From: Ignavibacteria bacterium
GTDB lineage: Bacteria > Bacteroidota > Ignavibacteria > Kapaibacteriales > UBA4661
Assembly: GCA_014654705.1 (NCBI GenBank)
Contig: JACVZY010000011.1
Coordinates: 1-64,000 of the forward strand
DNA length: 64,000 nucleotides
Direction: 5' to 3'
Shown: positions 1 to 64,000 of the stretch, in pieces
Layout of the letters: the number at the start of each line of letters is the position of its first letter
Position numbering within the stretch: the first letter of the stretch is position 1
Made by a program: the position numbers and the translations under genes
Notes under the pieces: generated by a model
What the model was told of the DNA's origin: nothing
Seen by the model: only the letters and a program-made list of their open reading frames with translations
Database searches by the model: none

Positions 1-66
1 ATTTCTTCTATCACGATTATCTGGGCAATCCAGTTTTAACTTTTAATTGGCATTGATGGTATAAAT

Positions 67-1368
67 TTACGGACGTGTCACAATATCAGTAATGAGCCAC
101 TGCGCTTTGTCCAGCGCCTGCTCCGGCGAGCGTATGCCGTAGAGCGCTTCCACGACTGCATCCTCAATGACGCGCTCAATATCAAGCCAGTGCGGGTGAA
201 TCGGGAGCGCCCGCGCTGTGGCAAGCTGCTCCAAAAATACGTCGCGGTGCGGCATAGAGCGAACGTAGTCATCGTTCATGTAGCGCTTATCTGCCGGAAT
301 GCCTGCATCTTGGAACTGTTTCAAAAGCTCAAGTGCTTGCTTGCCATCGGTGATAAAGAGTGCAAAGCGCTTTGCCAAGATAGAATTTTTCGACTTATAG
401 GTAACGGCAACATAGTTCCCGCCTGCTATGGAAACGCTTTGCTTGCCTACTGCCGGAATCGGCATGACACCAAACTCCAACGCCGGATTTTCCTTCGCAA
501 TCTTGTCCAAAAGCCACGCACCGGAAATCCAGAATCCCAAATTACCACGAACAAACATATTGTCCAACTGCCTCTGCGTTTCGATGAAGCCCGCTCGCGC
601 AAGCGCAAGGTACAACGTGAGTCCTTGAACATTTTCTTTGCTGTTGATAACGGCTCTACCGCTATCGTTCAGCACATCTCCACCGGCGCTCCAGAAAAAC
701 GGCAAAATCTTTTTGTGCAAACGATGTTCGTCCGAACCGTTCGCACCAAAGCCATAAATGCGGTTACTCGTGTTTGCGTTGGCAGTTTGCTGCTCATCTC
801 CGAGTGCTTGAATTGCTTCCGATGCCCGTAAAAGCTCAGTTCCATTAGCAGGCGGCTTTGCAAAACCTGCTTTGCGAAGGAGGGTTTTATTGTAGAACAT
901 CACGCGCGTATCCACATTCCACGGCAGCGCATAAACGCTGTCTTTGTACTTAGCGGCAGCGTGCGTGAACTCAGCAAATTTGTCGAGTGTGATTTTATTA
1001 TGCGATAAATTTTTCAATACACCGCCGGAAGAAAATTGCGCGACCCAGTCAGAACCTAATTCGACCACATCCGGCTCCGCACCTGAGTTGAAGGCAGCAA
1101 AAAGTTTGGATTTCCCTTCGCCCCACGTCAAATCCACGAGGTTTACTTTGCATTTATTCTCTGCCTCGAACTGCGCCACAATGCCCTTGAGCGCCTCACG
1201 TTGCTTGGGTTCGCTGCGGAAGTGCCAGAAGGTAATTTCATCCGGCGTGGTGATAACGTCTTCGCCCTCGCGCGTGCGTGCACATTGGCTTGAAAGTAGC
1301 ATCAATGCTGCCATCCCGCAAAGGGAGGCAATAATCATGCGGTGACGAAAAAACTCTAAAGGGTTCAT
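67..1368 (-). CDS. ABC transporter extracellular solute-binding lipoprotein (family 1, sugar type)
   Basis: About 433 residues. The N-terminus has a basic start, a hydrophobic stretch and a Cys in LLSSQC, which looks like a relaxed lipoprotein signal, so the protein is probably tethered outside the inner membrane. The mature part begins with EITFWHFRSEP and continues with the FEAENKCKVNLV, PDVVELGSDW and YALPWNVDTRVMFYNK segments typical of family 1 solute-binding proteins, which deliver sugars or oligosaccharides to an ABC importer. I chose the ATG at 1368 because the longer frame would run into the upstream gene, which ends at 1385; this leaves a 16-nt gap. No permease or ATPase partner is in the window, so substrate and partner are unknown. 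It is the last gene of a minus-strand run that starts with the sensor kinase. Confidence 0.85.
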   Translation of the reverse strand: MNPLEFFRHRMIIASLCGMAALMLLSSQCARTREGEDVITTPDEITFWHFRSEPKQREALKGIVAQFEAENKCKVNLVDLTWGEGKSKLFAAFNSGAEPDVVELGSDWVAQFSSGGVLKNLSHNKITLDKFAEFTHAAAKYKDSVYALPWNVDTRVMFYNKTLLRKAGFAKPPANGTELLRASEAIQALGDEQQTANANTSNRIYGFGANGSDEHRLHKKILPFFWSAGGDVLNDSGRAVINSKENVQGLTLYLALARAGFIETQRQLDNMFVRGNLGFWISGAWLLDKIAKENPALEFGVMPIPAVGKQSVSIAGGNYVAVTYKSKNSILAKRFALFITDGKQALELLKQFQDAGIPADKRYMNDDYVRSMPHRDVFLEQLATARALPIHPHWLDIERVIEDAVVEALYGIRSPEQALDKAQWLITDIVTRP

Positions 1369-1384
1369 TACTAATGGCTTAATG

Positions 1385-2548
1385 CTAGTTACTCGGAGTG
1401 AAAGAAACGGACGAATGAAGGACTTGCGCCACATTCTGCTGAATAATGGCAATCGCATCCAGAGAAGATGCCGACTGCCTTTGCGGGTGTACTGGTTGAG
1501 AAGGTTCTGTGAGTTGCGAAATATCGCTTGCGTCCTTCAGCCGCGTAATGCCATATTCTTCAAACGGCAACCCAAAATAATCATTCGGCACGGCAATTTG
1601 GTATGAAAACGTCGGAATGCCCACTGATGCCGTTTCCAGAAGTGCCATCGAGGTGAAGCCGACGGCAGCACATCGGTCACGGAGCACTTCGTCAAATGTT
1701 GCGGTGTCAAGGCGCACGATAATTGCGGGCTTTGCGGCAAAGCGCTTGCTGCTTCGCGTGATGCCGACCTCGTACTTCTCTATTTCTTCTTCCCACGGCT
1801 CACGAGATTCCATCGGATGCGGTCGTATCAGTACCTCGCCGTGGAAGCCAGCATCTATGAGGCTTTGAAGAAGATTCGGCATAATGGAAAACTCATTTAC
1901 GGGTTTGTCGGGGTAGTAATGCCGAATATTTTCGCAGAAAAAACGGATACGCGAGAGCGGTGAACGTATTTGGGAAGACGCTTCCAGCCTTGCGTGGGAG
2001 TATTTCGTCGCGATGCTCGCCAGATGCGGATTGCCGGAGACGATGACCTTTGTGTTTGGTAGCTCGGCTTCCGCTTCACGTTTCATTCGCCCATCAGCAA
2101 CAAACAAAACTTTTGGCTCAGAAACGATGCCATCCAGCGTGAAACGCTTTGCATAATTCGACCAAAAATCAAGAATGGAAAAGGTCGGAATGGTGCGCTC
2201 ATTTGCAAATCGCACCGCAAGGCGCTCCAGATTGCTGTTGAAGCTCGTTGCGGTGAACACGGCGTGAGGCTTGAGATTATCCAAAAGGGCTGCCAAGTCG
2301 TCTGGCTCTACCGAAAGTTCATTCGGAAAATCAGGCGTTGTTACCGTGCGTACATCGTGATACTGAAGCGCTGAAGATTGAAGTGTGATGCGCTCTCTGG
2401 CGGGACCAAGCAGTAAACAATGGCTCTGAATATCGCTTTGGTGAGCATAATGCTCATTAGCATAATGCTGATGAGCGTAATGCTCAATCACAGGCTTCAT
2501 TACGTTGGCACCGCCCGGATCGTGAGCGACGAAGAGGATAGATTTCAT
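1385..2548 (-). CDS. Glycosyltransferase-like (GT-B-fold-like) protein of unknown substrate
   Basis: 387 residues starting MKSILFVAHDPGGANVMKP, a nucleotide-binding-like opening seen in proteins resembling UDP-GlcNAc 2-epimerase/GT-B glycosyltransferases. Later segments (VIVSGNPHLASI, VLIRPHPMESREPWEEE, and AAVGFTSMALLETASVGIP near the C-terminus) fit a GT-B C-terminal half, where the donor pocket usually has a G-x-T/S-x-x-x-E pattern. No specific family is certain. Residues 24-38 are three pentapeptide units of the form HYA(H/N)(Q/E), encoded by a 15-bp tandem repeat. It lies 15 nt downstream of the aldehyde dehydrogenase gene and 16 nt upstream of the solute-binding protein gene, so it is probably cotranscribed. 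Confidence 0.7.
   Translation of the reverse strand: MKSILFVAHDPGGANVMKPVIEHYAHQHYANEHYAHQSDIQSHCLLLGPARERITLQSSALQYHDVRTVTTPDFPNELSVEPDDLAALLDNLKPHAVFTATSFNSNLERLAVRFANERTIPTFSILDFWSNYAKRFTLDGIVSEPKVLFVADGRMKREAEAELPNTKVIVSGNPHLASIATKYSHARLEASSQIRSPLSRIRFFCENIRHYYPDKPVNEFSIMPNLLQSLIDAGFHGEVLIRPHPMESREPWEEEIEKYEVGITRSSKRFAAKPAIIVRLDTATFDEVLRDRCAAVGFTSMALLETASVGIPTFSYQIAVPNDYFGLPFEEYGITRLKDASDISQLTEPSQPVHPQRQSASSLDAIAIIQQNVAQVLHSSVSFTPSN
2443..2487 (-). repeat. 15-bp tandem repeat, three units, inside coding sequence
   Basis: Three consecutive 15-bp units share the core GCATAATGCT (one unit has GCGTAATGCT). Because 15 is a multiple of three the repeat stays in frame and encodes HYAHQ, HYANE, HYAHQ. 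The first unit contains the perfect palindrome GAGCATAATGCTC at 2443-2455. Copy number could vary by slippage without breaking the gene. Confidence 0.8.
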
Positions 2549-2563
2549 GCTGTTTTCTGTGGG

Positions 2564-3979
2564 TTATCCAATGATTTTCCGCAACCATTTCAACTTCCCT
2601 TTGTAGGGCGCATAGCGGAGTTTGATGTCGAACATACTCGGCTTTGAAAGAATACCGCGTTTGTGGGAAAAAGTATCAAAACTGTGCTTGCCGTGATAGC
2701 CGCCCATCCCGCTATCGCCTATGCCGCCGAAGGGCAACCCCGGCACTGTCAGGTGCGTTACAGTATCGTTCACGCAGCCACCACCGGAGTTTGTGTTCTG
2801 AAGCACAGTATTTTGCACGTCGCTGTTTTCGCTAAAGACGTAGAGTGCGAGGGGCTTGGGGCGCTTGTTGACAAAATCAATTGCTTCATCAAGGCGAGAA
2901 TACGTCATGATTGGCAGAATGGGACCAAAAATTTCGTCAATCATAACTGGCGCCTCAGGCGAGACGTTGCGCAAAATTGTTGGGGCAATGTATCGCTCCG
3001 CAGCATTGGTCTCGCCGCCCGCGAAGACATCGCCATCGCTTAAATAGCTCTTCAACCGCGTAAAATGGCGGTCGTTGATGATGCGCGGATAATCGGGGCT
3101 TTGCTCTGCGTTCTCGCCATAAAATTCCCGCACGGTTGCCCGCATTTTTTCCAGAAAAGGTTGTTCAATTGCTTTGTCTAACAAAAGATAGTCCGGTGCA
3201 ACGCAGGTTTGCCCGGCATTAAGATACTTTCCCCAGACAATGCGCCGCGCCGCTACGTCCAGATTGGCGTCTTTGTCCACGACGCAGGGACTTTTGCCGC
3301 CAAGTTCGAGTGTCGTCGGTGTAAGGTTTTTCGCTGCTGCTTGAGCCACGATGCGTCCAACCTCCGTGCCGCCGGTGAAAAAAATATAGTCCCATTTCTG
3401 CTCCAGAAGGCGCGTATTAGTTGCCACGCCGCCTTCGACGACGCTCACGTACTCTTCTGGGAAAGCACTTTTGATAAGCGTTTTCATTGCCGCCGATGTG
3501 TTGGGCGCAAGTTCCGACGGCTTCAGCACTGCGCAGTTGCCCGCAGCTATAGCGCCCACCAAAGGAGCAATCAGCAACTGAAACGGATAATTCCACGGGC
3601 TGATGATGAGCGAAACGCCGTAGGGTATAGAATAGACCTTTGCTGAGGCTGGCATGACCATCAGTGATGATGATACACGCTCCGGTTTTGCCCACGAGCG
3701 CAAATGCTTCAGGGTATGCTTCAAATCGTCCAGTACAAAGCCTACTTCGGTAACAAATCCTTCAAATTCACATTTTCGAAAATCCTTGTAAAGCGCTTCC
3801 AAGATGGACTTTTCTTGCGCGACAATAGCGTCCTGCAAAGCACGTAAATGCCGGATACGGAAGTCGAGGTCGTGTGTCTGGCGTGTTTCAAAAAAGCGGC
3901 GTTGCTTTTGCACAAGCAGATATGCTGATTCGGTAGAAATATCGGCAACGTCAATGCCGGGAGCCATTACGGTATCCAT
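2564..3979 (-). CDS. Aldehyde dehydrogenase, fatty-aldehyde (ALDH3-like) type
   Basis: 471 residues, the normal size for ALDH3-class enzymes, which oxidise medium and long aldehydes to acids with NAD(P)+. The oxyanion-hole Asn is in SPWNYPF (N130), the cofactor loop is FTGGTEVG (201-208), the general base is E225 in ELGGKSP, and the nucleophile is C259 in AGQTCVAPDY. The short N-terminus and the late PFGGIGDSGMGGYHGKHSF segment favour ALDH3 over ALDH1/2. A second in-frame Met at residue 5 could be the start. Its 68-nt distance from the sensor kinase upstream and 15 nt to the next gene suggest a shared transcript. No C-terminal membrane anchor is evident. Confidence 0.93.
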   Translation of the reverse strand: MDTVMAPGIDVADISTESAYLLVQKQRRFFETRQTHDLDFRIRHLRALQDAIVAQEKSILEALYKDFRKCEFEGFVTEVGFVLDDLKHTLKHLRSWAKPERVSSSLMVMPASAKVYSIPYGVSLIISPWNYPFQLLIAPLVGAIAAGNCAVLKPSELAPNTSAAMKTLIKSAFPEEYVSVVEGGVATNTRLLEQKWDYIFFTGGTEVGRIVAQAAAKNLTPTTLELGGKSPCVVDKDANLDVAARRIVWGKYLNAGQTCVAPDYLLLDKAIEQPFLEKMRATVREFYGENAEQSPDYPRIINDRHFTRLKSYLSDGDVFAGGETNAAERYIAPTILRNVSPEAPVMIDEIFGPILPIMTYSRLDEAIDFVNKRPKPLALYVFSENSDVQNTVLQNTNSGGGCVNDTVTHLTVPGLPFGGIGDSGMGGYHGKHSFDTFSHKRGILSKPSMFDIKLRYAPYKGKLKWLRKIIG

Positions 3980-4047
3980 CTTGAAGTCTCCAAATTTTGC
4001 GTGGTGTGAGTAGTGATGGTTGCTTGCGTCGTTTTGCGGTGCCTGTC

Positions 4048-7000
4048 TCAGGAAAGGCGCTCCAGCAGCAGTTCCTTCGGCACTTCATTGATAGGCAGCT
4101 CTACGATAAATGTTGCGCCGTGTTCAAGTTCAGATTCGCACCAAACCTGCCCGCGCATTGCTTCAATAATTTTTTTTACAATGGATAAGCCCAAACCTGT
4201 CGAATGTTCGCCACCGGTCGGTTTTGCGGAAAGTTTTGCGAACTTCTGAAAAAGCTGTTTTTTATCTTCTGCCGAAAGTCCAGGTCCTTCATCTTGAAAT
4301 TCAATGCGGACGTGCTTTTCTGCCATTGGCAGCCGCACCATTGCGTCTCTCTCTCGGCGAAAAAGTTCTGAATCTTGGTCGCTGTGCGATGAGATCACAT
4401 TTACATAGACGTTTTTACCGAGCGGAGAGTATTTAATAGCGTTAGAAATCAAATTTTCCAAGACTTGCATGAGTGCATTGCGGTCACACATCGTCATGAT
4501 TTCGTCGGAGTCGTGGTTAAAGTGGAGGCTAATCTCTTTATCTTTTGCCCGCAAATAGTAGCCTTCTACCACGTCATTGACAACTTCCACCACATTCATT
4601 GCAATGGGGCTGAAGGTAAAACGCCCGCTTTCTATGGCGTTAATGTCGAGCAGATTCAATATTGTTTCCTGCATCCGCTTGGCAGTGATGAGGATGTGAT
4701 CCATCTGGTCGTTAATCTCCGGCACGGTCATGCGGGTTTGGTACTGCTGAATAATGGATGCACTCAAGATAATGCTTGTCAGCGGATTCTTGAGGTCGTG
4801 CGCGGCAATGCCTAGAAATTCATTTTTTTCGATATTGAGTTGCATCAATACATCGTTTTGGCGAAGAATTTCATCGTGTCCGGTAGAAATCTCTGCCGTG
4901 CGCTCGGTGATAGTGCGCTCCAAATCTTGCTGCCGCTTTTCAATACGCCGCACACGCCAGCGATAGAGCGCAAAAGCACTTGCAATCACCACCGCTACCG
5001 CCAGCAGCCTTGCCCATACCGTTTGCCACCAATGTGGGTGAACGATGATGCGTAGCGACACGCCATCATTATTCTGCACACCGTCGTAGTTCGTTGCCCT
5101 GACCCGCAGCACGTATTCTCCGGCTGCAAGATTAGTGTATGTAGCTTCGCGCTTTGTGCCGAGATCGTTCCAATCTTTATCAAAATTTTCAAGTTTGCAC
5201 GAGTACTTGATTTTATCCGGTAGCGAAAAAGAGAGCGCCGCAAACTCGAACGCAATAAAACTATCATCGACAGACAAGTGCAGTTCACGCTTTTCGCTAA
5301 TAATCGTATCAAGTCGGACGGGCTTGTTGAAACGTTTGAACTCTGTGAACACCACTGGTGGAACGAGATAATTTGTTTGTACACTATCGGGATGAAAGCG
5401 TATGAATCCTGCCACGCCGCCAAAATACATATATCCTTCGTGGTCTTTCAGGCACGCATCCTGATTGAATTCACTTCCGGCGCGGCGGCTTATTTCTTCA
5501 AAAAGATTAAATGTGCCGTTTTGCGTATTGAAGCGGCTAATTCCTTTGCCCGTTGCGAGCCAGAGATAACCACCGGAATCTTCCATAATGCTGCACACGT
5601 AGCGGTTTGGTAGGCCATCTTTTTCGTAAAATGCCGTAAAAGAGCCGCTTGCAGGGTCGAAGCGGTTCAGTCCGTTGGCGGTGCCAATCCACAAAATCCC
5701 CTTTGTGTCCTCGTGAATGGACATGACATCATCATTGCTGATAGTATTGCGATTCTCAGGGCTATGGCGAAAGGTGTCAAAAGTCTTATCCAGACGATTG
5801 AAACGATTCAGTCCGCCGCCGCGTGTGCCTATCCAAAGCGTATGTCGGCGGTCTTCGTAGATAACTCGTACCGCATTGGAACTGATTGCACCGGATAAAC
5901 TCTGTCCCGCAGGTTTGCTCGACTGATTGTCTGTCTCCGCTCTGCTGCGAAAGGTCGTAAATGTACCATTCTGGCGGTTCATCATTGCCAAGCCGTTGTC
6001 CGTCGCAACCCAGAAAATGCCTTCTGAATCTTCCAGCATCGAATAGACAGAATTATGCGGTAGGCTTGAGGGATTACGGTCGTCGTGCAGATATGTTGTG
6101 AACGCTGACGACGGCGTACGATCGAATCTACATAAACCACCACCGTTTGTGCCGACCCAGATTGCTCCAGAGCGGTCTTCAGCAAGAGACCAGACAAAAT
6201 TGTTGCTAAGGCTGCGTGTGTTTTGCGGCTCGTGCTTGTAATTGACAAATGCTCCTGTCCGGCGGTCATAGCTGTGCAAGCCACCTGCAATGGTGCCGAA
6301 CCAGATGCGCGATTGCTTGTCTTCCAGCATCGACATCACGATATTTGTCCCCGAACCATTGTCGTTGCTGATAAGCTCAAAGCGGTATTCGTCGGGATTG
6401 AAGTAGCACACGCCCGCACCGTCGGTGCCGACCCAAAGATTCAAATGCTTATCCATCAACACCGACAAGACTGCGTTGTGGCTAAGGCTCTCAGGCTGAT
6501 TGCGGACGTGGCGCAGCACTGAAACCGAGCGAGTGTGAGTGTTAATCATCTGCAAGCCTTCGCCCGCATATCCCACCCAAAGCAAGCCGCCGATGCCGGT
6601 AGTCAGTGTCTTGACAGGAACGTTTTTTATTGGTGCCGAATATACGTCTGTAACACGTTTCTGGATGCAGTCAAAATGATAAACTCCGTTTGCCGTCCCT
6701 ATCCAGAGTGTGTTCGAGAATGCTGCGCTTGCTGCCTGACGCGGCGGTTTGTTTTGTGCGTAGCGCGTGGTATAATCTTCCGAATAGTCAGGAGCAAAGG
6801 CATAAATGTCGGTATCAGCAAAGCCGCTATTATTCACAAAGTATTGCCACTGTTTGCTTGTAGGATTATAGCACATTAGTCCTTTTGCCGTCCCGACCCA
6901 GATATTACCATCATTATCAGCGTGAAGCGCTCTGACGTGCGGACTTGGCAAAGGAGAATTTTGCGTCGTGAAACGTTCTTCAAAAAAGCGGCTGTTGGGG

Positions 7001-7545
7001 TTCAGGCGCAAAAGTCCGCCGCCCGTGCCAACCCATATGTTTCCCTGTTTGTCTTCGATTATCGCATAGATATTGCGCTCTTCGTTAGTGAGTGCACTTG
7101 TTTTCTCCTTGCTTCCGAACTGTCCAAACGTCGTAAAGCGGCGTGTGAACCGATTCATCTGAGCAAGCCCACCACCGAGCGTTCCTATCCAGAGTGTCCC
7201 TGTGCGGTCTTCGTAAAGAGTTTGAACAAAACTATTGGGCAAAGAGAGGGAATCACCACTGGTATTGCGGTAAACATTGATGGTATAGCCATCGTAACAG
7301 TTTAAGCCGTCTTGTGTGCCGAACCAAAGGAAGCCCCGATTATCGTGCAAAATTGCCTGCACCGAGCTTTGTGATAAGCCTTGCTGAAGAGTGATGCGCT
7401 TGAAGCGGATATTTTGCCCCTGCATTGGCGCTAGAGCACAAAGCAACACTACACACACAAACAACAATGCGTGTATTGCAAATGCGTGTATCGCAAAGGA
7501 GCGATGTTGTGCGTGAATGCGTGTGCCGTAATATTGTTGTGCCAT
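4048..7545 (-). CDS. Sensor histidine kinase with periplasmic two-component-regulator propeller
   Basis: About 1165 residues from the ATG at 7545. A signal/TM segment (LLFVCVVLLCALAP) is followed by about 14 propeller blades carrying the recurring pattern of an acidic residue, G-x-x-W-(V/I)-G-T and G-L-x-R-F/Y, then a Y_Y_Y domain (KLENFDKDWNDLG), one TM segment (ARLLAVAVVIASAFALYRW), a dimerisation domain with phospho-His in AAHDLKNPL, and an ATPase domain with N box NLISNAIKYS and G boxes DEGPGLS and GLGLSIVKK. In Bacteroides such propellers sense oligosaccharides, but those proteins usually continue into a receiver and a DNA-binding domain. Here the protein stops after the kinase, so a separate response regulator is needed and none is in the window. 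An upstream TTG at 7605 is possible; I prefer the ATG. Confidence 0.9.
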   Translation of the reverse strand: MAQQYYGTRIHAQHRSFAIHAFAIHALLFVCVVLLCALAPMQGQNIRFKRITLQQGLSQSSVQAILHDNRGFLWFGTQDGLNCYDGYTINVYRNTSGDSLSLPNSFVQTLYEDRTGTLWIGTLGGGLAQMNRFTRRFTTFGQFGSKEKTSALTNEERNIYAIIEDKQGNIWVGTGGGLLRLNPNSRFFEERFTTQNSPLPSPHVRALHADNDGNIWVGTAKGLMCYNPTSKQWQYFVNNSGFADTDIYAFAPDYSEDYTTRYAQNKPPRQAASAAFSNTLWIGTANGVYHFDCIQKRVTDVYSAPIKNVPVKTLTTGIGGLLWVGYAGEGLQMINTHTRSVSVLRHVRNQPESLSHNAVLSVLMDKHLNLWVGTDGAGVCYFNPDEYRFELISNDNGSGTNIVMSMLEDKQSRIWFGTIAGGLHSYDRRTGAFVNYKHEPQNTRSLSNNFVWSLAEDRSGAIWVGTNGGGLCRFDRTPSSAFTTYLHDDRNPSSLPHNSVYSMLEDSEGIFWVATDNGLAMMNRQNGTFTTFRSRAETDNQSSKPAGQSLSGAISSNAVRVIYEDRRHTLWIGTRGGGLNRFNRLDKTFDTFRHSPENRNTISNDDVMSIHEDTKGILWIGTANGLNRFDPASGSFTAFYEKDGLPNRYVCSIMEDSGGYLWLATGKGISRFNTQNGTFNLFEEISRRAGSEFNQDACLKDHEGYMYFGGVAGFIRFHPDSVQTNYLVPPVVFTEFKRFNKPVRLDTIISEKRELHLSVDDSFIAFEFAALSFSLPDKIKYSCKLENFDKDWNDLGTKREATYTNLAAGEYVLRVRATNYDGVQNNDGVSLRIIVHPHWWQTVWARLLAVAVVIASAFALYRWRVRRIEKRQQDLERTITERTAEISTGHDEILRQNDVLMQLNIEKNEFLGIAAHDLKNPLTSIILSASIIQQYQTRMTVPEINDQMDHILITAKRMQETILNLLDINAIESGRFTFSPIAMNVVEVVNDVVEGYYLRAKDKEISLHFNHDSDEIMTMCDRNALMQVLENLISNAIKYSPLGKNVYVNVISSHSDQDSELFRRERDAMVRLPMAEKHVRIEFQDEGPGLSAEDKKQLFQKFAKLSAKPTGGEHSTGLGLSIVKKIIEAMRGQVWCESELEHGATFIVELPINEVPKELLLERLS

Positions 7546-7610
7546 TATCCCTAAGTTTCGGTCATGCCCTAGGCAAAGAAGGTCTGTTTTAGCAAGGACA
7601 TACAAAATAC

Positions 7611-7652
7611 AAAAACTCCGCCAAAGTGCATGACATTGACGGAGTTTTTTTG
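7611..7652 (-). terminator. Bidirectional stem-loop terminator
   Basis: AAAAACTCCG (7611-7620) pairs with CGGAGTTTTT (7640-7649) around a 19-nt loop, giving a U-run on either strand. It lies just downstream of clpC and upstream of the sensor kinase gene, so it should end clpC transcripts and separate the two minus-strand units. Confidence 0.8.
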
Positions 7653-7666
7653 TATTTACCTCAGTT

Positions 7667-10180
7667 TTAGTTCAATTCCAGTTTTTGCAACTGTTCGTCC
7701 GGCTGCACGTGGTCGTGCGGAATATTTGTGAACGTCAGCGTGTCTTTTGTGCCGTCGTGCTCTATACGAATTTTATCACCTTCTTTGAACGAGCCAGTGA
7801 GCATTTCCTCCGCAAGCTCGTCTTCAACGTATTTCTGCAAAGCTCTGCGGAGCGGACGGGCGCCGTACTTCTCGTCGTAGCCTTTTTCAGCAAGAAAATC
7901 TTTGGCAGATTTCGTGATTTCGAGCATGATTCCAAGGTCGTTCACCCGTCCAAACAGCTTGCGTGCTTGGATATCAATGATTTTGTAAATATCATCTTTT
8001 TGCAGGTGGTGGAAAATAATCGTATCGTCAATACGATTCAAGAACTCTGGGTTGAAGAGCCGTTTGAGCGATTCATCAATCGTATCTTTCATGTTTTCGT
8101 AGCGGTCGTCCACAACCTTTTCGGAGAAGCCGAGTTTGCCGCCGGCTTTGATGTCCCGTACGCCGACGTTGGAAGTCATAATGATAATTGCATTACGGAA
8201 ATCCACTCGTCTGCCCAAGCCGTCTGTCAAGATGCCGTCGTCAAAAACTTGCAGCAGGATGTTGTACACATCCGGGTGTGCCTTTTCGATTTCATCCAGC
8301 AAAATAATGCTGTACGGCTTGCGGCGAACTTTCTCGGTGAGCTGACCGCCTTCTTCGTAGCCAACATAGCCCGGAGGCGCTCCGACCAAGCGCGAAACGG
8401 AGAATTTCTCCATGTACTCGCTCATATCCACGCGAATAAGAGCATCCTCTGAGTAAAACATGTAGCGTGCAAGAGCCTTGGCGAGTTCTGTTTTGCCCAC
8501 GCCCGTCGGTCCTAAAAACATAAACGTACCAATCGGACGCTTTGGGTCTTTGAGTCCCGCGCGGCTACGGCGGATAGCTTTTGCGAGTTGCTGCACTGCC
8601 TCATTCTGACCAACGACTTCATTTGCCAATTCCTCGCCCATACGGAGCAGTTTTGCGCCTTCGGTTTCGGCAAGTTTATTGACCGGAATGCCAGTCATCA
8701 TTGCTACCACGTCGGAAACTTGCTCTTCGTCAACGTTGAAAATCATGGTGGATGCACTTTCGTCCCACTCAAGTTTGGCGGCTTCGAGTTCGGTTTGAAG
8801 TTTTTTCTCCAAATCACGCAAACGTGCTGCTTCTTCAAAGTTTTGCGTCTTGACGACACCGTTTTTCTGGTCTTTCACACCCTCGATTTGCTCTTCGAGG
8901 TCGAGAATCTCTTTCGGAACGGTGATATTCGCCAGATGCACACGCGCACCAACTTCATCCAGTACATCAATTGCCTTATCGGGCAAGAAGCGGTCAGTGA
9001 TGTAGCGTTCGGACATTGTGACGCAGGCTTTGATGGCTGAATCGGTATAGCTGACGTTATGATGCTCTTCGTACTTGTTTTTAATGTTGTTCAAAATGAG
9101 TACGGTTTCTTCTACGGTCGGCGGTTCAACGATAATTTTCTGGAAGCGGCGGTCTAACGCACCGTCTTTTTCGATGTACTGACGATATTCGTCCAGTGTC
9201 GTAGCACCAATACATTGAATGTCTCCCCGTGCCAATGCCGGTTTGAAGATATTCGATGCGTCCAAAGAGCCGGACGCTCCGCCTGCGCCAACGATAGTGT
9301 GCAATTCATCAATGAACAAAATTACGTCTTTTGCTTTTTCCAGTTCTGTCATCACTGCTTTCATGCGCTCCTCGAACTGCCCACGATACTTTGTTCCGGC
9401 AACCATTGCCGCTAAATCAAGTGTTACGACTCGCTTGTCGTGGAGCACACGCGAAACTTTTTTCTGAATAATTTGCAGCGCCAAGCCCTCTGCGATAGCG
9501 GTCTTGCCCACGCCCGGCTCACCGATGAGAACAGGATTATTCTTCTTGCGACGTGAGAGTACTTGCGCTACGCGCTCAATTTCCTTGTCGCGTCCAATCA
9601 CGGGGTCGAGTTTGCCTTCTACGCCCATTTTCGTCAGGTCACGTCCGAAATTGTCCAGAACGGGTGTTTTGATGCGGTCGGAAGGCTGACGCTTCGAGCC
9701 GGCAGCACCTTGCTTTTTCTCGCCTTTGACGGACTGCGTCGGCTTTCCGCTAATGATATTATCAAGTTCCTGACGAACACCGTCGTAGGTAACGTTGAAC
9801 TGCGACAAAATCTGAGCTGCAATATTATCGTCGTCGCGCAAAAGCGACAGAATTAAGTGTTCAGTGCCGATAACGTCGGATTTGTAGAGCTTTGCCTCCA
9901 AATAGGTGATTTTGAGGACTTTTTCAGCTTGCTTGGTCAGAGGAATATTGCCAATAGTGAGCGTACCGCCGCTAGAGCGCACGGTATCTTCAACAGCTTT
10001 TTTGATTTTGAACAAATCAGCGCTGAGGTTGCGCAAAATCTTGACCGCAATGCCTTCGCCCTCGCGGATAATACCCAAGAGCAGGTGCTCTGTGCCAATG
10101 TAGTCATGCCCAAGTCGCAATGCCTCCTCGCGGCTGAGGCGAATCACATCCTGAACGCGGTTGGAAAAATTGCCTTCCAT
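7667..10180 (-). CDS. clpC: ATP-dependent Clp protease ATP-binding subunit ClpC
   Basis: 837 residues, usual for ClpC, the AAA+ unfoldase that feeds substrates to ClpP. The N-terminus [20 protein letters not shown] and the paired Clp-N repeats ([31 protein letters not shown]) are typical. AAA-1 has Walker [14 protein letters not shown]; a UVR-like segment ([14 protein letters not shown]) lies in the middle region and separates ClpC from ClpA/B; AAA-2 has [13 protein letters not shown] and sensor/arginine motifs ending in [16 protein letters not shown] chose the ATG at 10180 because it matches the family N-terminus and has AAGGA about 8 nt upstream. No clpP or ctsR/mcsA genes are beside it. 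Confidence 0.97.
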
Positions 10181-10441
10181 AATGCGGATTCCTTGATAAA
10201 ATTTGGAAAGAATGAAAATCGTTGTGTGTGAAAGCCTGTGTGATGTTGTTACGGGAAAATAACGTAATGTTTGGCAACAAAGCAAGAGTTAAAGCAAAAG
10301 AGCAAAATATTATTGTGCCATTGCGCTCTTCAGAATACTGACGAATGAGTTGGAATAAAATTGGTGTTGCAACAAAGAACTATGTAAAAAAGCAAAAAAA
10401 CACTTTCTGAAGAGACATCTTCTTGCTCGTGCGCGGTGCAT

Positions 10442-10863
10442 TTATTCTTTTGACTGCTCAAGATTCTCAACATATTCTACTAGTGCAGTACGGCTTTGCA
10501 GCAAAAATTTCGTAAATAATTCTTCTTTGACCACCAAGCGAAATACTGATGGCATAAGCGTATATGCGGTGTGTGCAACCGTTGTCATGGCAGCATCATT
10601 TTCGAGCATTTGGGCGGTGAGAGCGCCGGATTTTTTAACGATATTGCGTACCACCAGAGGTAAAGCGCTTGTGAAGAGGTCTTGCGCCTTCTCCAGATTA
10701 TCCGTGATGGCGCTGCGGAAGATTCTTGCGCTTTGTCTAGCTCCGCCAGTACACGTTCTGCTTGCTCTTCCGCAGCGCGTTGGGGCTTAGAAGTAAGCAT
10801 TTGTGCGTAATCTTTTAACGAAAAGCGCTGTATGCGCTGTGTGATGGCGGTGCTTGGGTTCAC
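10442..10863 (-). pseudogene. Small uncharacterised gene split by a single-base frameshift
   Basis: Reading from the ATG at 10863, the first frame gives MNPSTAITQRIQRFSLKDYA and continues sensibly to ELDKAQE (near 10720), after which it becomes W/R/S-rich and unlike a protein. A second frame, displaced by one base, carries on from FRSAITDNLEKAQDLFTSAL through VVRNIVKKSGALTAQMLEND to the stop at 10442. Joined, the two make a helical protein of about 140 residues that I do not recognise. The junction near CAAGAATCTTCC lacks a classical slippery sequence, so a sequencing error or a recent inactivating indel is likelier than programmed frameshifting. It lies directly upstream of clpC in the same direction. 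Confidence 0.6.
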
Positions 10864-10920
10864 TATGAAATTCTCTCTCGCTTAGAAGTGCAAAAATTCG
10901 TAATTTCGGAACTTGTTTTT

Positions 10921-10987
10921 GTAAAAATGCTAGTAATAGTGTTGCAACACACATTTGTTGTACAAATAGCATTTTACGGAATTGTAA
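10921..10987. repeat. Inverted repeat in divergent promoter region
   Basis: GTAAAAATGCTA (10921-10932) pairs with TAGCATTTTAC (10977-10987), with one bulged A. Inside lies a second dyad, TGTTGCAACA. The element sits between the small minus-strand gene (start 10863) and prfB (start 11070), so it may be an operator or a structured leader. Its role is not known. Confidence 0.5.
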
Positions 10988-11069
10988 GCAAGAAGTCAAG
11001 TACCTTCTGCAATTCCAATAATATCAACTTGCTACATCTGTTTATTTTCACCTCACTTTAGGAAAAATT

Positions 11070-12174
11070 ATGTTTGAGCCGCAAAAAACCTTGCTTCACG
11101 ACCTGAGCGAACGCACCGAAAATCTACGGAGGTTTCTTTGACGTTGCTGCCAAAACTGACGAAATACGACGCTTAGAGGCAGATTCCGAAGCCTCAAATT
11201 TTTGGGATGATGCCGATGCCGCACGAAATACAATGCAGCATATCGCCATGCTCAAAGAATGGGTGGATGGCTGGAGTTCCGCGCAGAAAGCCGTTGAAGA
11301 TGCAGGTACAATGATTCAACTTGCTGAGGAAATGGACGATGCTTCGATGGAAGCAGATGTTATCGGTGAAATCACTCGCGCCAAAGATATTATCAATAAC
11401 CTCGAACTTAAAAATATCCTCTCCGGTCCCGACGACCACCGCAACGCTATTTTGACCATCAATGCCGGTGCGGGCGGCACAGAAGCGCAAGACTGGTCGC
11501 AAATGCTCATGCGGATGTACATGCGCTGGGCAGAGCGCCGAGGCTACACCATTTACCTCGCCGAAGAAGTCGAAGGCGACGTAGCGGGAATAAAATCGGT
11601 AACGCTGGAGATTCAGGGGCAATTTGCCTACGGCTATCTTAAAGCGGAAAATGGTGTGCATCGCCTCGTACGGATTTCGCCTTTTAATGCTCAGGGCAAG
11701 CGCCAAACCTCGTTTTCGTCGGTGTATGTTTATCCCGAAATTGACGATACAATTGAAATTACGGTGAATCCTGCTGATGTAGAAATGGACACTTTTCGCT
11801 CCGGTGGCAAGGGCGGGCAGAACGTGAACAAGGTCGAAACAGCCGTGCGCCTGCGCCACATCCCGTCGGGAATTGTCGTTTCTTGCCAACAAGAGCGTTC
11901 GCAATTCCAAAACCGTGAGCGGGCAATGAAAATGCTGAAATCGCGCCTTTACCAAAAGCAACTCGAAGAGCAAGAAGCCGCAAAAGCTGCTATTGAAGGC
12001 ACAAAAAAGAGAATTGAGTGGGGAAGCCAGATTCGCTCGTACGTCTTTCAGCCGTACACGATGGTCAACGACCACCGCACCGAGACGAAAGTGACGGATG
12101 TCCATGCTGTCATGGACGGCGACTTGGATGAACTTATCAAGGCGTATTTGCTGGAGTTTGGTAAGGAGAATTAG
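11070..12174 (+). CDS. prfB: Peptide chain release factor 2 (programmed +1 frameshift)
   Basis: RF2 recognises UGA and UAA stop codons. The gene starts at ATG 11070, with AGGA about 7 nt before it, encodes 23 codons and then meets an in-frame TGA (11139-11141). Slipping +1 on CTT T restores the frame at GAC, giving 367 residues, the family's normal length. The downstream part has the recognition segment [15 protein letters not shown] and the catalytic GGQ loop in [12 protein letters not shown] Met within the second frame (11233) would drop domain 1 and is not the start. Autoregulation follows from the frameshift: low RF2 gives more slippage and more RF2. The neighbours are unrelated. Confidence 0.97.
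11128..11142 (+). promoter_or_regulatory. prfB programmed +1 frameshift site
   Basis: An internal Shine-Dalgarno-like GGAGG (11128-11132) is 3 nt before CTT (11136-11138), followed by the in-frame TGA and a C (CTTTGAC, 11136-11142). Spacing and heptamer match the classical RF2 autoregulatory site; the SD core is GGAGG rather than the E. coli form. Confidence 0.95.
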
Positions 12175-12264
12175 AACTGGGGGCTTCGGAAATTCTTTGT
12201 AGCCGTGAGAATACAACGATGGCAAGACATTAGGTGCAAAATTTTTCCTGCGAATAAAGCTCAA

Positions 12265-12360
12265 CTGGGATTGGTTGGGATGAAAATGATGACTGGGATT
12301 CTACGATGAATTCATGGCTTTTTTCATCCCAGCAATCCAAATAATCCCAATCAATCCCAG
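12265..12360. repeat. Palindromic intergenic repeat (17-bp arms, one mismatch)
   Basis: CTGGGATTGGTTGGGAT (12265-12281) is matched by the reverse complement of 12344-12360, differing at one base. Further partial copies (CTGGGATT at 12293-12300; CATCCCAGCAATCC at 12325-12338) lie between, so the block folds as a long imperfect hairpin. It occupies the space between prfB and the toxin gene and resembles a REP- or MITE-like dispersed element. Confidence 0.7.
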
Positions 12361-12371
12361 ATGAGTATTAC

Positions 12372-12414
12372 AATTTCCTCGCACTCCTCGCTTGCACAAA
12401 ATCTGCAAAGAATG
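12372..12414. repeat. 43-bp direct repeat, left copy
   Basis: Matches 13078-13120 at 41 of 43 positions (differences only at positions 17-18). The pair brackets the toxin-antitoxin genes. Read on the minus strand, this copy also gives FFADFVQARSARKL followed by a stop, hinting that the repeat may be a fragment of a coding sequence end. Confidence 0.85.
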
Positions 12415-12438
12415 GTATTTTCGTGTTTGTCTTAGCAA

Positions 12439-12768
12439 CTATAACCACGCAGCAAAAACGTTTTGAAACGCACGGGCAACGCTTTGTATATCGCGCTGTG
12501 TCAATGTACCCAACTGGCGTTCAATAAGGATTTTTTCAAGGGTTGCACATTTGTCTAATCGCACTACCGACGGAGCCAAGAGTCCAGATGCTTGCCAGTC
12601 TTGTAGAGACACGTCACTTGAAGTTTGCATAGAGATGCTTGTAATACGTACCACCAGCACGTCGTCATCGCCTGTGTCGGCAAGTATCAGTGCCGGACGG
12701 CGCTTAGAGCCTCCTCCGGAAAACGGAAACGCTATCAGTACAACGTCACCTTCTCTATAACGTTTCAT
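12439..12768 (-). CDS. Type II toxin, MazF/PemK family mRNA interferase
   Basis: 109 residues, right for MazF/PemK endoribonucleases, which cleave mRNA at short motifs when not held by the antitoxin. The N-terminus REGDVVLIAFPFSGGGSKRR followed by PALILADTG is the family signature, with the conserved Arg and Pro of the SH3-like barrel; VVRLDKCATLEKILI carries the second conserved strand pair. The ATG at 12768 overlaps the antitoxin stop by 4 nt, the usual coupling in these operons. The module sits between two 43-bp direct repeats, consistent with acquisition as a unit. Confidence 0.88.
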   Translation of the reverse strand: MKRYREGDVVLIAFPFSGGGSKRRPALILADTGDDDVLVVRITSISMQTSSDVSLQDWQASGLLAPSVVRLDKCATLEKILIERQLGTLTQRDIQSVARAFQNVFAAWL

Positions 12769-12986
12769 AGAGCATCGTAGATGGCATCACTATCAGCATA
12801 GCCAAGGAGAAACTGGCTTGCCGTGAGGTCGTTCCATGTTCGATGTTCTTCCTGTTGCTTCGCCGTTTCATCCAGCAAGACGAGAACACGCACTGTTTTT
12901 CGAGACATCATTTCTACCGCTATTGCTTCGGGTAAATGCAGTGCACCCGTAGAATCAACTTCGGCGGTACATTCGTAGGCTTGCAT
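12765..12986 (-). CDS. Antitoxin of the MazF-type module
   Basis: 73 residues. The sequence begins with a beta-rich part (YECTAEVDSTGALHLPEAI) that resembles an AbrB/MazE-like or Phd-like DNA-binding start, and the C-terminal half is acidic with aromatic residues (RTWNDLTASQFLLGYADSD), as expected for the segment that wraps and neutralises the toxin. I do not recognise a named family. It precedes and overlaps the toxin by 4 nt, and such antitoxins usually repress their own operon. Confidence 0.75.
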   Translation of the reverse strand: MQAYECTAEVDSTGALHLPEAIAVEMMSRKTVRVLVLLDETAKQQEEHRTWNDLTASQFLLGYADSDAIYDAL

Positions 12987-13077
12987 ACAAGTTATTGGAA
13001 TTGGGGATAAGACAAGAATCCATGAGTTGTACGTTATTGACTTTCTCTCAAACTACATATTTTTTGCCTCTACCGCA

Positions 13078-13120
13078 AATTTCCTCGCACTCCCAGCTTG
13101 CACAAAATCTGCAAAGAATG
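13078..13120. repeat. 43-bp direct repeat, right copy
   Basis: Second copy of the sequence at 12372-12414, with two adjacent mismatches. It lies just upstream of murQ and closes a 749-bp unit that contains only the toxin-antitoxin pair and its promoter region. On the minus strand the FFADFVQAGSARKF reading continues for a few more codons. Confidence 0.85.
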
Positions 13121-13195
13121 TAGATTGTGCGAAAAAGAAAGCAAAGATATTTGATTATCAATAACTCCATTACCACACCCCAATCGCTCCACACT

Positions 13196-14122
13196 ATGCC
13201 CGCTCCAAGCCTTTTTCACGAAATATCAGGACTTCCGACCGAACAGAAAAACCCCGACACCGCCCGCATTGACACGGCTTCGGTGGAAGAAATTTTACAC
13301 CTTATCAACGACAACGATATCCGCGTACCGCTTGCTGTTCGTGAGGAATTGCCCACAATCGCGGCGGCGGTGGAGTGCATCGTCGGCTGCTTCAAGCGTG
13401 GCGGACGGCTAATTTACGTTGGCGCAGGCACGAGCGGGCGATTGGGAGTGGTGGATGCGTCGGAGTGTCCGCCCACATACGGCACACCTGCTTCTATGGT
13501 GCAGGCACTTATCGCGGGCGGACGCGAAGCAATGTTCACCGCGCAAGAAGGCGCTGAGGACAAGCCGGAAGCTGGCGCTGCTGACCTTTGGGCGCTGGAC
13601 ATTGACGCAAAGGACGTTGTATGCGGTATTGCCGCTTCCGGCAGAACGCCCTACGTGCTGGGCGCTCTCAAAGCAGCTTCCGCGAGTGGCGCAGCGACTA
13701 TTCTTGTCACGACCACCAACCGCGAAAAATTGGCTGAACTTGGCATTACGGCGGATTATCTCATTTGCCCCAATGTAGGACCGGAAGTAATTATGGGTTC
13801 GACACGCATGAAGTCCGGCACCGCGCAAAAACTAGTGCTAAATATGCTTACAACCGCGTCAATGGTGCGACTTGGTAAGACCTACGGCAATGTGATGATA
13901 GACCTGCAAATGACCAATGCAAAGCTCGTGGAACGCGCAAAACGTATCGTGATGGACATTACGGGTGCTGATTACGACGAAGCCGCACGAGTGCTGGGCT
14001 TGACCGGTGGACACGTAAAAACGGCACTCGTGATGCTGCTCGGTAACCACGATCTCGAAACCGCAAAAAAACGACTGGAAGCAGCACAAGGATTTGTGCG
14101 GCTTGCTCTGGAAAATACCTGA
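13196..14122 (+). CDS. murQ: N-acetylmuramic acid 6-phosphate etherase
   Basis: 308 residues from ATG 13196. MurQ cleaves the D-lactyl ether of MurNAc-6-phosphate to give GlcNAc-6-phosphate in cell-wall recycling. The single SIS domain carries YVGAGTSGRLGVVDASECPP, the catalytic Glu-containing QEGAEDKPEAG segment and GIAASGRTPYVLGAL. The C-terminal NPDxE-type region is represented by TKSGTAQK-like (RMKSGTAQKLVLNML) and LTGGHVKTALVMLL. An earlier in-frame start at 13127 would add 23 residues absent from the family. No anmK, nagZ or PTS gene is adjacent, so it is a lone recycling gene here. Confidence 0.95.
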   Translation: MPAPSLFHEISGLPTEQKNPDTARIDTASVEEILHLINDNDIRVPLAVREELPTIAAAVECIVGCFKRGGRLIYVGAGTSGRLGVVDASECPPTYGTPASMVQALIAGGREAMFTAQEGAEDKPEAGAADLWALDIDAKDVVCGIAASGRTPYVLGALKAASASGAATILVTTTNREKLAELGITADYLICPNVGPEVIMGSTRMKSGTAQKLVLNMLTTASMVRLGKTYGNVMIDLQMTNAKLVERAKRIVMDITGADYDEAARVLGLTGGHVKTALVMLLGNHDLETAKKRLEAAQGFVRLALENT

Positions 14123-14215
14123 TGAGGTAATCGAAAGCAGTTGCGTACTCCCCATTCGTAACTGTGTAGTTACACTGTATGGCTATGTTTTAATCACTCG
14201 ATTTCTTGCGTGTCT

Positions 14216-16024
14216 ATGCTTATTATTGCTCGTTTTCGCCTCATAACCTGGGCTTTTGTTGCCGTGGTGTTTGGCTTGCTGGAACTGTCCCATGTCTATG
14301 CGCAGACCGCACCAAAGCGAGAATTTCGGGGTGTGTGGCTTTCGAGTGTGTTCAATATAGACTTTCCAAGCAGCGCAACTGCAACGCCTGAGGCGCAACG
14401 TGCCGATTTTATCCGCATACTTGATTTGCATCGTCAAATGGGCGTGAATGCGGTCTTTGTGCAGATTCGCCCCTCAGCCGATGCGCTTTATGCAAGCACC
14501 ATCGAACCGTGGTCGCAGTGGCTGACAGGCGCTCAAGGGCGTGCGCCTTCTCCCGCGTGGGATCCGCTTACCTTCATGCTGGAAGAGGCACATAAACGCG
14601 GTATGGAGTTTCATGCGTGGTTCAATCCTTTCCGCTCTGTGGTTTCGTCATCTTCCAGTATCGCACCAAGTCACATTTCTCGCACACAACCCGCATGGCA
14701 TCTTGCGTACACTAGTCCGTATCGTTTGCTGAATCCGGGGCTGCCGGAGGTGCGGGCGTACATTCTTTCGGTCGTTATGGACGTTGTGAAGCGCTATGAT
14801 ATTGATGGTGTACATTTTGACGATTATTTTTATCCCTACGAAGGCACAACGACACAAGATGCGGAGACGTTTCGTCAGTATTCGCGCGGTATCGGGAACG
14901 TTGCCGATTGGCGACGTGATAACGTAAACCTCTTTGTGCAAGCCGTATATGACAGCATTCGTGTCGTTAAGCCCTTTGTGAAATTTGGCATTAGTCCTTT
15001 CGGTATTTGGCGGAGCGGTACGCCAAGTGGCACAAGCGGCTTGGATGCGTATTCGGTTGTGTATTGCGATGCTCTGGCGTGGCTTGGTGCGCGGTCGGTA
15101 GATTACGTCATCCCGCAGCTCTATTGGAAATTGGGTGGCGGGCAGGACTATGCAAAACTTATGCCGTGGTGGAATGCACAAGCACGGCAGGCAGCGCGGC
15201 ATCTATACACGGGCTTGGGAGCATATCGTCTCACCGATGCGGCGTGGACTGCCGAGGATATTACCCGTCAAGTGGATTTCAACCGACAGCAAGCCGGCGA
15301 CGGTACAGTATTTTTTAGCTCCAATTCGCTCACACGAGACTTGCAGGGTGTTCGTGCTGCGCTTTTGGGCGGGGCTTTTCGGACCCAAGCACTCCCACCC
15401 ACAATGCCGTGGAAAGATTCAATTCCGCCCAATGCACCGACCAATTTGCGCGTAAGAGCCGCCGATGCCGGACGTTCTCGCACAATTAGTTGGGATGCAC
15501 CTTCTCGCGCTCGCGACGGCGATACGGCTTCCTATTACGTGCTCTATCGCTTTACTGATTCTGCACAAATTAATCTGAACGACCCACGTGCAATCATTGC
15601 CGTTACCCGCGACCGCGTTTGGAATGACACCGCTACATCGCTTTCTACATCATTTCCCGCATCAGCACAGTACGCCGTTACTGCGCTTGACCGACTGCAC
15701 AATGAAAGCACGGCATTATCGTTGCGCTTCACCTCAACAGGTGTCAATGCCGGGGACGGCTTCCGAACAGGCTTGCAAAACGTTGCCCCCAATCCCGCAC
15801 AAACACTTGCGACCATCACATTTGCCCTTGAGCAATCTGCTTTTGTGCAGCTTTCCATTGCGGACAATCTGGGGCGCATCGTGGCTGTGCCTGTGAGTGG
15901 CGCTTTTGCCGAAGGAGCGCACCAAGTCCATGTGCCCACTGAAGGCTTGGCAGGAGGAGTGTACTTTGTGCGCTTTCTGGCGGGCAGGGTAAGTATGGTT
16001 CGGACGCTGGTGGTGCAGCCGTAA
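14216..16024 (+). CDS. T9SS-secreted glycoside-hydrolase-like protein (GHL10/YngK type)
   Basis: 602 residues. A signal peptide (LITWAFVAVVFGLLELSHVYAQ region, split at AQ) is followed by REFRGVWLSSVFNIDFPSS, NAVFVQIRPSADALY, WDPLTFMLEEAHKRGMEFHA and DIDGVHFDDYFYPYE, the hallmarks of the GHL10 TIM-barrel family, thought to act on peptidoglycan or glycans. A fibronectin-III-like region (about 400-500) precedes a C-terminal T9SS type A sorting domain: NVAPNPAQT, then GGVYFVRFLAG and a basic terminal strand. I chose ATG 14216 over GTG 14210. It likely acts outside the cell or on its surface. It lies 93 nt after murQ; the shared theme of wall glycans is suggestive only. Confidence 0.9.
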   Translation: MLIIARFRLITWAFVAVVFGLLELSHVYAQTAPKREFRGVWLSSVFNIDFPSSATATPEAQRADFIRILDLHRQMGVNAVFVQIRPSADALYASTIEPWSQWLTGAQGRAPSPAWDPLTFMLEEAHKRGMEFHAWFNPFRSVVSSSSSIAPSHISRTQPAWHLAYTSPYRLLNPGLPEVRAYILSVVMDVVKRYDIDGVHFDDYFYPYEGTTTQDAETFRQYSRGIGNVADWRRDNVNLFVQAVYDSIRVVKPFVKFGISPFGIWRSGTPSGTSGLDAYSVVYCDALAWLGARSVDYVIPQLYWKLGGGQDYAKLMPWWNAQARQAARHLYTGLGAYRLTDAAWTAEDITRQVDFNRQQAGDGTVFFSSNSLTRDLQGVRAALLGGAFRTQALPPTMPWKDSIPPNAPTNLRVRAADAGRSRTISWDAPSRARDGDTASYYVLYRFTDSAQINLNDPRAIIAVTRDRVWNDTATSLSTSFPASAQYAVTALDRLHNESTALSLRFTSTGVNAGDGFRTGLQNVAPNPAQTLATITFALEQSAFVQLSIADNLGRIVAVPVSGAFAEGAHQVHVPTEGLAGGVYFVRFLAGRVSMVRTLVVQP

Positions 16025-16176
16025 TCGTTTATGAATTGTGTACAAATTGTGTATGGAACTGTGTACGTGTGGTTCTTTGCCGTCGGAAAATGTACGCCTC
16101 ATGGAGTTTCGCTCATAGCCAAAAATCATGTAGTGGAATAAGTGCGAGTTTTGTATTTTGCGCACAAAATTTCTTG

Positions 16177-16184
16177 TAGGTTTG
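16177..16184 (+). promoter_or_regulatory. Candidate -7 element before the FabI-like gene
   Basis: TAGGTTTG fits the Bacteroidetes TAnnTTTG -7 consensus and lies 39 nt before the GTG start. The upstream TTTTG is at about 23 nt spacing, wider than ideal, so only the -7 element is convincing. Confidence 0.4.
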
Positions 16185-16223
16185 TAAAATCACAACTTAT
16201 TCACAATTCTTGGGAACGTACTT

Positions 16224-17066
16224 GTGGCAACGTTAAAAATTGCACCGCCGAACTCATATGCACTGATTCTGGGCGTATCGAGTGGTTTTGGCGGACACAC
16301 CGCTATCGAACTGGCAAAAGCGGGATATAACATCATCGGCGTGCATCTCGACCGCGCAGCGACGATGCCGATTGCTGAAGCAACCAAAGCCGACATTGAG
16401 AAAGCCGGCGTAAAAGCTATTTTCTTCAACGTCAACGCAGCCGACGAAGTGCGGCGCAAAGAAGTGATTGCCGGTATTAAGCAAGAATTTGCAAGTGTTC
16501 AGGGCGAAACACCTTCCATCAAAGTACTGATGCACTCTCTGGCATTCGGATCGCTGAAAATGCTTATTGCAGAAAATCCCGCCGATATGCTCACACAAAA
16601 GCAAATCGAAATGACGCAGGATGTCATGGCGAACAGCCTTGTGTATTGGACGCAGGATGTGTTTCAAGCAAAACTTTTTAGCCCGGGCGCACGCATTTTC
16701 GCAATGACAAGTGGCGGTGGTTCGCGTGTGCTGCCAATGTACGGCGGCGTTTCAGCAGCAAAATCAGCACTGGAATCCTATATTCGTCAACTCGCACTGG
16801 AGTTGGCTCCGTGGGGTATCACGGCAAATTCCATTCTTGCGGGCGTTACCGATACCGCCGCACTTCGCAAAATTCCGGGCAGTGACGTGCTGATGGATAA
16901 CGCAACAATGCGGAACCCGTCGCATCGCCTAACGACACCGGATGACGTTGCAAAGCTCATCACACTCCTCACCCACGAGCACGCTAATTGGCTGAACGGC
17001 GACGTTATTCGCGCTGATGGTGGCGAAAACTCTGTGGACGTAACGTGGTGGAAACGAGAAGGCTAA
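16224..17066 (+). CDS. Enoyl-ACP reductase-like SDR (FabI/FabL-like)
   Basis: 280 residues. The Rossmann start GVSSGFGGHTAIELAKAGY, MHSLAFGSLK (compare HSIAFA of FabI) and catalytic Tyr-x6-Lys in YGGVSAAKSALE match enoyl-ACP reductases, which perform the last reduction in fatty-acid elongation; classical SDRs have Tyr-x3-Lys. APWGITANSILAG and the late NGDVIRADGGEN agree. The first glycine motif is more SDR-like than E. coli FabI, so FabL-type or a related SDR is possible. The start is GTG at 16224 with GGGAA about 9 nt upstream. A terminator follows, so it is probably monocistronic. Confidence 0.75.
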   Translation: MATLKIAPPNSYALILGVSSGFGGHTAIELAKAGYNIIGVHLDRAATMPIAEATKADIEKAGVKAIFFNVNAADEVRRKEVIAGIKQEFASVQGETPSIKVLMHSLAFGSLKMLIAENPADMLTQKQIEMTQDVMANSLVYWTQDVFQAKLFSPGARIFAMTSGGGSRVLPMYGGVSAAKSALESYIRQLALELAPWGITANSILAGVTDTAALRKIPGSDVLMDNATMRNPSHRLTTPDDVAKLITLLTHEHANWLNGDVIRADGGENSVDVTWWKREG

Positions 17067-17114
17067 AGCTAGCGACAACGACGAACAGCAAAACAAGATT
17101 TGATGCACCATTTG

Positions 17115-17156
17115 GGGCAATCGACCAACCTACGTTGCCGTTGATTGCCCTTTTTT
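17115..17156 (+). terminator. Rho-independent terminator
   Basis: GGGCAATC (17115-17122) pairs with GATTGCCC (17143-17150), followed by TTTTTT. It lies 49 nt after the FabI-like gene. Confidence 0.85.
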
Positions 17157-17188
17157 ACCGCCATGCTCTGCTTTGACTGCACTTTACT

Positions 17189-17953
17189 ATGCACCAGCAC
17201 AACATTAGCTTTATTATTCCTGTTTTGAACGAAGAGCATCTGCTCATGCGGCTTTTGGAACAATTTACGATTGAGCGGCAGCAAAAATACGGGTTAGAAA
17301 TTATTATCAGCGATGGCGGCAGCACAGACGGAACACTCGGCATTATCGAAAAAGCCCTTGAAAGTGGCTTTGTAACAGCACTGGCACGCCACGCCGAGAC
17401 GAAGCGCCAAACGATTGCCGAAGGGCGCAATGCCGGCGCACGTCTGGCAAGCGCACCAATACTGGTTTTTCTCAATGCCGATACGAGTCCGCACGATATG
17501 GACGAGCTTTGCCAAAGCATCGAAGCATGGGCAAATGACGCTACATTCCGCCAAACCTCGCCCGCAGCCACTACGCCTGTGCGTATCATGCCGGAGGAAC
17601 GGATTTGGTCGGATGTGATTTTTCACAGCTTTATGAATCTCTACGTTCAAGCGCTCAACCTGCTTGGAATAGGTATGGGGCGCGGCGAATGCCAAATCAT
17701 ACGCCATGAAGTATTTACCGCCGTCGGCGGATATAACGGCACGATTGTCGCCGGAGAAGATTTTGACCTGTACACCCGCCTGCGCAAGCTCGGCACGATT
17801 GCATGGCTCCCCAAAGCGCTTGTGTACGAGTCTCCACGCCGCTTCCGTAAGTATGGCTATTGGGCAATTATTTGGCGTTGGTTCTCAAATTCCATTGCTG
17901 TCATTTTCCTCAAGCGTTCTGTTGCAAGCGAATGGGAAGTGATACGAGAGTAA
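17189..17953 (+). CDS. Glycosyltransferase family 2
   Basis: 254 residues. SFIIPVLNEE, the nucleotide-binding DGGSTDGT, the DXD-type FLNADTS and the later GEDFDLYTRLRK, with its catalytic Glu-Asp pair, define an inverting GT-A enzyme of family 2 that transfers sugar from a nucleotide donor to a lipid or glycan acceptor. A moderately hydrophobic C-terminal stretch (YWAIIWRWFSNSIAVIFLK) may be a membrane-associating helix. No linked polysaccharide cluster is present; acceptor and donor are unknown. Confidence 0.9.
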   Translation: MHQHNISFIIPVLNEEHLLMRLLEQFTIERQQKYGLEIIISDGGSTDGTLGIIEKALESGFVTALARHAETKRQTIAEGRNAGARLASAPILVFLNADTSPHDMDELCQSIEAWANDATFRQTSPAATTPVRIMPEERIWSDVIFHSFMNLYVQALNLLGIGMGRGECQIIRHEVFTAVGGYNGTIVAGEDFDLYTRLRKLGTIAWLPKALVYESPRRFRKYGYWAIIWRWFSNSIAVIFLKRSVASEWEVIRE

Positions 17954-18036
17954 ATGTTCTGTAGATATTCCCTTGTATCATATCTGCCTCGCACAGTTTA
18001 CATCCACTCTTCCACCACTCAACATTTTTCGCCACA

Positions 18037-19146
18037 ATGACTTCACCAACCTCGTCTCGCAAAAAAGACCATGTTGACCTCTGCGTCAATGAACGTGTTA
18101 CCTTCCGCACGAAAACAAGCGGCTTTGAGCGAATTTCCTTCATCCACAATGCGCTGCCGGAAATGGACTTTGAGGATGTCAAAACAGAAATCACATTCCT
18201 GCAAAAGCGTGTTGCGATGCCGCTCATGGTCTCCTGCATGACAGGCGGCTACGCTGAGGCGGAGCGCATCAATCGTGAACTGGCGGAGGTCTGCGCGGAA
18301 GCAAATATCCCGATGGGCGTGGGTTCGCAGCGTCAAGCACTCGAAACATCACAGTTTCACGATTCCTTCAGCATTGTTCGCAAGGTCGCCCCGCATATTC
18401 CCATCACCGCCAATATCGGCGGCGCAGAAGTGGCAAAGCCGGAGGTGCGCTCTCAACTGCACCGCATCGTTGAAATGATAGAAGCTGATGCTCTCACGAT
18501 ACATTTGAATCCACTCCAAGAACTCATGCAGCCCGAAGGCTCACCGCGCTTCAAGGGCGTGCTCTCTGGCATTGAAGACTTATGCAAGACGCTTGGCGTA
18601 CCGATTATCGTCAAAGAAGTCGGTGCTGGTCTTTCCTCCGGTGTGGCGATTGCTCTGATGGGCGCAGGGGTACGCATCATAGATGTAGCCGGAGCGGGCG
18701 GCACAAGTTGGGCGGGCGTAGAAATTATGCGTTCTAATGCTCCTGACAGCGGGAGCAGTCCCGCACAGCAGGCAGAAAACCGTTACAAAGAGATTTTTTG
18801 GGATTGGGGCTTGACCACGCTGGAATGTTTGCAAATGCTGGAAGAAGTCCGAAAATTTCATAAGGGCTTTCGTAAAGAAGTAACAGTCATTGCTTCAGGT
18901 GGCATTGCATCAGGGCTGGACGTAGCAAAAGCAATTTCGCTTGGTGCCGATATAGCATCGGCAGCACGTCCTTTTTTGCAGACACTTATGGACGAGGGGC
19001 AGTCTGCACTTGCCGCTATGATACGCGGCTGGCACTATCAACTTCGAGCAACGATGTTCCTGACGGGCGTGCAATCGCTCGGACAGCTCCGCCAAGTGCG
19101 CCACTACGAATCGGCAGCACAGACAGACAAAGAAGATTGGATGTAG
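18037..19146 (+). CDS. fni: Isopentenyl-diphosphate delta-isomerase, type 2 (FMN-dependent)
   Basis: 369 residues. Type 2 IDI interconverts IPP and DMAPP using reduced FMN and NADPH. Family motifs in order: RKKDHVDLC, FERISFIHNALPE, MPLMVSCMTGGY, IPMGVGSQRQALE, IHLNPLQELMQPEGSPRF with the active-site Gln and Glu, VKEVGAGLS, GAGGTSWAGVE and ASGGIASGLDVAKAISLGAD for FMN phosphate binding. It shares no obvious operon; the next gene starts 93 nt downstream. Presence of the type 2 enzyme fits Chlorobi/Bacteroidetes-like lineages but is not diagnostic. Confidence 0.96.
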   Translation: MTSPTSSRKKDHVDLCVNERVTFRTKTSGFERISFIHNALPEMDFEDVKTEITFLQKRVAMPLMVSCMTGGYAEAERINRELAEVCAEANIPMGVGSQRQALETSQFHDSFSIVRKVAPHIPITANIGGAEVAKPEVRSQLHRIVEMIEADALTIHLNPLQELMQPEGSPRFKGVLSGIEDLCKTLGVPIIVKEVGAGLSSGVAIALMGAGVRIIDVAGAGGTSWAGVEIMRSNAPDSGSSPAQQAENRYKEIFWDWGLTTLECLQMLEEVRKFHKGFRKEVTVIASGGIASGLDVAKAISLGADIASAARPFLQTLMDEGQSALAAMIRGWHYQLRATMFLTGVQSLGQLRQVRHYESAAQTDKEDWM

Positions 19147-19239
19147 CATACTCCTACCATGGAACCATTCACATCAAGCTATTATCGCGAACGTGTGTTC
19201 GCACCTCATTTTTTTATCCACCAGATTCCGCCCTTTTCT

Positions 19240-22200
19240 ATGAATCGTACCTGTTCCTCTTTGGTCTCGCGTAGCGCTTGGGTGCTTGCGTTGACGTTCG
19301 TTTGTGCGGTTATGCCTATTCTTGCTCAATCAGGAGCGAAAGAAGCTTCGGAACCCGCATCGAAACTAAGCTATGATGCTTTCAAACTCCGCCCTATTGG
19401 TCCGGCGATTACCTCGGGGCGCATTTCCTCTATTGCCGTGCATCCCGCACAGCCTAGCGTCTGGTACGTGGCGGCTGCCTCCGGCGGTGTCTGGAAGACT
19501 GTCAATGCCGGCATTACGTGGCAACCTGTTTTTGAAAATGAAGGCTCGTATTCCATCGGTTGCGTTACGGTTGACCCCGCAAACCCGCACACTGTCTGGG
19601 TCGGTACTGGCGAAAATAATTCCCAGCGCAGCGTCGGCTATGGCGACGGCATTTACCGTTCGGACGACGGCGGAAAGTCCTGGAAAAATATGGGCTTGAA
19701 GACTTCCGAGCATATTGCCAGAATTCTTGTTGACCCGCGTAATTCCAATGTGGTATATGCTGCTGCGCAAGGTCCGCTTTGGTCAGCAGGCGGTGAGCGT
19801 GGTTTGTACAAATCCACCGACGGTGGTAAAACGTGGAAAGCGTCCTTGACTATTAGCGAAAATACGGGCGTTACTGATGTGGTCTTTGACCCGCGCAATC
19901 CCGACATTCTCTATGCCGCATCGTATCAACGCCGCCGACACGCTTGGACGCTGATTGACGGCGGTCCGGAATGTACGATTTACAAAAGTACCGATGGCGG
20001 TGCGTCGTGGCAGAAAGCCGAAAGCGGTTTGCCAGCAGGACAAATGGGGCGTATTGGGCTTACAATTGCGCCGTCCAACCCTGATGTTCTCTATGCTCAC
20101 GTAGAAGCTGCCAACAAAAAAGGCGGTATTTTTCGTTCTGCCGACCGAGGGGCAACATGGGAAAAGCGTAATAGCTATGAGACAACAATGATGTACTACG
20201 CGACTATCTACGCAGACCCCAAGAATGCAGATAGAATCTACGTGATGAACTTTAATATCATGGTTTCTGATGATGGCGGTACAACACTGAAGGCGCTCGG
20301 TACGAAGTCGAAACACGTGGATAATCACGCGATGTGGATTGACCCCGAAAACACGAATCATTATTTGGTCGGCTGCGATGGTGGTTTGTACGAAACGTTC
20401 GACCGTGCTCAGAACTGGCGGCATACGCCCAATCTACCTATCACCCAATTTTACCGTGTCTCGGTGGATAACGCGCTCCCGTTTTACGGTGTTTATGGCG
20501 GAACGCAGGATAATTTCTCGCTTGGTGGTCCTTCCAGAACAATCACGCAAAACGGCATTACCAACTACGATTGGTTCGTAACGCAAGGCGGTGACGGCTT
20601 CCAATCACAGATTGACCCCAAAGATCCGAACATTATTTATGCTGAGTTCCAAAATGGCGGTTTGGCACGATTCGACAAAAAAAGCGGCGAGCGCATCGGT
20701 ATTCAGCCGCAGCACGGCAAAGGCGAAGAGCCGCTACGCTGGAATTGGGATGCGCCGCTTATCATTAGCCCGCACCTGAACACACGGCTCTACTTTGCCG
20801 CTCAAAAACTCTTCCGCTCCGACGACAGAGGAAATTCATGGAAAGCTATCAGTCCTGATTTGACGCGCCATCTCGACCGCGACAAACTACCGGTCATGGG
20901 TAAAATTTGGAGTGTGGATGCGGTTGCGAAGAATGCTTCGACGGCGTTTTACGGGAATATCTCTGCCGTTTCGGAATCACCCAAAAAAGAAGGGTTTATC
21001 GTTGTCGGCACTGATGACGGCTTGGTGCAAATCACCGATGATGGTGGCAAGACATGGCGTAAAATTGAGAAAATAGGCGGAGTTGCTGAAAATGCTTACG
21101 TGAGCCGTGTGGAATGTTCGCAGCACGACGCAAATGTTATCTACGTTTGCTTCGACAACCACAAAAACGGTGATTTTAAGCCGTACATTTTCAAAAGCGC
21201 CGATGCAGGTAAGACGTGGACAAGTTTGCGCGGGAATCTGCCCGACGGCGGCATGGCGCTTGCGCTGGTGGAAGACCACGTTGCGCCCGGACTGCTCTTT
21301 TTGGGGACGGAATTTGGCGTGTATGTGAGCACCAACGGCGGACAAGCATGGAAGCCCCTTAAAGGGAATTTTCCCACGATTGCCGTGCGTGACCTCGCTA
21401 TCCAAAAGCGTGAAAACGACCTCGCGCTGGCAACATTCGGGCGCGGCTTCTACATCTTTGACGATTATACGCCGCTTCGCGCCATCGCGCAGGGCGCATT
21501 TGACGCAAGCAAGGCGGCATCGGTCTTTCCAGTGAAGGATGCGCTGCTTTATACCCAGTCATCGCCATATGGTGGTGGTGGCAAAGGCTTCTTGGGTGAA
21601 ACGTTCTATTTGGGCGAGAACCCATCATTTGGTGCAGTTTTCACGGTGTACCTCAAGGAAGCACTTAAAACAAAGAAGCAAATTCGCCAAGAAGCAGAAA
21701 AAAGCGGCGCAGCAAAATCCCTCACGCAAGACGAACTCCGCGCTGAAGAGGAAGAAGAAGCACCGTCCTATTTCGCTACTGTGAGCGACGCAGCGGGCAA
21801 TGTGGTGCGCCGCTTGAGCCTCAGTAATAGTGCGGGTTTGCAGCGCGTGGCGTGGAATCTGCGCTATCCCGACATCATTCTTGGGCGCTCGTCCGGCGGC
21901 GATGACGATGACGACGATAACGGGAGCAATTTTGTGCTGCCTGGCGCATACACGGTCAGCATTTCCAAACGCACGGGTGCTACGACGACGCAAATTACGG
22001 ACCCCGTGACGTTCAACGTCGTTCCGCTCAACAACACCTCGCTCCCCGCACCTGACCGCAAGGCGCTTCTGGACTTCCAGCGTAAAACGGCGAATTTATA
22101 CCGTGCCGCACAAGGCGCATCCGACCTTGCGGGCAGCACAAAAGCAAAATTGGCTTCGATGAAAAAAGCCCTCATGGAAACACCGGTAGTCCAAACGCAA

Positions 22201-22548
22201 GCGGCACAAACTCTCGCACTCCGCGACGAAATTAGCGGCTTGGAACAGCGATTGAATGTGCTTTTGCGCAATCTTCGTGGCGACCAAATCCTTGCGGCAC
22301 GTAATGAAAACGTCCCGAATGCAATTCTGGATAGATTGGGGCAAATTGCCTACGAGCAGTCGCGTTCCACATCCCAAGCAACGCAGGAACATCTAAGCGG
22401 CTATGCTATTGCGGCGCAGGAATTTGAGCAGGAATTGGCAAAATTGAAGCAATTAGTCGAAGGTGATATTCCGCGCCTTGAAAAAGCACTGGAAGCACTC
22501 GGAGCACCACACACGCCGGGGCGCTTGCCGGAGTGGAAAGACAAATAA
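19240..22548 (+). CDS. Secreted BNR/VPS10-like repeat protein, copy A
   Basis: 1102 residues from ATG 19240, which gives a clean signal peptide ending AILAQ-like (VMPILAQS). The region of about 40-740 is a propeller-like array with many Asp-box units of the form S-x-D-G-G-x-T/S-W (SDDGGKSW, STDGGKTW, STDGGASW, SADAGKTW), as in sortilin/VPS10-type and sialidase-like folds; these are often annotated glycosyl hydrolase without proof. A C-terminal part (about 790-1100) has a Glu-rich stretch, an acidic run GGDDDDDDNG and helices. No T9SS tail is visible. The start at 19159 would add 27 residues without family support. It is paralogous to the minus-strand gene at 23406-26672. Confidence 0.85.
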   Translation: MNRTCSSLVSRSAWVLALTFVCAVMPILAQSGAKEASEPASKLSYDAFKLRPIGPAITSGRISSIAVHPAQPSVWYVAAASGGVWKTVNAGITWQPVFENEGSYSIGCVTVDPANPHTVWVGTGENNSQRSVGYGDGIYRSDDGGKSWKNMGLKTSEHIARILVDPRNSNVVYAAAQGPLWSAGGERGLYKSTDGGKTWKASLTISENTGVTDVVFDPRNPDILYAASYQRRRHAWTLIDGGPECTIYKSTDGGASWQKAESGLPAGQMGRIGLTIAPSNPDVLYAHVEAANKKGGIFRSADRGATWEKRNSYETTMMYYATIYADPKNADRIYVMNFNIMVSDDGGTTLKALGTKSKHVDNHAMWIDPENTNHYLVGCDGGLYETFDRAQNWRHTPNLPITQFYRVSVDNALPFYGVYGGTQDNFSLGGPSRTITQNGITNYDWFVTQGGDGFQSQIDPKDPNIIYAEFQNGGLARFDKKSGERIGIQPQHGKGEEPLRWNWDAPLIISPHLNTRLYFAAQKLFRSDDRGNSWKAISPDLTRHLDRDKLPVMGKIWSVDAVAKNASTAFYGNISAVSESPKKEGFIVVGTDDGLVQITDDGGKTWRKIEKIGGVAENAYVSRVECSQHDANVIYVCFDNHKNGDFKPYIFKSADAGKTWTSLRGNLPDGGMALALVEDHVAPGLLFLGTEFGVYVSTNGGQAWKPLKGNFPTIAVRDLAIQKRENDLALATFGRGFYIFDDYTPLRAIAQGAFDASKAASVFPVKDALLYTQSSPYGGGGKGFLGETFYLGENPSFGAVFTVYLKEALKTKKQIRQEAEKSGAAKSLTQDELRAEEEEEAPSYFATVSDAAGNVVRRLSLSNSAGLQRVAWNLRYPDIILGRSSGGDDDDDDNGSNFVLPGAYTVSISKRTGATTTQITDPVTFNVVPLNNTSLPAPDRKALLDFQRKTANLYRAAQGASDLAGSTKAKLASMKKALMETPVVQTQAAQTLALRDEISGLEQRLNVLLRNLRGDQILAARNENVPNAILDRLGQIAYEQSRSTSQATQEHLSGYAIAAQEFEQELAKLKQLVEGDIPRLEKALEALGAPHTPGRLPEWKDK

Positions 22549-22574
22549 CAACCGACACAGAGCGGCAGCCAAAA

Positions 22575-22618
22575 ATGCCTGTGCAACAGAGACAATCTCT
22601 CTTCCGTCGCACAGGCAT
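22575..22618. terminator. Stem-loop after copy A of the BNR protein
   Basis: ATGCCTGTGC (22575-22584) pairs perfectly with GCACAGGCAT (22609-22618). The A-run lies on the 5' side (22571-22575), so on the plus strand this is a hairpin without a U-tract, while the minus strand reads as an intrinsic terminator. Confidence 0.6.
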
Positions 22619-22721
22619 TCTTGCTTGTGAGCCGCATCAATTGTGGTTGGTTCTAAAAATATCTGCATCATTCGATACATTCCGGCAAATTATTTTTTAA
22701 CACCATAACGCTTTCAACACA

Positions 22722-23255
22722 ATGACACACAACAAACTCATGGTTGCTATGCTCTTCGTCTATGCAGGAATGACGTTGTGGCTTGGCAGTCTCGCCTTTT
22801 TCGGTATTGGAGTTGCGCCCGTAATATTCAAAACGCTACCATCGAAAGATCTTGCCGGAGCGCTTAACGCCGTCATCCTTCATCGTTTGAATATGATGGA
22901 ACTTTCGGGAGCAGTAATGCTCGGAGTAGGATGTGCGCTTCTTTTTGCCATGAGCCGCGACAAAAAGATTTTGGTTTCGATAGCAGTGCTCGTTCTCATG
23001 GTGGGGCTGTGGTGCGTTTATGCGCTAGTTCTCACACCGCAAATGAACGATTTGCGGACACAAATAAACAGCTTTGATGCGCCTCTGACGACTTCTCTCC
23101 CTTTTGTCCAGACATTTCGTGGCTACCACGTGTGGTACTCACGGTTGGTAGGAGCAAATATGATTGCAGGCTTGATATTATTGGTTTGGCAGACACGGCA
23201 CTTCCTTTTGCTTGCTCAGAACTTGCATCAGAAGTCAATAAATGAGACAGCGTAG
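22722..23255 (+). CDS. Small four-helix membrane protein (DUF4149-like)
   Basis: 177 residues with four predicted membrane helices (about 10-33, 58-76, 83-106 and 143-162). The start VYAGMTLWLGSLAFFGIGVA followed by PVIFKTLP, and the conserved LNMMELSG and FVQTFRGYHVWYSRL segments, match the DUF4149 family of inner-membrane proteins of unknown function. It lies 173 nt after the BNR protein and converges with the second BNR gene. Confidence 0.75.
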   Translation: MTHNKLMVAMLFVYAGMTLWLGSLAFFGIGVAPVIFKTLPSKDLAGALNAVILHRLNMMELSGAVMLGVGCALLFAMSRDKKILVSIAVLVLMVGLWCVYALVLTPQMNDLRTQINSFDAPLTTSLPFVQTFRGYHVWYSRLVGANMIAGLILLVWQTRHFLLLAQNLHQKSINETA

Positions 23256-23310
23256 GGCGCATGAATAGCAACTCCTAGGCTTACTTCCCGAACTCTTCCC
23301 GTATCCAAGC

Positions 23311-23368
23311 CTCTCCCAGAGAACAAAAGAAGTAATTTGCAATCATACTTCTTCTGCCCTTGGGAGAG
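23311..23368. terminator. Long bidirectional stem-loop between convergent genes
   Basis: Outer arms CTCTCCCA (23311-23318) and TGGGAGAG (23361-23368) enclose inner arms AGAAGTA (23328-23334) and TACTTCT (23346-23352). It lies between the DUF4149-like gene and the minus-strand BNR gene and probably ends both transcripts. Confidence 0.7.
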
Positions 23369-23405
23369 AGCCGGGATGAAAGAAAAATCAATGTAATGCG
23401 CGGAC

Positions 23406-26400
23406 TTAGTTTTTAAGCGGTTCTGTCTTGCCAAAAACAGTAAATCCAGCATTTTCTACTTGCTGACGATAGGCGCTCACGTCTGTCTCAAAGAATTTAT
23501 TCACTCTCTCCAAGACCCCACCCAAACGGATTTTTAGTTTTTCAAACTTCACCTGAGCTGCCTCGGTAGGCGCATCGTAGCTGCTACCGATAGTGCCTTG
23601 CAGCGAACCAATCTGCGGCATAATCTCTGCCTGCCGGTCATAGATGCCGCTCCGCTCATCATTTGGAATAAATTGCTCCATAAGCGAATCCAACTTGCTC
23701 TCAAGAGCTTTGCCGGCTTTTGCCAGCGAGTCCGCTTTTGGCTTATTGAGGGTGCTTTTTGCAAAATCATTCACCGTTTTAATCGTTTTGCGCATTTCCA
23801 CCATCTGCTTCACCGCTTTGGCACTGGTTTCCATCATACCGCCAACGCGCATTTGCATATCGTAAATTGCCTTGAGTGCCCCGGCGTCAACTTTAATGCG
23901 GGGTTCGGGGGCGATTTCAAAAGGTTGAACGGCAGTCGTGCCACCATATTTCATGCGGGCAAGGTACGTGCCGGGCAGAAGGTCAATACCGCCTGCATCA
24001 CCGTCATCGTCTCTGCGCTCACGCTCTGCGCGGCGTGGGCGCTCAAATTCTTTGCGCCGAAGGTCAAATGCCACGCGATTGATACCTTTTTTCATGGTGC
24101 CTTTTATCGTCCGCACCACGCTTGAATCAGCACTGTTCAGAATCTCAATGCTGATTTTCTGTGCTTTCGGCGTTTCATTTTTCGCCAAAATACTATCTGC
24201 CGGATTCAGAATGTAGGAAATAAGCGCTCCGTATTGGCGCTGCTCGCCTTTGAACATGGCACTACCTGTGCCGATATATGCGCCAGCGTAGAGTTCGTAA
24301 TTTGCAGCAACGGCGCGACTGATTTCAAAAAGATGAAGGGGCTTGGAAGCAAGCGTGGAAGCGCCTTTCTTTGCCAATTCGCGCAAAGGACGAATGTCGT
24401 CCAGCACGTATATACCGCGCCCGTGCGTGGCAATGACCAAATCATGGTCGCGCTGGTGAATCGCTATATCTGTTACTGGCACAGTCGGGAAGCCGCTTGT
24501 CCACTTTTGCCAATTTTTACCCGCATTCAGGCTGACATAAAGTCCAAACTCCGTTCCCACAAAAAGTAGGTTCGGTTCAATAATATCTTGGCGAATGACG
24601 TGGCAGAAGCCATCTATTTCGGGCGTTGCCAGTGATTGCCATGTTTTACCAAAGTCGCGGGTAACAAAAACGTATGTTTCCCAATTTGAACGGCGATGGT
24701 CGTCGAAGACCACAAATGCCGTTGCTGCGTCATGCTTGGAGGCTTCGACGTGCGGCGACCAGATTCCTGCCGGAACACGTGATTTTGCGCCATCGGTCAG
24801 GCTTGCGCTGACACGAGACCATGTTTTACCGCCATCTTGGGTAAGCTGCACGTTGCCGTCATCCGTCGAAACCCAGAGTACACCTTCCTTCAAAGGACTT
24901 GGAGCGATGGATAAAATTGTGCAATGATTCTCTGCCGCCGTTACGTCGCGCGTGATACCGCCGCTCTCATTGGATTTTTGCTTTGCGGGGTCGTTGGTGG
25001 TAAGGTCGGGGCTGATGATTTGCCACGAGTCGCCTTTATTCACGCTTTTGTGGACGAATTGACTGCCGTAATAGATAGTTTTTGAGTTAAAAGGGTCAAG
25101 CGCAATCGCCGCGTTCCAGTTGTAGCGGTGCTTCACTTCTGGCTCACCCGGACGGCTCTCGGTGGGGCGAATACTTTTGCGAACACCTGTTTTGATATGC
25201 CCGTAAAGCAGCGCTCCACCTTGCGACATTGCATAGCAGTATTCGTTGTTTTCGGGGTCGGGAATGGTCGCAAAGCCATCACCAAAGCCAACGGTTATCC
25301 AGTCGTAGTTGTAGATGCCGTCGAAATGCAGTGAATTGGAAGGACCGCGCCATGAGCCGTTGTCCTGCAAGCCACCGTAAACGTTGAACGGGTAATCATT
25401 GTCCAACGCCACGTGGTAGAATTGCCCAAGCGGGAGATTATCCACAAAGCGCCAATTTTTGCCGTTGTCCTCCGAAATGCCGATACCGCCGTCGTTGCCG
25501 ACAATCATATATTTGCCGTTGGGGTGAATCCATAGTTCGTGATGGTCGGGGTGAATGGTCGTGTACGGATAGAGCGGCGAAAAGCTCTTGCCGCCGTCTG
25601 TGCTTACGTCCATCGTTACCTGCAAGCGATAAATCGTGTTTTCATTTTGCGGATGAACACGAATGTCGCAGAAGTAGAATGGACGCGGGTTGATATCAAA
25701 TCTGCTGTTCACTGTGCGCCATTTTTCGCCACCATCGTCCGAGCGGAGCAGTGCGCTTTCTTTTGCTTCCACGAGTGCATAGACCACGCCCGGAGTGCTT
25801 TTGGCAAAAGAAATGCCGACGCGCCCCATCGTACCTTCCGGCATACCGTCTTTATTGGTCAGTCGTGTCCATGTCTCGCCGCCATCGCTGCTGGTGTACA
25901 TACCGCTTCCTGTACCGCCGGAGGTGAAGAACCACGGATAACGACGGTGCTCCCACATGCCGGCAATGAGGCGGTTCGGGTTGTACGGGTCTTGTGCAAG
26001 TTCCGCGCAGCCGGTTTTGTTGTCTACGAATAAGGTTTTACGCCATGTCTTGCCACCATCGGTGGTTTTGAATACGCCACGCTCGGCATTTTCGCCCCAC
26101 GTTGTACCCATAGCCGCTACCCATGCCACGTCGGGGTTGGTGGGGTGCAGAATCACGCGGTGAATCCGCTCGGTTTTCTCCAAGCCTATATTTTTCCATG
26201 TTTTGCCACCGTCCAATGATTTGAAGATGCCGCGCCCCACGCCCGCACTATTGCGGACGTTTCCTTCGCCTGTGCCAACCCAGACGGTGTTAGGATTACC
26301 CGCAAAGCAAGCAATTGCACCGATGGACGAAGTATTCTGCGTGTCAAAGACGGGCTGCCACGTTGTGCCACGATTGACGGACTTCCACACACCGCCTGTG

Positions 26401-26672
26401 GCTGCGCCGACGTAGATAATATCGGGGTTCTGCGGGACGGATTCAATCGCAGCCACACGCCCGCTCATTCCTGCCGGGCCGATAGAGCGTGGTTTTATGC
26501 CAAGAAAGAAGATAGAATCAAGGCTTTGAGCCGATACGGTAGTAACCTGTACCGTGACAACCTGAATCACACAAAGAATTGCTAGTGCGATTGTCCCTAC
26601 AATCGTCATTGCAAGTGTGCGCTGTGTGCTGCGCAGAGGCGAGCTGTTCCCGTTGGGAGAAGAAAAGTGCAT
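23406..26672 (-). CDS. Secreted BNR/VPS10-like repeat protein, copy B
   Basis: 1088 residues, with a long signal region ending VTTVSAQS. Repeated Asp boxes (SLDGGKTW, TTDGGKTW, SSDGGETW, STDGGKSF, TQDGGKTW) across about 60-780 make a multi-bladed propeller; ATHGRGIYVLDDIRPLREL parallels AT-x-GRGFYIFDDYTPLRA in copy A. The C-terminal part has a basic/acidic linker (RRAERERRDDDGDAGG) and a helical region close to that of copy A. The two are clear paralogues with long divergence in sequence, in opposite orientation around the DUF4149-like gene. A role in extracellular protein or glycan binding or breakdown is plausible; no catalytic residues can be named. Confidence 0.85.
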   Translation of the reverse strand: MHFSSPNGNSSPLRSTQRTLAMTIVGTIALAILCVIQVVTVQVTTVSAQSLDSIFFLGIKPRSIGPAGMSGRVAAIESVPQNPDIIYVGAATGGVWKSVNRGTTWQPVFDTQNTSSIGAIACFAGNPNTVWVGTGEGNVRNSAGVGRGIFKSLDGGKTWKNIGLEKTERIHRVILHPTNPDVAWVAAMGTTWGENAERGVFKTTDGGKTWRKTLFVDNKTGCAELAQDPYNPNRLIAGMWEHRRYPWFFTSGGTGSGMYTSSDGGETWTRLTNKDGMPEGTMGRVGISFAKSTPGVVYALVEAKESALLRSDDGGEKWRTVNSRFDINPRPFYFCDIRVHPQNENTIYRLQVTMDVSTDGGKSFSPLYPYTTIHPDHHELWIHPNGKYMIVGNDGGIGISEDNGKNWRFVDNLPLGQFYHVALDNDYPFNVYGGLQDNGSWRGPSNSLHFDGIYNYDWITVGFGDGFATIPDPENNEYCYAMSQGGALLYGHIKTGVRKSIRPTESRPGEPEVKHRYNWNAAIALDPFNSKTIYYGSQFVHKSVNKGDSWQIISPDLTTNDPAKQKSNESGGITRDVTAAENHCTILSIAPSPLKEGVLWVSTDDGNVQLTQDGGKTWSRVSASLTDGAKSRVPAGIWSPHVEASKHDAATAFVVFDDHRRSNWETYVFVTRDFGKTWQSLATPEIDGFCHVIRQDIIEPNLLFVGTEFGLYVSLNAGKNWQKWTSGFPTVPVTDIAIHQRDHDLVIATHGRGIYVLDDIRPLRELAKKGASTLASKPLHLFEISRAVAANYELYAGAYIGTGSAMFKGEQRQYGALISYILNPADSILAKNETPKAQKISIEILNSADSSVVRTIKGTMKKGINRVAFDLRRKEFERPRRAERERRDDDGDAGGIDLLPGTYLARMKYGGTTAVQPFEIAPEPRIKVDAGALKAIYDMQMRVGGMMETSAKAVKQMVEMRKTIKTVNDFAKSTLNKPKADSLAKAGKALESKLDSLMEQFIPNDERSGIYDRQAEIMPQIGSLQGTIGSSYDAPTEAAQVKFEKLKIRLGGVLERVNKFFETDVSAYRQQVENAGFTVFGKTEPLKN

Positions 26673-26896
26673 AGTGGTAAACGTGGGTAAGTGATGAAAT
26701 GGAGATTAAATCCTGAACGACGCAAATATCGCTCCAAATCGTCAGAAAACAAAGCCTGTGCCTTAGGAAAAACACTCTCTCTGCCACAGAATTTTCAATT
26801 GCCGAAAACATCGTTGTTGAAATCACAATTCCTCGCTAAATTGCGACTCCAGAAAAATCGAACTCCAAATGTCCAACTACTATCGCCCACAGCCAC

Positions 26897-27460
26897 GTGA
26901 ACTTTGATGACCTCGCACGACAGTACAATGAAATGACAGAGAAGAAAATTCTTATGTCATTCAAAGGCGCTTTTGCGCAGCCGATTATTGTTGAGATTGG
27001 GCAGACGCTTCGGAGCAAAATAGCAGCACAGCCCGTAGAATCTATCACAGAGCGTACGCTTCTGATGAAAAAGATTTTTGCAGTGTTTGTAGAATTGGCA
27101 CAAAATGTGATGTTTTATTCCGCAGAACAAGAGCTGGACGAGTACGGCAAAGAATGTGGTGTTGGAATTTTAGTCATCAGTGAAAATGCAGAAACCTATT
27201 GCGTTAGTTCCGGCAATCAAATCGCTTCTGCCGACGGAGAGCGTCTCAGTACTCTTTGCGAGTCAGTCCGAGCACTTTCCAAAGAAGAGCTAAAAGAACG
27301 TTATACCGAGCAGCGACGGTTGCCACGTGGCAGCAGTAGTGGTGCGGGTTTAGGGTTTCTTGACGTTGCTCGCCGTGCAGACTTACCCTTGGAATACGCT
27401 GTTACGCCACTTTCCGGCGACCGCGCACTTTTTATGCTGTCTGCTTATTTTGCCAAGTAA
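26897..27460 (+). CDS. SiaB-like protein kinase (DUF6272)
   Basis: 187 residues from GTG 26897. In Pseudomonas, SiaB phosphorylates the small protein SiaC. Matching features: ILMSFKGAFAQPIIVEIGQT near the N-terminus, an N-box-like VELAQNVMFYS where a GHKL-type ATPase holds Mg-ATP, and a Gly-rich SSSGAGLGFLDVARRA loop, all in SiaB order and length. A SiaC-like gene follows two genes downstream, supporting the call. No SiaA phosphatase is beside them. The start is uncertain: no clear SD precedes GTG, and ATG at residue 13 (26933) is an alternative; an ATG at 26868 opens a different short frame. Confidence 0.75.
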   Translation: MNFDDLARQYNEMTEKKILMSFKGAFAQPIIVEIGQTLRSKIAAQPVESITERTLLMKKIFAVFVELAQNVMFYSAEQELDEYGKECGVGILVISENAETYCVSSGNQIASADGERLSTLCESVRALSKEELKERYTEQRRLPRGSSSGAGLGFLDVARRADLPLEYAVTPLSGDRALFMLSAYFAK

Positions 27461-27493
27461 TCATAATTCCATTATTACACTCTCTCCTCAGCT

Positions 27494-28036
27494 ATGCCCA
27501 CAAAAACAGTAAAAGCAACGACTGCAAAAGCAGAAGTCAAGAAATCAAGTCCTGCAAAAGCAAGTCCTGTAAAAGCAAGCGTTACGAAAGAAGCAATAGA
27601 GGAAGTACCAATCCCAAAAGCAAAAACGGTGAAAGCTAGAGTCTCGGCAAGGGTGGATGCACCGCCGCAGGTTGCAGTTCCAAAAGTTGTCTCAGCACAA
27701 GGCTCGTCGGCAAAAATTGAAAAGATTAAAGCGGATTTTGCGAGCCTCACGCCCGGAGAACAGCGTGTACTTCTGACCGAGTGGAGCCAAAGTGTTAAAG
27801 CGACGGAAAATCCTATCACGGCACTGGTGGAATTGGTGCAAAAGACTTTCGGAGCAAATCTTACCACCGAAATATGGACAGAAGGCGCTTCGCACGTGCC
27901 TGTGGTTTATTGCAAACTTATCATGCCCGATGGCACGGAATATACCGCCAGTGGTAAAAATCAAAAAATCGCCAAACTTCTCGCTGCAGAAGAGGCGCTC
28001 GCTGATTTACAAAAGCCTGATGCAAATTTGTTCTGA
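27494..28036 (+). CDS. Free-standing dsRNA-binding domain protein with Lys/Ala-rich tail
   Basis: 180 residues. Residues 1-75 are Lys/Ala/Ser/Thr/Val-rich and probably disordered. Residues 106-172 read as a complete dsRBD: NPITALVELVQK for helix 1 with the RNA-facing Glu, SHVPVVYCKL for the region-2 loop and strand, DGTEYTASG, and KNQKIAKLLAAEEAL for the helix-2 KKxAK/AA signature. In bacteria this domain is nearly always the tail of RNase III; here there is no nuclease domain. It lies 33 nt after the SiaB-like gene and 57 nt before the SiaC-like gene, inside what looks like one operon. A role in RNA binding follows from the fold; any link to the phosphorelay is inference. Confidence 0.8.
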   Translation: MPTKTVKATTAKAEVKKSSPAKASPVKASVTKEAIEEVPIPKAKTVKARVSARVDAPPQVAVPKVVSAQGSSAKIEKIKADFASLTPGEQRVLLTEWSQSVKATENPITALVELVQKTFGANLTTEIWTEGASHVPVVYCKLIMPDGTEYTASGKNQKIAKLLAAEEALADLQKPDANLF

Positions 28037-28093
28037 CGGGGCGATGTAGTTTTTACGATTCGCATACCTTTCTCACGCTATGAATCTTACGTT

Positions 28094-28477
28094 ATGACCG
28101 ACATTACTTTTACCAAAACAACAACAACGCCTACTGTAACGGGACGTGTGGCTGACGGCTTCTTAGAGATTATCGGTGAATCCTACCCTGAAAATTCAGT
28201 AGAGTTCTACCAGCCCATTTTTCAATGGCTGCGCGATTTTATGGATTCGCAAAAGCGCCACCTGACGGTCTATTTTAAGATGCCTTACTTCAATACCAGT
28301 TCTTCAAAGTGTATTTTGGATATTTTGGACATACTCCAAAGTTATCACTACACAAGTGGTGGCGCGGTGGAAGTAACGTGGTGGTACGATGAAAGCGACG
28401 AAGACATGCTCGAAAGCGGTAAAGAACTGAGCGACGGACTGGATTTGAAATTTTTATTTATGCCGTACTCCGACTAA
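28094..28477 (+). CDS. SiaC-like regulatory phosphoprotein (DUF1987)
   Basis: 127 residues, the usual SiaC size. SiaC switches a partner cyclase or other output depending on phosphorylation by SiaB. The GESYPENSVEFYQPIFQWL opening, TVYFKMPYFNTSSSKCILDI (whose Thr/Ser cluster matches the phosphosite region of the family) and the WWYDESDEDMLESGKEL end are typical. The preceding SiaB-like kinase and the following nucleotide cyclase make this a likely three-part signalling unit; in Pseudomonas the output is a diguanylate cyclase (SiaD), whereas here the neighbour is an adenylate cyclase. Confidence 0.85.
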   Translation: MTDITFTKTTTTPTVTGRVADGFLEIIGESYPENSVEFYQPIFQWLRDFMDSQKRHLTVYFKMPYFNTSSSKCILDILDILQSYHYTSGGAVEVTWWYDESDEDMLESGKELSDGLDLKFLFMPYSD

Positions 28478-28587
28478 TTCGGCAGATTTTCTCAAGCACG
28501 ACCTTCTTATCGGCTCCGTGCGCACATCGGGCAACTGTATGGGGCAAGAGAATTACCCTTACAGAACGCGCCTTTTACAAAACTTGT

Positions 28588-29625
28588 ATGAGCAACGGGA
28601 CACCATCCGACACACGAGAAAGCGCTTCAGCACAAGCGCTTATGGCGCACGACAATATTGCTGAGATGTTCAAAAGTGAGCTGGAAACGGTTGAATACAC
28701 CCGTAGCGTTCTCCACAACCACACACTAAGTTTTGAAGAGCTGCTGAATGAATATCGGCTCTTGGGGCAACAGTATGAAAATCTTCTCAAGCAAGCTGCA
28801 AAACTAACGCGCATCGGGGATGTGGCGCAGCGTAAACTCATCAATACCAAAAGCGAACTTGCTGCGCAGTCGCAAGCGATTGAACGGGCGAATAGTGAGT
28901 TGCAAGAAAAGAATGAGCGTCTCAAGGAATCCATTGAGGAAATCAATCAACTCAATCTTGTGCTCGGCAATGAGCAGGCAAAAGCGGATAATTTACTGCT
29001 GAACATTCTTCCGCCGGGGATTGCGGCGCGGCTGAAGGAGGGGGAAGACAAGATTGCGGATTATTTCGAGGAAACAACAGTCGTCTTTACGGATATTGTC
29101 GGCTTTACTAATCTTGCCTCTCTTGTTTCCGCTACGACCATTGTCAAGCTCTTGAATACACTTTTCTCGCGCTTCGACGGGCTTCTCGATCATTATCCTG
29201 TCGAAAAAATCAAGACTATCGGCGACAGCTATATGCTTGCCTCCGGCATTCCCACTCCCCAGAAAGACCATGCCCTGCAAGCTGCGGCATTTGCATTTGC
29301 AATGCTGAATGAACTGCGGCGTTTTGTGGCGGAGACCGGCTATCCTATTTCGATGCGTATCGGTATGCACAGCGGACCGGTGGTTGCGGGTATTATTGGG
29401 ACTCGTAAGTTTGTCTATGACCTTTGGGGCGACACGGTCAATATTGCCAGTCGTATGGAATCGCACGGGCAGCCGGGAAAAATCCATTGTTCAGAAACGG
29501 TCTATCGTGAACTGTCCGATGTGTACAAATTCGAGCGGCGTGGAGCGATTGACATTAAAGGCAAAGGCAAGATGGATACCTATTTTTTGATTGATGAAAC
29601 AGCGAATAAACTCACTCGTGGCTAA
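28588..29625 (+). CDS. Class III adenylate cyclase with N-terminal coiled coil
   Basis: 345 residues, soluble. Residues 25-135 form a long coiled coil; 136-335 are the cyclase domain. Metal-binding Asp are D169 in VFTDIVGFT and D213 in IGDSYM; adenine-selective Lys is K209 in KIKTIGD and Asp is D278 in VYDLWGD; N285 and R289 in VNIASRM stabilise the transition state. All are present, so ATP-to-cAMP activity is expected, as a homodimer. It sits 110 nt downstream of the SiaC-like gene. In SiaABCD systems the unphosphorylated SiaC activates its cyclase through an N-terminal helix; a similar contact with this coiled coil is a reasonable inference. Confidence 0.92.
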   Translation: MSNGTPSDTRESASAQALMAHDNIAEMFKSELETVEYTRSVLHNHTLSFEELLNEYRLLGQQYENLLKQAAKLTRIGDVAQRKLINTKSELAAQSQAIERANSELQEKNERLKESIEEINQLNLVLGNEQAKADNLLLNILPPGIAARLKEGEDKIADYFEETTVVFTDIVGFTNLASLVSATTIVKLLNTLFSRFDGLLDHYPVEKIKTIGDSYMLASGIPTPQKDHALQAAAFAFAMLNELRRFVAETGYPISMRIGMHSGPVVAGIIGTRKFVYDLWGDTVNIASRMESHGQPGKIHCSETVYRELSDVYKFERRGAIDIKGKGKMDTYFLIDETANKLTRG

Positions 29626-29653
29626 TAATTTTTTCATTTCCATTTCTTTTTAT

Positions 29654-30181
29654 ATGCGTCGTTTTCACCGTATTATCTCATTTGTTGCCGGAATTTTTCT
29701 GGCGCTTATCTCTGTAACGGGTGTTTTGCTTCATGTCCGTGAATTTCTTGAAGAAGGAGAGCGTGAGGCACCCAAAGAAACTTCCTATAATCTGGCATCC
29801 GGTATGCCTGCTGAATGGACAAACGCTATCAACAAAGGCTTGGCAGCAGTCGTGGCACAAAATCCGAGCGCACACATTGAGCGCATCCGTGTGGATATAG
29901 ACAGAGAAAAGCCACGCTTTGTGCTGCAAACTAGAGAACGTATCAATTATCTCATTGGTGCAGATGGGCAGATTCTGAAGGCAACAAAGCAAGAAAAGAA
30001 TCTGCTGTTACGGCTCCACACAGGCGAAATTATTGGCGACGCAGGAGAAGTACTTAATTTTCTTTTTGGCTTAGGACTTGTGGGATTGCTTGCGACGGGC
30101 TTTGTGATGCTGTGGGATATGTTCCGAGCAGCGCCGGATGCGCGAACAGCACTCCGTCGTATTTTTGGCATCAAGCCATAA
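29654..30181 (+). CDS. PepSY-associated membrane protein
   Basis: 175 residues from ATG 29654. One N-terminal membrane helix (IISFVAGIFLALISVTGVLL), a periplasmic PepSY-like domain (INKGLAAVVAQNPSAHIERI and following), and a C-terminal helix (VLNFLFGLGLVGLLATGFVM). LRLHTGEIIGDAGEVLNFLF is the hallmark of PepSY_TM proteins, often near iron or siderophore uptake genes, but none is here. It begins 28 nt after the cyclase gene and is probably in the same transcript. Function unknown. Confidence 0.8.
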   Translation: MRRFHRIISFVAGIFLALISVTGVLLHVREFLEEGEREAPKETSYNLASGMPAEWTNAINKGLAAVVAQNPSAHIERIRVDIDREKPRFVLQTRERINYLIGADGQILKATKQEKNLLLRLHTGEIIGDAGEVLNFLFGLGLVGLLATGFVMLWDMFRAAPDARTALRRIFGIKP

Positions 30182-30187
30182 AAAAAC

Positions 30188-30224
30188 TTGGTCATTGACG
30201 AAAAAAGCAATAATTTGCTAATCT
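30188..30224 (+). promoter_or_regulatory. Candidate tRNA-Pro promoter
   Basis: Two overlapping readings are possible: TTG (30188-30190), 20 nt, TAATTTG (30211-30217), one base short of the Bacteroidetes consensus; or TTGACG (30195-30200), 18 nt, TAATCT (30219-30224), sigma-70-like. Either starts transcription roughly 10-20 nt before the tRNA. Confidence 0.45.
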
Positions 30225-30243
30225 GTTTTCGTTGAAAACACGG

Positions 30244-30317
30244 CGGACTGTAGCGCAGCCCGGTAGCGCACTACTTTGGGGTAGTAGGGGTCGTGGGTTC
30301 AAATCCCGCCAGTCCGA
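30244..30317 (+). tRNA. tRNA-Pro(GGG)
   Basis: Acceptor arms CGGACTG (30244-30250) and CAGTCCG (30310-30316) with discriminator A pair perfectly; the C1-G72 pair is typical of proline tRNA. The anticodon arm is CTACT-TTGGGGT-AGTAG, placing GGG at positions 34-36. The T arm is GTGGG-TTCAAAT-CCCGC. No CCA is encoded. It reads CCC and CCU codons. Confidence 0.97.
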
Positions 30318-30329
30318 CTAAACACACGC

Positions 30330-30364
30330 CACAGAGCGGCTTGCCGCTTAAAAAAGCATCTGTG
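30330..30364 (+). other. Nested hairpin after tRNA-Pro
   Basis: CACAGA (30330-30335) pairs with TCTGTG (30359-30364); inside, GCGGC-TT-GCCGC forms a tight hairpin (30336-30347). Parts of it (CACAGAGCGGC, TGTGCAACA) recur at 22558-22588 near another terminator. Confidence 0.45.
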
Positions 30365-30380
30365 CAACAATCTATACAAC

Positions 30381-30425
30381 AAAAGGACGTTTTTTGGCTA
30401 TGTAATGCCGAAAAACGTCCTTTTT
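30381..30425. terminator. Strong bidirectional terminator after tRNA-Pro
   Basis: AAAAGGACGTTTTTTGGC (30381-30398) pairs almost fully with its complement ending in CGTCCTTTTT (30416-30425). It separates the tRNA from the convergent 5.2-kb gene and should stop both. Confidence 0.9.
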
Positions 30426-30475
30426 AGTATCCTGCCCAATATATCGAAAAGTGCCTGACAGAAATATCTGAGCAG

Positions 30476-33400
30476 TTACCGCACAACAATAACCTTCCGC
30501 GCCGCCAGCTCCCGCCCATTGCGGAGTTGGATGAAATATATTCCCGACGGCAAGCGGCTAACATCCAATACCCGTGTGTTCAAACCACGCATCGACGTAA
30601 AACGCTGCTCGGCGAATAGCATCGGGTCGGGGCGCACACCAAGCGCGTTGATGAGATTGAGCGTGTACTCCTCTGCATCATGCGAGGTAAATTCTAGCGT
30701 CAATTCCGTCGATGCCGGATTCGGTCGTGCATCCACGATGCGGAGCGTGCCCATGGTCGCAATCACTAAGCGCAATCCGCCTGCCCGTGAAATACCGACC
30801 AAACGAAATGTTGCCGTACTGGCGTTAATGGTCATTTTAGGAACGCGCGTTTCGGGTGTTTTTTGAAGCCGTAGCACCGTAGAGGTGTCATTGCCTAAAG
30901 CCGCACGGAAGCGTAAAGTGGCAAGTGGTACGGTGGGGTCATCGCTTTTGACCTCGAAGGAAACGGGTATCTTTCGCTCACCGAGCCATACTTCTCCAAA
31001 TGGCAGGGGCAAAAGAGGTTGCAGAAGCGAAACATTGTAGCGAATGGTGTCGGTGATGACGGTTCCAATGGGGACGCGGGCGCGATTGCGCAAGAATACC
31101 TTCGTTTGTGCAGTATCGCCGGGGGCGGCATAAAAGTTTTCAAGGACTAAGTCGGCAATTCTTGGTGGCAGTGTGGAGGCGCTAAGAGACAATGTCTGTG
31201 AGATAGAGCAGCTTGTTACGCCCGCAATACCAAGGTTAAACTGAAATGAGTCCGAGAAATTTCGCCCAGCGATGGCACTGGTAAATATCACCTGTACACT
31301 GTCTTTTGAATACGGCGCAATCGTTGCCGGAGCTTGCAGTCGAAACTGTGCCAAGCCGCTTTGAGGCTGGCGAGGAAGTATTAGTGGAATACTGCTACGA
31401 TTGTAAATCTGTACAAAGGCAGTGGACGTGACATCTGCTTCGAGTGGTGGAAAGGTAAGAGATGAAGGGCTAATTTCCACGCCTAGAACGTCGTGTTTGA
31501 TAATGCTGAGTAGCACACGAAAGGTTGCGGCTGTACCGTCTCGGTCAGTAATAATGAGGCTTAAGGGCGGAAGGGCGCCCGTGCGAACAAGAGTATCAAT
31601 TCGTACTTTCACCTTTGTCGTTGTCCCTGCTACTAATTGCCCCAGAGTGTCGGGAAGGCTTGCGAACGATAAGGGTGGGTCAAGGGAATACTTGACATTC
31701 GCCAGTGCAGTGCCGATATTACTTACAGGGACTTCCAGTGTTGCGGAACTTGCGCACGTCGGTAATACTGCGGGAGATACGGCAAAAAATACTGGTTTCG
31801 ATTCCACTGTTGCCGAAAGCACGATAGTTTCCGCCGAGCAGCTATTGGGAATGGGAACCGTATCTTGGTAGGTAATACCCGGCAGACCGCCTAGAAACGT
31901 AGCCTGCAAGGTAGTAGTGGCATTGGACGCAAGAACTCCCGTCGCGGTAGTTTGTGCTGTTATGCGAAAATATTGCTTTTGCGAAAGGAACACTGAGGCA
32001 GGGTACCACTGCGACTCGCTATTACCCTTGTTCGTGATAGTGATACTTGCTCTTGCGGTCATTCCTGAATCTGTTTTTGGCAGGACGACTAATGAAGATG
32101 GCAAAATATTCAGCAAAGGTCGTTCTAAACGCCCGTACAAAGGAACACTCACAATGCCTCGAATGGAGTTGGAGGATATGACAACCGTAGCGAACGTTGC
32201 GCCGAATGGTTGCTGGGGCGTGAAACGCAGGCGGAGATTACCAGTATCTTGGGCATTAACTCTCTGCGGCTGACTTAAAATCTCAAAGTCGCGGCTGGAA
32301 AGGTTATCCAGCCTGACAATACGAATACTATCAAGAACCAGTGTTTGTGTGCCGATATTGGGAAGTGGAATGTTGATTATCCGAACACTACAATCGTGCG
32401 CACCCTGTACCACAGGCGGTGTAGCGATAGCGTTACCCAAGCGTGGTGCATCTACTATGCCCGTGCCGAAAAGCGGTACAGTAAGCGGTGAACCCGATTG
32501 ATTGAAAGTGAACAGAAGTGGTGCCCCAAAGCGTCCAATAACTGATGGCGTAAAGCGAAGATTTACTGTGATAGAAGCACCTGGTGGAAGAGTAATTACG
32601 CCATTATTGACATTAGCACTTACACCAAGAATTCTAAAAGTCGAATCTGGTAATTTGCTCATATTTTGGATAATTGGGTAATCAATGCGGACAGGAATGG
32701 TGCTAACGTTCCGTACTACTGCTTGCAAAGTATCATAGTCCATTTTGATAAAGCGTTCTCGCCAGTCTATACGTGAAGTCGTTACTTGAAGAGATGGTGG
32801 CACCCCCATGCCCGAAATCTTTGCGCCCAGTGTGTCGCCGGCGGCGGTTTGATAGAATACGCTATCGGTTTGTGCTCCGTCCATCTGTGGCGAAAAACGG
32901 AATTCTATCTTGTACAGCACTTGTGAGAGCGGCACCGCAGCACTTACAGTGAAGGGGGCATCGCCGGAGACAATCGAAAAAGGGCTTTTCGGGTTTTTGA
33001 ACCAAATATGTTTTATGCCGACAGGGTATTGATCCTGATTAGTAAGTGCAGAGTGCGTTGTGTCTTTTTTTGTGCCAATAACAGCTTGCCCCGTGCTGAT
33101 ATCTTTTGCTGCCAGACGCGGGCGGACAATGCGCCAGAGATCATTGGAGACATCTTCTTGAAGGGGAAATTTTTCGAGAATATACCAAACAATAACTTTA
33201 CCGTTTTCTCCGGCTGTCACAACGCGGCTTGTCGAGGGATCGAAAAATGCGGTATTCACCAAAGGTCCTCCCGTGGTATTCGTTTCGTGGCGTAAAGTTA
33301 TCACTAATTGCCCGGTTGCCACTTCCCATAGTTGCGCCGTACCATTTGCCATCGCAGTAATCAGGAACGTTCCTGTGCGGTCAAATGAAGCCATACCAAT

Positions 33401-35701
33401 AGTACCGACATTCATGGCAGGCAGAGGAGCAAGCGAAAGATCTTCTTGTAAAGCCTCACCATTATTGGTTGTGACGACTCGCAGAAAACGGACTTTATTA
33501 TCTGAACAAGTTGCTGCAATCAGTAGTTGTCCTCCGGGCTGCACGACATCAACATACGTAACATATCCAGAGGTCGGTGCCCAAATGAGAGGCGGTGCAA
33601 ATGGAGTGGTGGTAACGTTTCTCCACAGCCGCACACCGCCAGATGATGCGACAATACCCCTGCCATCTGGTGTGTAGAGTACATTTCCTGCACCTGCTGC
33701 ACTTAAAAGGAAGTTGACAACATTACTCCCCGATGGAGTGGGATTGATTCGATATATGTAGATGCCAGCACCATTTGCACCGGAATTGCTGATAACAACT
33801 TCCAATGGATTTGTCGGATTAAAGCGAATACTGTTCGGATTTGCTCTCTCGGCAGTAAAAAAGCCAAGCTGGAGATTTTGATTGGGAGAATTAAATTCTA
33901 CATTGATGCCGGAATTATTGGCAATAGTGAAAGCAAAGTCTCCTCGATTATTGATAGCAACATCATTTAATTGGAGGCCGAACCTATTGTTGGCGTCATT
34001 GGATATTTGTTTAAGCGTACTGTCCCAGACTGTCACTACTCTGTCAAAACCCGCAACTATAGATGTACCGTTGCTACCACCAAACTGCGCCGAACGTGCA
34101 TTTGCAGTGCTTCGCGTCAATACAACAGAACTATCATTGGAGAAACGTCCTATATTGGAGCTTTTCTGTCGTACTCGCATCAGGCATATATTGCTGGGAT
34201 TATTGGGAACAGACCAAGTATGGACATAATCGGTAGCATTAGAATCAATATTTCGCCACGTTTTTCCCGCATCAATACTATAATCCAGTATCACAGGCTC
34301 TGTGGGGGGCACACCGCGCCACGCAATGCTGGCTAGCGTTCCCACTAAAAATACTTCCCCGCCATTCGGGCGAATAAGCTCCAGTGTGGGTACACGCGGT
34401 TGAGCGCCGGGAAAACCTGCCGTTACATACCATTGGAGAGAACACGTTCTACCAATACCATCATCGGCTTCAGCAATAATTGTTGCAAACTTATAGCCAC
34501 TATCTTGTGCTTGATAGGAAATCTCGACCTCAGTGCGAGTACTACCGACGGTAAGTGTCAGTGGTGTTGGTGTCAGTACACGAATAGCAAAATCGCTTGA
34601 CGAGAAGCGCCGTATGCTCAGATTTTGTGCGCCTGCGTTCAACTGAAGCGAGACTGTTTTTTTGACGGTTGTGCCGACTTGTACTGCGCCTAATGTTAGT
34701 GTTGAAGGAATAATTTGCACTTGATTCGCAAATGACGTTGGTGTTACATAGCTCAAACTAGAATTCGCACCTGGTAAAGAATTCGCCGTCAAAACGAGAT
34801 TGCGTGTTTGTTTACTACAAGGGATGTCTGTTGTCCACTCAATAGCGCATGGGGTATTGAGCCCGATACGGTTTGCCAGTTCGCGGTAGATTTGTTCGAT
34901 TTCGGCTTTTGATTGAAGATTTGAGAATGACCGTCCGCCTGTTGAACGAGCAATAGAGTCAAGTAATGGCGGAATCACCAATCCAACGGTGATACAATAG
35001 ACCACAGCACCAATTTGTTTCGCCTGCTCGACCACTTGCCTCACGATAACAGGCGAGGCTCCATCGGTCAGAAAAATCACCGCTCGGTTGGCGTTCTTTG
35101 CCGTTGTCAGTAGCGATAAAGCTCCACCGGGATTACCAACAAAACCTTGTTGGTAATCTGTGCCTCTTCCCGTTTTTAGACCGCTCAGTGCTAGCTCTAG
35201 TGCATTTTTGTTGGCTGTAAAATCTTGAATCGGGTAACTAAAATCATCGAAAGCAGCAATCGCACATTCTGAGCCATCGTTAGCCAGCGCATCTACAAAA
35301 GCTGTTGCGGCAATGCGGGCTGCTTCAAGACGTGTCGTTCCGCCGTTTAAGAAATCTCCCATTGAACCTGATATATCAATGGTCAGCACAGCAGAAACAG
35401 GCAGCATCTGCTGTATTGGGCAAGCGTAACTCGTAATGGTACGCGGTATCCCATCTTCGGTTAAGCGAAAATTTGCTTGAGAGGTGATTTGCTGACCCTG
35501 TCTATCGAAGGCATAGACATTTGCCCGCAGACGAGGGAAATTAGTGCTGTCAAGATTGAAAAGCGAGAGAGATTGCGCCGTAAGGGAGGTCGGCGAACCC
35601 GACGACAATACACTTAACAGCGAAGCGAAAACGAAGTACAAAACAACGCAAGGGCAGGCGTTCAAGCGACGGCAAACCAAATGAGTAACAAAAATACACA
35701 T
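30476..35701 (-). CDS. Giant T9SS-secreted VWA protein, copy 1
   Basis: 1741 residues. Signal peptide (VVLYFVFASLLSVLSSG region) then a von Willebrand A domain with intact MIDAS D109-x-S111-x-S113 (DISGSMG) and FLTDGASP. Next come a PNGGE-type beta domain (LELIRPNGGEVFLVG, near 450), a WD40-like stretch (about 560-880; TGTFLITAMANGTAQLWEVA), several Hydin/ASPM-like Ig modules with the form NVGT-QTLVLDSI, and a C-terminal T9SS domain (RPNPASTELTLEF to SGIYFIQLRNG). It is probably a surface adhesin or structural protein. It is the tandem paralogue of the gene at 35967-41327, and 30487-31143 is identical to that gene's end. Confidence 0.88.
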   Translation of the reverse strand: MCIFVTHLVCRRLNACPCVVLYFVFASLLSVLSSGSPTSLTAQSLSLFNLDSTNFPRLRANVYAFDRQGQQITSQANFRLTEDGIPRTITSYACPIQQMLPVSAVLTIDISGSMGDFLNGGTTRLEAARIAATAFVDALANDGSECAIAAFDDFSYPIQDFTANKNALELALSGLKTGRGTDYQQGFVGNPGGALSLLTTAKNANRAVIFLTDGASPVIVRQVVEQAKQIGAVVYCITVGLVIPPLLDSIARSTGGRSFSNLQSKAEIEQIYRELANRIGLNTPCAIEWTTDIPCSKQTRNLVLTANSLPGANSSLSYVTPTSFANQVQIIPSTLTLGAVQVGTTVKKTVSLQLNAGAQNLSIRRFSSSDFAIRVLTPTPLTLTVGSTRTEVEISYQAQDSGYKFATIIAEADDGIGRTCSLQWYVTAGFPGAQPRVPTLELIRPNGGEVFLVGTLASIAWRGVPPTEPVILDYSIDAGKTWRNIDSNATDYVHTWSVPNNPSNICLMRVRQKSSNIGRFSNDSSVVLTRSTANARSAQFGGSNGTSIVAGFDRVVTVWDSTLKQISNDANNRFGLQLNDVAINNRGDFAFTIANNSGINVEFNSPNQNLQLGFFTAERANPNSIRFNPTNPLEVVISNSGANGAGIYIYRINPTPSGSNVVNFLLSAAGAGNVLYTPDGRGIVASSGGVRLWRNVTTTPFAPPLIWAPTSGYVTYVDVVQPGGQLLIAATCSDNKVRFLRVVTTNNGEALQEDLSLAPLPAMNVGTIGMASFDRTGTFLITAMANGTAQLWEVATGQLVITLRHETNTTGGPLVNTAFFDPSTSRVVTAGENGKVIVWYILEKFPLQEDVSNDLWRIVRPRLAAKDISTGQAVIGTKKDTTHSALTNQDQYPVGIKHIWFKNPKSPFSIVSGDAPFTVSAAVPLSQVLYKIEFRFSPQMDGAQTDSVFYQTAAGDTLGAKISGMGVPPSLQVTTSRIDWRERFIKMDYDTLQAVVRNVSTIPVRIDYPIIQNMSKLPDSTFRILGVSANVNNGVITLPPGASITVNLRFTPSVIGRFGAPLLFTFNQSGSPLTVPLFGTGIVDAPRLGNAIATPPVVQGAHDCSVRIINIPLPNIGTQTLVLDSIRIVRLDNLSSRDFEILSQPQRVNAQDTGNLRLRFTPQQPFGATFATVVISSNSIRGIVSVPLYGRLERPLLNILPSSLVVLPKTDSGMTARASITITNKGNSESQWYPASVFLSQKQYFRITAQTTATGVLASNATTTLQATFLGGLPGITYQDTVPIPNSCSAETIVLSATVESKPVFFAVSPAVLPTCASSATLEVPVSNIGTALANVKYSLDPPLSFASLPDTLGQLVAGTTTKVKVRIDTLVRTGALPPLSLIITDRDGTAATFRVLLSIIKHDVLGVEISPSSLTFPPLEADVTSTAFVQIYNRSSIPLILPRQPQSGLAQFRLQAPATIAPYSKDSVQVIFTSAIAGRNFSDSFQFNLGIAGVTSCSISQTLSLSASTLPPRIADLVLENFYAAPGDTAQTKVFLRNRARVPIGTVITDTIRYNVSLLQPLLPLPFGEVWLGERKIPVSFEVKSDDPTVPLATLRFRAALGNDTSTVLRLQKTPETRVPKMTINASTATFRLVGISRAGGLRLVIATMGTLRIVDARPNPASTELTLEFTSHDAEEYTLNLINALGVRPDPMLFAEQRFTSMRGLNTRVLDVSRLPSGIYFIQLRNGRELAARKVIVVR
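30487..31143 (-). repeat. 657-bp identical repeat, copy 1 (3' end of VWA gene 1)
   Basis: Base for base I find no difference from 35978-36634 at a constant offset of 5491. Single mismatches mark each edge (30486 and 31144). It covers the last Ig-like module and the T9SS sorting domain, about 219 codons, while sequence upstream is far more diverged. Recent gene conversion explains this best. Confidence 0.92.
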
Positions 35702-35761
35702 AATTATTCACGAGACAGCGCACGGCATGAGATAAAAGCCACACGTCTAAGCGACACGCCG

Positions 35762-35855
35762 ACCCTCCAGTCAGCATTTGTGGCTCAAGTGATGTTGTTC
35801 TCGAAAAACTATACACTTGCTGTACGAATTGTCTGCATAAAACAATTCCATACAG
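35762..35855 (-). ncRNA. Structured 5' leader of VWA gene 1
   Basis: Transcribed leftward. Hairpin 1 (35855-35820): CTGTATGG-AATTGT against ACAATTCGTACAG, loop holding TTATGCAG. Hairpin 2 (35819-35786): CAAGTG against CACTTG. Then the conserved box AATGCTGACTGGAGGGT (35778-35762), about 60 nt before the ATG. The same order and folds precede VWA gene 2 although much of the sequence differs. I know of no named RNA family that fits. Confidence 0.5.
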
Positions 35856-35857
35856 TA

Positions 35858-35865
35858 CAAATATA
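35858..35865 (-). promoter_or_regulatory. Candidate -7 element of VWA gene 1
   Basis: TATATTTG on the minus strand fits TAnnTTTG. It is conserved in position before gene 2 as well. No TTTG sits at the ideal -33 spacing; a conserved TTTTCCG lies 11-15 nt upstream instead. Confidence 0.5.
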
Positions 35866-35966
35866 CATCAGGACGGAAAAGTTCCATAGAAGATTATCTC
35901 CCTGGCAACAATGTGGAGCAATTGAATAATTTCGAGCACCAGTACACAAAAGATTGTCCAAAAGAA

Positions 35967-38900
35967 TTACCGCACAATAATAACCTTCCGCGCCGCCAGC
36001 TCCCGCCCATTGCGGAGTTGGATGAAATATATTCCCGACGGCAAGCGGCTAACATCCAATACCCGTGTGTTCAAACCACGCATCGACGTAAAACGCTGCT
36101 CGGCGAATAGCATCGGGTCGGGGCGCACACCAAGCGCGTTGATGAGATTGAGCGTGTACTCCTCTGCATCATGCGAGGTAAATTCTAGCGTCAATTCCGT
36201 CGATGCCGGATTCGGTCGTGCATCCACGATGCGGAGCGTGCCCATGGTCGCAATCACTAAGCGCAATCCGCCTGCCCGTGAAATACCGACCAAACGAAAT
36301 GTTGCCGTACTGGCGTTAATGGTCATTTTAGGAACGCGCGTTTCGGGTGTTTTTTGAAGCCGTAGCACCGTAGAGGTGTCATTGCCTAAAGCCGCACGGA
36401 AGCGTAAAGTGGCAAGTGGTACGGTGGGGTCATCGCTTTTGACCTCGAAGGAAACGGGTATCTTTCGCTCACCGAGCCATACTTCTCCAAATGGCAGGGG
36501 CAAAAGAGGTTGCAGAAGCGAAACATTGTAGCGAATGGTGTCGGTGATGACGGTTCCAATGGGGACGCGGGCGCGATTGCGCAAGAATACCTTCGTTTGT
36601 GCAGTATCGCCGGGGGCGGCATAAAAGTTTTCAAAGACTAAGTCGGCAGTGCTTGGCGGGAGTGTGGAGGCGCTAATCCGTAATGTTTGAGAAGAAATAG
36701 CACACCCCATACCATTCACAGCAATCGGTGTAAAAATGATACTATCTTGAAATGCCAACCCCGCGGCAGCGCCATTAAACCTAACCGTTGCCACAACGCT
36801 GTCATAGGGACGGACAACACTTTGTGCTTGCCAGTTAAATTGCACCGTTCCTGCCAGAAAGCGCTGCGGTAAAGCGAGCGCTTGATTACTGCCGTTGTAA
36901 ATAGTGACAGTCTCCTGTGTGGTAATATTTGCGTCAAGCGTCGGGAATACAATACTGTTTTTTGAAAGCCTCAGCCCAACGTCCTGTTTTATCACGGTCA
37001 TCGGCACTGTATCCCTCTGGATGGCTTCTACGGCTGTCATAGTAGAGGTTGTTGATTCGATCAGTACCAAGAAGCGCGTTGTATCGGCACGACTGAGCGG
37101 GCTTACTTGAACTTGAAGTGTAAAAGTACCATTTGTGGGAATCGTTCTAACAGAATCGCTGAACTGCACATTCGGTAGCCGTGGCAGAGGAGTAAACTTC
37201 ACATTTTTTGCTTCTGATGTTCCGGTATTCCGAACCGAAATACTCATTGTTGCCGATGACTCGCAAGTGGTTAAGAGCTGAGGAACAGTTATTTGCAGAC
37301 GCGGCGAAGACTTGACGGTTGCCGACCATTGCGTCACCAGAGTAGAAAAACATTTTGCTGATTCTTCTAATGAGATAGAACCTGTGTATGTTTTGCCGAC
37401 TGTACCGCCTAAAAACGTAAGTGTGAGGTTGCCTACGGCATTCGGTAGAAGCTCTGTTGAGAAGGGCGAAGCAACAACACGTATCCGTGGAATTCCATCT
37501 TGGTCGGTAAATGTAACTGGTGTACTATTCCATGGGGCACTAACATTCCCTTTGTTCTCCACTCTAATTGTTATTGAGTTGGAAGGCTGTTGCTCATTAA
37601 CGGCAGAAAAGACAACAGAACGAGTCGAAAAGACTAATAAAGGCTGCTCTAAGCGCCCCTGCAAGGGAATACGCATAACGCCGCTAATGGAATTGGAGTA
37701 AACAATCAGCGTGGCAAACGTTGTTCCCACTGCTTGTGGCGTGAAGCGCAAGCGAGCGCTCTGGCTGCCTTGGTCATTTACCTGAATAGTCAACGGCGTT
37801 TGCGTGAGTATTTGAAAATCACGACTGAGTAAGCCATCTGCACCGACGACCCGCATACTGTCTATGACGAGCGCCTGTGTTCCGGTGTTGGGCAGAGGAA
37901 TGTCCTGTGGCTGTGGTTGTGTGCAGAGAGTTTGCACCATCGGTAGCGCTGTAATGGTGCTACTCAGGCGTGGACCTGCTTGTACGCCTGTGCCTAAGAG
38001 CTGTACCGTTGGTGGTTCGCCGGGCTGATTAGTGATAAATTGCAGAGGCGCACCGATAAGCCCAAGATAAGGTGCTGTAAAGCGTAGATTGACAACAATT
38101 GAGTCGCCCACGGCAAGGGTAATGATTCCTCCATTGTTTGTGCTGCGTGGGCTGAGGGTTACACCAAGAATAGAAAATGCCGGAATGAATGTACCACTAA
38201 CATTAGGTACCGTTGGCAAGCTAAAGGTAACGGGGACGGTACTCACATTGCGCACCACAGCTTGCACGGTATCAAAGCCGATATTCACAAATCGCTCACG
38301 CCAGTCTATGGACTGTGTGCTAATTTGTATGCGTTGTAAAACACCTTCGCCTGAAATCTTTGCTCTGAGCGTATCGCCTGCAATTGTTTGAAAAAATACA
38401 CTGTCCGTATTCTCCACTCCTCTGCCTTCCACAAGCGGATGAAAGCGAAATTCGATATTGTAAAGCCCTAATCGTGGCGGTGTGGCTGCATTCACGGTAA
38501 AGGGTGCACCGCCTGAGACAATGGAAAAAGGACTATTGGCTTTTTTGAACCACACTTTTGTAACGGGAACAGAATACAAATCGGGGTTCGTCAGGACAAG
38601 ATGCGTCGTGTCCTTGTCATTGCCGACGATTGCTTTTCCTACGTCTATATCATTTGCCACCAAGTGGGGGCGAACAATGCGCCAGAGGTTATTGGAGCGA
38701 TCTTCTTGGAGGGGAAGTTTTTCTCGGACAAACCAGACGACGACATTGGTATCGTTATCCTGTGAGGCAGTAACGACACGGCTTCCGTCGGGGCTAAAAA
38801 AAGCGGTATTGATATTTGCTTTGTGTAAGCGTTTTGCCGGGGAATTCAAGACTGTTTGCAGCTGTGAAGGTTGCCCCACTTGCCAGATAAATGCTTGATT

Positions 38901-41327
38901 ACCGCCAACTGTCACAAGGAAATTCCCTGACGGGTCGAAGGAAAGCATCTTGATTGGTAATGGATGTGCTATTTCGCTAATCGTCATATCTTGTTCCAAA
39001 CGAAGATTCCCATTCTCAACCACTACCGTTAAAAATCGTACTCTGTTGTCGGTACAGGCAACCGCAATGCGGAGGTTACCTGGTCGGCTTGGGTCGCTGA
39101 TTGCATCTACATACGACGCTTGAACATTCGATGCCCAGCGAATTGGTAAGTTTGCAGTGGCTTCATCTTGACCAAACAACCATAGACGTACGCCATCGTT
39201 AAATCCTTGAAGCGCACCAATAATTCCATAGAAAAGTGATGCTTGACCATTATTACCAACAATGCTAATCGGTGGTGTGTAATGTGCATTATAGACAAGG
39301 CTTGCATCACTTGTTCTGAGAACTGTAACGAGTTTTGAGGTACCATTCCCGGGAAGTCTATTGTCATGAATATAAATGCCACCATTGGGTGATTCGGTTA
39401 CAACAAGAAAACGATCAGGAACACTAGGATTGGCACTAATACTGCGAATTGCAGAATTGCCTAACGCGCTTATGGATGTCCCTATGATATTACCAAAGCC
39501 CAAAGAACGACCTGGTACAATACCTACATTATCGGAGGCATTTTCTCCTCCAAAAATTATATCCGTTTGCGAGTTAAAGGTAGCATACCGTAATCTCATA
39601 GAACTAAAACGGTTCCCTATCTGTATATAGCTAATAAATTGACCAAATTTATCCTGAGCATTCCAATAAATCCCAGTTCTATCGTCACTTGCCGTGACAA
39701 TCCTGTCGCCCTCTTTATTAAACTGTGCTGAATTCACGGATGACTTATGCCCTATCAGCGCCACGGCACTATCCCCAAAAAATGCAGCGCCGCTTGAGTT
39801 CTTTTGCTGCACTCGCATATAGCAATTATCGCTGGGCGTGTTGGGTACGCGCCACGGGCGGCGGAGATTTTTTGCTGCGGTATCCACCACAATCCACGTC
39901 TTTCCGCCATCAATGCTGTAATCTAAGCGTGCCTCTTCGCTTGGAGGAAGCCCTTTCCACGTGATAACTGTATCAGTTCCGACCAAAAATGTTTCGCCGC
40001 CGTTAGGATGCGTGAGAACGAGAGTAGGCGTAGCCGGGCGGACACCGGGAAAGCCTGACGTTGCATAAAAATCAAACGTGCAACCATTATCGGTTTCTAC
40101 CGTGAGCGTAGCAAAGCGGTAGCCACTATCTTGCGCGGTGTATTGAACGTTCAGAGAACGTGCAGGCTGTCCGGCAACAAGCGTAAAGTTTTGCTCTAAT
40201 ACACGAAAAGCATTGTCGCTTGAGCGAATACGGCGAATGACCAAATCCTGCGCACCTGTGTTCAGCTGCAACGAAACAGGGCGAGAAATACTTTGTCCAA
40301 TAGCCAGTGATCCCATCGCAACAGCTCGCGGCAGAATGGCTACTTGTGATTCCAAAGAAACAGGCGGAATATAACTCAAACTCGCACTCACGCCCAATGA
40401 CAGAGCGGTCAGCACAACCGACCGCGCCACACTCCGGCAGGGTAAATCCGTCGTCCATTCCACAACGCAGGGCGTGTTCAGCCGGATGCGATTTGCCAGT
40501 TCGCGGTAGATTTGAATGGCTTCATCTTTTGATTGAACGTTAGAAAACGCCTCGCCGCCCGTCGCGCGAGCAATCGTATCTAAGACCGGCGGCACGGGAA
40601 AGCCAATAGTAATGCAGTACACCGTAGCGCCTACCTGCTTTGCTTGCTGAATCACTTGATTGTAGTTGGCAGTCGAAAGTCCGTCGGTGAGAAAAATGAC
40701 CGCACGATTAGAGTTTTTTGCCCTTTCCAGCATCGTGAGAGCGCCGCCGGGATTACCTGAAAATGCCAACTGATAATTTGTACCGTTGAGCGGAGACAGC
40801 CCGTTAACCACCTGTGTCAAACGCCCTTTATCGGTCGTGAAATCTTGGAAAGGATAACTGTTCGTTTCAAAAGCCACAATCCCGCATTCTGAGCCGTCGG
40901 TGGCGAGTGCACCCACAAAGGCATTAGCAGCTTCTTGCGCAATTTTAAGACGCGTTGTGCCATTAAAAGGAACGCCCATGGAGCCGGAAATGTCGATGGT
41001 CAGAACGGCAGAGACGGGTTTTGCTTGTTGCGTGGGGCAGACGTAATCTGCAACGGTGCGCTGCACACCATCTTCAGCCAGACGAAAATCAAGTTTGGAA
41101 GTAATTTGCTGACCTCGTGCGTCGAAGGCACGCACACTTGCACGCATTCGGGGGAAATTCTGAGCATTGTAGGCTGCGCTGGCGCTATCAAAAAAGAATG
41201 AGAGCGACTGCGCTCCGAGAGGAGAAAAAGAACCGACGACAAGAAACGCAATCAAAAGGAAGTAGCAACCAAGAGGAGCACAAGCGCTGGAGCGTGTGCG
41301 TAAGGAAGGTGTGGCAATAAAGCGCAT
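35967..41327 (-). CDS. Giant T9SS-secreted VWA protein, copy 2
   Basis: 1786 residues from ATG 41327, chosen because it opens a good signal peptide (CYFLLIAFLVVGSFSPLGAQ); the longer frame adds 25 residues in the leader. The VWA domain has MIDAS D112-x-S114-x-S116 (DISGSMG) and FLTDGLS. Order as in copy 1: PNGGE-type domain (LTHPNGGETFLVG), WD40-like stretch (FNKEGDRIVTASDDRTGIYW; FSPDGSRVVTASQDNDTNVV), Ig-like modules, T9SS tail. Identity with copy 1 is moderate through most of the length and complete in the last 657 bp save the very end (KVIIVR here, KVIVVR in copy 1). Probably exposed on the cell surface. Confidence 0.88.
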   Translation of the reverse strand: MRFIATPSLRTRSSACAPLGCYFLLIAFLVVGSFSPLGAQSLSFFFDSASAAYNAQNFPRMRASVRAFDARGQQITSKLDFRLAEDGVQRTVADYVCPTQQAKPVSAVLTIDISGSMGVPFNGTTRLKIAQEAANAFVGALATDGSECGIVAFETNSYPFQDFTTDKGRLTQVVNGLSPLNGTNYQLAFSGNPGGALTMLERAKNSNRAVIFLTDGLSTANYNQVIQQAKQVGATVYCITIGFPVPPVLDTIARATGGEAFSNVQSKDEAIQIYRELANRIRLNTPCVVEWTTDLPCRSVARSVVLTALSLGVSASLSYIPPVSLESQVAILPRAVAMGSLAIGQSISRPVSLQLNTGAQDLVIRRIRSSDNAFRVLEQNFTLVAGQPARSLNVQYTAQDSGYRFATLTVETDNGCTFDFYATSGFPGVRPATPTLVLTHPNGGETFLVGTDTVITWKGLPPSEEARLDYSIDGGKTWIVVDTAAKNLRRPWRVPNTPSDNCYMRVQQKNSSGAAFFGDSAVALIGHKSSVNSAQFNKEGDRIVTASDDRTGIYWNAQDKFGQFISYIQIGNRFSSMRLRYATFNSQTDIIFGGENASDNVGIVPGRSLGFGNIIGTSISALGNSAIRSISANPSVPDRFLVVTESPNGGIYIHDNRLPGNGTSKLVTVLRTSDASLVYNAHYTPPISIVGNNGQASLFYGIIGALQGFNDGVRLWLFGQDEATANLPIRWASNVQASYVDAISDPSRPGNLRIAVACTDNRVRFLTVVVENGNLRLEQDMTISEIAHPLPIKMLSFDPSGNFLVTVGGNQAFIWQVGQPSQLQTVLNSPAKRLHKANINTAFFSPDGSRVVTASQDNDTNVVVWFVREKLPLQEDRSNNLWRIVRPHLVANDIDVGKAIVGNDKDTTHLVLTNPDLYSVPVTKVWFKKANSPFSIVSGGAPFTVNAATPPRLGLYNIEFRFHPLVEGRGVENTDSVFFQTIAGDTLRAKISGEGVLQRIQISTQSIDWRERFVNIGFDTVQAVVRNVSTVPVTFSLPTVPNVSGTFIPAFSILGVTLSPRSTNNGGIITLAVGDSIVVNLRFTAPYLGLIGAPLQFITNQPGEPPTVQLLGTGVQAGPRLSSTITALPMVQTLCTQPQPQDIPLPNTGTQALVIDSMRVVGADGLLSRDFQILTQTPLTIQVNDQGSQSARLRFTPQAVGTTFATLIVYSNSISGVMRIPLQGRLEQPLLVFSTRSVVFSAVNEQQPSNSITIRVENKGNVSAPWNSTPVTFTDQDGIPRIRVVASPFSTELLPNAVGNLTLTFLGGTVGKTYTGSISLEESAKCFSTLVTQWSATVKSSPRLQITVPQLLTTCESSATMSISVRNTGTSEAKNVKFTPLPRLPNVQFSDSVRTIPTNGTFTLQVQVSPLSRADTTRFLVLIESTTSTMTAVEAIQRDTVPMTVIKQDVGLRLSKNSIVFPTLDANITTQETVTIYNGSNQALALPQRFLAGTVQFNWQAQSVVRPYDSVVATVRFNGAAAGLAFQDSIIFTPIAVNGMGCAISSQTLRISASTLPPSTADLVFENFYAAPGDTAQTKVFLRNRARVPIGTVITDTIRYNVSLLQPLLPLPFGEVWLGERKIPVSFEVKSDDPTVPLATLRFRAALGNDTSTVLRLQKTPETRVPKMTINASTATFRLVGISRAGGLRLVIATMGTLRIVDARPNPASTELTLEFTSHDAEEYTLNLINALGVRPDPMLFAEQRFTSMRGLNTRVLDVSRLPSGIYFIQLRNGRELAARKVIIVR
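35978..36634 (-). repeat. 657-bp identical repeat, copy 2 (3' end of VWA gene 2)
   Basis: Partner of 30487-31143. Silent positions as well as amino-acid positions are the same, so purifying selection on protein alone does not explain the identity. The two copies are direct repeats 5491 bp apart and could recombine to delete the intervening sequence, leaving one hybrid gene. Confidence 0.92.
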
Positions 41328-41406
41328 AATAACAACCAAGCGGGCGCAAAGCGTGAAACAAGGTGTCGTAACGTCCGTGGGAACGCGAAGCAACATGGAC
41401 AAGCCA

Positions 41407-41497
41407 ACCCTCCAGTCAGCATTGTTACGACATCACAAGTGCTGCCTTTTTGAGGGGCACACACTTGTCGTACGGATTGCCTGCATAACAACCGTAC
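41407..41497 (-). ncRNA. Structured 5' leader of VWA gene 2
   Basis: Transcribed leftward. Hairpin 1 (41497-41470): GTACGG-TTG against CAAT-CCGTAC, loop holding TTATGCAG. Hairpin 2 (41467-41436): CAAGTG and TGCC against GGCA and CACTTG. Then the box AATGCTGACTGGAGGGT (41423-41407), 79 nt before the ATG. Compared with gene 1, stems change but still pair, while the loop and the box are unchanged. Confidence 0.5.
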
Positions 41498-41502
41498 AAT
41501 TA

Positions 41503-41510
41503 CAAATATA
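41503..41510 (-). promoter_or_regulatory. Candidate promoter of VWA gene 2
   Basis: TATATTTG (-7 element, minus strand), with TTG 21 nt upstream. It is placed like the element before gene 1 and puts the transcript start close to hairpin 1. Confidence 0.55.
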
Positions 41511-41564
41511 CATTGGAACGGAAAAGTTACACAATAAGTTTATTTGAGCGTATTCAGAATGTCG

Positions 41565-43205
41565 CTACGCCCGCCCCGTACGCCACCAATGCGCCGACCA
41601 CCCCAGCGCGACAAATCCCAGCGCTGCCACTGCGTAGCCGACTTGCACCATCGGAACTGCCGAGCCGAACCATCCCGCAAAATCAAGTGCCGGCTCGCGA
41701 CCATTAGAATTGAGCGCCAAATAAAACAAAATGAGCGAACCCACAATCAATGTTTTCGCCGTGCCTGTGGCTATGCCTATCCCGACGGCACACGCGCTCA
41801 AGAAAAACATCCCGATCGCAAGCGAAACCGCAACGCCGGGCGCAGCAAACGCCAAGCGCACAAGCGGAACCAACGCAAACGTCAAACCCAGTATCCATGC
41901 TGCGAGTAACTTAATCAAAATAAAATGCTCTTTCATCATGGGAACACTCAGGAGCAATGCCGAGCTTCCGCGCTGGCGCTCACGAATGCCAATATCCGCC
42001 GAGAAAAAGACCAATGCCAAACACGCCAAAGGTGCAATCGGTAATTGGACTTTCGGTATCGGCGCAATAATACCTGCGACGTTCAGTCCCACAAGCGCAA
42101 GCAGTGCGGCGGGATGGAGCGTAAAGACGAGTAGAATTTCTGCCGCCACAATGCGCACAAAGCCTTGCCCGCCGAGGAGAGATTGTATCATTCCCCAGAA
42201 AATGGTAGTCAGACGCGAAAGCGGCTTCAGGACAGCGCCGAGCGCCGCAACGATATTGCGCTTTGAGCGTCCGGCTGATGCGCGGAGGCGCGTGGGGTCG
42301 AATCGGTGAAAGGCAGCAAGAGCGATTGCTAGGAGCGGTATAAACCCAAGAGTTGTGAGCGCTTTGGCAATAATCCACGCTGTGGGAAGTTCGACTTCGC
42401 GGATGACAACGACCGGCAGTGCTGGATTGAAGGTAGAAGCTCCGACGGAAAGCCCTTTTGATGAATCAGCACCGATTTGCTGATTGATAGCGGACATACT
42501 TGTTCCTAAGCCAATAACATCAATGTAGGCGGCGATGGGAACATTGCTGAGAGTCGGCGCAACACCTGCTTGTTGCCGGGCAAGATTGATTTTTTCCAAC
42601 TGTTCAACCGGTGCAATACCAAGCGCTATCCAGACCAAAAAATATATAAAGTCTCCAATTCGGCTTGAAAGGATAGGAATTGTCTCAAAGACCAAAGAAA
42701 TAACCGACACAAAGAAGATTCCTTGCAAACAAATCAGTGCATAGGTTCGCAGAAATACCATGGGTTCGAGTGGAGCTTCACCCCGAACGGTTACCATCAG
42801 CATCATCACAAGCATATATGCCAGAGTGAGTGCTGTTAAGAAGGCTACGTTCCCCAAAAACTTCCCGGCAATATATTCCCACGAGCGCATTGCCGTTGCC
42901 GCAAGCGTGTTCCCTACGCCAGAGACCACATCGCGCTTCACCGAATTGCTAATCATATAATAACTGAGCAAGCCGATGCCTAATACCGAAAAGTTGACTG
43001 CCGTAGCAAAGGCAATCGCGGGCGAGTTGTAGAGCGCACGAGCTTCGCCCACACTCATAAGCGTCCAGTTTGCTGAGGGGTCAGGTATGCTGACAAACGC
43101 CAGCACACACATAGCCACAAACAAAACAAGGGTGGAAGTTCGGCGAAAGCGGAGAATAAAATCCGTTGCCACGATAGCGCGAATGCGCAGGAGAGCGTCG
43201 TTCAT
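41565..43205 (-). CDS. ABC-2 type transporter permease
   Basis: 546 residues with about 12 hydrophobic segments, in two similar halves (first from RFRRTSTLVLFVAMCVLAFV; second from FVRIVAAEILLVFTLHPAALLAL). Large extracytoplasmic loops (about 225-275) follow an ABC-2 pattern rather than that of an importer. It overlaps the upstream ATPase gene by 4 nt (ATGA), so the two form an export complex; substrate unknown. It ends 162 nt before the leader of VWA gene 2. Confidence 0.88.
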   Translation of the reverse strand: MNDALLRIRAIVATDFILRFRRTSTLVLFVAMCVLAFVSIPDPSANWTLMSVGEARALYNSPAIAFATAVNFSVLGIGLLSYYMISNSVKRDVVSGVGNTLAATAMRSWEYIAGKFLGNVAFLTALTLAYMLVMMLMVTVRGEAPLEPMVFLRTYALICLQGIFFVSVISLVFETIPILSSRIGDFIYFLVWIALGIAPVEQLEKINLARQQAGVAPTLSNVPIAAYIDVIGLGTSMSAINQQIGADSSKGLSVGASTFNPALPVVVIREVELPTAWIIAKALTTLGFIPLLAIALAAFHRFDPTRLRASAGRSKRNIVAALGAVLKPLSRLTTIFWGMIQSLLGGQGFVRIVAAEILLVFTLHPAALLALVGLNVAGIIAPIPKVQLPIAPLACLALVFFSADIGIRERQRGSSALLLSVPMMKEHFILIKLLAAWILGLTFALVPLVRLAFAAPGVAVSLAIGMFFLSACAVGIGIATGTAKTLIVGSLILFYLALNSNGREPALDFAGWFGSAVPMVQVGYAVAALGFVALGWSAHWWRTGRA

Positions 43206-44113
43206 AGCGCACCTGCCTTATCGCGTTTGCCTGTGGTCGGTTCTGCTCGCGTATCTGCTCCCGCTTTTTGGAGTGTAAAAAGGAAGGCATCTTCAAGCGT
43301 TGGTTCGGTCTGCGCGGCGCCTTCAAATGGTTTATGTGCTGACACAACGCTGATGTGAACGCCGTCTGGCTTCCGCACAGCGCCGGATATGCGAATCTGC
43401 GAGCGCAGACTATCGAAGGATTCCGAAGAAACGATTCCTTTCCAAACGCTTCCCTCTGCGCTGCGGAGAAGCTCCTCCGGTGTGGAGTATGCCTGTAAGC
43501 GGCTTTGCGCCATGATGGCAATATGCGTGGCAATGGCTTCAATATCGGAAACAATGTGCGTCGAAAGAATGACGAGTTTTTCGCCGCCAATCTCGGAAAG
43601 AATGTTGCGCAAGCGAATGCGCTCTTCGGGGTCAAGTCCGGCGGTCGGTTCGTCCACGATTAGCACGTCGGGGTCGTTGATGAGTGCTTGCGCAATACCC
43701 AAACGCTGCTTCATGCCGCCGGAGAAGGCAGAGGCAACGCGGTTAGCGACGGTATGAAGATTGACCATTTCGAGTAACTCGCCAACACGGGCTTTGGAGC
43801 GAACACCCTTGAGAGCGGCAAAATAACTGAGAAATTCAAACGCTGTGAGGTTATCGTACACGTCGAAATCTTGCGGCAAAAAGCCCAAACGCGAGCGCAT
43901 AGCATCGGGAGATTTGACAATATCTACATCGTTGTAGAAAATCGTGCCCGCACTCGGCTTGGTCACGGTTGTTATCATCTGTATAAGGGTCGTTTTGCCC
44001 GCACCATTGGGACCAAGAAGTCCTACTACCCCTTTGTCAAGGCGCAAAGAAAGCGCATTGACGGCAGTAACACCGGAACTAAAACGTTTGGTAACGCTGT
44101 CGAGTACAAGCAT
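43202..44113 (-). CDS. ABC transporter ATP-binding protein
   Basis: 303 residues. Walker A GPNGAGKTT (34-42), Q-loop LPQDFDVYD, signature SGGMKQ (131-136), Walker B LIVDEP (151-156) with catalytic Glu, and H-loop ILSTHIVSDIEAI. This is the ABC-2 exporter subclass, driving the permease encoded immediately downstream. GGAG lies about 7 nt before the ATG. The extra C-terminal ~80 residues may hold a regulatory domain, as in NatA/CcmA-like exporters. Confidence 0.95.
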   Translation of the reverse strand: MLVLDSVTKRFSSGVTAVNALSLRLDKGVVGLLGPNGAGKTTLIQMITTVTKPSAGTIFYNDVDIVKSPDAMRSRLGFLPQDFDVYDNLTAFEFLSYFAALKGVRSKARVGELLEMVNLHTVANRVASAFSGGMKQRLGIAQALINDPDVLIVDEPTAGLDPEERIRLRNILSEIGGEKLVILSTHIVSDIEAIATHIAIMAQSRLQAYSTPEELLRSAEGSVWKGIVSSESFDSLRSQIRISGAVRKPDGVHISVVSAHKPFEGAAQTEPTLEDAFLFTLQKAGADTRAEPTTGKRDKAGAL

Positions 44114-44176
44114 ACCGCTCTCCTGTTTGTGTTGATGGACAATGATGATTTCTGTGCGCCTCGTTTATTCCGGCGA

Positions 44177-45493
44177 TTAACTACTCATACTGCCCAAAAA
44201 TTCTGCATTGCTACGAGTAGATTTGAGGCGGTCTTGAAGCATTTCAATCGCCTCACTGGGGCTGTATTCGTTCAGCAATTTGCGCAAAATCCAAATGCGA
44301 TTTAGCTCGGCAGGCGGAAGGAGAAGCTCTTCGCGGCGAGTGCCGGAGCGGTTCACGTCAATAGCGGGATACACGCGGCGCTCGGCAAGTTTGCGGTCGA
44401 GTACAAGTTCCAAATTACCCGTCCCCTTAAATTCCTCAAAAATCACCTCGTCCATACGGCTGCCCGTGTCAACAAGCGCTGTGGCGATAATCGTAAAAGA
44501 GCCGCCTTCGTCCACATTCCGCGCCGCACCGAAAAACCGTTTGGGCTTGTGAAGCGCATTAGCATCCACGCCACCGGAGAGGATTTTGCCGGAGTGCGGT
44601 ATGACCGTGTTGTGTGCTCGCGCAAGGCGTGTAATTGAATCCAAGAGAATCACCACATCCTGACGCGCTTCGACAAGACGTTTTGCTTTTTCCATTGCCA
44701 TTTCTGCCACCTGCACGTGGCGCTCTGGCGGCTCATCGAAGGTGGAGGCGATAACTTCCGCTTTAACGGACTGCTGCATATCGGTTACTTCCTCAGGGCG
44801 CTCGTCAATGAGCAGGACGATTAACTTTACTTCGGGGTGATTGCGCGTGATGCTATTCGCAATTTTTTGCAGAAGCACCGTTTTACCCGACTTTGGTGGC
44901 GAAACAATCAAGCCGCGCTGCCCTTTGCCAATCGGGCACAAAAGGTCAATGATGCGCATATCCAAATCGCCGGGCGTGGTTTCGAGTTTGAAGCGCTTTT
45001 GCGGATAAATTGGCGTTAGGTTGTCGAAAATTGTGCGGTCACGCATTACCTCAGGGTCAACGTAGTTCACCCGATCAACCTTGAGCAAGGCAAAGAAGCG
45101 CTCTCCTTCTTTCGGGGGGCGTACTTGTCCTGTAACGGTGTCGCCGGTGCGCAGCCCGAACCGCTTAATTTGCGAGGGCGAGACGTATATATCGTCCGGC
45201 GAAGGAAGATAGTTATAGTGCGGCGAGCGCAGGAAACCATAAGCATCCGGCAGTACTTCCAGCACACCTTCGTTGAAGGTCATACCGTTGGAGGGGTCGA
45301 ACTGCTTCGCTTGCACGGCAGCAGCAGCTTCGGTGATTTTGAAAATCAGATCTTGTTTGCGCAAGTCTGAAAAATCCGGTATGCCGAGTTGGACGGCGAT
45401 GCGGGTGAGCTCGGCAATTTTTTTGGTTTGCAAATCGCCAATGTCAAGATGTGCCGGGTTAATATCGGCAAATTGCGTTTGGGGCTGTGGCAT
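44177..45493 (-). CDS. rho: Transcription termination factor Rho
   Basis: 438 residues. N-terminal helical domain (SAP-like), RNA-binding cold-shock domain with [20 protein letters not shown] (77-96), then the RecA-type motor: Walker A SPPKSGKT (198-205), [13 protein letters not shown], Walker [16 protein letters not shown]-loop [20 protein letters not shown] and the C-terminal RREELLL. No acidic or basic insertion is present, unlike many Bacteroidetes Rho proteins. AAGG is 7 nt before the ATG. The 0.7-kb region upstream may hold its promoter and leader. Confidence 0.97.
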
Positions 45494-46192
45494 GAAAGAA
45501 CCTTATGTGGAAGGAAATAAAAAAGAAATGAGGAAGGATTTATTGCGATTGGGATGCTTCAAAGAATTGTTTTGATACTCTGCTCTATCAATATGCTCTC
45601 TTGGTCTTATTTATACTCAAATGCCCTCTATCTTCGCCATCGGAAGACCTGCCGAAAAAAGTGTATGATTGCTCAATATCCACAAATGCGGGAGTCCAAT
45701 ACACAGTACGGCACCGAAAACGTTGATAAAAACGTTTAAGAGAATCACCAAGGGGAAGTAATGTTCGGTAAAGATATGCACCCCAACGAAAGGTGCGAAA
45801 CAGGGGATGTAGAGCAAATTCGCAGAGTAGATGTGCATTGGCGAGTACAACGACTCATGCACGGCAAGGCTCGTTACGTCTATGATTGCTGCATTGCTCA
45901 ATCAGTACGTTCTGAAGCAAGGCGCTGACGGCAATGTGCTGAAGCAGACGGGCAAATATAGCATTTTTTTCGTGATTCACAACAAGCAAATACGGAAGCA
46001 CTTTTTTGAACGTGGGAAATGTATATGAATACGATATTCGCTGAGATATAGAGTTCTAAATAGATGGAGCAAAATTTTGCTCCGGACTGCTGACATAATT
46101 GAGCGCTTGGAGTGCAAACGGAAGTTCGCAAGCATTCAAGTCTATTGCAAACTTCCGCTCGCACTTCATTGGCTATTTGTTTTTTAGCAACT
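45494..46192. other. 699-bp region without a confident gene
   Basis: On the minus strand 45617-45901 is open for 94 codons from a TTG, encoding a hydrophobic stretch (FPLVILLNVFINVFGAVL); an in-frame TGA directly precedes it and no SD is seen. On the plus strand 45879-46028 could encode 48 residues (MIAALLNQYVLKQG and onward). Neither has a recognisable domain; both may be remnants. A long imperfect hairpin (CGGAAGTT-GCAA arms) lies at 46111-46165, just beyond the end of the GT9 gene. The rest may be leader for rho. Confidence 0.4.
46111..46165. other. Imperfect long hairpin downstream of the GT9 gene
   Basis: AGTGC, CGGAAGTT and GCAA on the left (46111-46130) pair with TTGC, AACTTCCG and GCACT on the right (46144-46165), with small internal loops. 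There is no U-tract on the minus strand, so it may be an RNA-stabilising end or a weak terminator for the GT9 transcript. Confidence 0.45.
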
Positions 46193-47266
46193 CTAAGCTA
46201 TCTCTTGCCGTGAGACCAGTTCCCAAGCAGCATCGGCTACGCTCTCGGCTGAAACGAGCTTCATGCACTTGAAATGCCCTTTCGGACACGATTCGCGTCC
46301 GATATGCGTGCATGGGCGGCAGTCCACGGTAGCTTGTGCAATGCGGTGCGGAACGCGAAATGGCGCAAAACCCAATTCCGGCACCGTCGAGCCAAAGACC
46401 GTCACAAGCGGAACACCACGCGCTGCGGCAAGGTGCATCACGCCCGTATCGTTGCAAAGAAGCAGTGCGCATGAATCCAGTGTTCGTGCGGTGTCCGTGA
46501 GCGATGATGCGCCATAAGCATTTTGTAAACGCACCTTCCCTTCTAAAAGCGATGCTACACCTGCGCATAAGTCTGCATCTGCTTTCCCGCCCAAGAGGAC
46601 AATTTCGGATTCTCTGCCCTCACGCCGTAAGCGCTCCGTAAGTATGAGTGCGCTTTCCGCAAAATGCTCCGGCAGCCAGCGTTTTGTGGCGTGGTGCGCT
46701 CCTGGAGCAAGAGCAATGCGGACAATATCGGTTGTTATTGCTTGGCGAAGATGAAAAACATTCTCCTCCGGCAACCAAAATTCCAAACCCTGCCCGTCAT
46801 CGTGTACGCCCAGCACTGAAGCGGTTTCACGGTAGCGCTCGGTACTATGCAGCGTTTTGGAATGAAAATTGCTTTTCAAATGCACAAGAGCAAGTTTGTG
46901 GACGCGATGCTTCTTGATACGGCGTACATTTTCCCCCAGCCCGCTTCTGATAAGGCGTGAGCGGTGATTGCGCTGAAGGTCGAGAATCCAATCGTAGCGC
47001 GTGTTGCCTGTCGTTTCTGCAAGCGATTGTTGGATTTCTTTTTTCCACCGAGAAAGTTCAGCACGAGTAAATGAACGTTTGTAGGCGTGGACACTGCGGC
47101 AATGCGGGTTGTAGCGGAAAATGTCGCTCCATTCTTCATTCGTGCACACGTCTATCCGCGCATCGGGAAACTGCGTGCGGAGTTCACGGACAAGCATTGT
47201 GGCGAGCAGCACATCGCCCATAGAACTGAGACGAATGACAAGAACTGAACGAATTATTGGAAGCAT
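46193..47266 (-). CDS. Glycosyltransferase family 9 (heptosyltransferase-like)
   Basis: 357 residues. The N-terminal IIRSVLVIRLSSMGDVLLAT is the GT9 acceptor-side motif, and the C-terminal half has LAPGAHHATKRW, ILLGGKADADL and CNDTGVMHLAAARGVPLVTV with GST next, the ADP-heptose-binding signature. GT9 enzymes add heptose to lipopolysaccharide core at the inner face of the inner membrane. A second GT9 gene lies at 60787. It diverges from the small gene at 47389 with 122 nt between starts. Confidence 0.9.
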   Translation of the reverse strand: MLPIIRSVLVIRLSSMGDVLLATMLVRELRTQFPDARIDVCTNEEWSDIFRYNPHCRSVHAYKRSFTRAELSRWKKEIQQSLAETTGNTRYDWILDLQRNHRSRLIRSGLGENVRRIKKHRVHKLALVHLKSNFHSKTLHSTERYRETASVLGVHDDGQGLEFWLPEENVFHLRQAITTDIVRIALAPGAHHATKRWLPEHFAESALILTERLRREGRESEIVLLGGKADADLCAGVASLLEGKVRLQNAYGASSLTDTARTLDSCALLLCNDTGVMHLAAARGVPLVTVFGSTVPELGFAPFRVPHRIAQATVDCRPCTHIGRESCPKGHFKCMKLVSAESVADAAWELVSRQEIA

Positions 47267-47388
47267 AAAAACAAGACGTGAGTTTTTTCGTGAAATATCG
47301 TACTTTGCAAGTTCCTACGTTTTGTACTCGTGTGCAAATGGAATATTTTGCAGTCATTACTTTTTTTACCCCTTAACCAACAGCACCC

Positions 47389-47775
47389 ATGCCGCCGGAA
47401 CCAGTACAAGAAGATATTGTCGAGGTGATTCTCCGTGAAATACCGGAATTTGCTGGCAATGACAAACGAATGTTGTTGGACAAACAGCAGCTTTATGCCG
47501 CATTCCCAAAGATGGGCGTAGGCGTAGGGCTGAATGCGGCGGTTATCAGGCAGCTTGTCAGGCTTTGTAACACGGGGTACACGCAGGTAGTGGCAATTAT
47601 TATTCGTGGATTTTTGCGTCTGCCGGACGAATCGTCGCGCCAGAAAGATGCCGCCACTGTGGATGTACGAGTTATTCTGCTGAATGCTGAGGGCAAGGAA
47701 TCAACACATGACTACACGTTGCTTTGCCATTACCAGCCCTTGCTGAAGGCGTTTGAAGTGATGAACATCTCCTAA
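47389..47775 (+). CDS. Hypothetical protein, 128 residues
   Basis: No family recognised. The sequence starts MPPEPVQEDIVEVILREIPE, has a Gly-containing middle (FPKMGVGVGLNAAVIRQLV) and ends in a beta-rich LLCHYQPLLKAFEVMNIS. It is soluble with no signal or membrane helix. It opens the plus-strand run with ruvA 77 nt downstream, so it may be cotranscribed with ruvA; coding potential is supported by a coherent composition and a terminal stop close to the next gene. Confidence 0.65.
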   Translation: MPPEPVQEDIVEVILREIPEFAGNDKRMLLDKQQLYAAFPKMGVGVGLNAAVIRQLVRLCNTGYTQVVAIIIRGFLRLPDESSRQKDAATVDVRVILLNAEGKESTHDYTLLCHYQPLLKAFEVMNIS

Positions 47776-47852
47776 TTTATCAGTTCCCCTCAAGGTTTCA
47801 GGATACTTCGTATCATTTTTTCGTTTTATTTTTTGCATCCATTCTACGCACT

Positions 47853-48464
47853 ATGATTGCTCAACTTCGCGGTTCGCTTGTTCATAAAACGCCCGTTGAT
47901 GTCGTGATAGACTGTGGCGGCGTTGGTTATCAGGTTTCGGTCTCGACGATTACTTCCGATAAACTGCCCGATGTCGGTGCGCCCGTTACACTGCTGACAA
48001 TGATGATTGTCCGCGAAGATGCACAGCAGCTTTTTGGATTCTTGAGCGATGCCGAGCGTGATATTTTCAAATTGCTTATTTCCATTAGCGGTATCGGACC
48101 CAAAATTGCCATTACGATTTTGTCTGCCGGCAATTTGCCCGAACTGCAGGATACCATCATGCGAGGCGACCTTTCGCGCTTGCAAAAACTGCCCGGTGTA
48201 GGCAAAAAGACAGCCGAACGGATTATTGTGGAGTTGAAGGACAAAATCGGTAAGGTAGAAGGCTTCGAGGAATCGCCCGAAGACGCGATTGCAAGCGCCA
48301 CGCAGCGCGATGTGCGCGAAGAAACCCTTGCCGCGATGGTCAAACTCGGCTACCAACGCGCCGCCGCCGACAAAGCCATCAAGTCCGCGCTCCAAGCTGA
48401 CCCAAATGTCCAATTTACAGTCGAGCAGCTTTTGCGCAAAGCTCTTCGCAACGTGCTTCGTTAA
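47853..48464 (+). CDS. ruvA: Holliday junction branch migration protein RuvA
   Basis: 203 residues. RuvA binds four-way junctions and loads RuvB. Domain I (MIAQLRGSLVHKTPVDVVID and following), two helix-hairpin-helix motifs (LISISGIGPKIAITIL; LQKLPGVGKKTAERIIVELK with the conserved GVG) and C-terminal domain III (AAMVKLGYQRAAADKAIKSA), which contacts RuvB, are all present. RuvB and RuvC are not adjacent. The next gene begins 24 nt downstream. Confidence 0.96.
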   Translation: MIAQLRGSLVHKTPVDVVIDCGGVGYQVSVSTITSDKLPDVGAPVTLLTMMIVREDAQQLFGFLSDAERDIFKLLISISGIGPKIAITILSAGNLPELQDTIMRGDLSRLQKLPGVGKKTAERIIVELKDKIGKVEGFEESPEDAIASATQRDVREETLAAMVKLGYQRAAADKAIKSALQADPNVQFTVEQLLRKALRNVLR

Positions 48465-48488
48465 TTCTTCTCATTTTTTTTCTGCTTC

Positions 48489-51167
48489 ATGGATAGTCTT
48501 ATTTCATTCTTGCAAAAAATATCGCAGACACCGCGCCGAAAGCGGTCTGTACGTTCTCTGGCGTATTCTCTTCTGCTTGCTTTTCTCTTGACAACCCTTA
48601 CGGTCTTTGCTCAAAAAAACGTCGGGAAGCCTGAACGAATGCAGGAAACGGTGAAAGCAACGTCCGAAGGTCGTGATTTCTGGGTGTGTTTCCAGAAAAA
48701 TGATAATGAATCGAAGCGTGACCCCCGCACAGGAAAGCTCCCGCAGTTGAATCAGCTTTTTTTGGAGTTATTCATTACCTCCAATGAAGATACACGAGTT
48801 CGTATTGAGATTGACGGGCTGCTCTTCAAGCAAGAAAGCCGGATACGGGGTGGAACCGTGCTGCAAGTTCGTATCGACACTGCTGCACAGGTTCGTTCCA
48901 GTGAAGTGCCGGAGCGTCTCGCCGTGCATATTACCTCCGAAAAGCCTGTTAGTGTCTACGGTCTTAGCCATCGCTTTCAAACAACCGATAGTTTTATGGG
49001 CTTGCCCGTGGAAGCGCTTGGAACGGAGTACCGTGCTATTGCGTACTACCGATTGACCGAAAGTCTTATCGGGCAGCTTGCCGTGATTGCCACTGACGAT
49101 AGTACAAGCGTTACCATTACGCCAACATCTCTTACCGCAGCAGGCAGACCTGCCAACGTGCCTTTTACTGTGCAACTCCGCAAGGGTGATGTTTATCAGG
49201 TTAGCGGCGCATCTGCAGGCAAAAGTCTGGTATCGGATTTGACAGGAACGTTGGTGCAATCAAATAAGCCCATTGCAGTCTTTAGCGGGCATAGTGGCGC
49301 ATACATACCGATTCCCGAGCAGGGGTATAATCATCTTGTCGAGCAGCTTCCGCCGGTATCGGCGTGGGGTCGGCATTATTACGTCGGGAAATTTTTCGGG
49401 CGTACCAAATCCACAATTCGAGTCGTCGCGGCGGAAAATGACACGAAGGTCTTTTCCAATGGGCAGCTTGTGTCTGTGCTGAATGCGGGCGAATTCTACG
49501 AAGATGGTAACGTAACAAGCCACACTCAAATCACGGGCGACAAGCGTATTATGGTTGCCCAGTTCGCGCACGGTTATGTAAACTCGCTGGATTCCATTGG
49601 TGACCCGATGATGATTTTGATAACCCCGACACAGCAATTCTTGAAGCACTACCGTATGGCGACACCGATTCGCGGTGAGTGGCGGCATTACGTCAATATC
49701 GTCGTTCCGCGCCAAGCGGCTTCCAGTCTGAGAATTGACGGCAAACCCGTGAGTGAAAAAGCCTTTGTGCCCTTTGGTGAAAGCCGTTACGACCTCGCGC
49801 AAATCAGCCTTGGTTTTGGAACGCACACTTTTGACTGCAATGAGCCGTTTGGTTTGTATAGTTATGGTTTTGGCTACGGTCAAGATAGCTACGATGCGTA
49901 CGGTAATATGATTGGGCAGTCTTTTCTTCAGCTAACTGCCGTGAAGGATACCTTGCCGCCTACGATGGATATTTTGTACACAAAATCGCAGAATGCGGCA
50001 CGAGAGAAAACACCCACTTCAAATAATGGAGAGCAAACAACCGCAAAGCTGCTTCAGCGCACATTGGCGGACTCGCTCACGGCGGAAGAGCAATTCGAGC
50101 AACTCCTTCAGCGCCGTGCATTGGCGAGGCTTCAGTTGAGCGATGGAGAAGTCGGCGGGCGGCTCTTGAAGCCGCTTACGGCAGCCGCAAGCGGACGGGC
50201 AAAGATACTCATCCGTGATGACCGCGAAGATGACCGTGGGCTTGCTTCGGCGCGGGTGATAAATTCGGGCGGTTTAGTGCTTTCTGAGCCAATTGTTTCT
50301 GCTGGAGCGCCCCAAGCCGAACTCGCTTTCGATGAAACGCTCCAGACCGGAAGCGGTCGGGCACTTTTGGAACTCAGCGATATTGCAGGAAATAAAAGCA
50401 TTTACACGCTTTGCTTTGCGAAAGACCAACTCGGTACGGACAATCTTCTGACGCTGACCCAAGGAGAAACGGACTATTGCCCCAAGCGCACCCTGTGGTA
50501 CGCAGGCGTGTATGGCTCCGTAGGCATTACAACGCATGACGCACGTTTTGGAGCGCTGCCCGGCATACCTGCTGTGGGAACATTTTCCAGCGACCAAAGT
50601 GCGAGTATTCTGCCAACGGGCGTTGGTGTGGTGTTGGGGCATCGTCTGTCGTCGCTTCTTGGTGTATCGGTGCGTGCTGGGCTGGAGCGCTTTCCGGGAA
50701 GTCTTCGCGCTGCTGACACTGTTGTAGCGGGTTCTGTGAGGCTTTTGGATGGTTCGCTTGCCCCGCTCTGGCTTGCGCAGACACTGAGTTTGCAAAACTC
50801 ATACTTGTCCTTAACGCTTGCGGGAGAGATATTCATAACAAATAATTTCTATGCACTTTTGGGCGTAAAAGCCGCATATGCACTCAGCAAAGCAGTAGAT
50901 TCTCGCGCTGAGGTGGTAACGCCGGATAATTTCAAACTCCTTGACCGCCCGGAAAATAAAGCTCGCACACTTACGGGCGAACTTCCAGCTCTGCAAACAT
51001 TGATTCCATCGGCTGTTGGCGGTATGGGTATTACTCTTCCGGTGTGGCGTAATATCGCCTTTTGCGCAGAAGCACTCTATTCGTATCCGCTTGGAAGTGT
51101 TGTAGATGGCGGCTCATGGCGCATTTCGCAAGTCACGCTTAATATCGGTGCAAGGGTGCGACTATGA
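48489..51167 (+). CDS. Surface protein: IgGFc-binding-like domain fused to an outer-membrane-like C-terminus
   Basis: 892 residues. The signal region (SLLLAFLLTTLTVFAQ) is followed by GRDFWVCFQKN and a domain of about 60-480 with IGQLAVIATDDSTSVTITPT, SDLTGTLVQSNKPIAVFSGH and NHLVEQLPPVSAWGRHYYVG, the pattern of IgGFc-binding protein N-terminal domains, which occur in large Bacteroidetes surface proteins. After a linker (about 490-620) the C-terminal 250 residues look like beta strands ending in a hydrophobic/basic strand (QVTLNIGARVRL), as in outer-membrane barrels or PorP-like proteins. This suggests a membrane-anchored adhesin. The stop overlaps ccmB by 4 nt. Confidence 0.72.
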   Translation: MDSLISFLQKISQTPRRKRSVRSLAYSLLLAFLLTTLTVFAQKNVGKPERMQETVKATSEGRDFWVCFQKNDNESKRDPRTGKLPQLNQLFLELFITSNEDTRVRIEIDGLLFKQESRIRGGTVLQVRIDTAAQVRSSEVPERLAVHITSEKPVSVYGLSHRFQTTDSFMGLPVEALGTEYRAIAYYRLTESLIGQLAVIATDDSTSVTITPTSLTAAGRPANVPFTVQLRKGDVYQVSGASAGKSLVSDLTGTLVQSNKPIAVFSGHSGAYIPIPEQGYNHLVEQLPPVSAWGRHYYVGKFFGRTKSTIRVVAAENDTKVFSNGQLVSVLNAGEFYEDGNVTSHTQITGDKRIMVAQFAHGYVNSLDSIGDPMMILITPTQQFLKHYRMATPIRGEWRHYVNIVVPRQAASSLRIDGKPVSEKAFVPFGESRYDLAQISLGFGTHTFDCNEPFGLYSYGFGYGQDSYDAYGNMIGQSFLQLTAVKDTLPPTMDILYTKSQNAAREKTPTSNNGEQTTAKLLQRTLADSLTAEEQFEQLLQRRALARLQLSDGEVGGRLLKPLTAAASGRAKILIRDDREDDRGLASARVINSGGLVLSEPIVSAGAPQAELAFDETLQTGSGRALLELSDIAGNKSIYTLCFAKDQLGTDNLLTLTQGETDYCPKRTLWYAGVYGSVGITTHDARFGALPGIPAVGTFSSDQSASILPTGVGVVLGHRLSSLLGVSVRAGLERFPGSLRAADTVVAGSVRLLDGSLAPLWLAQTLSLQNSYLSLTLAGEIFITNNFYALLGVKAAYALSKAVDSRAEVVTPDNFKLLDRPENKARTLTGELPALQTLIPSAVGGMGITLPVWRNIAFCAEALYSYPLGSVVDGGSWRISQVTLNIGARVRL

Positions 51168-51835
51168 GGATGCTGCGAAGTGTGATTGCTGTTTTTCTCA
51201 AAGATGTTCGTAGTGAAGTCAAGACGCGCTATGCGATGAATGCTATTTTAATGTTCGTGTTGACTGCAGTCGCTGTTATTGCATTTAGCTCAGCAGGAGA
51301 AAAAATCACCAATGGCATAGCGGCTTCTATGCTGTGGATAGTCCTTTTTTTTAGTGCGATGACGGGCTTGCAGAAAAGTTTTGTGAGTGAAGAGGAGCGT
51401 GGTACGTCGCTGATACTCAGTCTTCATGCGCCTTCGCTGGCTATTTACTTTGGCAAACTGCTCTTTAATATGGCGCTGACGCTGTTGCTCTATGGCTTGG
51501 CAACGATTGCATTTTTTGTGTTTATCAATGATGTCGAAATTCGTTCACCACTGCTTTTCTGGACAAGTTTTGTGCTCGGAAGCCTCGCTACGGCAAGTGC
51601 GACGACGATTATTGCGGCTATTATTGCAAAGGCAAACACCAAAGCGGCACTTTTTCCGGTGCTATCGTTTCCGGTGCTTCTGCCGCTTATCCTTTCCGGC
51701 GTAGAAACCACCTACCAAGCGCTTTCCGGCGTTGCTTTCGCCGAGGCACGGAATAATTTTCAAATTATCGGCGCATATATGGTCGTGGTGATTGCTGTCT
51801 CCTTTATGCTTTTTGATTTTGTCTGGAAAGAGTAA
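51164..51835 (+). CDS. ccmB: Heme exporter permease CcmB
   Basis: 223 residues with six membrane helices. FLKDVRSEVKTRYAMNAILM at the start, LWIVLFFSAMTGLQKSFVSE followed by EERGTSL, and the PVLSFPVLLPLILSGVETT segment are typical CcmB. CcmB works with CcmA, CcmC and CcmD in handing heme to CcmE for c-type cytochrome assembly. None of those is near, and the gene is translationally coupled (ATGA) to an unrelated surface protein, an unusual place. meaB starts 18 nt downstream. Confidence 0.9.
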   Translation: MRMLRSVIAVFLKDVRSEVKTRYAMNAILMFVLTAVAVIAFSSAGEKITNGIAASMLWIVLFFSAMTGLQKSFVSEEERGTSLILSLHAPSLAIYFGKLLFNMALTLLLYGLATIAFFVFINDVEIRSPLLFWTSFVLGSLATASATTIIAAIIAKANTKAALFPVLSFPVLLPLILSGVETTYQALSGVAFAEARNNFQIIGAYMVVVIAVSFMLFDFVWKE

Positions 51836-51853
51836 TCAACAATGGAGGCAACG

Positions 51854-52876
51854 ATGAATGGCGATGTACTGTCAACAGGAAGCAAGCCGATGATAAGTAT
51901 TCAATCACTTGCTGAGGCGCTCTGCTCCGGCAGTCGCCGTGCCTTAGCAAAGGCAATTACGCTTGTGGAAAGTGCTCGGGTGGAGGATGCGGACACAGCG
52001 CAAGAACTCTTGAACATGATTCTGCCTCACACAGGGAAGTCAAGGAGAATCGGGATTACCGGTGTGCCGGGCGTGGGAAAAAGCACGTTTATTGAGGCAT
52101 TCGGACTCATGCTCATTCAGGCAAATAAAAAAGTAGCCGTGCTGGCAATAGATCCGTCGAGCGAGCGCACGGGCGGCAGTATTCTAGGCGATAAGACCCG
52201 TATGATGGAGCTTTCGCGTTCCCTGAGCGCCTTTATTCGCCCTTCGCCCGCAGGCACTACGCTGGGCGGTGTTGCGCGGCGCACCCGCGAAACGATGCTG
52301 CTCTGCGAGGCAGCAGGATTTGATATTGTGCTTGTCGAAACGGTTGGTGTTGGGCAGTCGGAAACAGCTGTTGCGCAGATGGTCGATTTTTTTCTTGTGC
52401 TGGCGCTTGCTGGTGCCGGGGACGAGCTGCAAGGAATGAAGCGAGGTATTATGGAACTTGCCGACGGTATCGCTATCAATAAGGCGGAAGCTGCGAACCG
52501 TGAAGCGGCCGAGCGTGCCGCGCAGCATATTCGGAACGGGTTGCACTTCGCAACGCCAAAATACGAGGATTGGCAAGTGCCCGTCGTGTTGTGCAGCGCT
52601 GTGGAGCGGAGTGGTTTGGAAGAAATTTGGGGAACCATTACGCGGTTTGCTGAGGAGAATCCCGAGCGAATCAAGCAATTACGACGCTCACAAGCAGTCC
52701 GCTGGATGCGCGAAACTGTGAATAACGGTCTTCAGCGCTTGGTGGAGCGTGAGCCGGAGCTTCGCGCTCTCAAGAGCGCACTAGAGCAAAGCGTGTTCGA
52801 GGAAACACTCTCGCCAACATCGGCAGCGGCACAGTTTCTGGGGGCGCTGGAAGCGGTGTGGAGAAAGGGGCTGTAA
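51854..52876 (+). CDS. meaB: MeaB/ArgK-type GTPase (methylmalonyl-CoA mutase chaperone)
   Basis: 340 residues. MeaB protects and reloads B12-dependent methylmalonyl-CoA mutase. Walker A GVPGVGKST, LAIDPSSERTGGSILGDKTR, DIVLVETVGVGQSE with the G3 region, and NKAE as the NKxD-like base-recognition motif are present, with the helical C-terminal dimerisation arm. I chose ATG 51854 rather than 51842 because GGAGG (51844-51848) lies 5 nt before it, inside the longer reading. The mutase genes are not in the window. It converges with folD, 7 nt between stops. Confidence 0.93.
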   Translation: MNGDVLSTGSKPMISIQSLAEALCSGSRRALAKAITLVESARVEDADTAQELLNMILPHTGKSRRIGITGVPGVGKSTFIEAFGLMLIQANKKVAVLAIDPSSERTGGSILGDKTRMMELSRSLSAFIRPSPAGTTLGGVARRTRETMLLCEAAGFDIVLVETVGVGQSETAVAQMVDFFLVLALAGAGDELQGMKRGIMELADGIAINKAEAANREAAERAAQHIRNGLHFATPKYEDWQVPVVLCSAVERSGLEEIWGTITRFAEENPERIKQLRRSQAVRWMRETVNNGLQRLVEREPELRALKSALEQSVFEETLSPTSAAAQFLGALEAVWRKGL

Positions 52877-52883
52877 CGGATTT

Positions 52884-53765
52884 TTAATACACTTCACCTG
52901 CTGCGGAACGATATGTATTCAGCATGAGCATCGCAATCGTCATTGGTCCCACACCGCCCGGCACGGGAGTAATAGCAGAGGCTTTTGCTGCTGCGCTCTC
53001 GAAATGTACATCACCCACCAAGCGTGTTCCCTTCGGGGCTGTGGGGTCGTCAATACGATTTATGCCGACATCAATCACCACCACGCCGTCCTTGAGGTCG
53101 CGCCCGTGAATTGCCTCCGGTGCACCGACTGCTGCCACTAAAATATCCGCATCGCGGGTGTAGCGCGTTATGTCTGGTGCGGCTGTGTGGCAAATTGTTA
53201 CGATAGCGTTTGCGTGAGGAGTTTTTTGATAGAGCAGGTTTGCCATCGGCTTGCCGACAATATTGCTTCGACCGACTACTACGGCGTGTTTGCCTTTAAT
53301 ATCAATCTGTGCCCGCTTCAGAATTTCCATCACGCCTGCGGGCGTACAGGGTGCATAGCAGGGCAGCCCAGCCACCAGACGACCGACATTTTCAGGATGA
53401 AAGCCATCCACGTCTTTTGAGGGGTGAATTGTCAAGAGTACACGTTGTTCGTCGATGTGGTCAGGAAGTGGTAGCTGCACAAGAATCCCGTGAATACGAG
53501 GGTCGGCGTTCCACGCTTGCACTTGTGCCAGCACATCGGCTTCGGTGATGGTAGTGGGTTTTTCCAGCACAACGGAATAGAAACCAAGCTCTTCGCAGGC
53601 TTTTGCTTTGGAGCGCACATAAACGTGCGAAGCGGGATTCTCGCCCACAAGCAGCACCGCCAGTCCCGGCTGGATACCGCGCGATTGCATAAGCGCTTGT
53701 GTTTTTACGCCAACTTCTGTGCGGACATCCTGAGCGATTGCTTTGCCGTCGAGAATCTGTGTCAT
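52884..53765 (-). CDS. folD: Bifunctional methylenetetrahydrofolate dehydrogenase/cyclohydrolase FolD
   Basis: 293 residues. FolD interconverts 5,10-methylene-, methenyl- and 10-formyl-THF in one-carbon metabolism. VGENPASHVYVRSKAKACEE contains the catalytic Tyr and Lys; GILVQLPLPDHI, DGFHPENVGRL, VVGRSNIVGKPMANLL (NADP loop) and TPVPGGVGPMTIAMLM are all family signatures. It lies downstream of, and in the same direction as, the phosphodiester glycosidase gene with a 65-nt gap. Confidence 0.97.
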   Translation of the reverse strand: MTQILDGKAIAQDVRTEVGVKTQALMQSRGIQPGLAVLLVGENPASHVYVRSKAKACEELGFYSVVLEKPTTITEADVLAQVQAWNADPRIHGILVQLPLPDHIDEQRVLLTIHPSKDVDGFHPENVGRLVAGLPCYAPCTPAGVMEILKRAQIDIKGKHAVVVGRSNIVGKPMANLLYQKTPHANAIVTICHTAAPDITRYTRDADILVAAVGAPEAIHGRDLKDGVVVIDVGINRIDDPTAPKGTRLVGDVHFESAAAKASAITPVPGGVGPMTIAMLMLNTYRSAAGEVY

Positions 53766-53830
53766 TGTGCGGTGTTTTTGAGGGGTTGAGAAAAGTGAGA
53801 GGCTACAAACAAGTTCGACTGATAGCGTAC

Positions 53831-55867
53831 TTACTTACGATCTTCAGGTTTGTGTTCTTGCATGAGCAAACTTTGTTCAGTTTCCGAAGAATTGGACGCA
53901 TCTTGGCGAGGCGTACCACCGGGGCGTTGCTCGGATTTGGAAGGTTGCTTGCCGATTGGCTTGGTAATGAGTTTGCGCTTGGGCTGAAGACGCTCTGCAC
54001 TAGGGTCTTGCTGCACAATACCCAAAGCTATAGAAACGGGGCGTGTACCGCCGATTGAACTATTCACCGAACCACGCACAACCATTGATGCCGATGCGCC
54101 GCCGTCCAGATTTACTGCGTGATACGCGCCAATTTGCTTCATGCCTTCGGCAAGTTCTTGGAGCGTCATTCCGGTTGTACCGGCTTCCGTATCGGTGGGG
54201 TCGGTTGTAACGAGGTAGAGCATCGTACCGCTCGAATTTGTCCCAATTGCGGTTCGCGGTAGCTTTTGCGTGATAAAGTTTCGTCCTGTTGTACTTTCCT
54301 CTGTTGCTTCGTGCCGCGCAATACCGCTTCGCACCAAACGCGGAGTACCAGAAACCGCATGAACAAAGGGAACGCTGGAATAAGCGTTGGTCTTGAACAT
54401 GAGGGTTACTTTGTCGCCCGGGCGTGGTAATTCGCTCTCGTCAATATTTCTGCCGAAGGAGATGACAACACCATTCTGAGGCACTGCCACTGCGCCGGTA
54501 TCAATTTCTACTACCCGGCACACTACTTCTTCGTTTATCATTGGCGTAGAGGCGTAGAGCAGTGTTGCTTTATAGAGCGGGCGCTCGGCAGCATAGATAC
54601 GGCGTTGTGTTTCAAGGGTTTTTTGAAGTTGACTTTGTGTGAGCTTCTCGTCTATTGGAAAGCCGTTGTCCTTTGTTTTGGTTTTGCTTGCGCTGGTTTT
54701 GGTCATGCTTGATGTTCCCTGCTCTACATTACCGACGGGGAGCGTAGGAGCAATCGGGACTTCTTTTCCTGCAAAATGGTTGTAGAGCACAACACCGTTT
54801 GGATTCAGGCGAGCGTTGACCGTCTCGACAGGAAAACTTGTTTCGCGGGTGCGCAGCGTGGCGCTAATGCTGAAGCGATCAATGTACATTCGATTTTGGC
54901 GGTCAAAAAAGCACGACGACCACCCTTTGTATTGTCCCATCTCAAGCACTTCACCATTCACAACAGCCGGTCCGAGCGGTGTATTATAGTAGCTACGCCA
55001 GAAGTTAGCATTGACCATGCCTTGCAATGTACCTGTTTTGCCTGAATCTGCGCGGTTGGCGATAGCAGGAAGGCTTTCCAAGCCATTTGCCAGATTCTCT
55101 GCTTTCCAGAGCGAAACGCCCACCTCCGGCTTGGTTCTATCTACCTCCAAAACATGGATAGAGTGCTTGCTGCCGGTGCTGATGATGTAATGCTTGTAGC
55201 GTACACCGGGCATGAGTTCTTCATCTTGCAAGGTTTCATGCCACGTCTCAGCAAAGGATGCCTGTGCTTTGAGAACTTTTTCGGAAACAGTGCGTGTGGG
55301 CGCAACTGCATACCGCGAGGAAGACCTTTTGGAACGGTAACGAGAGCTATAATACTTGCGTGAATGTCTTTTTCCCGTTGCGCGAGCGTATTTTTTAGAC
55401 GACGATTTTGCTGAGGAGCGGTAACGACTGGAATATTTTTTCTTGCTTGATGTGTTATAGCGGCTCGTCGTCTTGGTCGTGAGCGTTTTGCTTACAGAGG
55501 TTTTGCTGGCGGTTGAACTTGATGGACGCTGCGCGTATCGTTTTGCGGAGGCTTTTCGTGCGACGGCTCGTTTTGCTGCGCTTTTGCTGATAATGCTTTT
55601 GGTCGCCGTCGTTTTTTTTGGCGTACTTTGGGGAATAGAATTTTTCGCTGAAGAAGGTCTGAACTTCTTCGTACGTGATTTTCGTGTCTGGGGTTGTGCA
55701 GGATTTGCTTTTGCCGAGGTGGTTGCGTTGCCGCGCCCAGAAGCACTTTGCGCCGTTATCGCGCTTGGCATTGTGAGAATGGGCACTGCCGCTTCGAGAG
55801 CGTCAGCAGAGATGAGGCAGCCACAGGCAATAAGCGCAAAGGCGCGTAGGGAGGCTTGATGCTTCAT
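53831..55867 (-). CDS. Secreted phosphodiester glycosidase-domain protein with basic Ser/Lys/Arg/Tyr-rich region
   Basis: 678 residues. A signal-like N-terminus (LIACGCLISADALEAAVP) leads into residues 45-190, a low-complexity stretch rich in Ser, Lys, Arg, Tyr and Thr. The rest matches the NAGPA/phosphodiester glycosidase family: GMVNANFW, GPAVVNGEVLEM, NGVVISFGRNIDE, RTAIGTNSSGTMLYLVTTD and AYHAVNLDGGASASMVVRG, where the DGG(A/G)S motif is the family hallmark. A short basic tail ends the protein. It may bind anionic surface polymers through the basic region. It lies 33 nt downstream of the membrane-protein gene. Confidence 0.85.
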   Translation of the reverse strand: MKHQASLRAFALIACGCLISADALEAAVPILTMPSAITAQSASGRGNATTSAKANPAQPQTRKSRTKKFRPSSAKNSIPQSTPKKTTATKSIISKSAAKRAVARKASAKRYAQRPSSSTASKTSVSKTLTTKTTSRYNTSSKKKYSSRYRSSAKSSSKKYARATGKRHSRKYYSSRYRSKRSSSRYAVAPTRTVSEKVLKAQASFAETWHETLQDEELMPGVRYKHYIISTGSKHSIHVLEVDRTKPEVGVSLWKAENLANGLESLPAIANRADSGKTGTLQGMVNANFWRSYYNTPLGPAVVNGEVLEMGQYKGWSSCFFDRQNRMYIDRFSISATLRTRETSFPVETVNARLNPNGVVLYNHFAGKEVPIAPTLPVGNVEQGTSSMTKTSASKTKTKDNGFPIDEKLTQSQLQKTLETQRRIYAAERPLYKATLLYASTPMINEEVVCRVVEIDTGAVAVPQNGVVISFGRNIDESELPRPGDKVTLMFKTNAYSSVPFVHAVSGTPRLVRSGIARHEATEESTTGRNFITQKLPRTAIGTNSSGTMLYLVTTDPTDTEAGTTGMTLQELAEGMKQIGAYHAVNLDGGASASMVVRGSVNSSIGGTRPVSIALGIVQQDPSAERLQPKRKLITKPIGKQPSKSEQRPGGTPRQDASNSSETEQSLLMQEHKPEDRK

Positions 55868-55900
55868 AGACAGAACCTTATAGTCGAACCGTTGAGAGAT

Positions 55901-56557
55901 TCAGGAAGAAGAGGATCCAGAACCGTCGCGGAAAGGCGGACGCTTGAAGGATGCAGTTTTTGAGGATGTATCGCGCAAGATACTGCGCAGATACCGCAAA
56001 TTGTACGGAAAAATTACCGAGCGGTTGAGGTTGATAACATAATTGACTTTGTGCTTGAGGTCGTATCGCGGAAAAACACGACTCGCCCACCACATTTCAC
56101 CGATAAAAGAGCCAAGAAAATACGCTAGTATTGCCATCGAAAGGTAGGTCATCGCTATGCCCACGCCGACAGTAAACCAGCGTGAGCCGATGACCAAAAG
56201 CGCCATCATTGCTGCAATGCTGAACGATTCTATCGTATCACCCATGAGACGTTTGGTATCGTGCTGCCCAAGCGTACGACGTTTCTCTCGCATTTGCGCA
56301 AGTAGCCATGCGGCTCCAAAGACAAGCGGCATAGCGCCAAATGATGCCGTCAAATTTGTTGCATGGAGAAGTCCCGCAGCGAGAAAACCCTGCATTGCTG
56401 ACAATCCGACGTATTCCACATACCGTTGGCGGCGCTTCATCTCGTGAAGGCGATCGACATCGCGGGCATTCAGGAGCGGCGAATCCGCATTGGTGCTGGT
56501 GCCGAGAGTGCTTGGATTGATTTGGTCAAGGTGCGACAAGGTGCGAAACTTCAGCAA
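55901..56557 (-). CDS. Hypothetical membrane protein
   Basis: Up to 218 residues. Three or four hydrophobic stretches are visible (LSAMQGFLAAGLLHATNL, FGAMPLVFGAAWLLAQM, IAAMMALLVIGSR, VGVGIAMTYLSMAILAYFLG), and the C-terminus is basic and Ser-rich (RDGSGSSSS). No family recognised. The frame's first start is TTG at 56557; a Met at residue 40 (56440) is a plausible alternative. It precedes the phosphodiester glycosidase gene in the same direction. Confidence 0.55.
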   Translation of the reverse strand: MLKFRTLSHLDQINPSTLGTSTNADSPLLNARDVDRLHEMKRRQRYVEYVGLSAMQGFLAAGLLHATNLTASFGAMPLVFGAAWLLAQMREKRRTLGQHDTKRLMGDTIESFSIAAMMALLVIGSRWFTVGVGIAMTYLSMAILAYFLGSFIGEMWWASRVFPRYDLKHKVNYVINLNRSVIFPYNLRYLRSILRDTSSKTASFKRPPFRDGSGSSSS

Positions 56558-56865
56558 AATGAGAAAAATGTCGAACCATAGTATTTCGAGTACCGTACAG
56601 AATACTTTGATGCGAAATATATGATTTTCTTGCGACTAAGCAAGTCGCAAAATTACATAGAATACTTGGGATGACAAAAAATATTTCCAGCCCCAGAAAG
56701 CGCATCATATCAGCGCATTGCCATAAAAAAGCCCGCTTTAGCGCACCATTCCAAAGTTCTTGTTGTTCACTTTCTTAAAATTTCATAACTTTTCGCATTC
56801 GATTTGTAATCCACTAAGCACGATATAGACTTCTTTCTCACGCCTTTTCCTCGCGGAAACGTAAT
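56558..56865. other. 308-bp divergent intergenic region
   Basis: Contains the perfect palindrome TTGCGACT-aagca-AGTCGCAA (56630-56650), a possible operator or hairpin. No gene is supported. The right half is AT-rich and should hold the ilvA promoter, though I see no convincing consensus. Confidence 0.5.
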
Positions 56866-58284
56866 ATGGCAAAAACTTCAGCTTCAACGTCCAAACGTAC
56901 AAAATCTGTTGCGAAGTCAACATCGAAAATAACATCCAAAACAACATCAAAAGCAGCGCCGAAGGCTGCCACGAAAATGAAAGCCCTGACTAAGCCTGCA
57001 TTCCAAGCCGCACCCGTGCCTGTGATGGCGGACGCAGCCGATTCGGGTGCGCCTATGCTGCCGATAACGGTATCCTTCAAAGACATCGAAACAGCACGCG
57101 ACGCTATTCGCCGCTATGTCTATGAAACGCCCTGCGCTGCATCGGAGCGGCTCTCGAACATGACGGGTTGCAAACTTAGCCTAAAGCTGGAAAATCTTCA
57201 AATGACAGGCTCGTACAAAGAGCGTGGTTCGCTGAACAAGATTCTTCGTCTCACCGACAAAGAGCGCAAAGCTGGCGTAATTGCTGCTTCGGCAGGTAAT
57301 CATGCGCAGGGTGTGGCATATGCAGCGCAGCGCAACGGCATCAAAGCAACGATTGTAATGCCCGAAACTACACCCCTTGCCAAAGTGCGTGGGACGCAGG
57401 AATTTAACGCTGAGGTGATTCTGCACGGCAGCAGCTACGATGACGCATTTGCACGGGCTATGGAGCTTCAGCGCGAGCACGGGTACTCCTTTATTCATGC
57501 CTTCGATGACCCGCTTATTATTGCCGGACAAGGTACAGTCGGGCTGGAGCTTTTGGAGCAGAATCCCTATTTGGATGCCGTCATTGTGCCCATTGGCGGT
57601 GGTGGTTTGATTGCAGGGATTGCGATTGCGATGAAAGAAATTAACCCGAAAATACGGATTATCGGCGTGGAAGCAGAGCAGGTTCCCAGCATGAAAGCAA
57701 GTGTTGCCGCCGGAAAAATTACCGAAGTCGAGCGAGCAAGCACGATTGCGGACGGTATCGCGGTTGCGAAAGTCGGTAAACACACGTTTCCTATCGTGCA
57801 AAAGTACGTGGACGATATTGTGACCGTGAACGAAGAAGAAATTGCTAACGCAATTATGGTGCTGCTGGAGCGCGAAAAAACGCTCGTCGAAGGCTCCGGT
57901 GCTGCAGGATTTGCGGCGGTGTACAATCACAAAATTTCGGGTATTGATGGCAAGCGCGTGGCTGTGGTGGTGACGGGTGGCAACATTGATATTACCATTT
58001 TGGCAAAAATTCTGGAGCGCGGCTTGGCAAAAGACGGTCGTTTAGCGAGTCTGAAAATCATCGTCCCGGACAAACCCGGCAGTATTGCCGAAATTGCTGC
58101 GATTGTGGCAAAGCACCGCGCTAATGTGCTGAATATCGCGCACGACCGCGTGTTCACAGCAGCCAGTCTGCGGGAAACAGAAGTAGAATTTTTATTGGAA
58201 ACCAAAGGGAAGCACCACGTCCAAGAAATTGTCCGCGATATTGCGAAACATAATTTTCATGTCAAACTTGAAAAGCCCGCATAA
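56866..58284 (+). CDS. ilvA: Threonine ammonia-lyase with Lys/Ser/Thr-rich N-terminal tail and C-terminal ACT domain
   Basis: 472 residues. PLP-dependent deamination of threonine to 2-oxobutanoate, the first step toward isoleucine. Schiff-base Lys K118 in GSYKERG, SAGNHAQGVAYAA, phosphate loop PIGGGGLIAG and a late ACT-type domain (KIIVPDKPGSIAEIAAIVAK) fit the short IlvA/TdcB form with an ACT domain for feedback control. Residues 1-45 are an unusual Lys/Ser/Thr/Ala-rich extension (TSKRTKSVAKSTSKITSKTT) absent from the family. No other ilv gene is adjacent. A start inside the frame after the tail (Met at 54 or 64) is possible. Confidence 0.93.
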   Translation: MAKTSASTSKRTKSVAKSTSKITSKTTSKAAPKAATKMKALTKPAFQAAPVPVMADAADSGAPMLPITVSFKDIETARDAIRRYVYETPCAASERLSNMTGCKLSLKLENLQMTGSYKERGSLNKILRLTDKERKAGVIAASAGNHAQGVAYAAQRNGIKATIVMPETTPLAKVRGTQEFNAEVILHGSSYDDAFARAMELQREHGYSFIHAFDDPLIIAGQGTVGLELLEQNPYLDAVIVPIGGGGLIAGIAIAMKEINPKIRIIGVEAEQVPSMKASVAAGKITEVERASTIADGIAVAKVGKHTFPIVQKYVDDIVTVNEEEIANAIMVLLEREKTLVEGSGAAGFAAVYNHKISGIDGKRVAVVVTGGNIDITILAKILERGLAKDGRLASLKIIVPDKPGSIAEIAAIVAKHRANVLNIAHDRVFTAASLRETEVEFLLETKGKHHVQEIVRDIAKHNFHVKLEKPA

Positions 58285-58331
58285 CGTGAATCGGCTTGCC
58301 GTGAATGCAAGCGCCTGTAAGTTTACCTCAG

Positions 58332-58362
58332 TTTGCCTTTGTCACTTTTTCCTTTATCTTTG
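58332..58362 (+). promoter_or_regulatory. Bacteroidetes-type promoter of the MCP gene
   Basis: TTTG (58332-58335), 19 nt, TATCTTTG (58355-58362): an exact match to the TTTG-N19-TAnnTTTG consensus. It implies a leader of about 100 nt, which includes a small CCTCT-AGAGG hairpin near 58397-58409. Confidence 0.75.
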
Positions 58363-58467
58363 CGAGCCGCAATACATCGGTTATCATCAAACGATTGCCT
58401 CTGCAAGAGGGCTGTTTGAGCGCTCCATTACGAATGTTTTACAATACACAAGAAGGAAGAATGCTGT

Positions 58468-60657
58468 ATGATGACCTTTCTTCGGCGGTTCACGCTTTTT
58501 CGGAAAATTTTTGCACTGACGCTTTTGGTCTTGGTACTAGCGGCAGTGGTCGTGGGCTTCATGGTGCTTCGCGCTGAGGCTATGCGCGAGGCGAAAGACT
58601 ACGTTACGCTCAGGATGCTCCTTGTGCAGATGCGGCGCGGCGAGAAGAATTTTCTTTTTTATCGAAAAATGGTGTACGTGAGGCGCTCCGACGACAACGC
58701 TCGAGCCTTTGATTCCTTGCTTACCCGCTATGGAAGCAACAGCGAAACGCCTGCAATTCAAGCAGCAATGGATGTCTATTATCGACAAATTCTCAAGCGC
58801 ATTGTTGACCAGATGACCGCCTACGGTGTGGACGACAAACCGGGACTGGAGCTAACGCTGAATGACCTATCTAAGCAGTTCGACAAAGCTGTGAGCGCAA
58901 CCAACAACAGCCGTTTGGAAGCACAGATGCTCCGAATGCAAAAAAGTGAGCGTGAATTTTTGCTAAAGCAAAACCAAACCTCGCGCAACCGCTCCGTAGC
59001 TGCTTCCAAGAGTGAGCAGCAAGCTAACGAGGAATTGGTGAAATTTGCGGAAACCTACGCACAGTTCCGTCAAACTGTGCAGTCGAGCAATTTGCCCGCA
59101 AACGTTTCCAATGAACTCCAAACGGTTGCTGAAAAATATTCACAAGCCTTCGATGCCGCTGTGTCCAGATATGATGCTATTGCGCAGGATATTTTGCGCC
59201 TCAGCGATGCCGCGCATGATTTGGAAGCACTTATCGAAAAAGCAGTTCCCGAAAAAGAAGCATTTTCCGTGCGAAGCGGTCAGATAGCTCTGGGAGTGGG
59301 ATTGGTGTCATTGGTGGCAAGTCTTTGGGTTGCATATACGATGGCAAGGCGCATCGTAAAGCCTGTGCGCGATTTGCAGCAGACCGCCGAGCGCGTTGCA
59401 AACGGTGAATTGCTGGCGAATGTGAGTGTGAACACCAACGATGAAATTAGCAGTTTGGCAGATTCTTTTAATGCGATGGTGGAGAGTATTCGCAAGGGGA
59501 TGAATGATTTGCAGCAGGAAAAAGCTGGGGTAGAGCAAAAAGTCCACGAAGCCGTTGCCACGATTGAGCATGAGAAAGAATATCTCGCCGAGAGCGTCAA
59601 CGCAATGCTTGCAGGAATGGACAAGTTTATCGAAGGAAATTTGACCGTGAGCATGACCGTCGGCAAGATGGATGCTATTGCGGGATTGTACATGGGATTC
59701 AATCACGTCGTCGAGACGATGAATACACTTGTAACCAATCTCAAAGATTCCGTAAATGCGACGGCGCAAACAAGCATCGAAATTGCCGAGTATGCAAGCA
59801 ATATCGCCGCTGCCACGCAAGAGCAACAAGAACAGATGAGCAGCATTGGTGGGATTGTTCGCCAAAGCACGACCATTGTTGCCGAAAACAACCAGCTTGC
59901 GGTGCAGGCTGCCGAAGAAGCGTACCGTGCGGGCGAAGCCGCCGAAATGAGTGGTGCAGTGGTGCAGGCGACGATTGAGGAGATGAATCGTATCACGGAG
60001 TATGTTGGCAATCTGGCGGAGACACTGCACGGACTGAAGTCTAGCAGCGACAGCATTGGCGAGATGACGGATGTTATTCGGGAAATTGCCGACCAAACGA
60101 ATCTGCTGGCATTGAACGCCTCCATCGAAGCGGCACGCGCGGGTGAGCATGGTCGCGGCTTTGCGGTTGTTGCCGATGAAGTCCGCAAACTTGCCGAGCG
60201 CACTGCCAAGTCCACAAAAGAAGTTGCTGGCATGGTCGCGTCTATTCAGCGCAATACGGAGTCGGCGACGGGTGCAATCACCGAGGCTACGCGCCAAGTA
60301 GATAAAGGCAGGGCGCTTGCGGTGAAAGCAGGCGAGGCGCTTGGGCAAATTTTGGGTGAGACGAAAAACGTTGCAAGCCGCATCAATTCTGTGGCAGACG
60401 CAAACAAGCAGCAGCTCGAAACTAGCCAGCAAATTGCCTTGGGTGTGGGAGAAATGGGACTGATTAGCCGCCAGACAGCAAAAGATATTACAGCGATTGC
60501 GAATTATGCCGAGAATTTGCGTGATATGTCCGAACATCTCAGAACAATGGTGCAGCACTTCCGAACCGCGCAACTCAACGCTTCCGAGCAAAATATCGGC
60601 AACGGGGCAGCACAAAGTCTTTCCGGCAGCACGGCGCACCAAAAGCGACTTGGGTAA
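58468..60657 (+). CDS. Methyl-accepting chemotaxis protein
   Basis: 729 residues. One N-terminal TM ([20 protein letters not shown]), a helical periplasmic sensor of about 240 residues (HBM/4HB-like), a second TM ([18 protein letters not shown]) and a HAMP domain from about 293. A further HAMP-like segment near 390-430 ([19 protein letters not shown]) follows, then the signalling domain with its tip [20 protein letters not shown] and [17 protein letters not shown]. There is no CheR/CheB-binding pentapeptide at the end. AGAAGGAAG lies 8 nt before the ATG. No che genes are adjacent. The ligand is unknown. Confidence 0.95.
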
Positions 60658-60786
60658 ATAATAAACAAACGATAGTGTTAAACCGTAGGTTTTGAATGCC
60701 TCATGCCGAAAGACGCTTCGTTATTGATGTGGTAGGCTCTTGAACTCAACACTCAGCATCCAAAACTTAACACTATCCGACGAATT

Positions 60787-61944
60787 ATGGTTTCAACAAC
60801 GAAGCGCACTCTTCGTAAAAATGCAGAGGCGGTAGCGCGAAGTATCGGCTACCGCCTTTTGCGTCTGATTTTTCGTAATAAACCATCGGCTATTCCGCTT
60901 CACGCAGCATCGTGCCGGAAAATTCTGCTCTGCCGCTATGACCGCATTGGTGATATGATTGTAACGACTCCCGTTATCAATTTTTTGCGCGAAATGCTGC
61001 CCGATGCGGAAATCCACGTACTTGCCTCACCCCGCAATTCCTCGCTTTTGGCGTATGACCGTCGTGTGGCGAAAGTTTATGAATTCGATGGGACGCAGAA
61101 GCCGCTTGCTGCCTTGCGCTCGCTCTTTGCCCGACCACTCCGTACTGCAATGCGAAAAGAACGCTACGATGCGGTCTTTTCGCTGGTGTTTCATAAGACA
61201 ACGATGGCGGGCTTGGTGGCGAATATCCTTACGGGCGCAAAATCCGTCAAAATCGGTATTGCGCACCCGACGCGCACAGCGCTGTATTCCACGCTGTTCA
61301 ATCTTCTGGTGCCCATAGAATTTGAACGCGAAACGATGGCAGAGCTTCAAGTGCGGCTTGTTTGTGCGGCATTTGGCTGGGAATATAGCAAGGAGATTGT
61401 TCGCTACGGCGTGGAACTCTCGGAAGCGCATACAGCCTGTGCTAAAGAAATACTCCGAGCATTTCATCACCATCAGCAAGCAGATTCTGCACAAAAAATC
61501 GTTTTTTACAACTGCTCGGCAGGTGCTCCCGCGCGTCAATGGTCGCTTCGGCGCAATGAAGAATGTTTGCACCTTCTCACGGAACGTTTTCCAAACGCCC
61601 ATTTTTTGCTGAATACTGCACCGCATGACCGCTCACTCGGCGAAGCGCTCCATGCAGTCTTTCCGATAAAAACCACGCTGCTCCCCGCAAGCCGCGACCT
61701 CTTGGACGTGTGCGCGCTTGTGCAGCACGTGGATGCTGTCTTTACGCCGGAAACCTCCATTGTCCATATTGCCACGATGTACCGCAAGCCGCTTGTGGCG
61801 CTCTATTCGCAGCTTTCATATGCGGTAGAATGGTTGCCCTTTGGTGATTTCCCATTTCGGATTGTGTTGACCGAAGGGGAAGAGCCGATAGAAAGTATTA
61901 TGCCGGAGAAGGCGGTGGGGGCGTTTGGTGAGGTGTGTAGCTAG
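60787..61944 (+). CDS. Glycosyltransferase family 9 (LPS heptosyltransferase-like)
   Basis: 385 residues. KILLCRYDRIGDMIVTTPVI is the GT9 opening. Later segments (GAPARQWSLRRNEECLHLL, FLLNTAPHDRS, AVFTPETSIVHIATMYRKPL) match the donor-binding half. The N-terminal 45 residues are basic and amphipathic (RKNAEAVARSIGYRLLRLIF), likely for peripheral membrane association. It is more divergent from the enzyme at 46193 than expected for a recent duplication. Likely role is adding a heptose or similar sugar to an envelope lipid. Confidence 0.88.
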   Translation: MVSTTKRTLRKNAEAVARSIGYRLLRLIFRNKPSAIPLHAASCRKILLCRYDRIGDMIVTTPVINFLREMLPDAEIHVLASPRNSSLLAYDRRVAKVYEFDGTQKPLAALRSLFARPLRTAMRKERYDAVFSLVFHKTTMAGLVANILTGAKSVKIGIAHPTRTALYSTLFNLLVPIEFERETMAELQVRLVCAAFGWEYSKEIVRYGVELSEAHTACAKEILRAFHHHQQADSAQKIVFYNCSAGAPARQWSLRRNEECLHLLTERFPNAHFLLNTAPHDRSLGEALHAVFPIKTTLLPASRDLLDVCALVQHVDAVFTPETSIVHIATMYRKPLVALYSQLSYAVEWLPFGDFPFRIVLTEGEEPIESIMPEKAVGAFGEVCS

Positions 61945-61989
61945 AGATCGCTTGAATGTATGGTTACGATTTTCTCCGGTGTAGTTTTT

Positions 61990-62021
61990 TTTGGACACAA
62001 CAAAAAATCCTCGTATATTTG
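61990..62021 (+). promoter_or_regulatory. Bacteroidetes-type promoter of rpsF
   Basis: TTTG (61990-61993), 20 nt, TATATTTG (62014-62021), a near-perfect match to the Bacteroidetes consensus. The predicted start is about 140 nt before the rpsF ATG. Confidence 0.75.
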
Positions 62022-62060
62022 CCGTTCTGTAACAAAAATGTTGCTCCTGCTTTTCATCCA

Positions 62061-62087
62061 GCGATATGTTATTGAAAACGTTATCGC
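62061..62087 (+). promoter_or_regulatory. Hairpin in the rpsF leader
   Basis: GCGATA-T-GTT pairs with AAC-GT-TATCGC inside the predicted untranslated leader. It could be an S6-type autoregulatory element, but the known S6:S18 leader consensus is not recognised. Confidence 0.4.
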
Positions 62088-62168
62088 GAAAGAATTTCAG
62101 CCCTTCTGTTATTCTTGCTTGTGGGAAGCTGTTTTTTTTCTAAACACCCAAAGGAGTTGTAGGTTCAT

Positions 62169-62588
62169 ATGAATCCTAAACACACTTACGAAACGACGTT
62201 TATCGTCAACGCCGCGCTCGAAGACGCAAATATCGAGCCGATTGTCAACAGCACAATTGAGTTTATTCAAAACAACGGTGGTTCCATTACCACACTTGAC
62301 AAATGGGGGCGCCGCCGTCTTGCTTACCCGATTCAGAAAAAGCACAACGGCTACTACGTGTACGCCATGTACGATGCACCACCGACGCTGATTCCGCAAT
62401 TGGAGCGCTACTTCCAACTGGAAGAAAATATTTTGCGCCATTTGACCTTGAAAATGACCGCTCCTGCAATTGAATTCCGCAAGCAGTTTCTTGTCAACCG
62501 TCAAGAGCGTATGAATCTTGAGGCAGCTGCCGCAGCAGCGCCGGCTGAAATAGCTGATGTGGATGATGCAGAAGAAGTAGCCGCATAA
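62169..62588 (+). CDS. rpsF: 30S ribosomal protein S6
   Basis: 139 residues. NPKHTYETTFIVNAALEDAN, KWGRRRLAYPIQKKHNGYYV and LERYFQLEENILRHLTLKM are standard S6. The C-terminal ~25 residues are an Ala/Glu-rich acidic tail. The usual order is rpsF-(ssb)-rpsR-rplI, but here rplI follows directly after 42 nt. Confidence 0.97.
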   Translation: MNPKHTYETTFIVNAALEDANIEPIVNSTIEFIQNNGGSITTLDKWGRRRLAYPIQKKHNGYYVYAMYDAPPTLIPQLERYFQLEENILRHLTLKMTAPAIEFRKQFLVNRQERMNLEAAAAAAPAEIADVDDAEEVAA

Positions 62589-62630
62589 TTTTTCACTACC
62601 GAACATATTCCATTTGAAGGACTCAACATC

Positions 62631-63077
62631 ATGAAAATCATTCTCCGTGAAAACGTCGAGCATCTGGGCGCGGTAGGCGAAATTACAAACGTCCGCGACG
62701 GCTATGCTCGTAACTTTCTCATTCCGCGTGGTCTTGCGTACTACGCATCGCCAAAGGCTATCCGTGTTCTCGAAGGTGAAAAGAAACACTACGAAGCACG
62801 TATGTCAAAACTCAAAACCGAAGCTGAACTTATCGCCGCCAGGCTCGCCGATACGCAAGTATCTATCGCTATGCAGGTCGGTGAAGAAGGTCGCCTCTTC
62901 GGTAGTGTGACCAACCAAATGATCGCTCAAGAACTTGCCGATAAAGGCTTCTCTATTGACCGCCGCGCTATTGTGCTGGATGAGCCGATTAGAAGCATTG
63001 GCGAGTTTGAAGTGATTATTAAGCTTCACACTGAAGTTCATGCACCCCTTAAAGTCTGGGTTACAAGCGCAGCATAA
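62631..63077 (+). CDS. rplI: 50S ribosomal protein L9
   Basis: 148 residues, normal length. MKIILRENVEHLGAVGEITN opens the protein, then VRDGYARNFLIPRGLAYYAS, the long connecting helix and a C-terminal domain (AIVLDEPIRSIGEFEVIIKL). GAAGGA lies about 14 nt before the ATG. A strong terminator follows. Confidence 0.97.
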   Translation: MKIILRENVEHLGAVGEITNVRDGYARNFLIPRGLAYYASPKAIRVLEGEKKHYEARMSKLKTEAELIAARLADTQVSIAMQVGEEGRLFGSVTNQMIAQELADKGFSIDRRAIVLDEPIRSIGEFEVIIKLHTEVHAPLKVWVTSAA

Positions 63078-63110
63078 GGCTGAAGCAATAAGCACCAGTT
63101 AGAGTTTCCA

Positions 63111-63155
63111 GCAAGGCACCTGTCCGTTATTTGGGCAAGTGCCTTGCTCTTTTTT
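63111..63155 (+). terminator. Rho-independent terminator after rplI
   Basis: GCAAGGCAC (63111-63119) pairs with GTGCCTTGC (63139-63147), followed by TCTTTTTTT. Confidence 0.92.
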
Positions 63156-63268
63156 TATGTTTTATCATGGCTTTGAAGATTTTATTATGTACTAAGGATT
63201 TTTTTTTGTTTTTTACCCCGTACACAATCCACAGCAGCACTGTCACCTCTCTCGTTAGTTGGTGAATT

Positions 63269-64000
63269 ATGAATCTTGCACATCGTCTGCCCCAAGTACT
63301 GGTTATCGTTCTGGGGTTTATTGCTTCTCAGCTTGCAGCATATAGCCTTTCTGCACAAAATAAATCGGTGATTGACAGTCTGAAGCGCGAACTATCCTTT
63401 GTGCAGGGCATGAAGCGCGTTCAAACGCTGAATAATCTTTGCTGGGAATATCGAACTTTCGACCAAAATAAATCCATCGAATACGGCTTGCAAGCGCTAG
63501 GGCTGGCAGAACAGCTCCAATTCAAGCGTGGTATGGCACGTGCACTGAGCAATCTCGGCATAGTCTATCGCCGTCGGGGAAATTATCCGCAGGCACTGGA
63601 TTATCATTTCAAGGCGCTCAAAATTAGTGAGGAAACAAAGGATTCTGCCGATATTGGTGAGGCACTGAACCGCATCGGCTTAATTTATCAGGGGCAAGGT
63701 AATTTCAATGCGGCATTGGAGTATTTTCAGCGTTCACGCCAAGTTTATGAAAAAATTGGTGGTTTGCATGGCATGGGCAATGCGATGACAAATATAGGCG
63801 AGGTGTACTCACGGCAGGCGAATTATTCCCTTGCCTTGGAGTATCTCGTCAAAAGTCAGGCAATTCACGAAGAAACCAATGACCTCGATGGTGTGGCAGA
63901 ATCGGGCTTGGAAATCGGCATGGTGTACGGAAAACAGGGAAACGCTCTGCTTGCGCTGGAGTATTTCCAAAAAGCGCTCAAAATTTATGAGCAGATTGGC
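63269..64000 (+). CDS. TPR-repeat protein, truncated by the window end
   Basis: ATG at 63269, open to the last base (244 codons seen). A signal-like start (PQVLVIVLGFIASQLAAYSL, then SAQ) is followed by tandem TPR units with the G-x-x-Y-x-x-x-x-x-Y-x-x-A-L-x-Y form (LGIVYRRRGNYPQALDYHFK; IGLIYQGQGNFNAALEYFQR; IGEVYSRQANYSLALEYLVK; IGMVYGKQGNALLALEYFQK). In this lineage such arrays are often the sensor part of membrane adenylate cyclases or histidine kinases, so more domains probably lie beyond the window. Confidence 0.9.
   Translation, partial: MNLAHRLPQVLVIVLGFIASQLAAYSLSAQNKSVIDSLKRELSFVQGMKRVQTLNNLCWEYRTFDQNKSIEYGLQALGLAEQLQFKRGMARALSNLGIVYRRRGNYPQALDYHFKALKISEETKDSADIGEALNRIGLIYQGQGNFNAALEYFQRSRQVYEKIGGLHGMGNAMTNIGEVYSRQANYSLALEYLVKSQAIHEETNDLDGVAESGLEIGMVYGKQGNALLALEYFQKALKIYEQIG

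Follow-up and report, generated by a model that had tools for sequence, protein, structure and literature searches.

Eukaryotic dsRBD proteins usually contain several dsRBDs or an enzyme domain in one protein and act in RNA silencing or editing, and bacterial RNase III carries a C-terminal dsRBD together with an endonuclease domain. Two types of dsRBD are distinguished, namely RNA-binding Type A and protein-binding Type B, and in the portions of PMC5716075 and PMC5549741 considered here the lysines of Region 3 tell the two apart, Type B domains being described as without them. In the SiaABCD system of Pseudomonas aeruginosa, as outlined in the portions of PMC7647112 and PMC8457831 used here, a SiaB-family kinase and a SiaC-family phosphoprotein are accompanied by a downstream diguanylate cyclase, SiaD, and Thr68 of SiaC is the residue phosphorylated by SiaB (PMC7647112, same portions). 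In the 64,000-nucleotide stretch of Ignavibacteria bacterium DNA analyzed in this study, hereafter called the window, a gene for a free-standing dsRBD protein lies between siaB-like and siaC-like genes, and the features of this region are as follows.

26897..27460, + strand: siaB-like serine/threonine kinase gene (SiaB family, DUF6272), 187 aa; NF038262 SiaB_fam_kinase, 3.5e-47, 160.2 bits, cut-off 85; PF19788, 8.7e-37
27494..28036, + strand: free-standing dsRBD protein gene, 180 aa, ATG start; PF00035 match, AlphaFold2 model, orthologues under purifying selection
27494..27709, + strand: disordered basic tail, residues 1-72; composition, substitution rates, pLDDT under 50 for residues 1-67
27698..27802, + strand: two-helix segment, residues 69-103; helices 69-83 and 87-103, kept with the dsRBD across the family
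27812..28009, + strand: dsRBD, residues 107-172; PF00035 placement and predicted fold, Region 3 being Q157 K158 .. K161
28094..28477, + strand: siaC-like regulatory phosphoprotein gene, 127 aa; PF09345, 1.4e-39, Thr68 kept
28588..29625, + strand: class III nucleotide cyclase gene, 345 aa, predicted to make an adenylate cyclase whose N-terminal part is helical; PF00211, 8.3e-64
29591..30181, + strand: PepSY-associated TM protein gene, possibly the last of the run; PF03929, 2.1e-14

The 180-aa protein belongs to a small family in which a known domain carries a two-helix extension, and its gene has an unusual position in an operon. The PF00035 (dsrm) profile aligns over its full length (model positions 1-66 of 66) with residues 107-172 of the protein at an E value of 2.1e-6 and 28.7 bits, above the cut-off of 23, and all three dsRBD motifs quoted in the initial annotation are present. 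When the contigs of the window's own genome (G000) were scanned with dsrm, four matches were obtained, two of them above the cut-off; this locus scored 30.3 bits, and the sole stronger match (64.5 bits) lies on another contig in a 310-aa frame, which is the size of an RNase III. In the AlphaFold2 model, for which the window protein was supplied with eight family members, the dsRBD takes the α-β-β-β-α fold that the initial annotation had anticipated, with helices at residues 107-119 and 157-172 and strands at residues 124-130, 137-143, and 149-154. The mean pLDDT is 88-94 for residues 111-170, 76 for residues 101-110, and 63 for residues 171-180. Two further helices (residues 69-83 and 87-103) precede the dsRBD, and residues 1-67 are disordered. 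The ORF product is thus predicted to be a small protein consisting of a two-helix segment and one dsRBD of the canonical type, preceded by the tail, which, as described initially, is rich in Lys and Ala (14 K/R and 13 A in 72 residues, net charge +9). The 50 Foldseek matches listed, with E values from 2.9e-5 downwards, are dsRBD-bearing proteins and, in a few cases, chains of mitochondrial ribosomes; RNase III, Dicer, TRBP, Staufen, and ADAR are among the matches listed by Foldseek or VIA-align, and VIA-align superposes the model on 1di2 with a Z-score of 11.2 (68 residues, 1.4 Å).

The RNase III catalytic domain was not found in the protein, in agreement with the initial annotation; TIGR02191 matches only at model positions 146-218 of 219, with 16.7 bits against a cut-off of 166.25. 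An RNase III remnant was considered and rejected. Some VIA-align superpositions extend over residues 62-175 and include the catalytic part as well as the dsRBD, but with an RMSD of 5 to 15 Å, and when the family was compared with ten RNase III proteins by hhalign, only the dsRBD was aligned. It is possible that the dsRBD descended from RNase III; for the two helices such a descent would be hypothetical. HicA toxin, which has a dsRBD-like fold, was also rejected as an assignment: a Pfam search with E values up to 10 gave no HicA family, and the neighbouring genes are siaB and siaC, not hicB.

Eleven of the 123 genomes of the order encode a member of this family. Within the taxonomic family of the window's genome, homologues occur in seven of the ten genomes, all in one genus (seven of its eight genomes); the single-protein search of the 123 order genomes added G245 (E = 2.4e-5), and when 391 class genomes were searched with a profile, G285, G286, and G287 (E = 1.8e-29 or better), all from the same order, were gained as well. 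Matches to the tail or helix part only, at E values of 0.005 to 0.1, were not counted in the order search (G214, G234, G270, and G288), and 61 of the 71 genomes matching in the class search were dropped, their matches being 3.6e-7 or weaker and mostly in frames of RNase III size. Among 395 genomes of the phylum no further member was found, since the seven matching genomes comprise three known members and four with frames of 259-263 aa. Three genomes, G203, G205, and G200, were taken to be the same as L006, L007, and L008 and were counted once; the named relatives are metagenome-assembled genomes of Candidatus Kapaibacterium and Ignavibacteria. The rarity of stand-alone dsRBD proteins in bacteria, which the initial annotation had asserted, therefore holds for this order, and its scope is the order plus the class and phylum samples.

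The Pfam dsrm profile gave 129 matches in 118 of the 123 order genomes. Frames of RNase III size account for 115 of these, the present family in the genus for 7, two long proteins that combine an RNB exonuclease with dsRBDs for 4, and short or partial frames (G241, G286, and G218) for 3; distant members lie below the Pfam cut-off, as for G285 (17.1 bits). The two long proteins, both from the same order and another taxonomic family, are L119:60-2273 in G238 (PF00773, 4.9e-59, three C-terminal dsRBD matches) and L120:2144-4495 in G254 (PF00773, 1.2e-55, two C-terminal dsRBD matches). In the profile libraries searched (Pfam, other protein-family models, PHROGs, and PADLOC), the present family is absent by name, and no paper on this family was seen among the open-licence papers listed.

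Six members (G199, G201, G245, G285, G286, and G287) are compact tail-less proteins of 115-122 aa encoded apart from SiaBC, and the most distant members are approximately 30% identical. When the structure of one distant compact member was predicted together with nine relatives, the two helices and the dsRBD appeared again (mean pLDDT 81). In window numbering, G131, H134, and P136 of the loop and G154, N156, Q157, K158, A160, and K161 at helix 2 are invariant in all 11 sequences, and the two-helix segment also has invariant residues (F, L, Q, L, and E). The conserved unit is therefore larger than the dsRBD named in the initial annotation, the helices of residues 69-83 and 87-103 belonging to the family. 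The tail is present in the four siaC-linked genomes and G205 only and is missing in the six members that do not adjoin siaC; the tailed proteins group apart from those of G199 and G201 with a support of 89/100 in a midpoint-rooted tree. Beside the compact dsRBD gene of G245, an open frame (L023:104-529) encodes a repeated peptide, which suggests a CRISPR-like direct repeat array.

The dsRBD core is under strong purifying selection, whereas the tail is nearly free to change. The genes of G200 and G205 differ in the core by 18 synonymous and 0 non-synonymous changes (0 of 240 non-synonymous sites changed) and in the tail by 5 synonymous and 9 non-synonymous changes. Between G000 and G203, dN is 0.054 in the core and 0.67 in the tail, and the core ratio of 0.03 is rough because dS is high (1.74); in the computable pairs the core dN/dS is 0 to 0.22, dS being saturated in the others. 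The net charge of the tail is +6 to +10 in the five tailed members. The core pattern therefore indicates a constrained protein, with a tail that is free except for staying positive. A 130-aa frame on the opposite strand could suggest that the ORF is a translation or overlap artefact without a protein product; given the core dN/dS, the unchanged non-synonymous sites between G200 and G205, and the confident predicted fold, this can practically be dismissed.

The gene stands, as the initial annotation stated, between a kinase and its substrate, with gaps of 33 bases from siaB and 57 bases to siaC. The SiaC-family protein matches P. aeruginosa SiaC (6kko) at 2.2e-19, with NTSS in register and Thr68 aligned. 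The cyclase and adenylate cyclase 9 share the lysine of EKIKTIG and the aspartate of Y-D-x-W-GDTVNIASRM, residues that we take to select ATP over GTP. PycC models match the catalytic part of the cyclase (best 59.9 bits), and no Pycsar effector was recognised beside it. A SiaC followed by a class III cyclase, a combination on which no paper was seen among the open-licence papers listed, probably joins SiaC-type switching to cAMP, not c-di-GMP. A PepSY homologue with 84% identity follows the cyclase in G203, and no match to the PepSY gene was found in the stretches of G204 and G200.

Spacing and orientation suggest that the run is co-transcribed. This is not certain because terminator-like matches exceed chance (9 found, against a mean of 4.3 with an sd of 2.2) and one on the + strand lies inside the dsRBD gene (27883-27901); the two flanking gaps contain none. 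Sigma-70-type promoter matches numbered 3, with 4.1 expected by shuffles. A search for RNA families at 26000-31000 gave only the downstream tRNA, whose gene (30244-30317, + strand) comes soon after the PepSY gene. Just upstream of the operon, two convergent genes (19159-22548 and 23406-26672) encode very long proteins with repeats of a similar type, sortilin or BNR-like by eye.

The order siaB-dsRBD-siaC-cyclase is found in G000, G203, and G204. In G200 the order is dsRBD-siaC-cyclase with no adjacent siaB, and the upstream gene (579 aa) is in the opposite orientation; G205 was left out of the linkage count, its contig ending next to the dsRBD gene. Three different upstream and three different downstream neighbours flank the block in these four linked genomes, the flanks being common to G203 and G204 only upstream and to G000 and G203 only downstream, and the dsRBD-siaC-cyclase block has therefore stayed together through rearrangement. 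In the congeners G199 and G201, the tail-less dsRBD gene follows a thioesterase gene instead; the thioesterase is present in all ten genomes of the taxonomic family and has the dsRBD gene beside it in these two only. In the sister genus, at L135 (G198:C32), the thioesterase gene is preceded by a SiaBC pair, from which a single open frame separates it, and a relative of this intervening frame precedes the unlinked dsRBD gene in G199 and G201. SiaC genes without siaB were also seen beside a protein that by sequence reading would combine CheW with a receiver and be CheV-like (L115:4538-6130 in G201 and L116:4484-5935 in G199).

Of 33 SiaC loci, 28 were examined, the omitted ones being two at G198:C194 and one each at G198:C295, G198:C141, and G200:C410. 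Nine of the 28, all from the taxonomic family, adjoin a class III cyclase, 8 of these 9 being preceded by SiaB; at G201_C29, a 32% match spanning 93 residues was excluded from the cyclase count. The dsRBD gene is present in four of the nine SiaC-cyclase operons and missing in G200_C473, G201_C18, G199_C147, G202_C206, and G198_C200. The operon G202_C206 shares a clade with the dsRBD-bearing operons (support 98/97 for SiaC and 95/98 for the grouping of its cyclase with that of G204). In its 148-base siaB-siaC gap, neither a dsRBD remnant nor a deletion scar was found, and no homologue of the dsRBD family was found elsewhere in G202; the module therefore persists without the protein. Across the 123 genomes of the order, SiaC matches occur in 20, the dsRBD protein in 11, and both in 7, which is not independent evidence of a link because all seven belong to one genus. 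The co-occurrence with SiaB/SiaC that the initial annotation suggested checking thus exists in that genus and fails in G245, G285, G286, and G287, which have the protein and no SiaC match (completeness 76, 96, 91, and 96%, respectively); the absence from G245 is weak evidence because of its completeness.

These distributions bear on whether the protein functions within the SiaB-SiaC-cyclase switch, docking on SiaB, SiaC, or the cyclase, reporting dsRNA, or being switched itself. Conservation of the gene directly upstream of siaC and the cyclase in four genomes with three different neighbours on each side would fit such a part, as would the tail occurring in the same clade as the linkage, and a direct functional tie is another possible meaning of a linkage that persists while the flanks differ. 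Against it, the G202 operon belongs to the same SiaC and cyclase clade with no dsRBD gene, trace, or homologue elsewhere in the genome, three sister-type operons and the G198 operon are without the gene, G200 has no adjacent siaB, and G199 and G201 carry the dsRBD gene unlinked. A working part of the switch is on balance unlikely, though it deserves to be kept in mind. A more specific form, in which duplex RNA (e.g., of phage or antisense origin) on the dsRBD protein alters SiaB or SiaC and turns the class III adenylate cyclase on or off, as an analogue of animal dsRNA-sensing signalling, would be very unlikely.

The proposal in the initial annotation that the protein is a phosphorylation target is not borne out. 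The Ser/Thr-bearing tail is nearly free to change and is absent from the six members away from siaC; five of the nine readable SiaC-cyclase operons are without the protein, and four protein-bearing genomes are without a SiaC match. This role was set aside in view of the near lack of constraint on the tail and of genomes or operons that have the protein or the switch alone. To our knowledge, action of a SiaB-type kinase on a low-complexity tail would also be unusual. An RNA-binding output role, the other suggestion made there, is possible; any control of it by SiaB or SiaC would be hypothetical. The earlier interpretation as a whole is partly supported.

Whether the dsRBD binds RNA was considered from its three regions. 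The His of Region 2 (H134) is invariant in 11/11. Region 3, which usually has three lysines, begins with Gln (Q157) and continues with K158 and K161, both invariant in 11/11. The Glu of Region 1 is not kept family-wide in the 11-sequence alignment. The 69-residue dsRBD has a net charge of -2, and the RNase III stretches compared range from -4 to +7; acidic charge was rejected as an argument against RNA binding, since the RNase III stretches overlap this value and charge does not decide the matter. The Gln at the first Region 3 position, the variable Region 1, and the net negative dsRBD are what would be expected of a Type B domain that uses the dsRBD fold for dimerisation or partner contact and not for RNA, and the conserved two-helix segment could be its interface. 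Such domains are without the Region 3 lysines in the portions cited of PMC5716075 and PMC5549741, whereas the present family keeps the Region 2 His and two of the three lysines in all 11 sequences, and the RNase III dsRBDs of the class, among those listed, likewise have two of three lysines (KK-x-A-E). We regard a Type B domain as quite improbable, and the conserved residues make RNA binding by the dsRBD protein likely.

Phages of Bacteroidota (2 of 50,697 phage records) and two viral contigs also encode dsRBD proteins that stand alone and share the G-x-NQ(K/R)-x-A-(K/R) motif, which raises the question of a mobile or phage-derived passenger, i.e., a dsRNA-binding protein that hid phage or antisense duplex RNA, was domesticated, and was placed here by chance. 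The Porphyromonas phage proteins (PP754928.1 and BK068088.1) are 49% identical to the window protein over 53% of the query, and they and the proteins of the viral contigs (IMG/VR L110 and L111) have a single C-terminal dsRBD. In one Porphyromonas phage, the gene comes directly after an Apyc1-like anti-Pycsar nuclease. However, the match covers the dsRBD alone, the N-terminal part of approximately 70 residues of the phage-encoded proteins being their own and unlike that of the window family; the family is kept in the genus under strong purifying selection, and no phage gene was recognised beside the dsRBD gene. A passenger origin is therefore highly improbable. PHROGs gave only a 12.9-bit match (E = 0.13), a plasmid search gave no match to the dsRBD protein, and viral contigs yielded no relative when the Porphyromonas phage protein was used as the query. 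A defence system was rejected, PADLOC (E up to 0.01) giving no match for the dsRBD protein, SiaB, or SiaC. The phage protein at PP754928.1 7805-8272 (L121:3767-4234), annotated as hypothetical, is a possible counter-defence protein in view of its place after the nuclease gene, and the viral-contig proteins (L110 and L111:4779-5213) are further free-standing dsRBD proteins.

The dsRBD protein is most likely an autonomous structured-RNA-binding protein that was recruited to the operon, and not a required SiaB/SiaC component. Autonomy is argued from the compact members that stand apart from SiaBC, the 4 of 11 genomes without a SiaC match, and the five of nine operons without the gene. Recruitment is argued from the dsRBD-siaC-cyclase order kept in four genomes despite differing flanks and from the tail, found only there and in G205. 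As a complete account, an autonomous RNA-binding protein with a role of its own whose gene was recruited beside siaC is the best explanation, towards which we lean slightly; its RNA-binding part is suggested by the conserved residues. The dsRBD would bind structured or double-stranded RNA in the A-form with little sequence preference, with putative contacts through Region 2 (the G-x-x-H-x-P loop) and Region 3 (K158 and K161). The tail may add non-specific, charge-based affinity, and the two helices may form a surface for dimerisation or for a partner. A role separate from SiaBC is the more probable one, and the protein would then probably be a post-transcriptional regulator or an RNA chaperone. 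Within the genus, the gene would in one clade have come to adjoin siaC and so to be made with the SiaB-SiaC switch, which would probably set the activity of the adenylate cyclase. The operon link may reflect co-expression only or also contact, and either reading is possible.

What a solitary dsRBD does in bacteria can be asked here of a defined object, a small conserved family whose members have the dsRBD as their only domain, extended by two helices. If the protein acts in the SiaB-SiaC-cyclase module, a phosphorylation switch and a second messenger would be coupled to duplex RNA; in either case, the occurrence of SiaC together with a class III cyclase suggests that switching of the SiaC type extends past c-di-GMP.

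Among solved structures, eukaryotic dsRBD proteins (TRBP, HYL1, ILF3, and ADAR2) match the window protein best in sequence and account for many of the top structural matches, and no sign of descent linking them to the window family was found. The C-terminal dsRBD of bacterial RNase III shares the fold, the profile match, and the loop and helix motifs (70 columns in hhalign, probability 96.6). Unlike RNase III, which mostly has NKK-x-AE, the window protein is without an endonuclease domain, has NQK-x-AK, and carries two helices and a basic tail ahead of its dsRBD. With SiaABCD, the locus shares the SiaB-family kinase and the SiaC-family phosphoprotein with Thr68 in register (PMC7647112 and PMC8457831, in the portions used). 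No SiaA-like PP2C phosphatase was found among the genes scanned at 26897-30181, a class III cyclase takes the place of the diguanylate cyclase SiaD, and siaB and siaC have the dsRBD gene between them.
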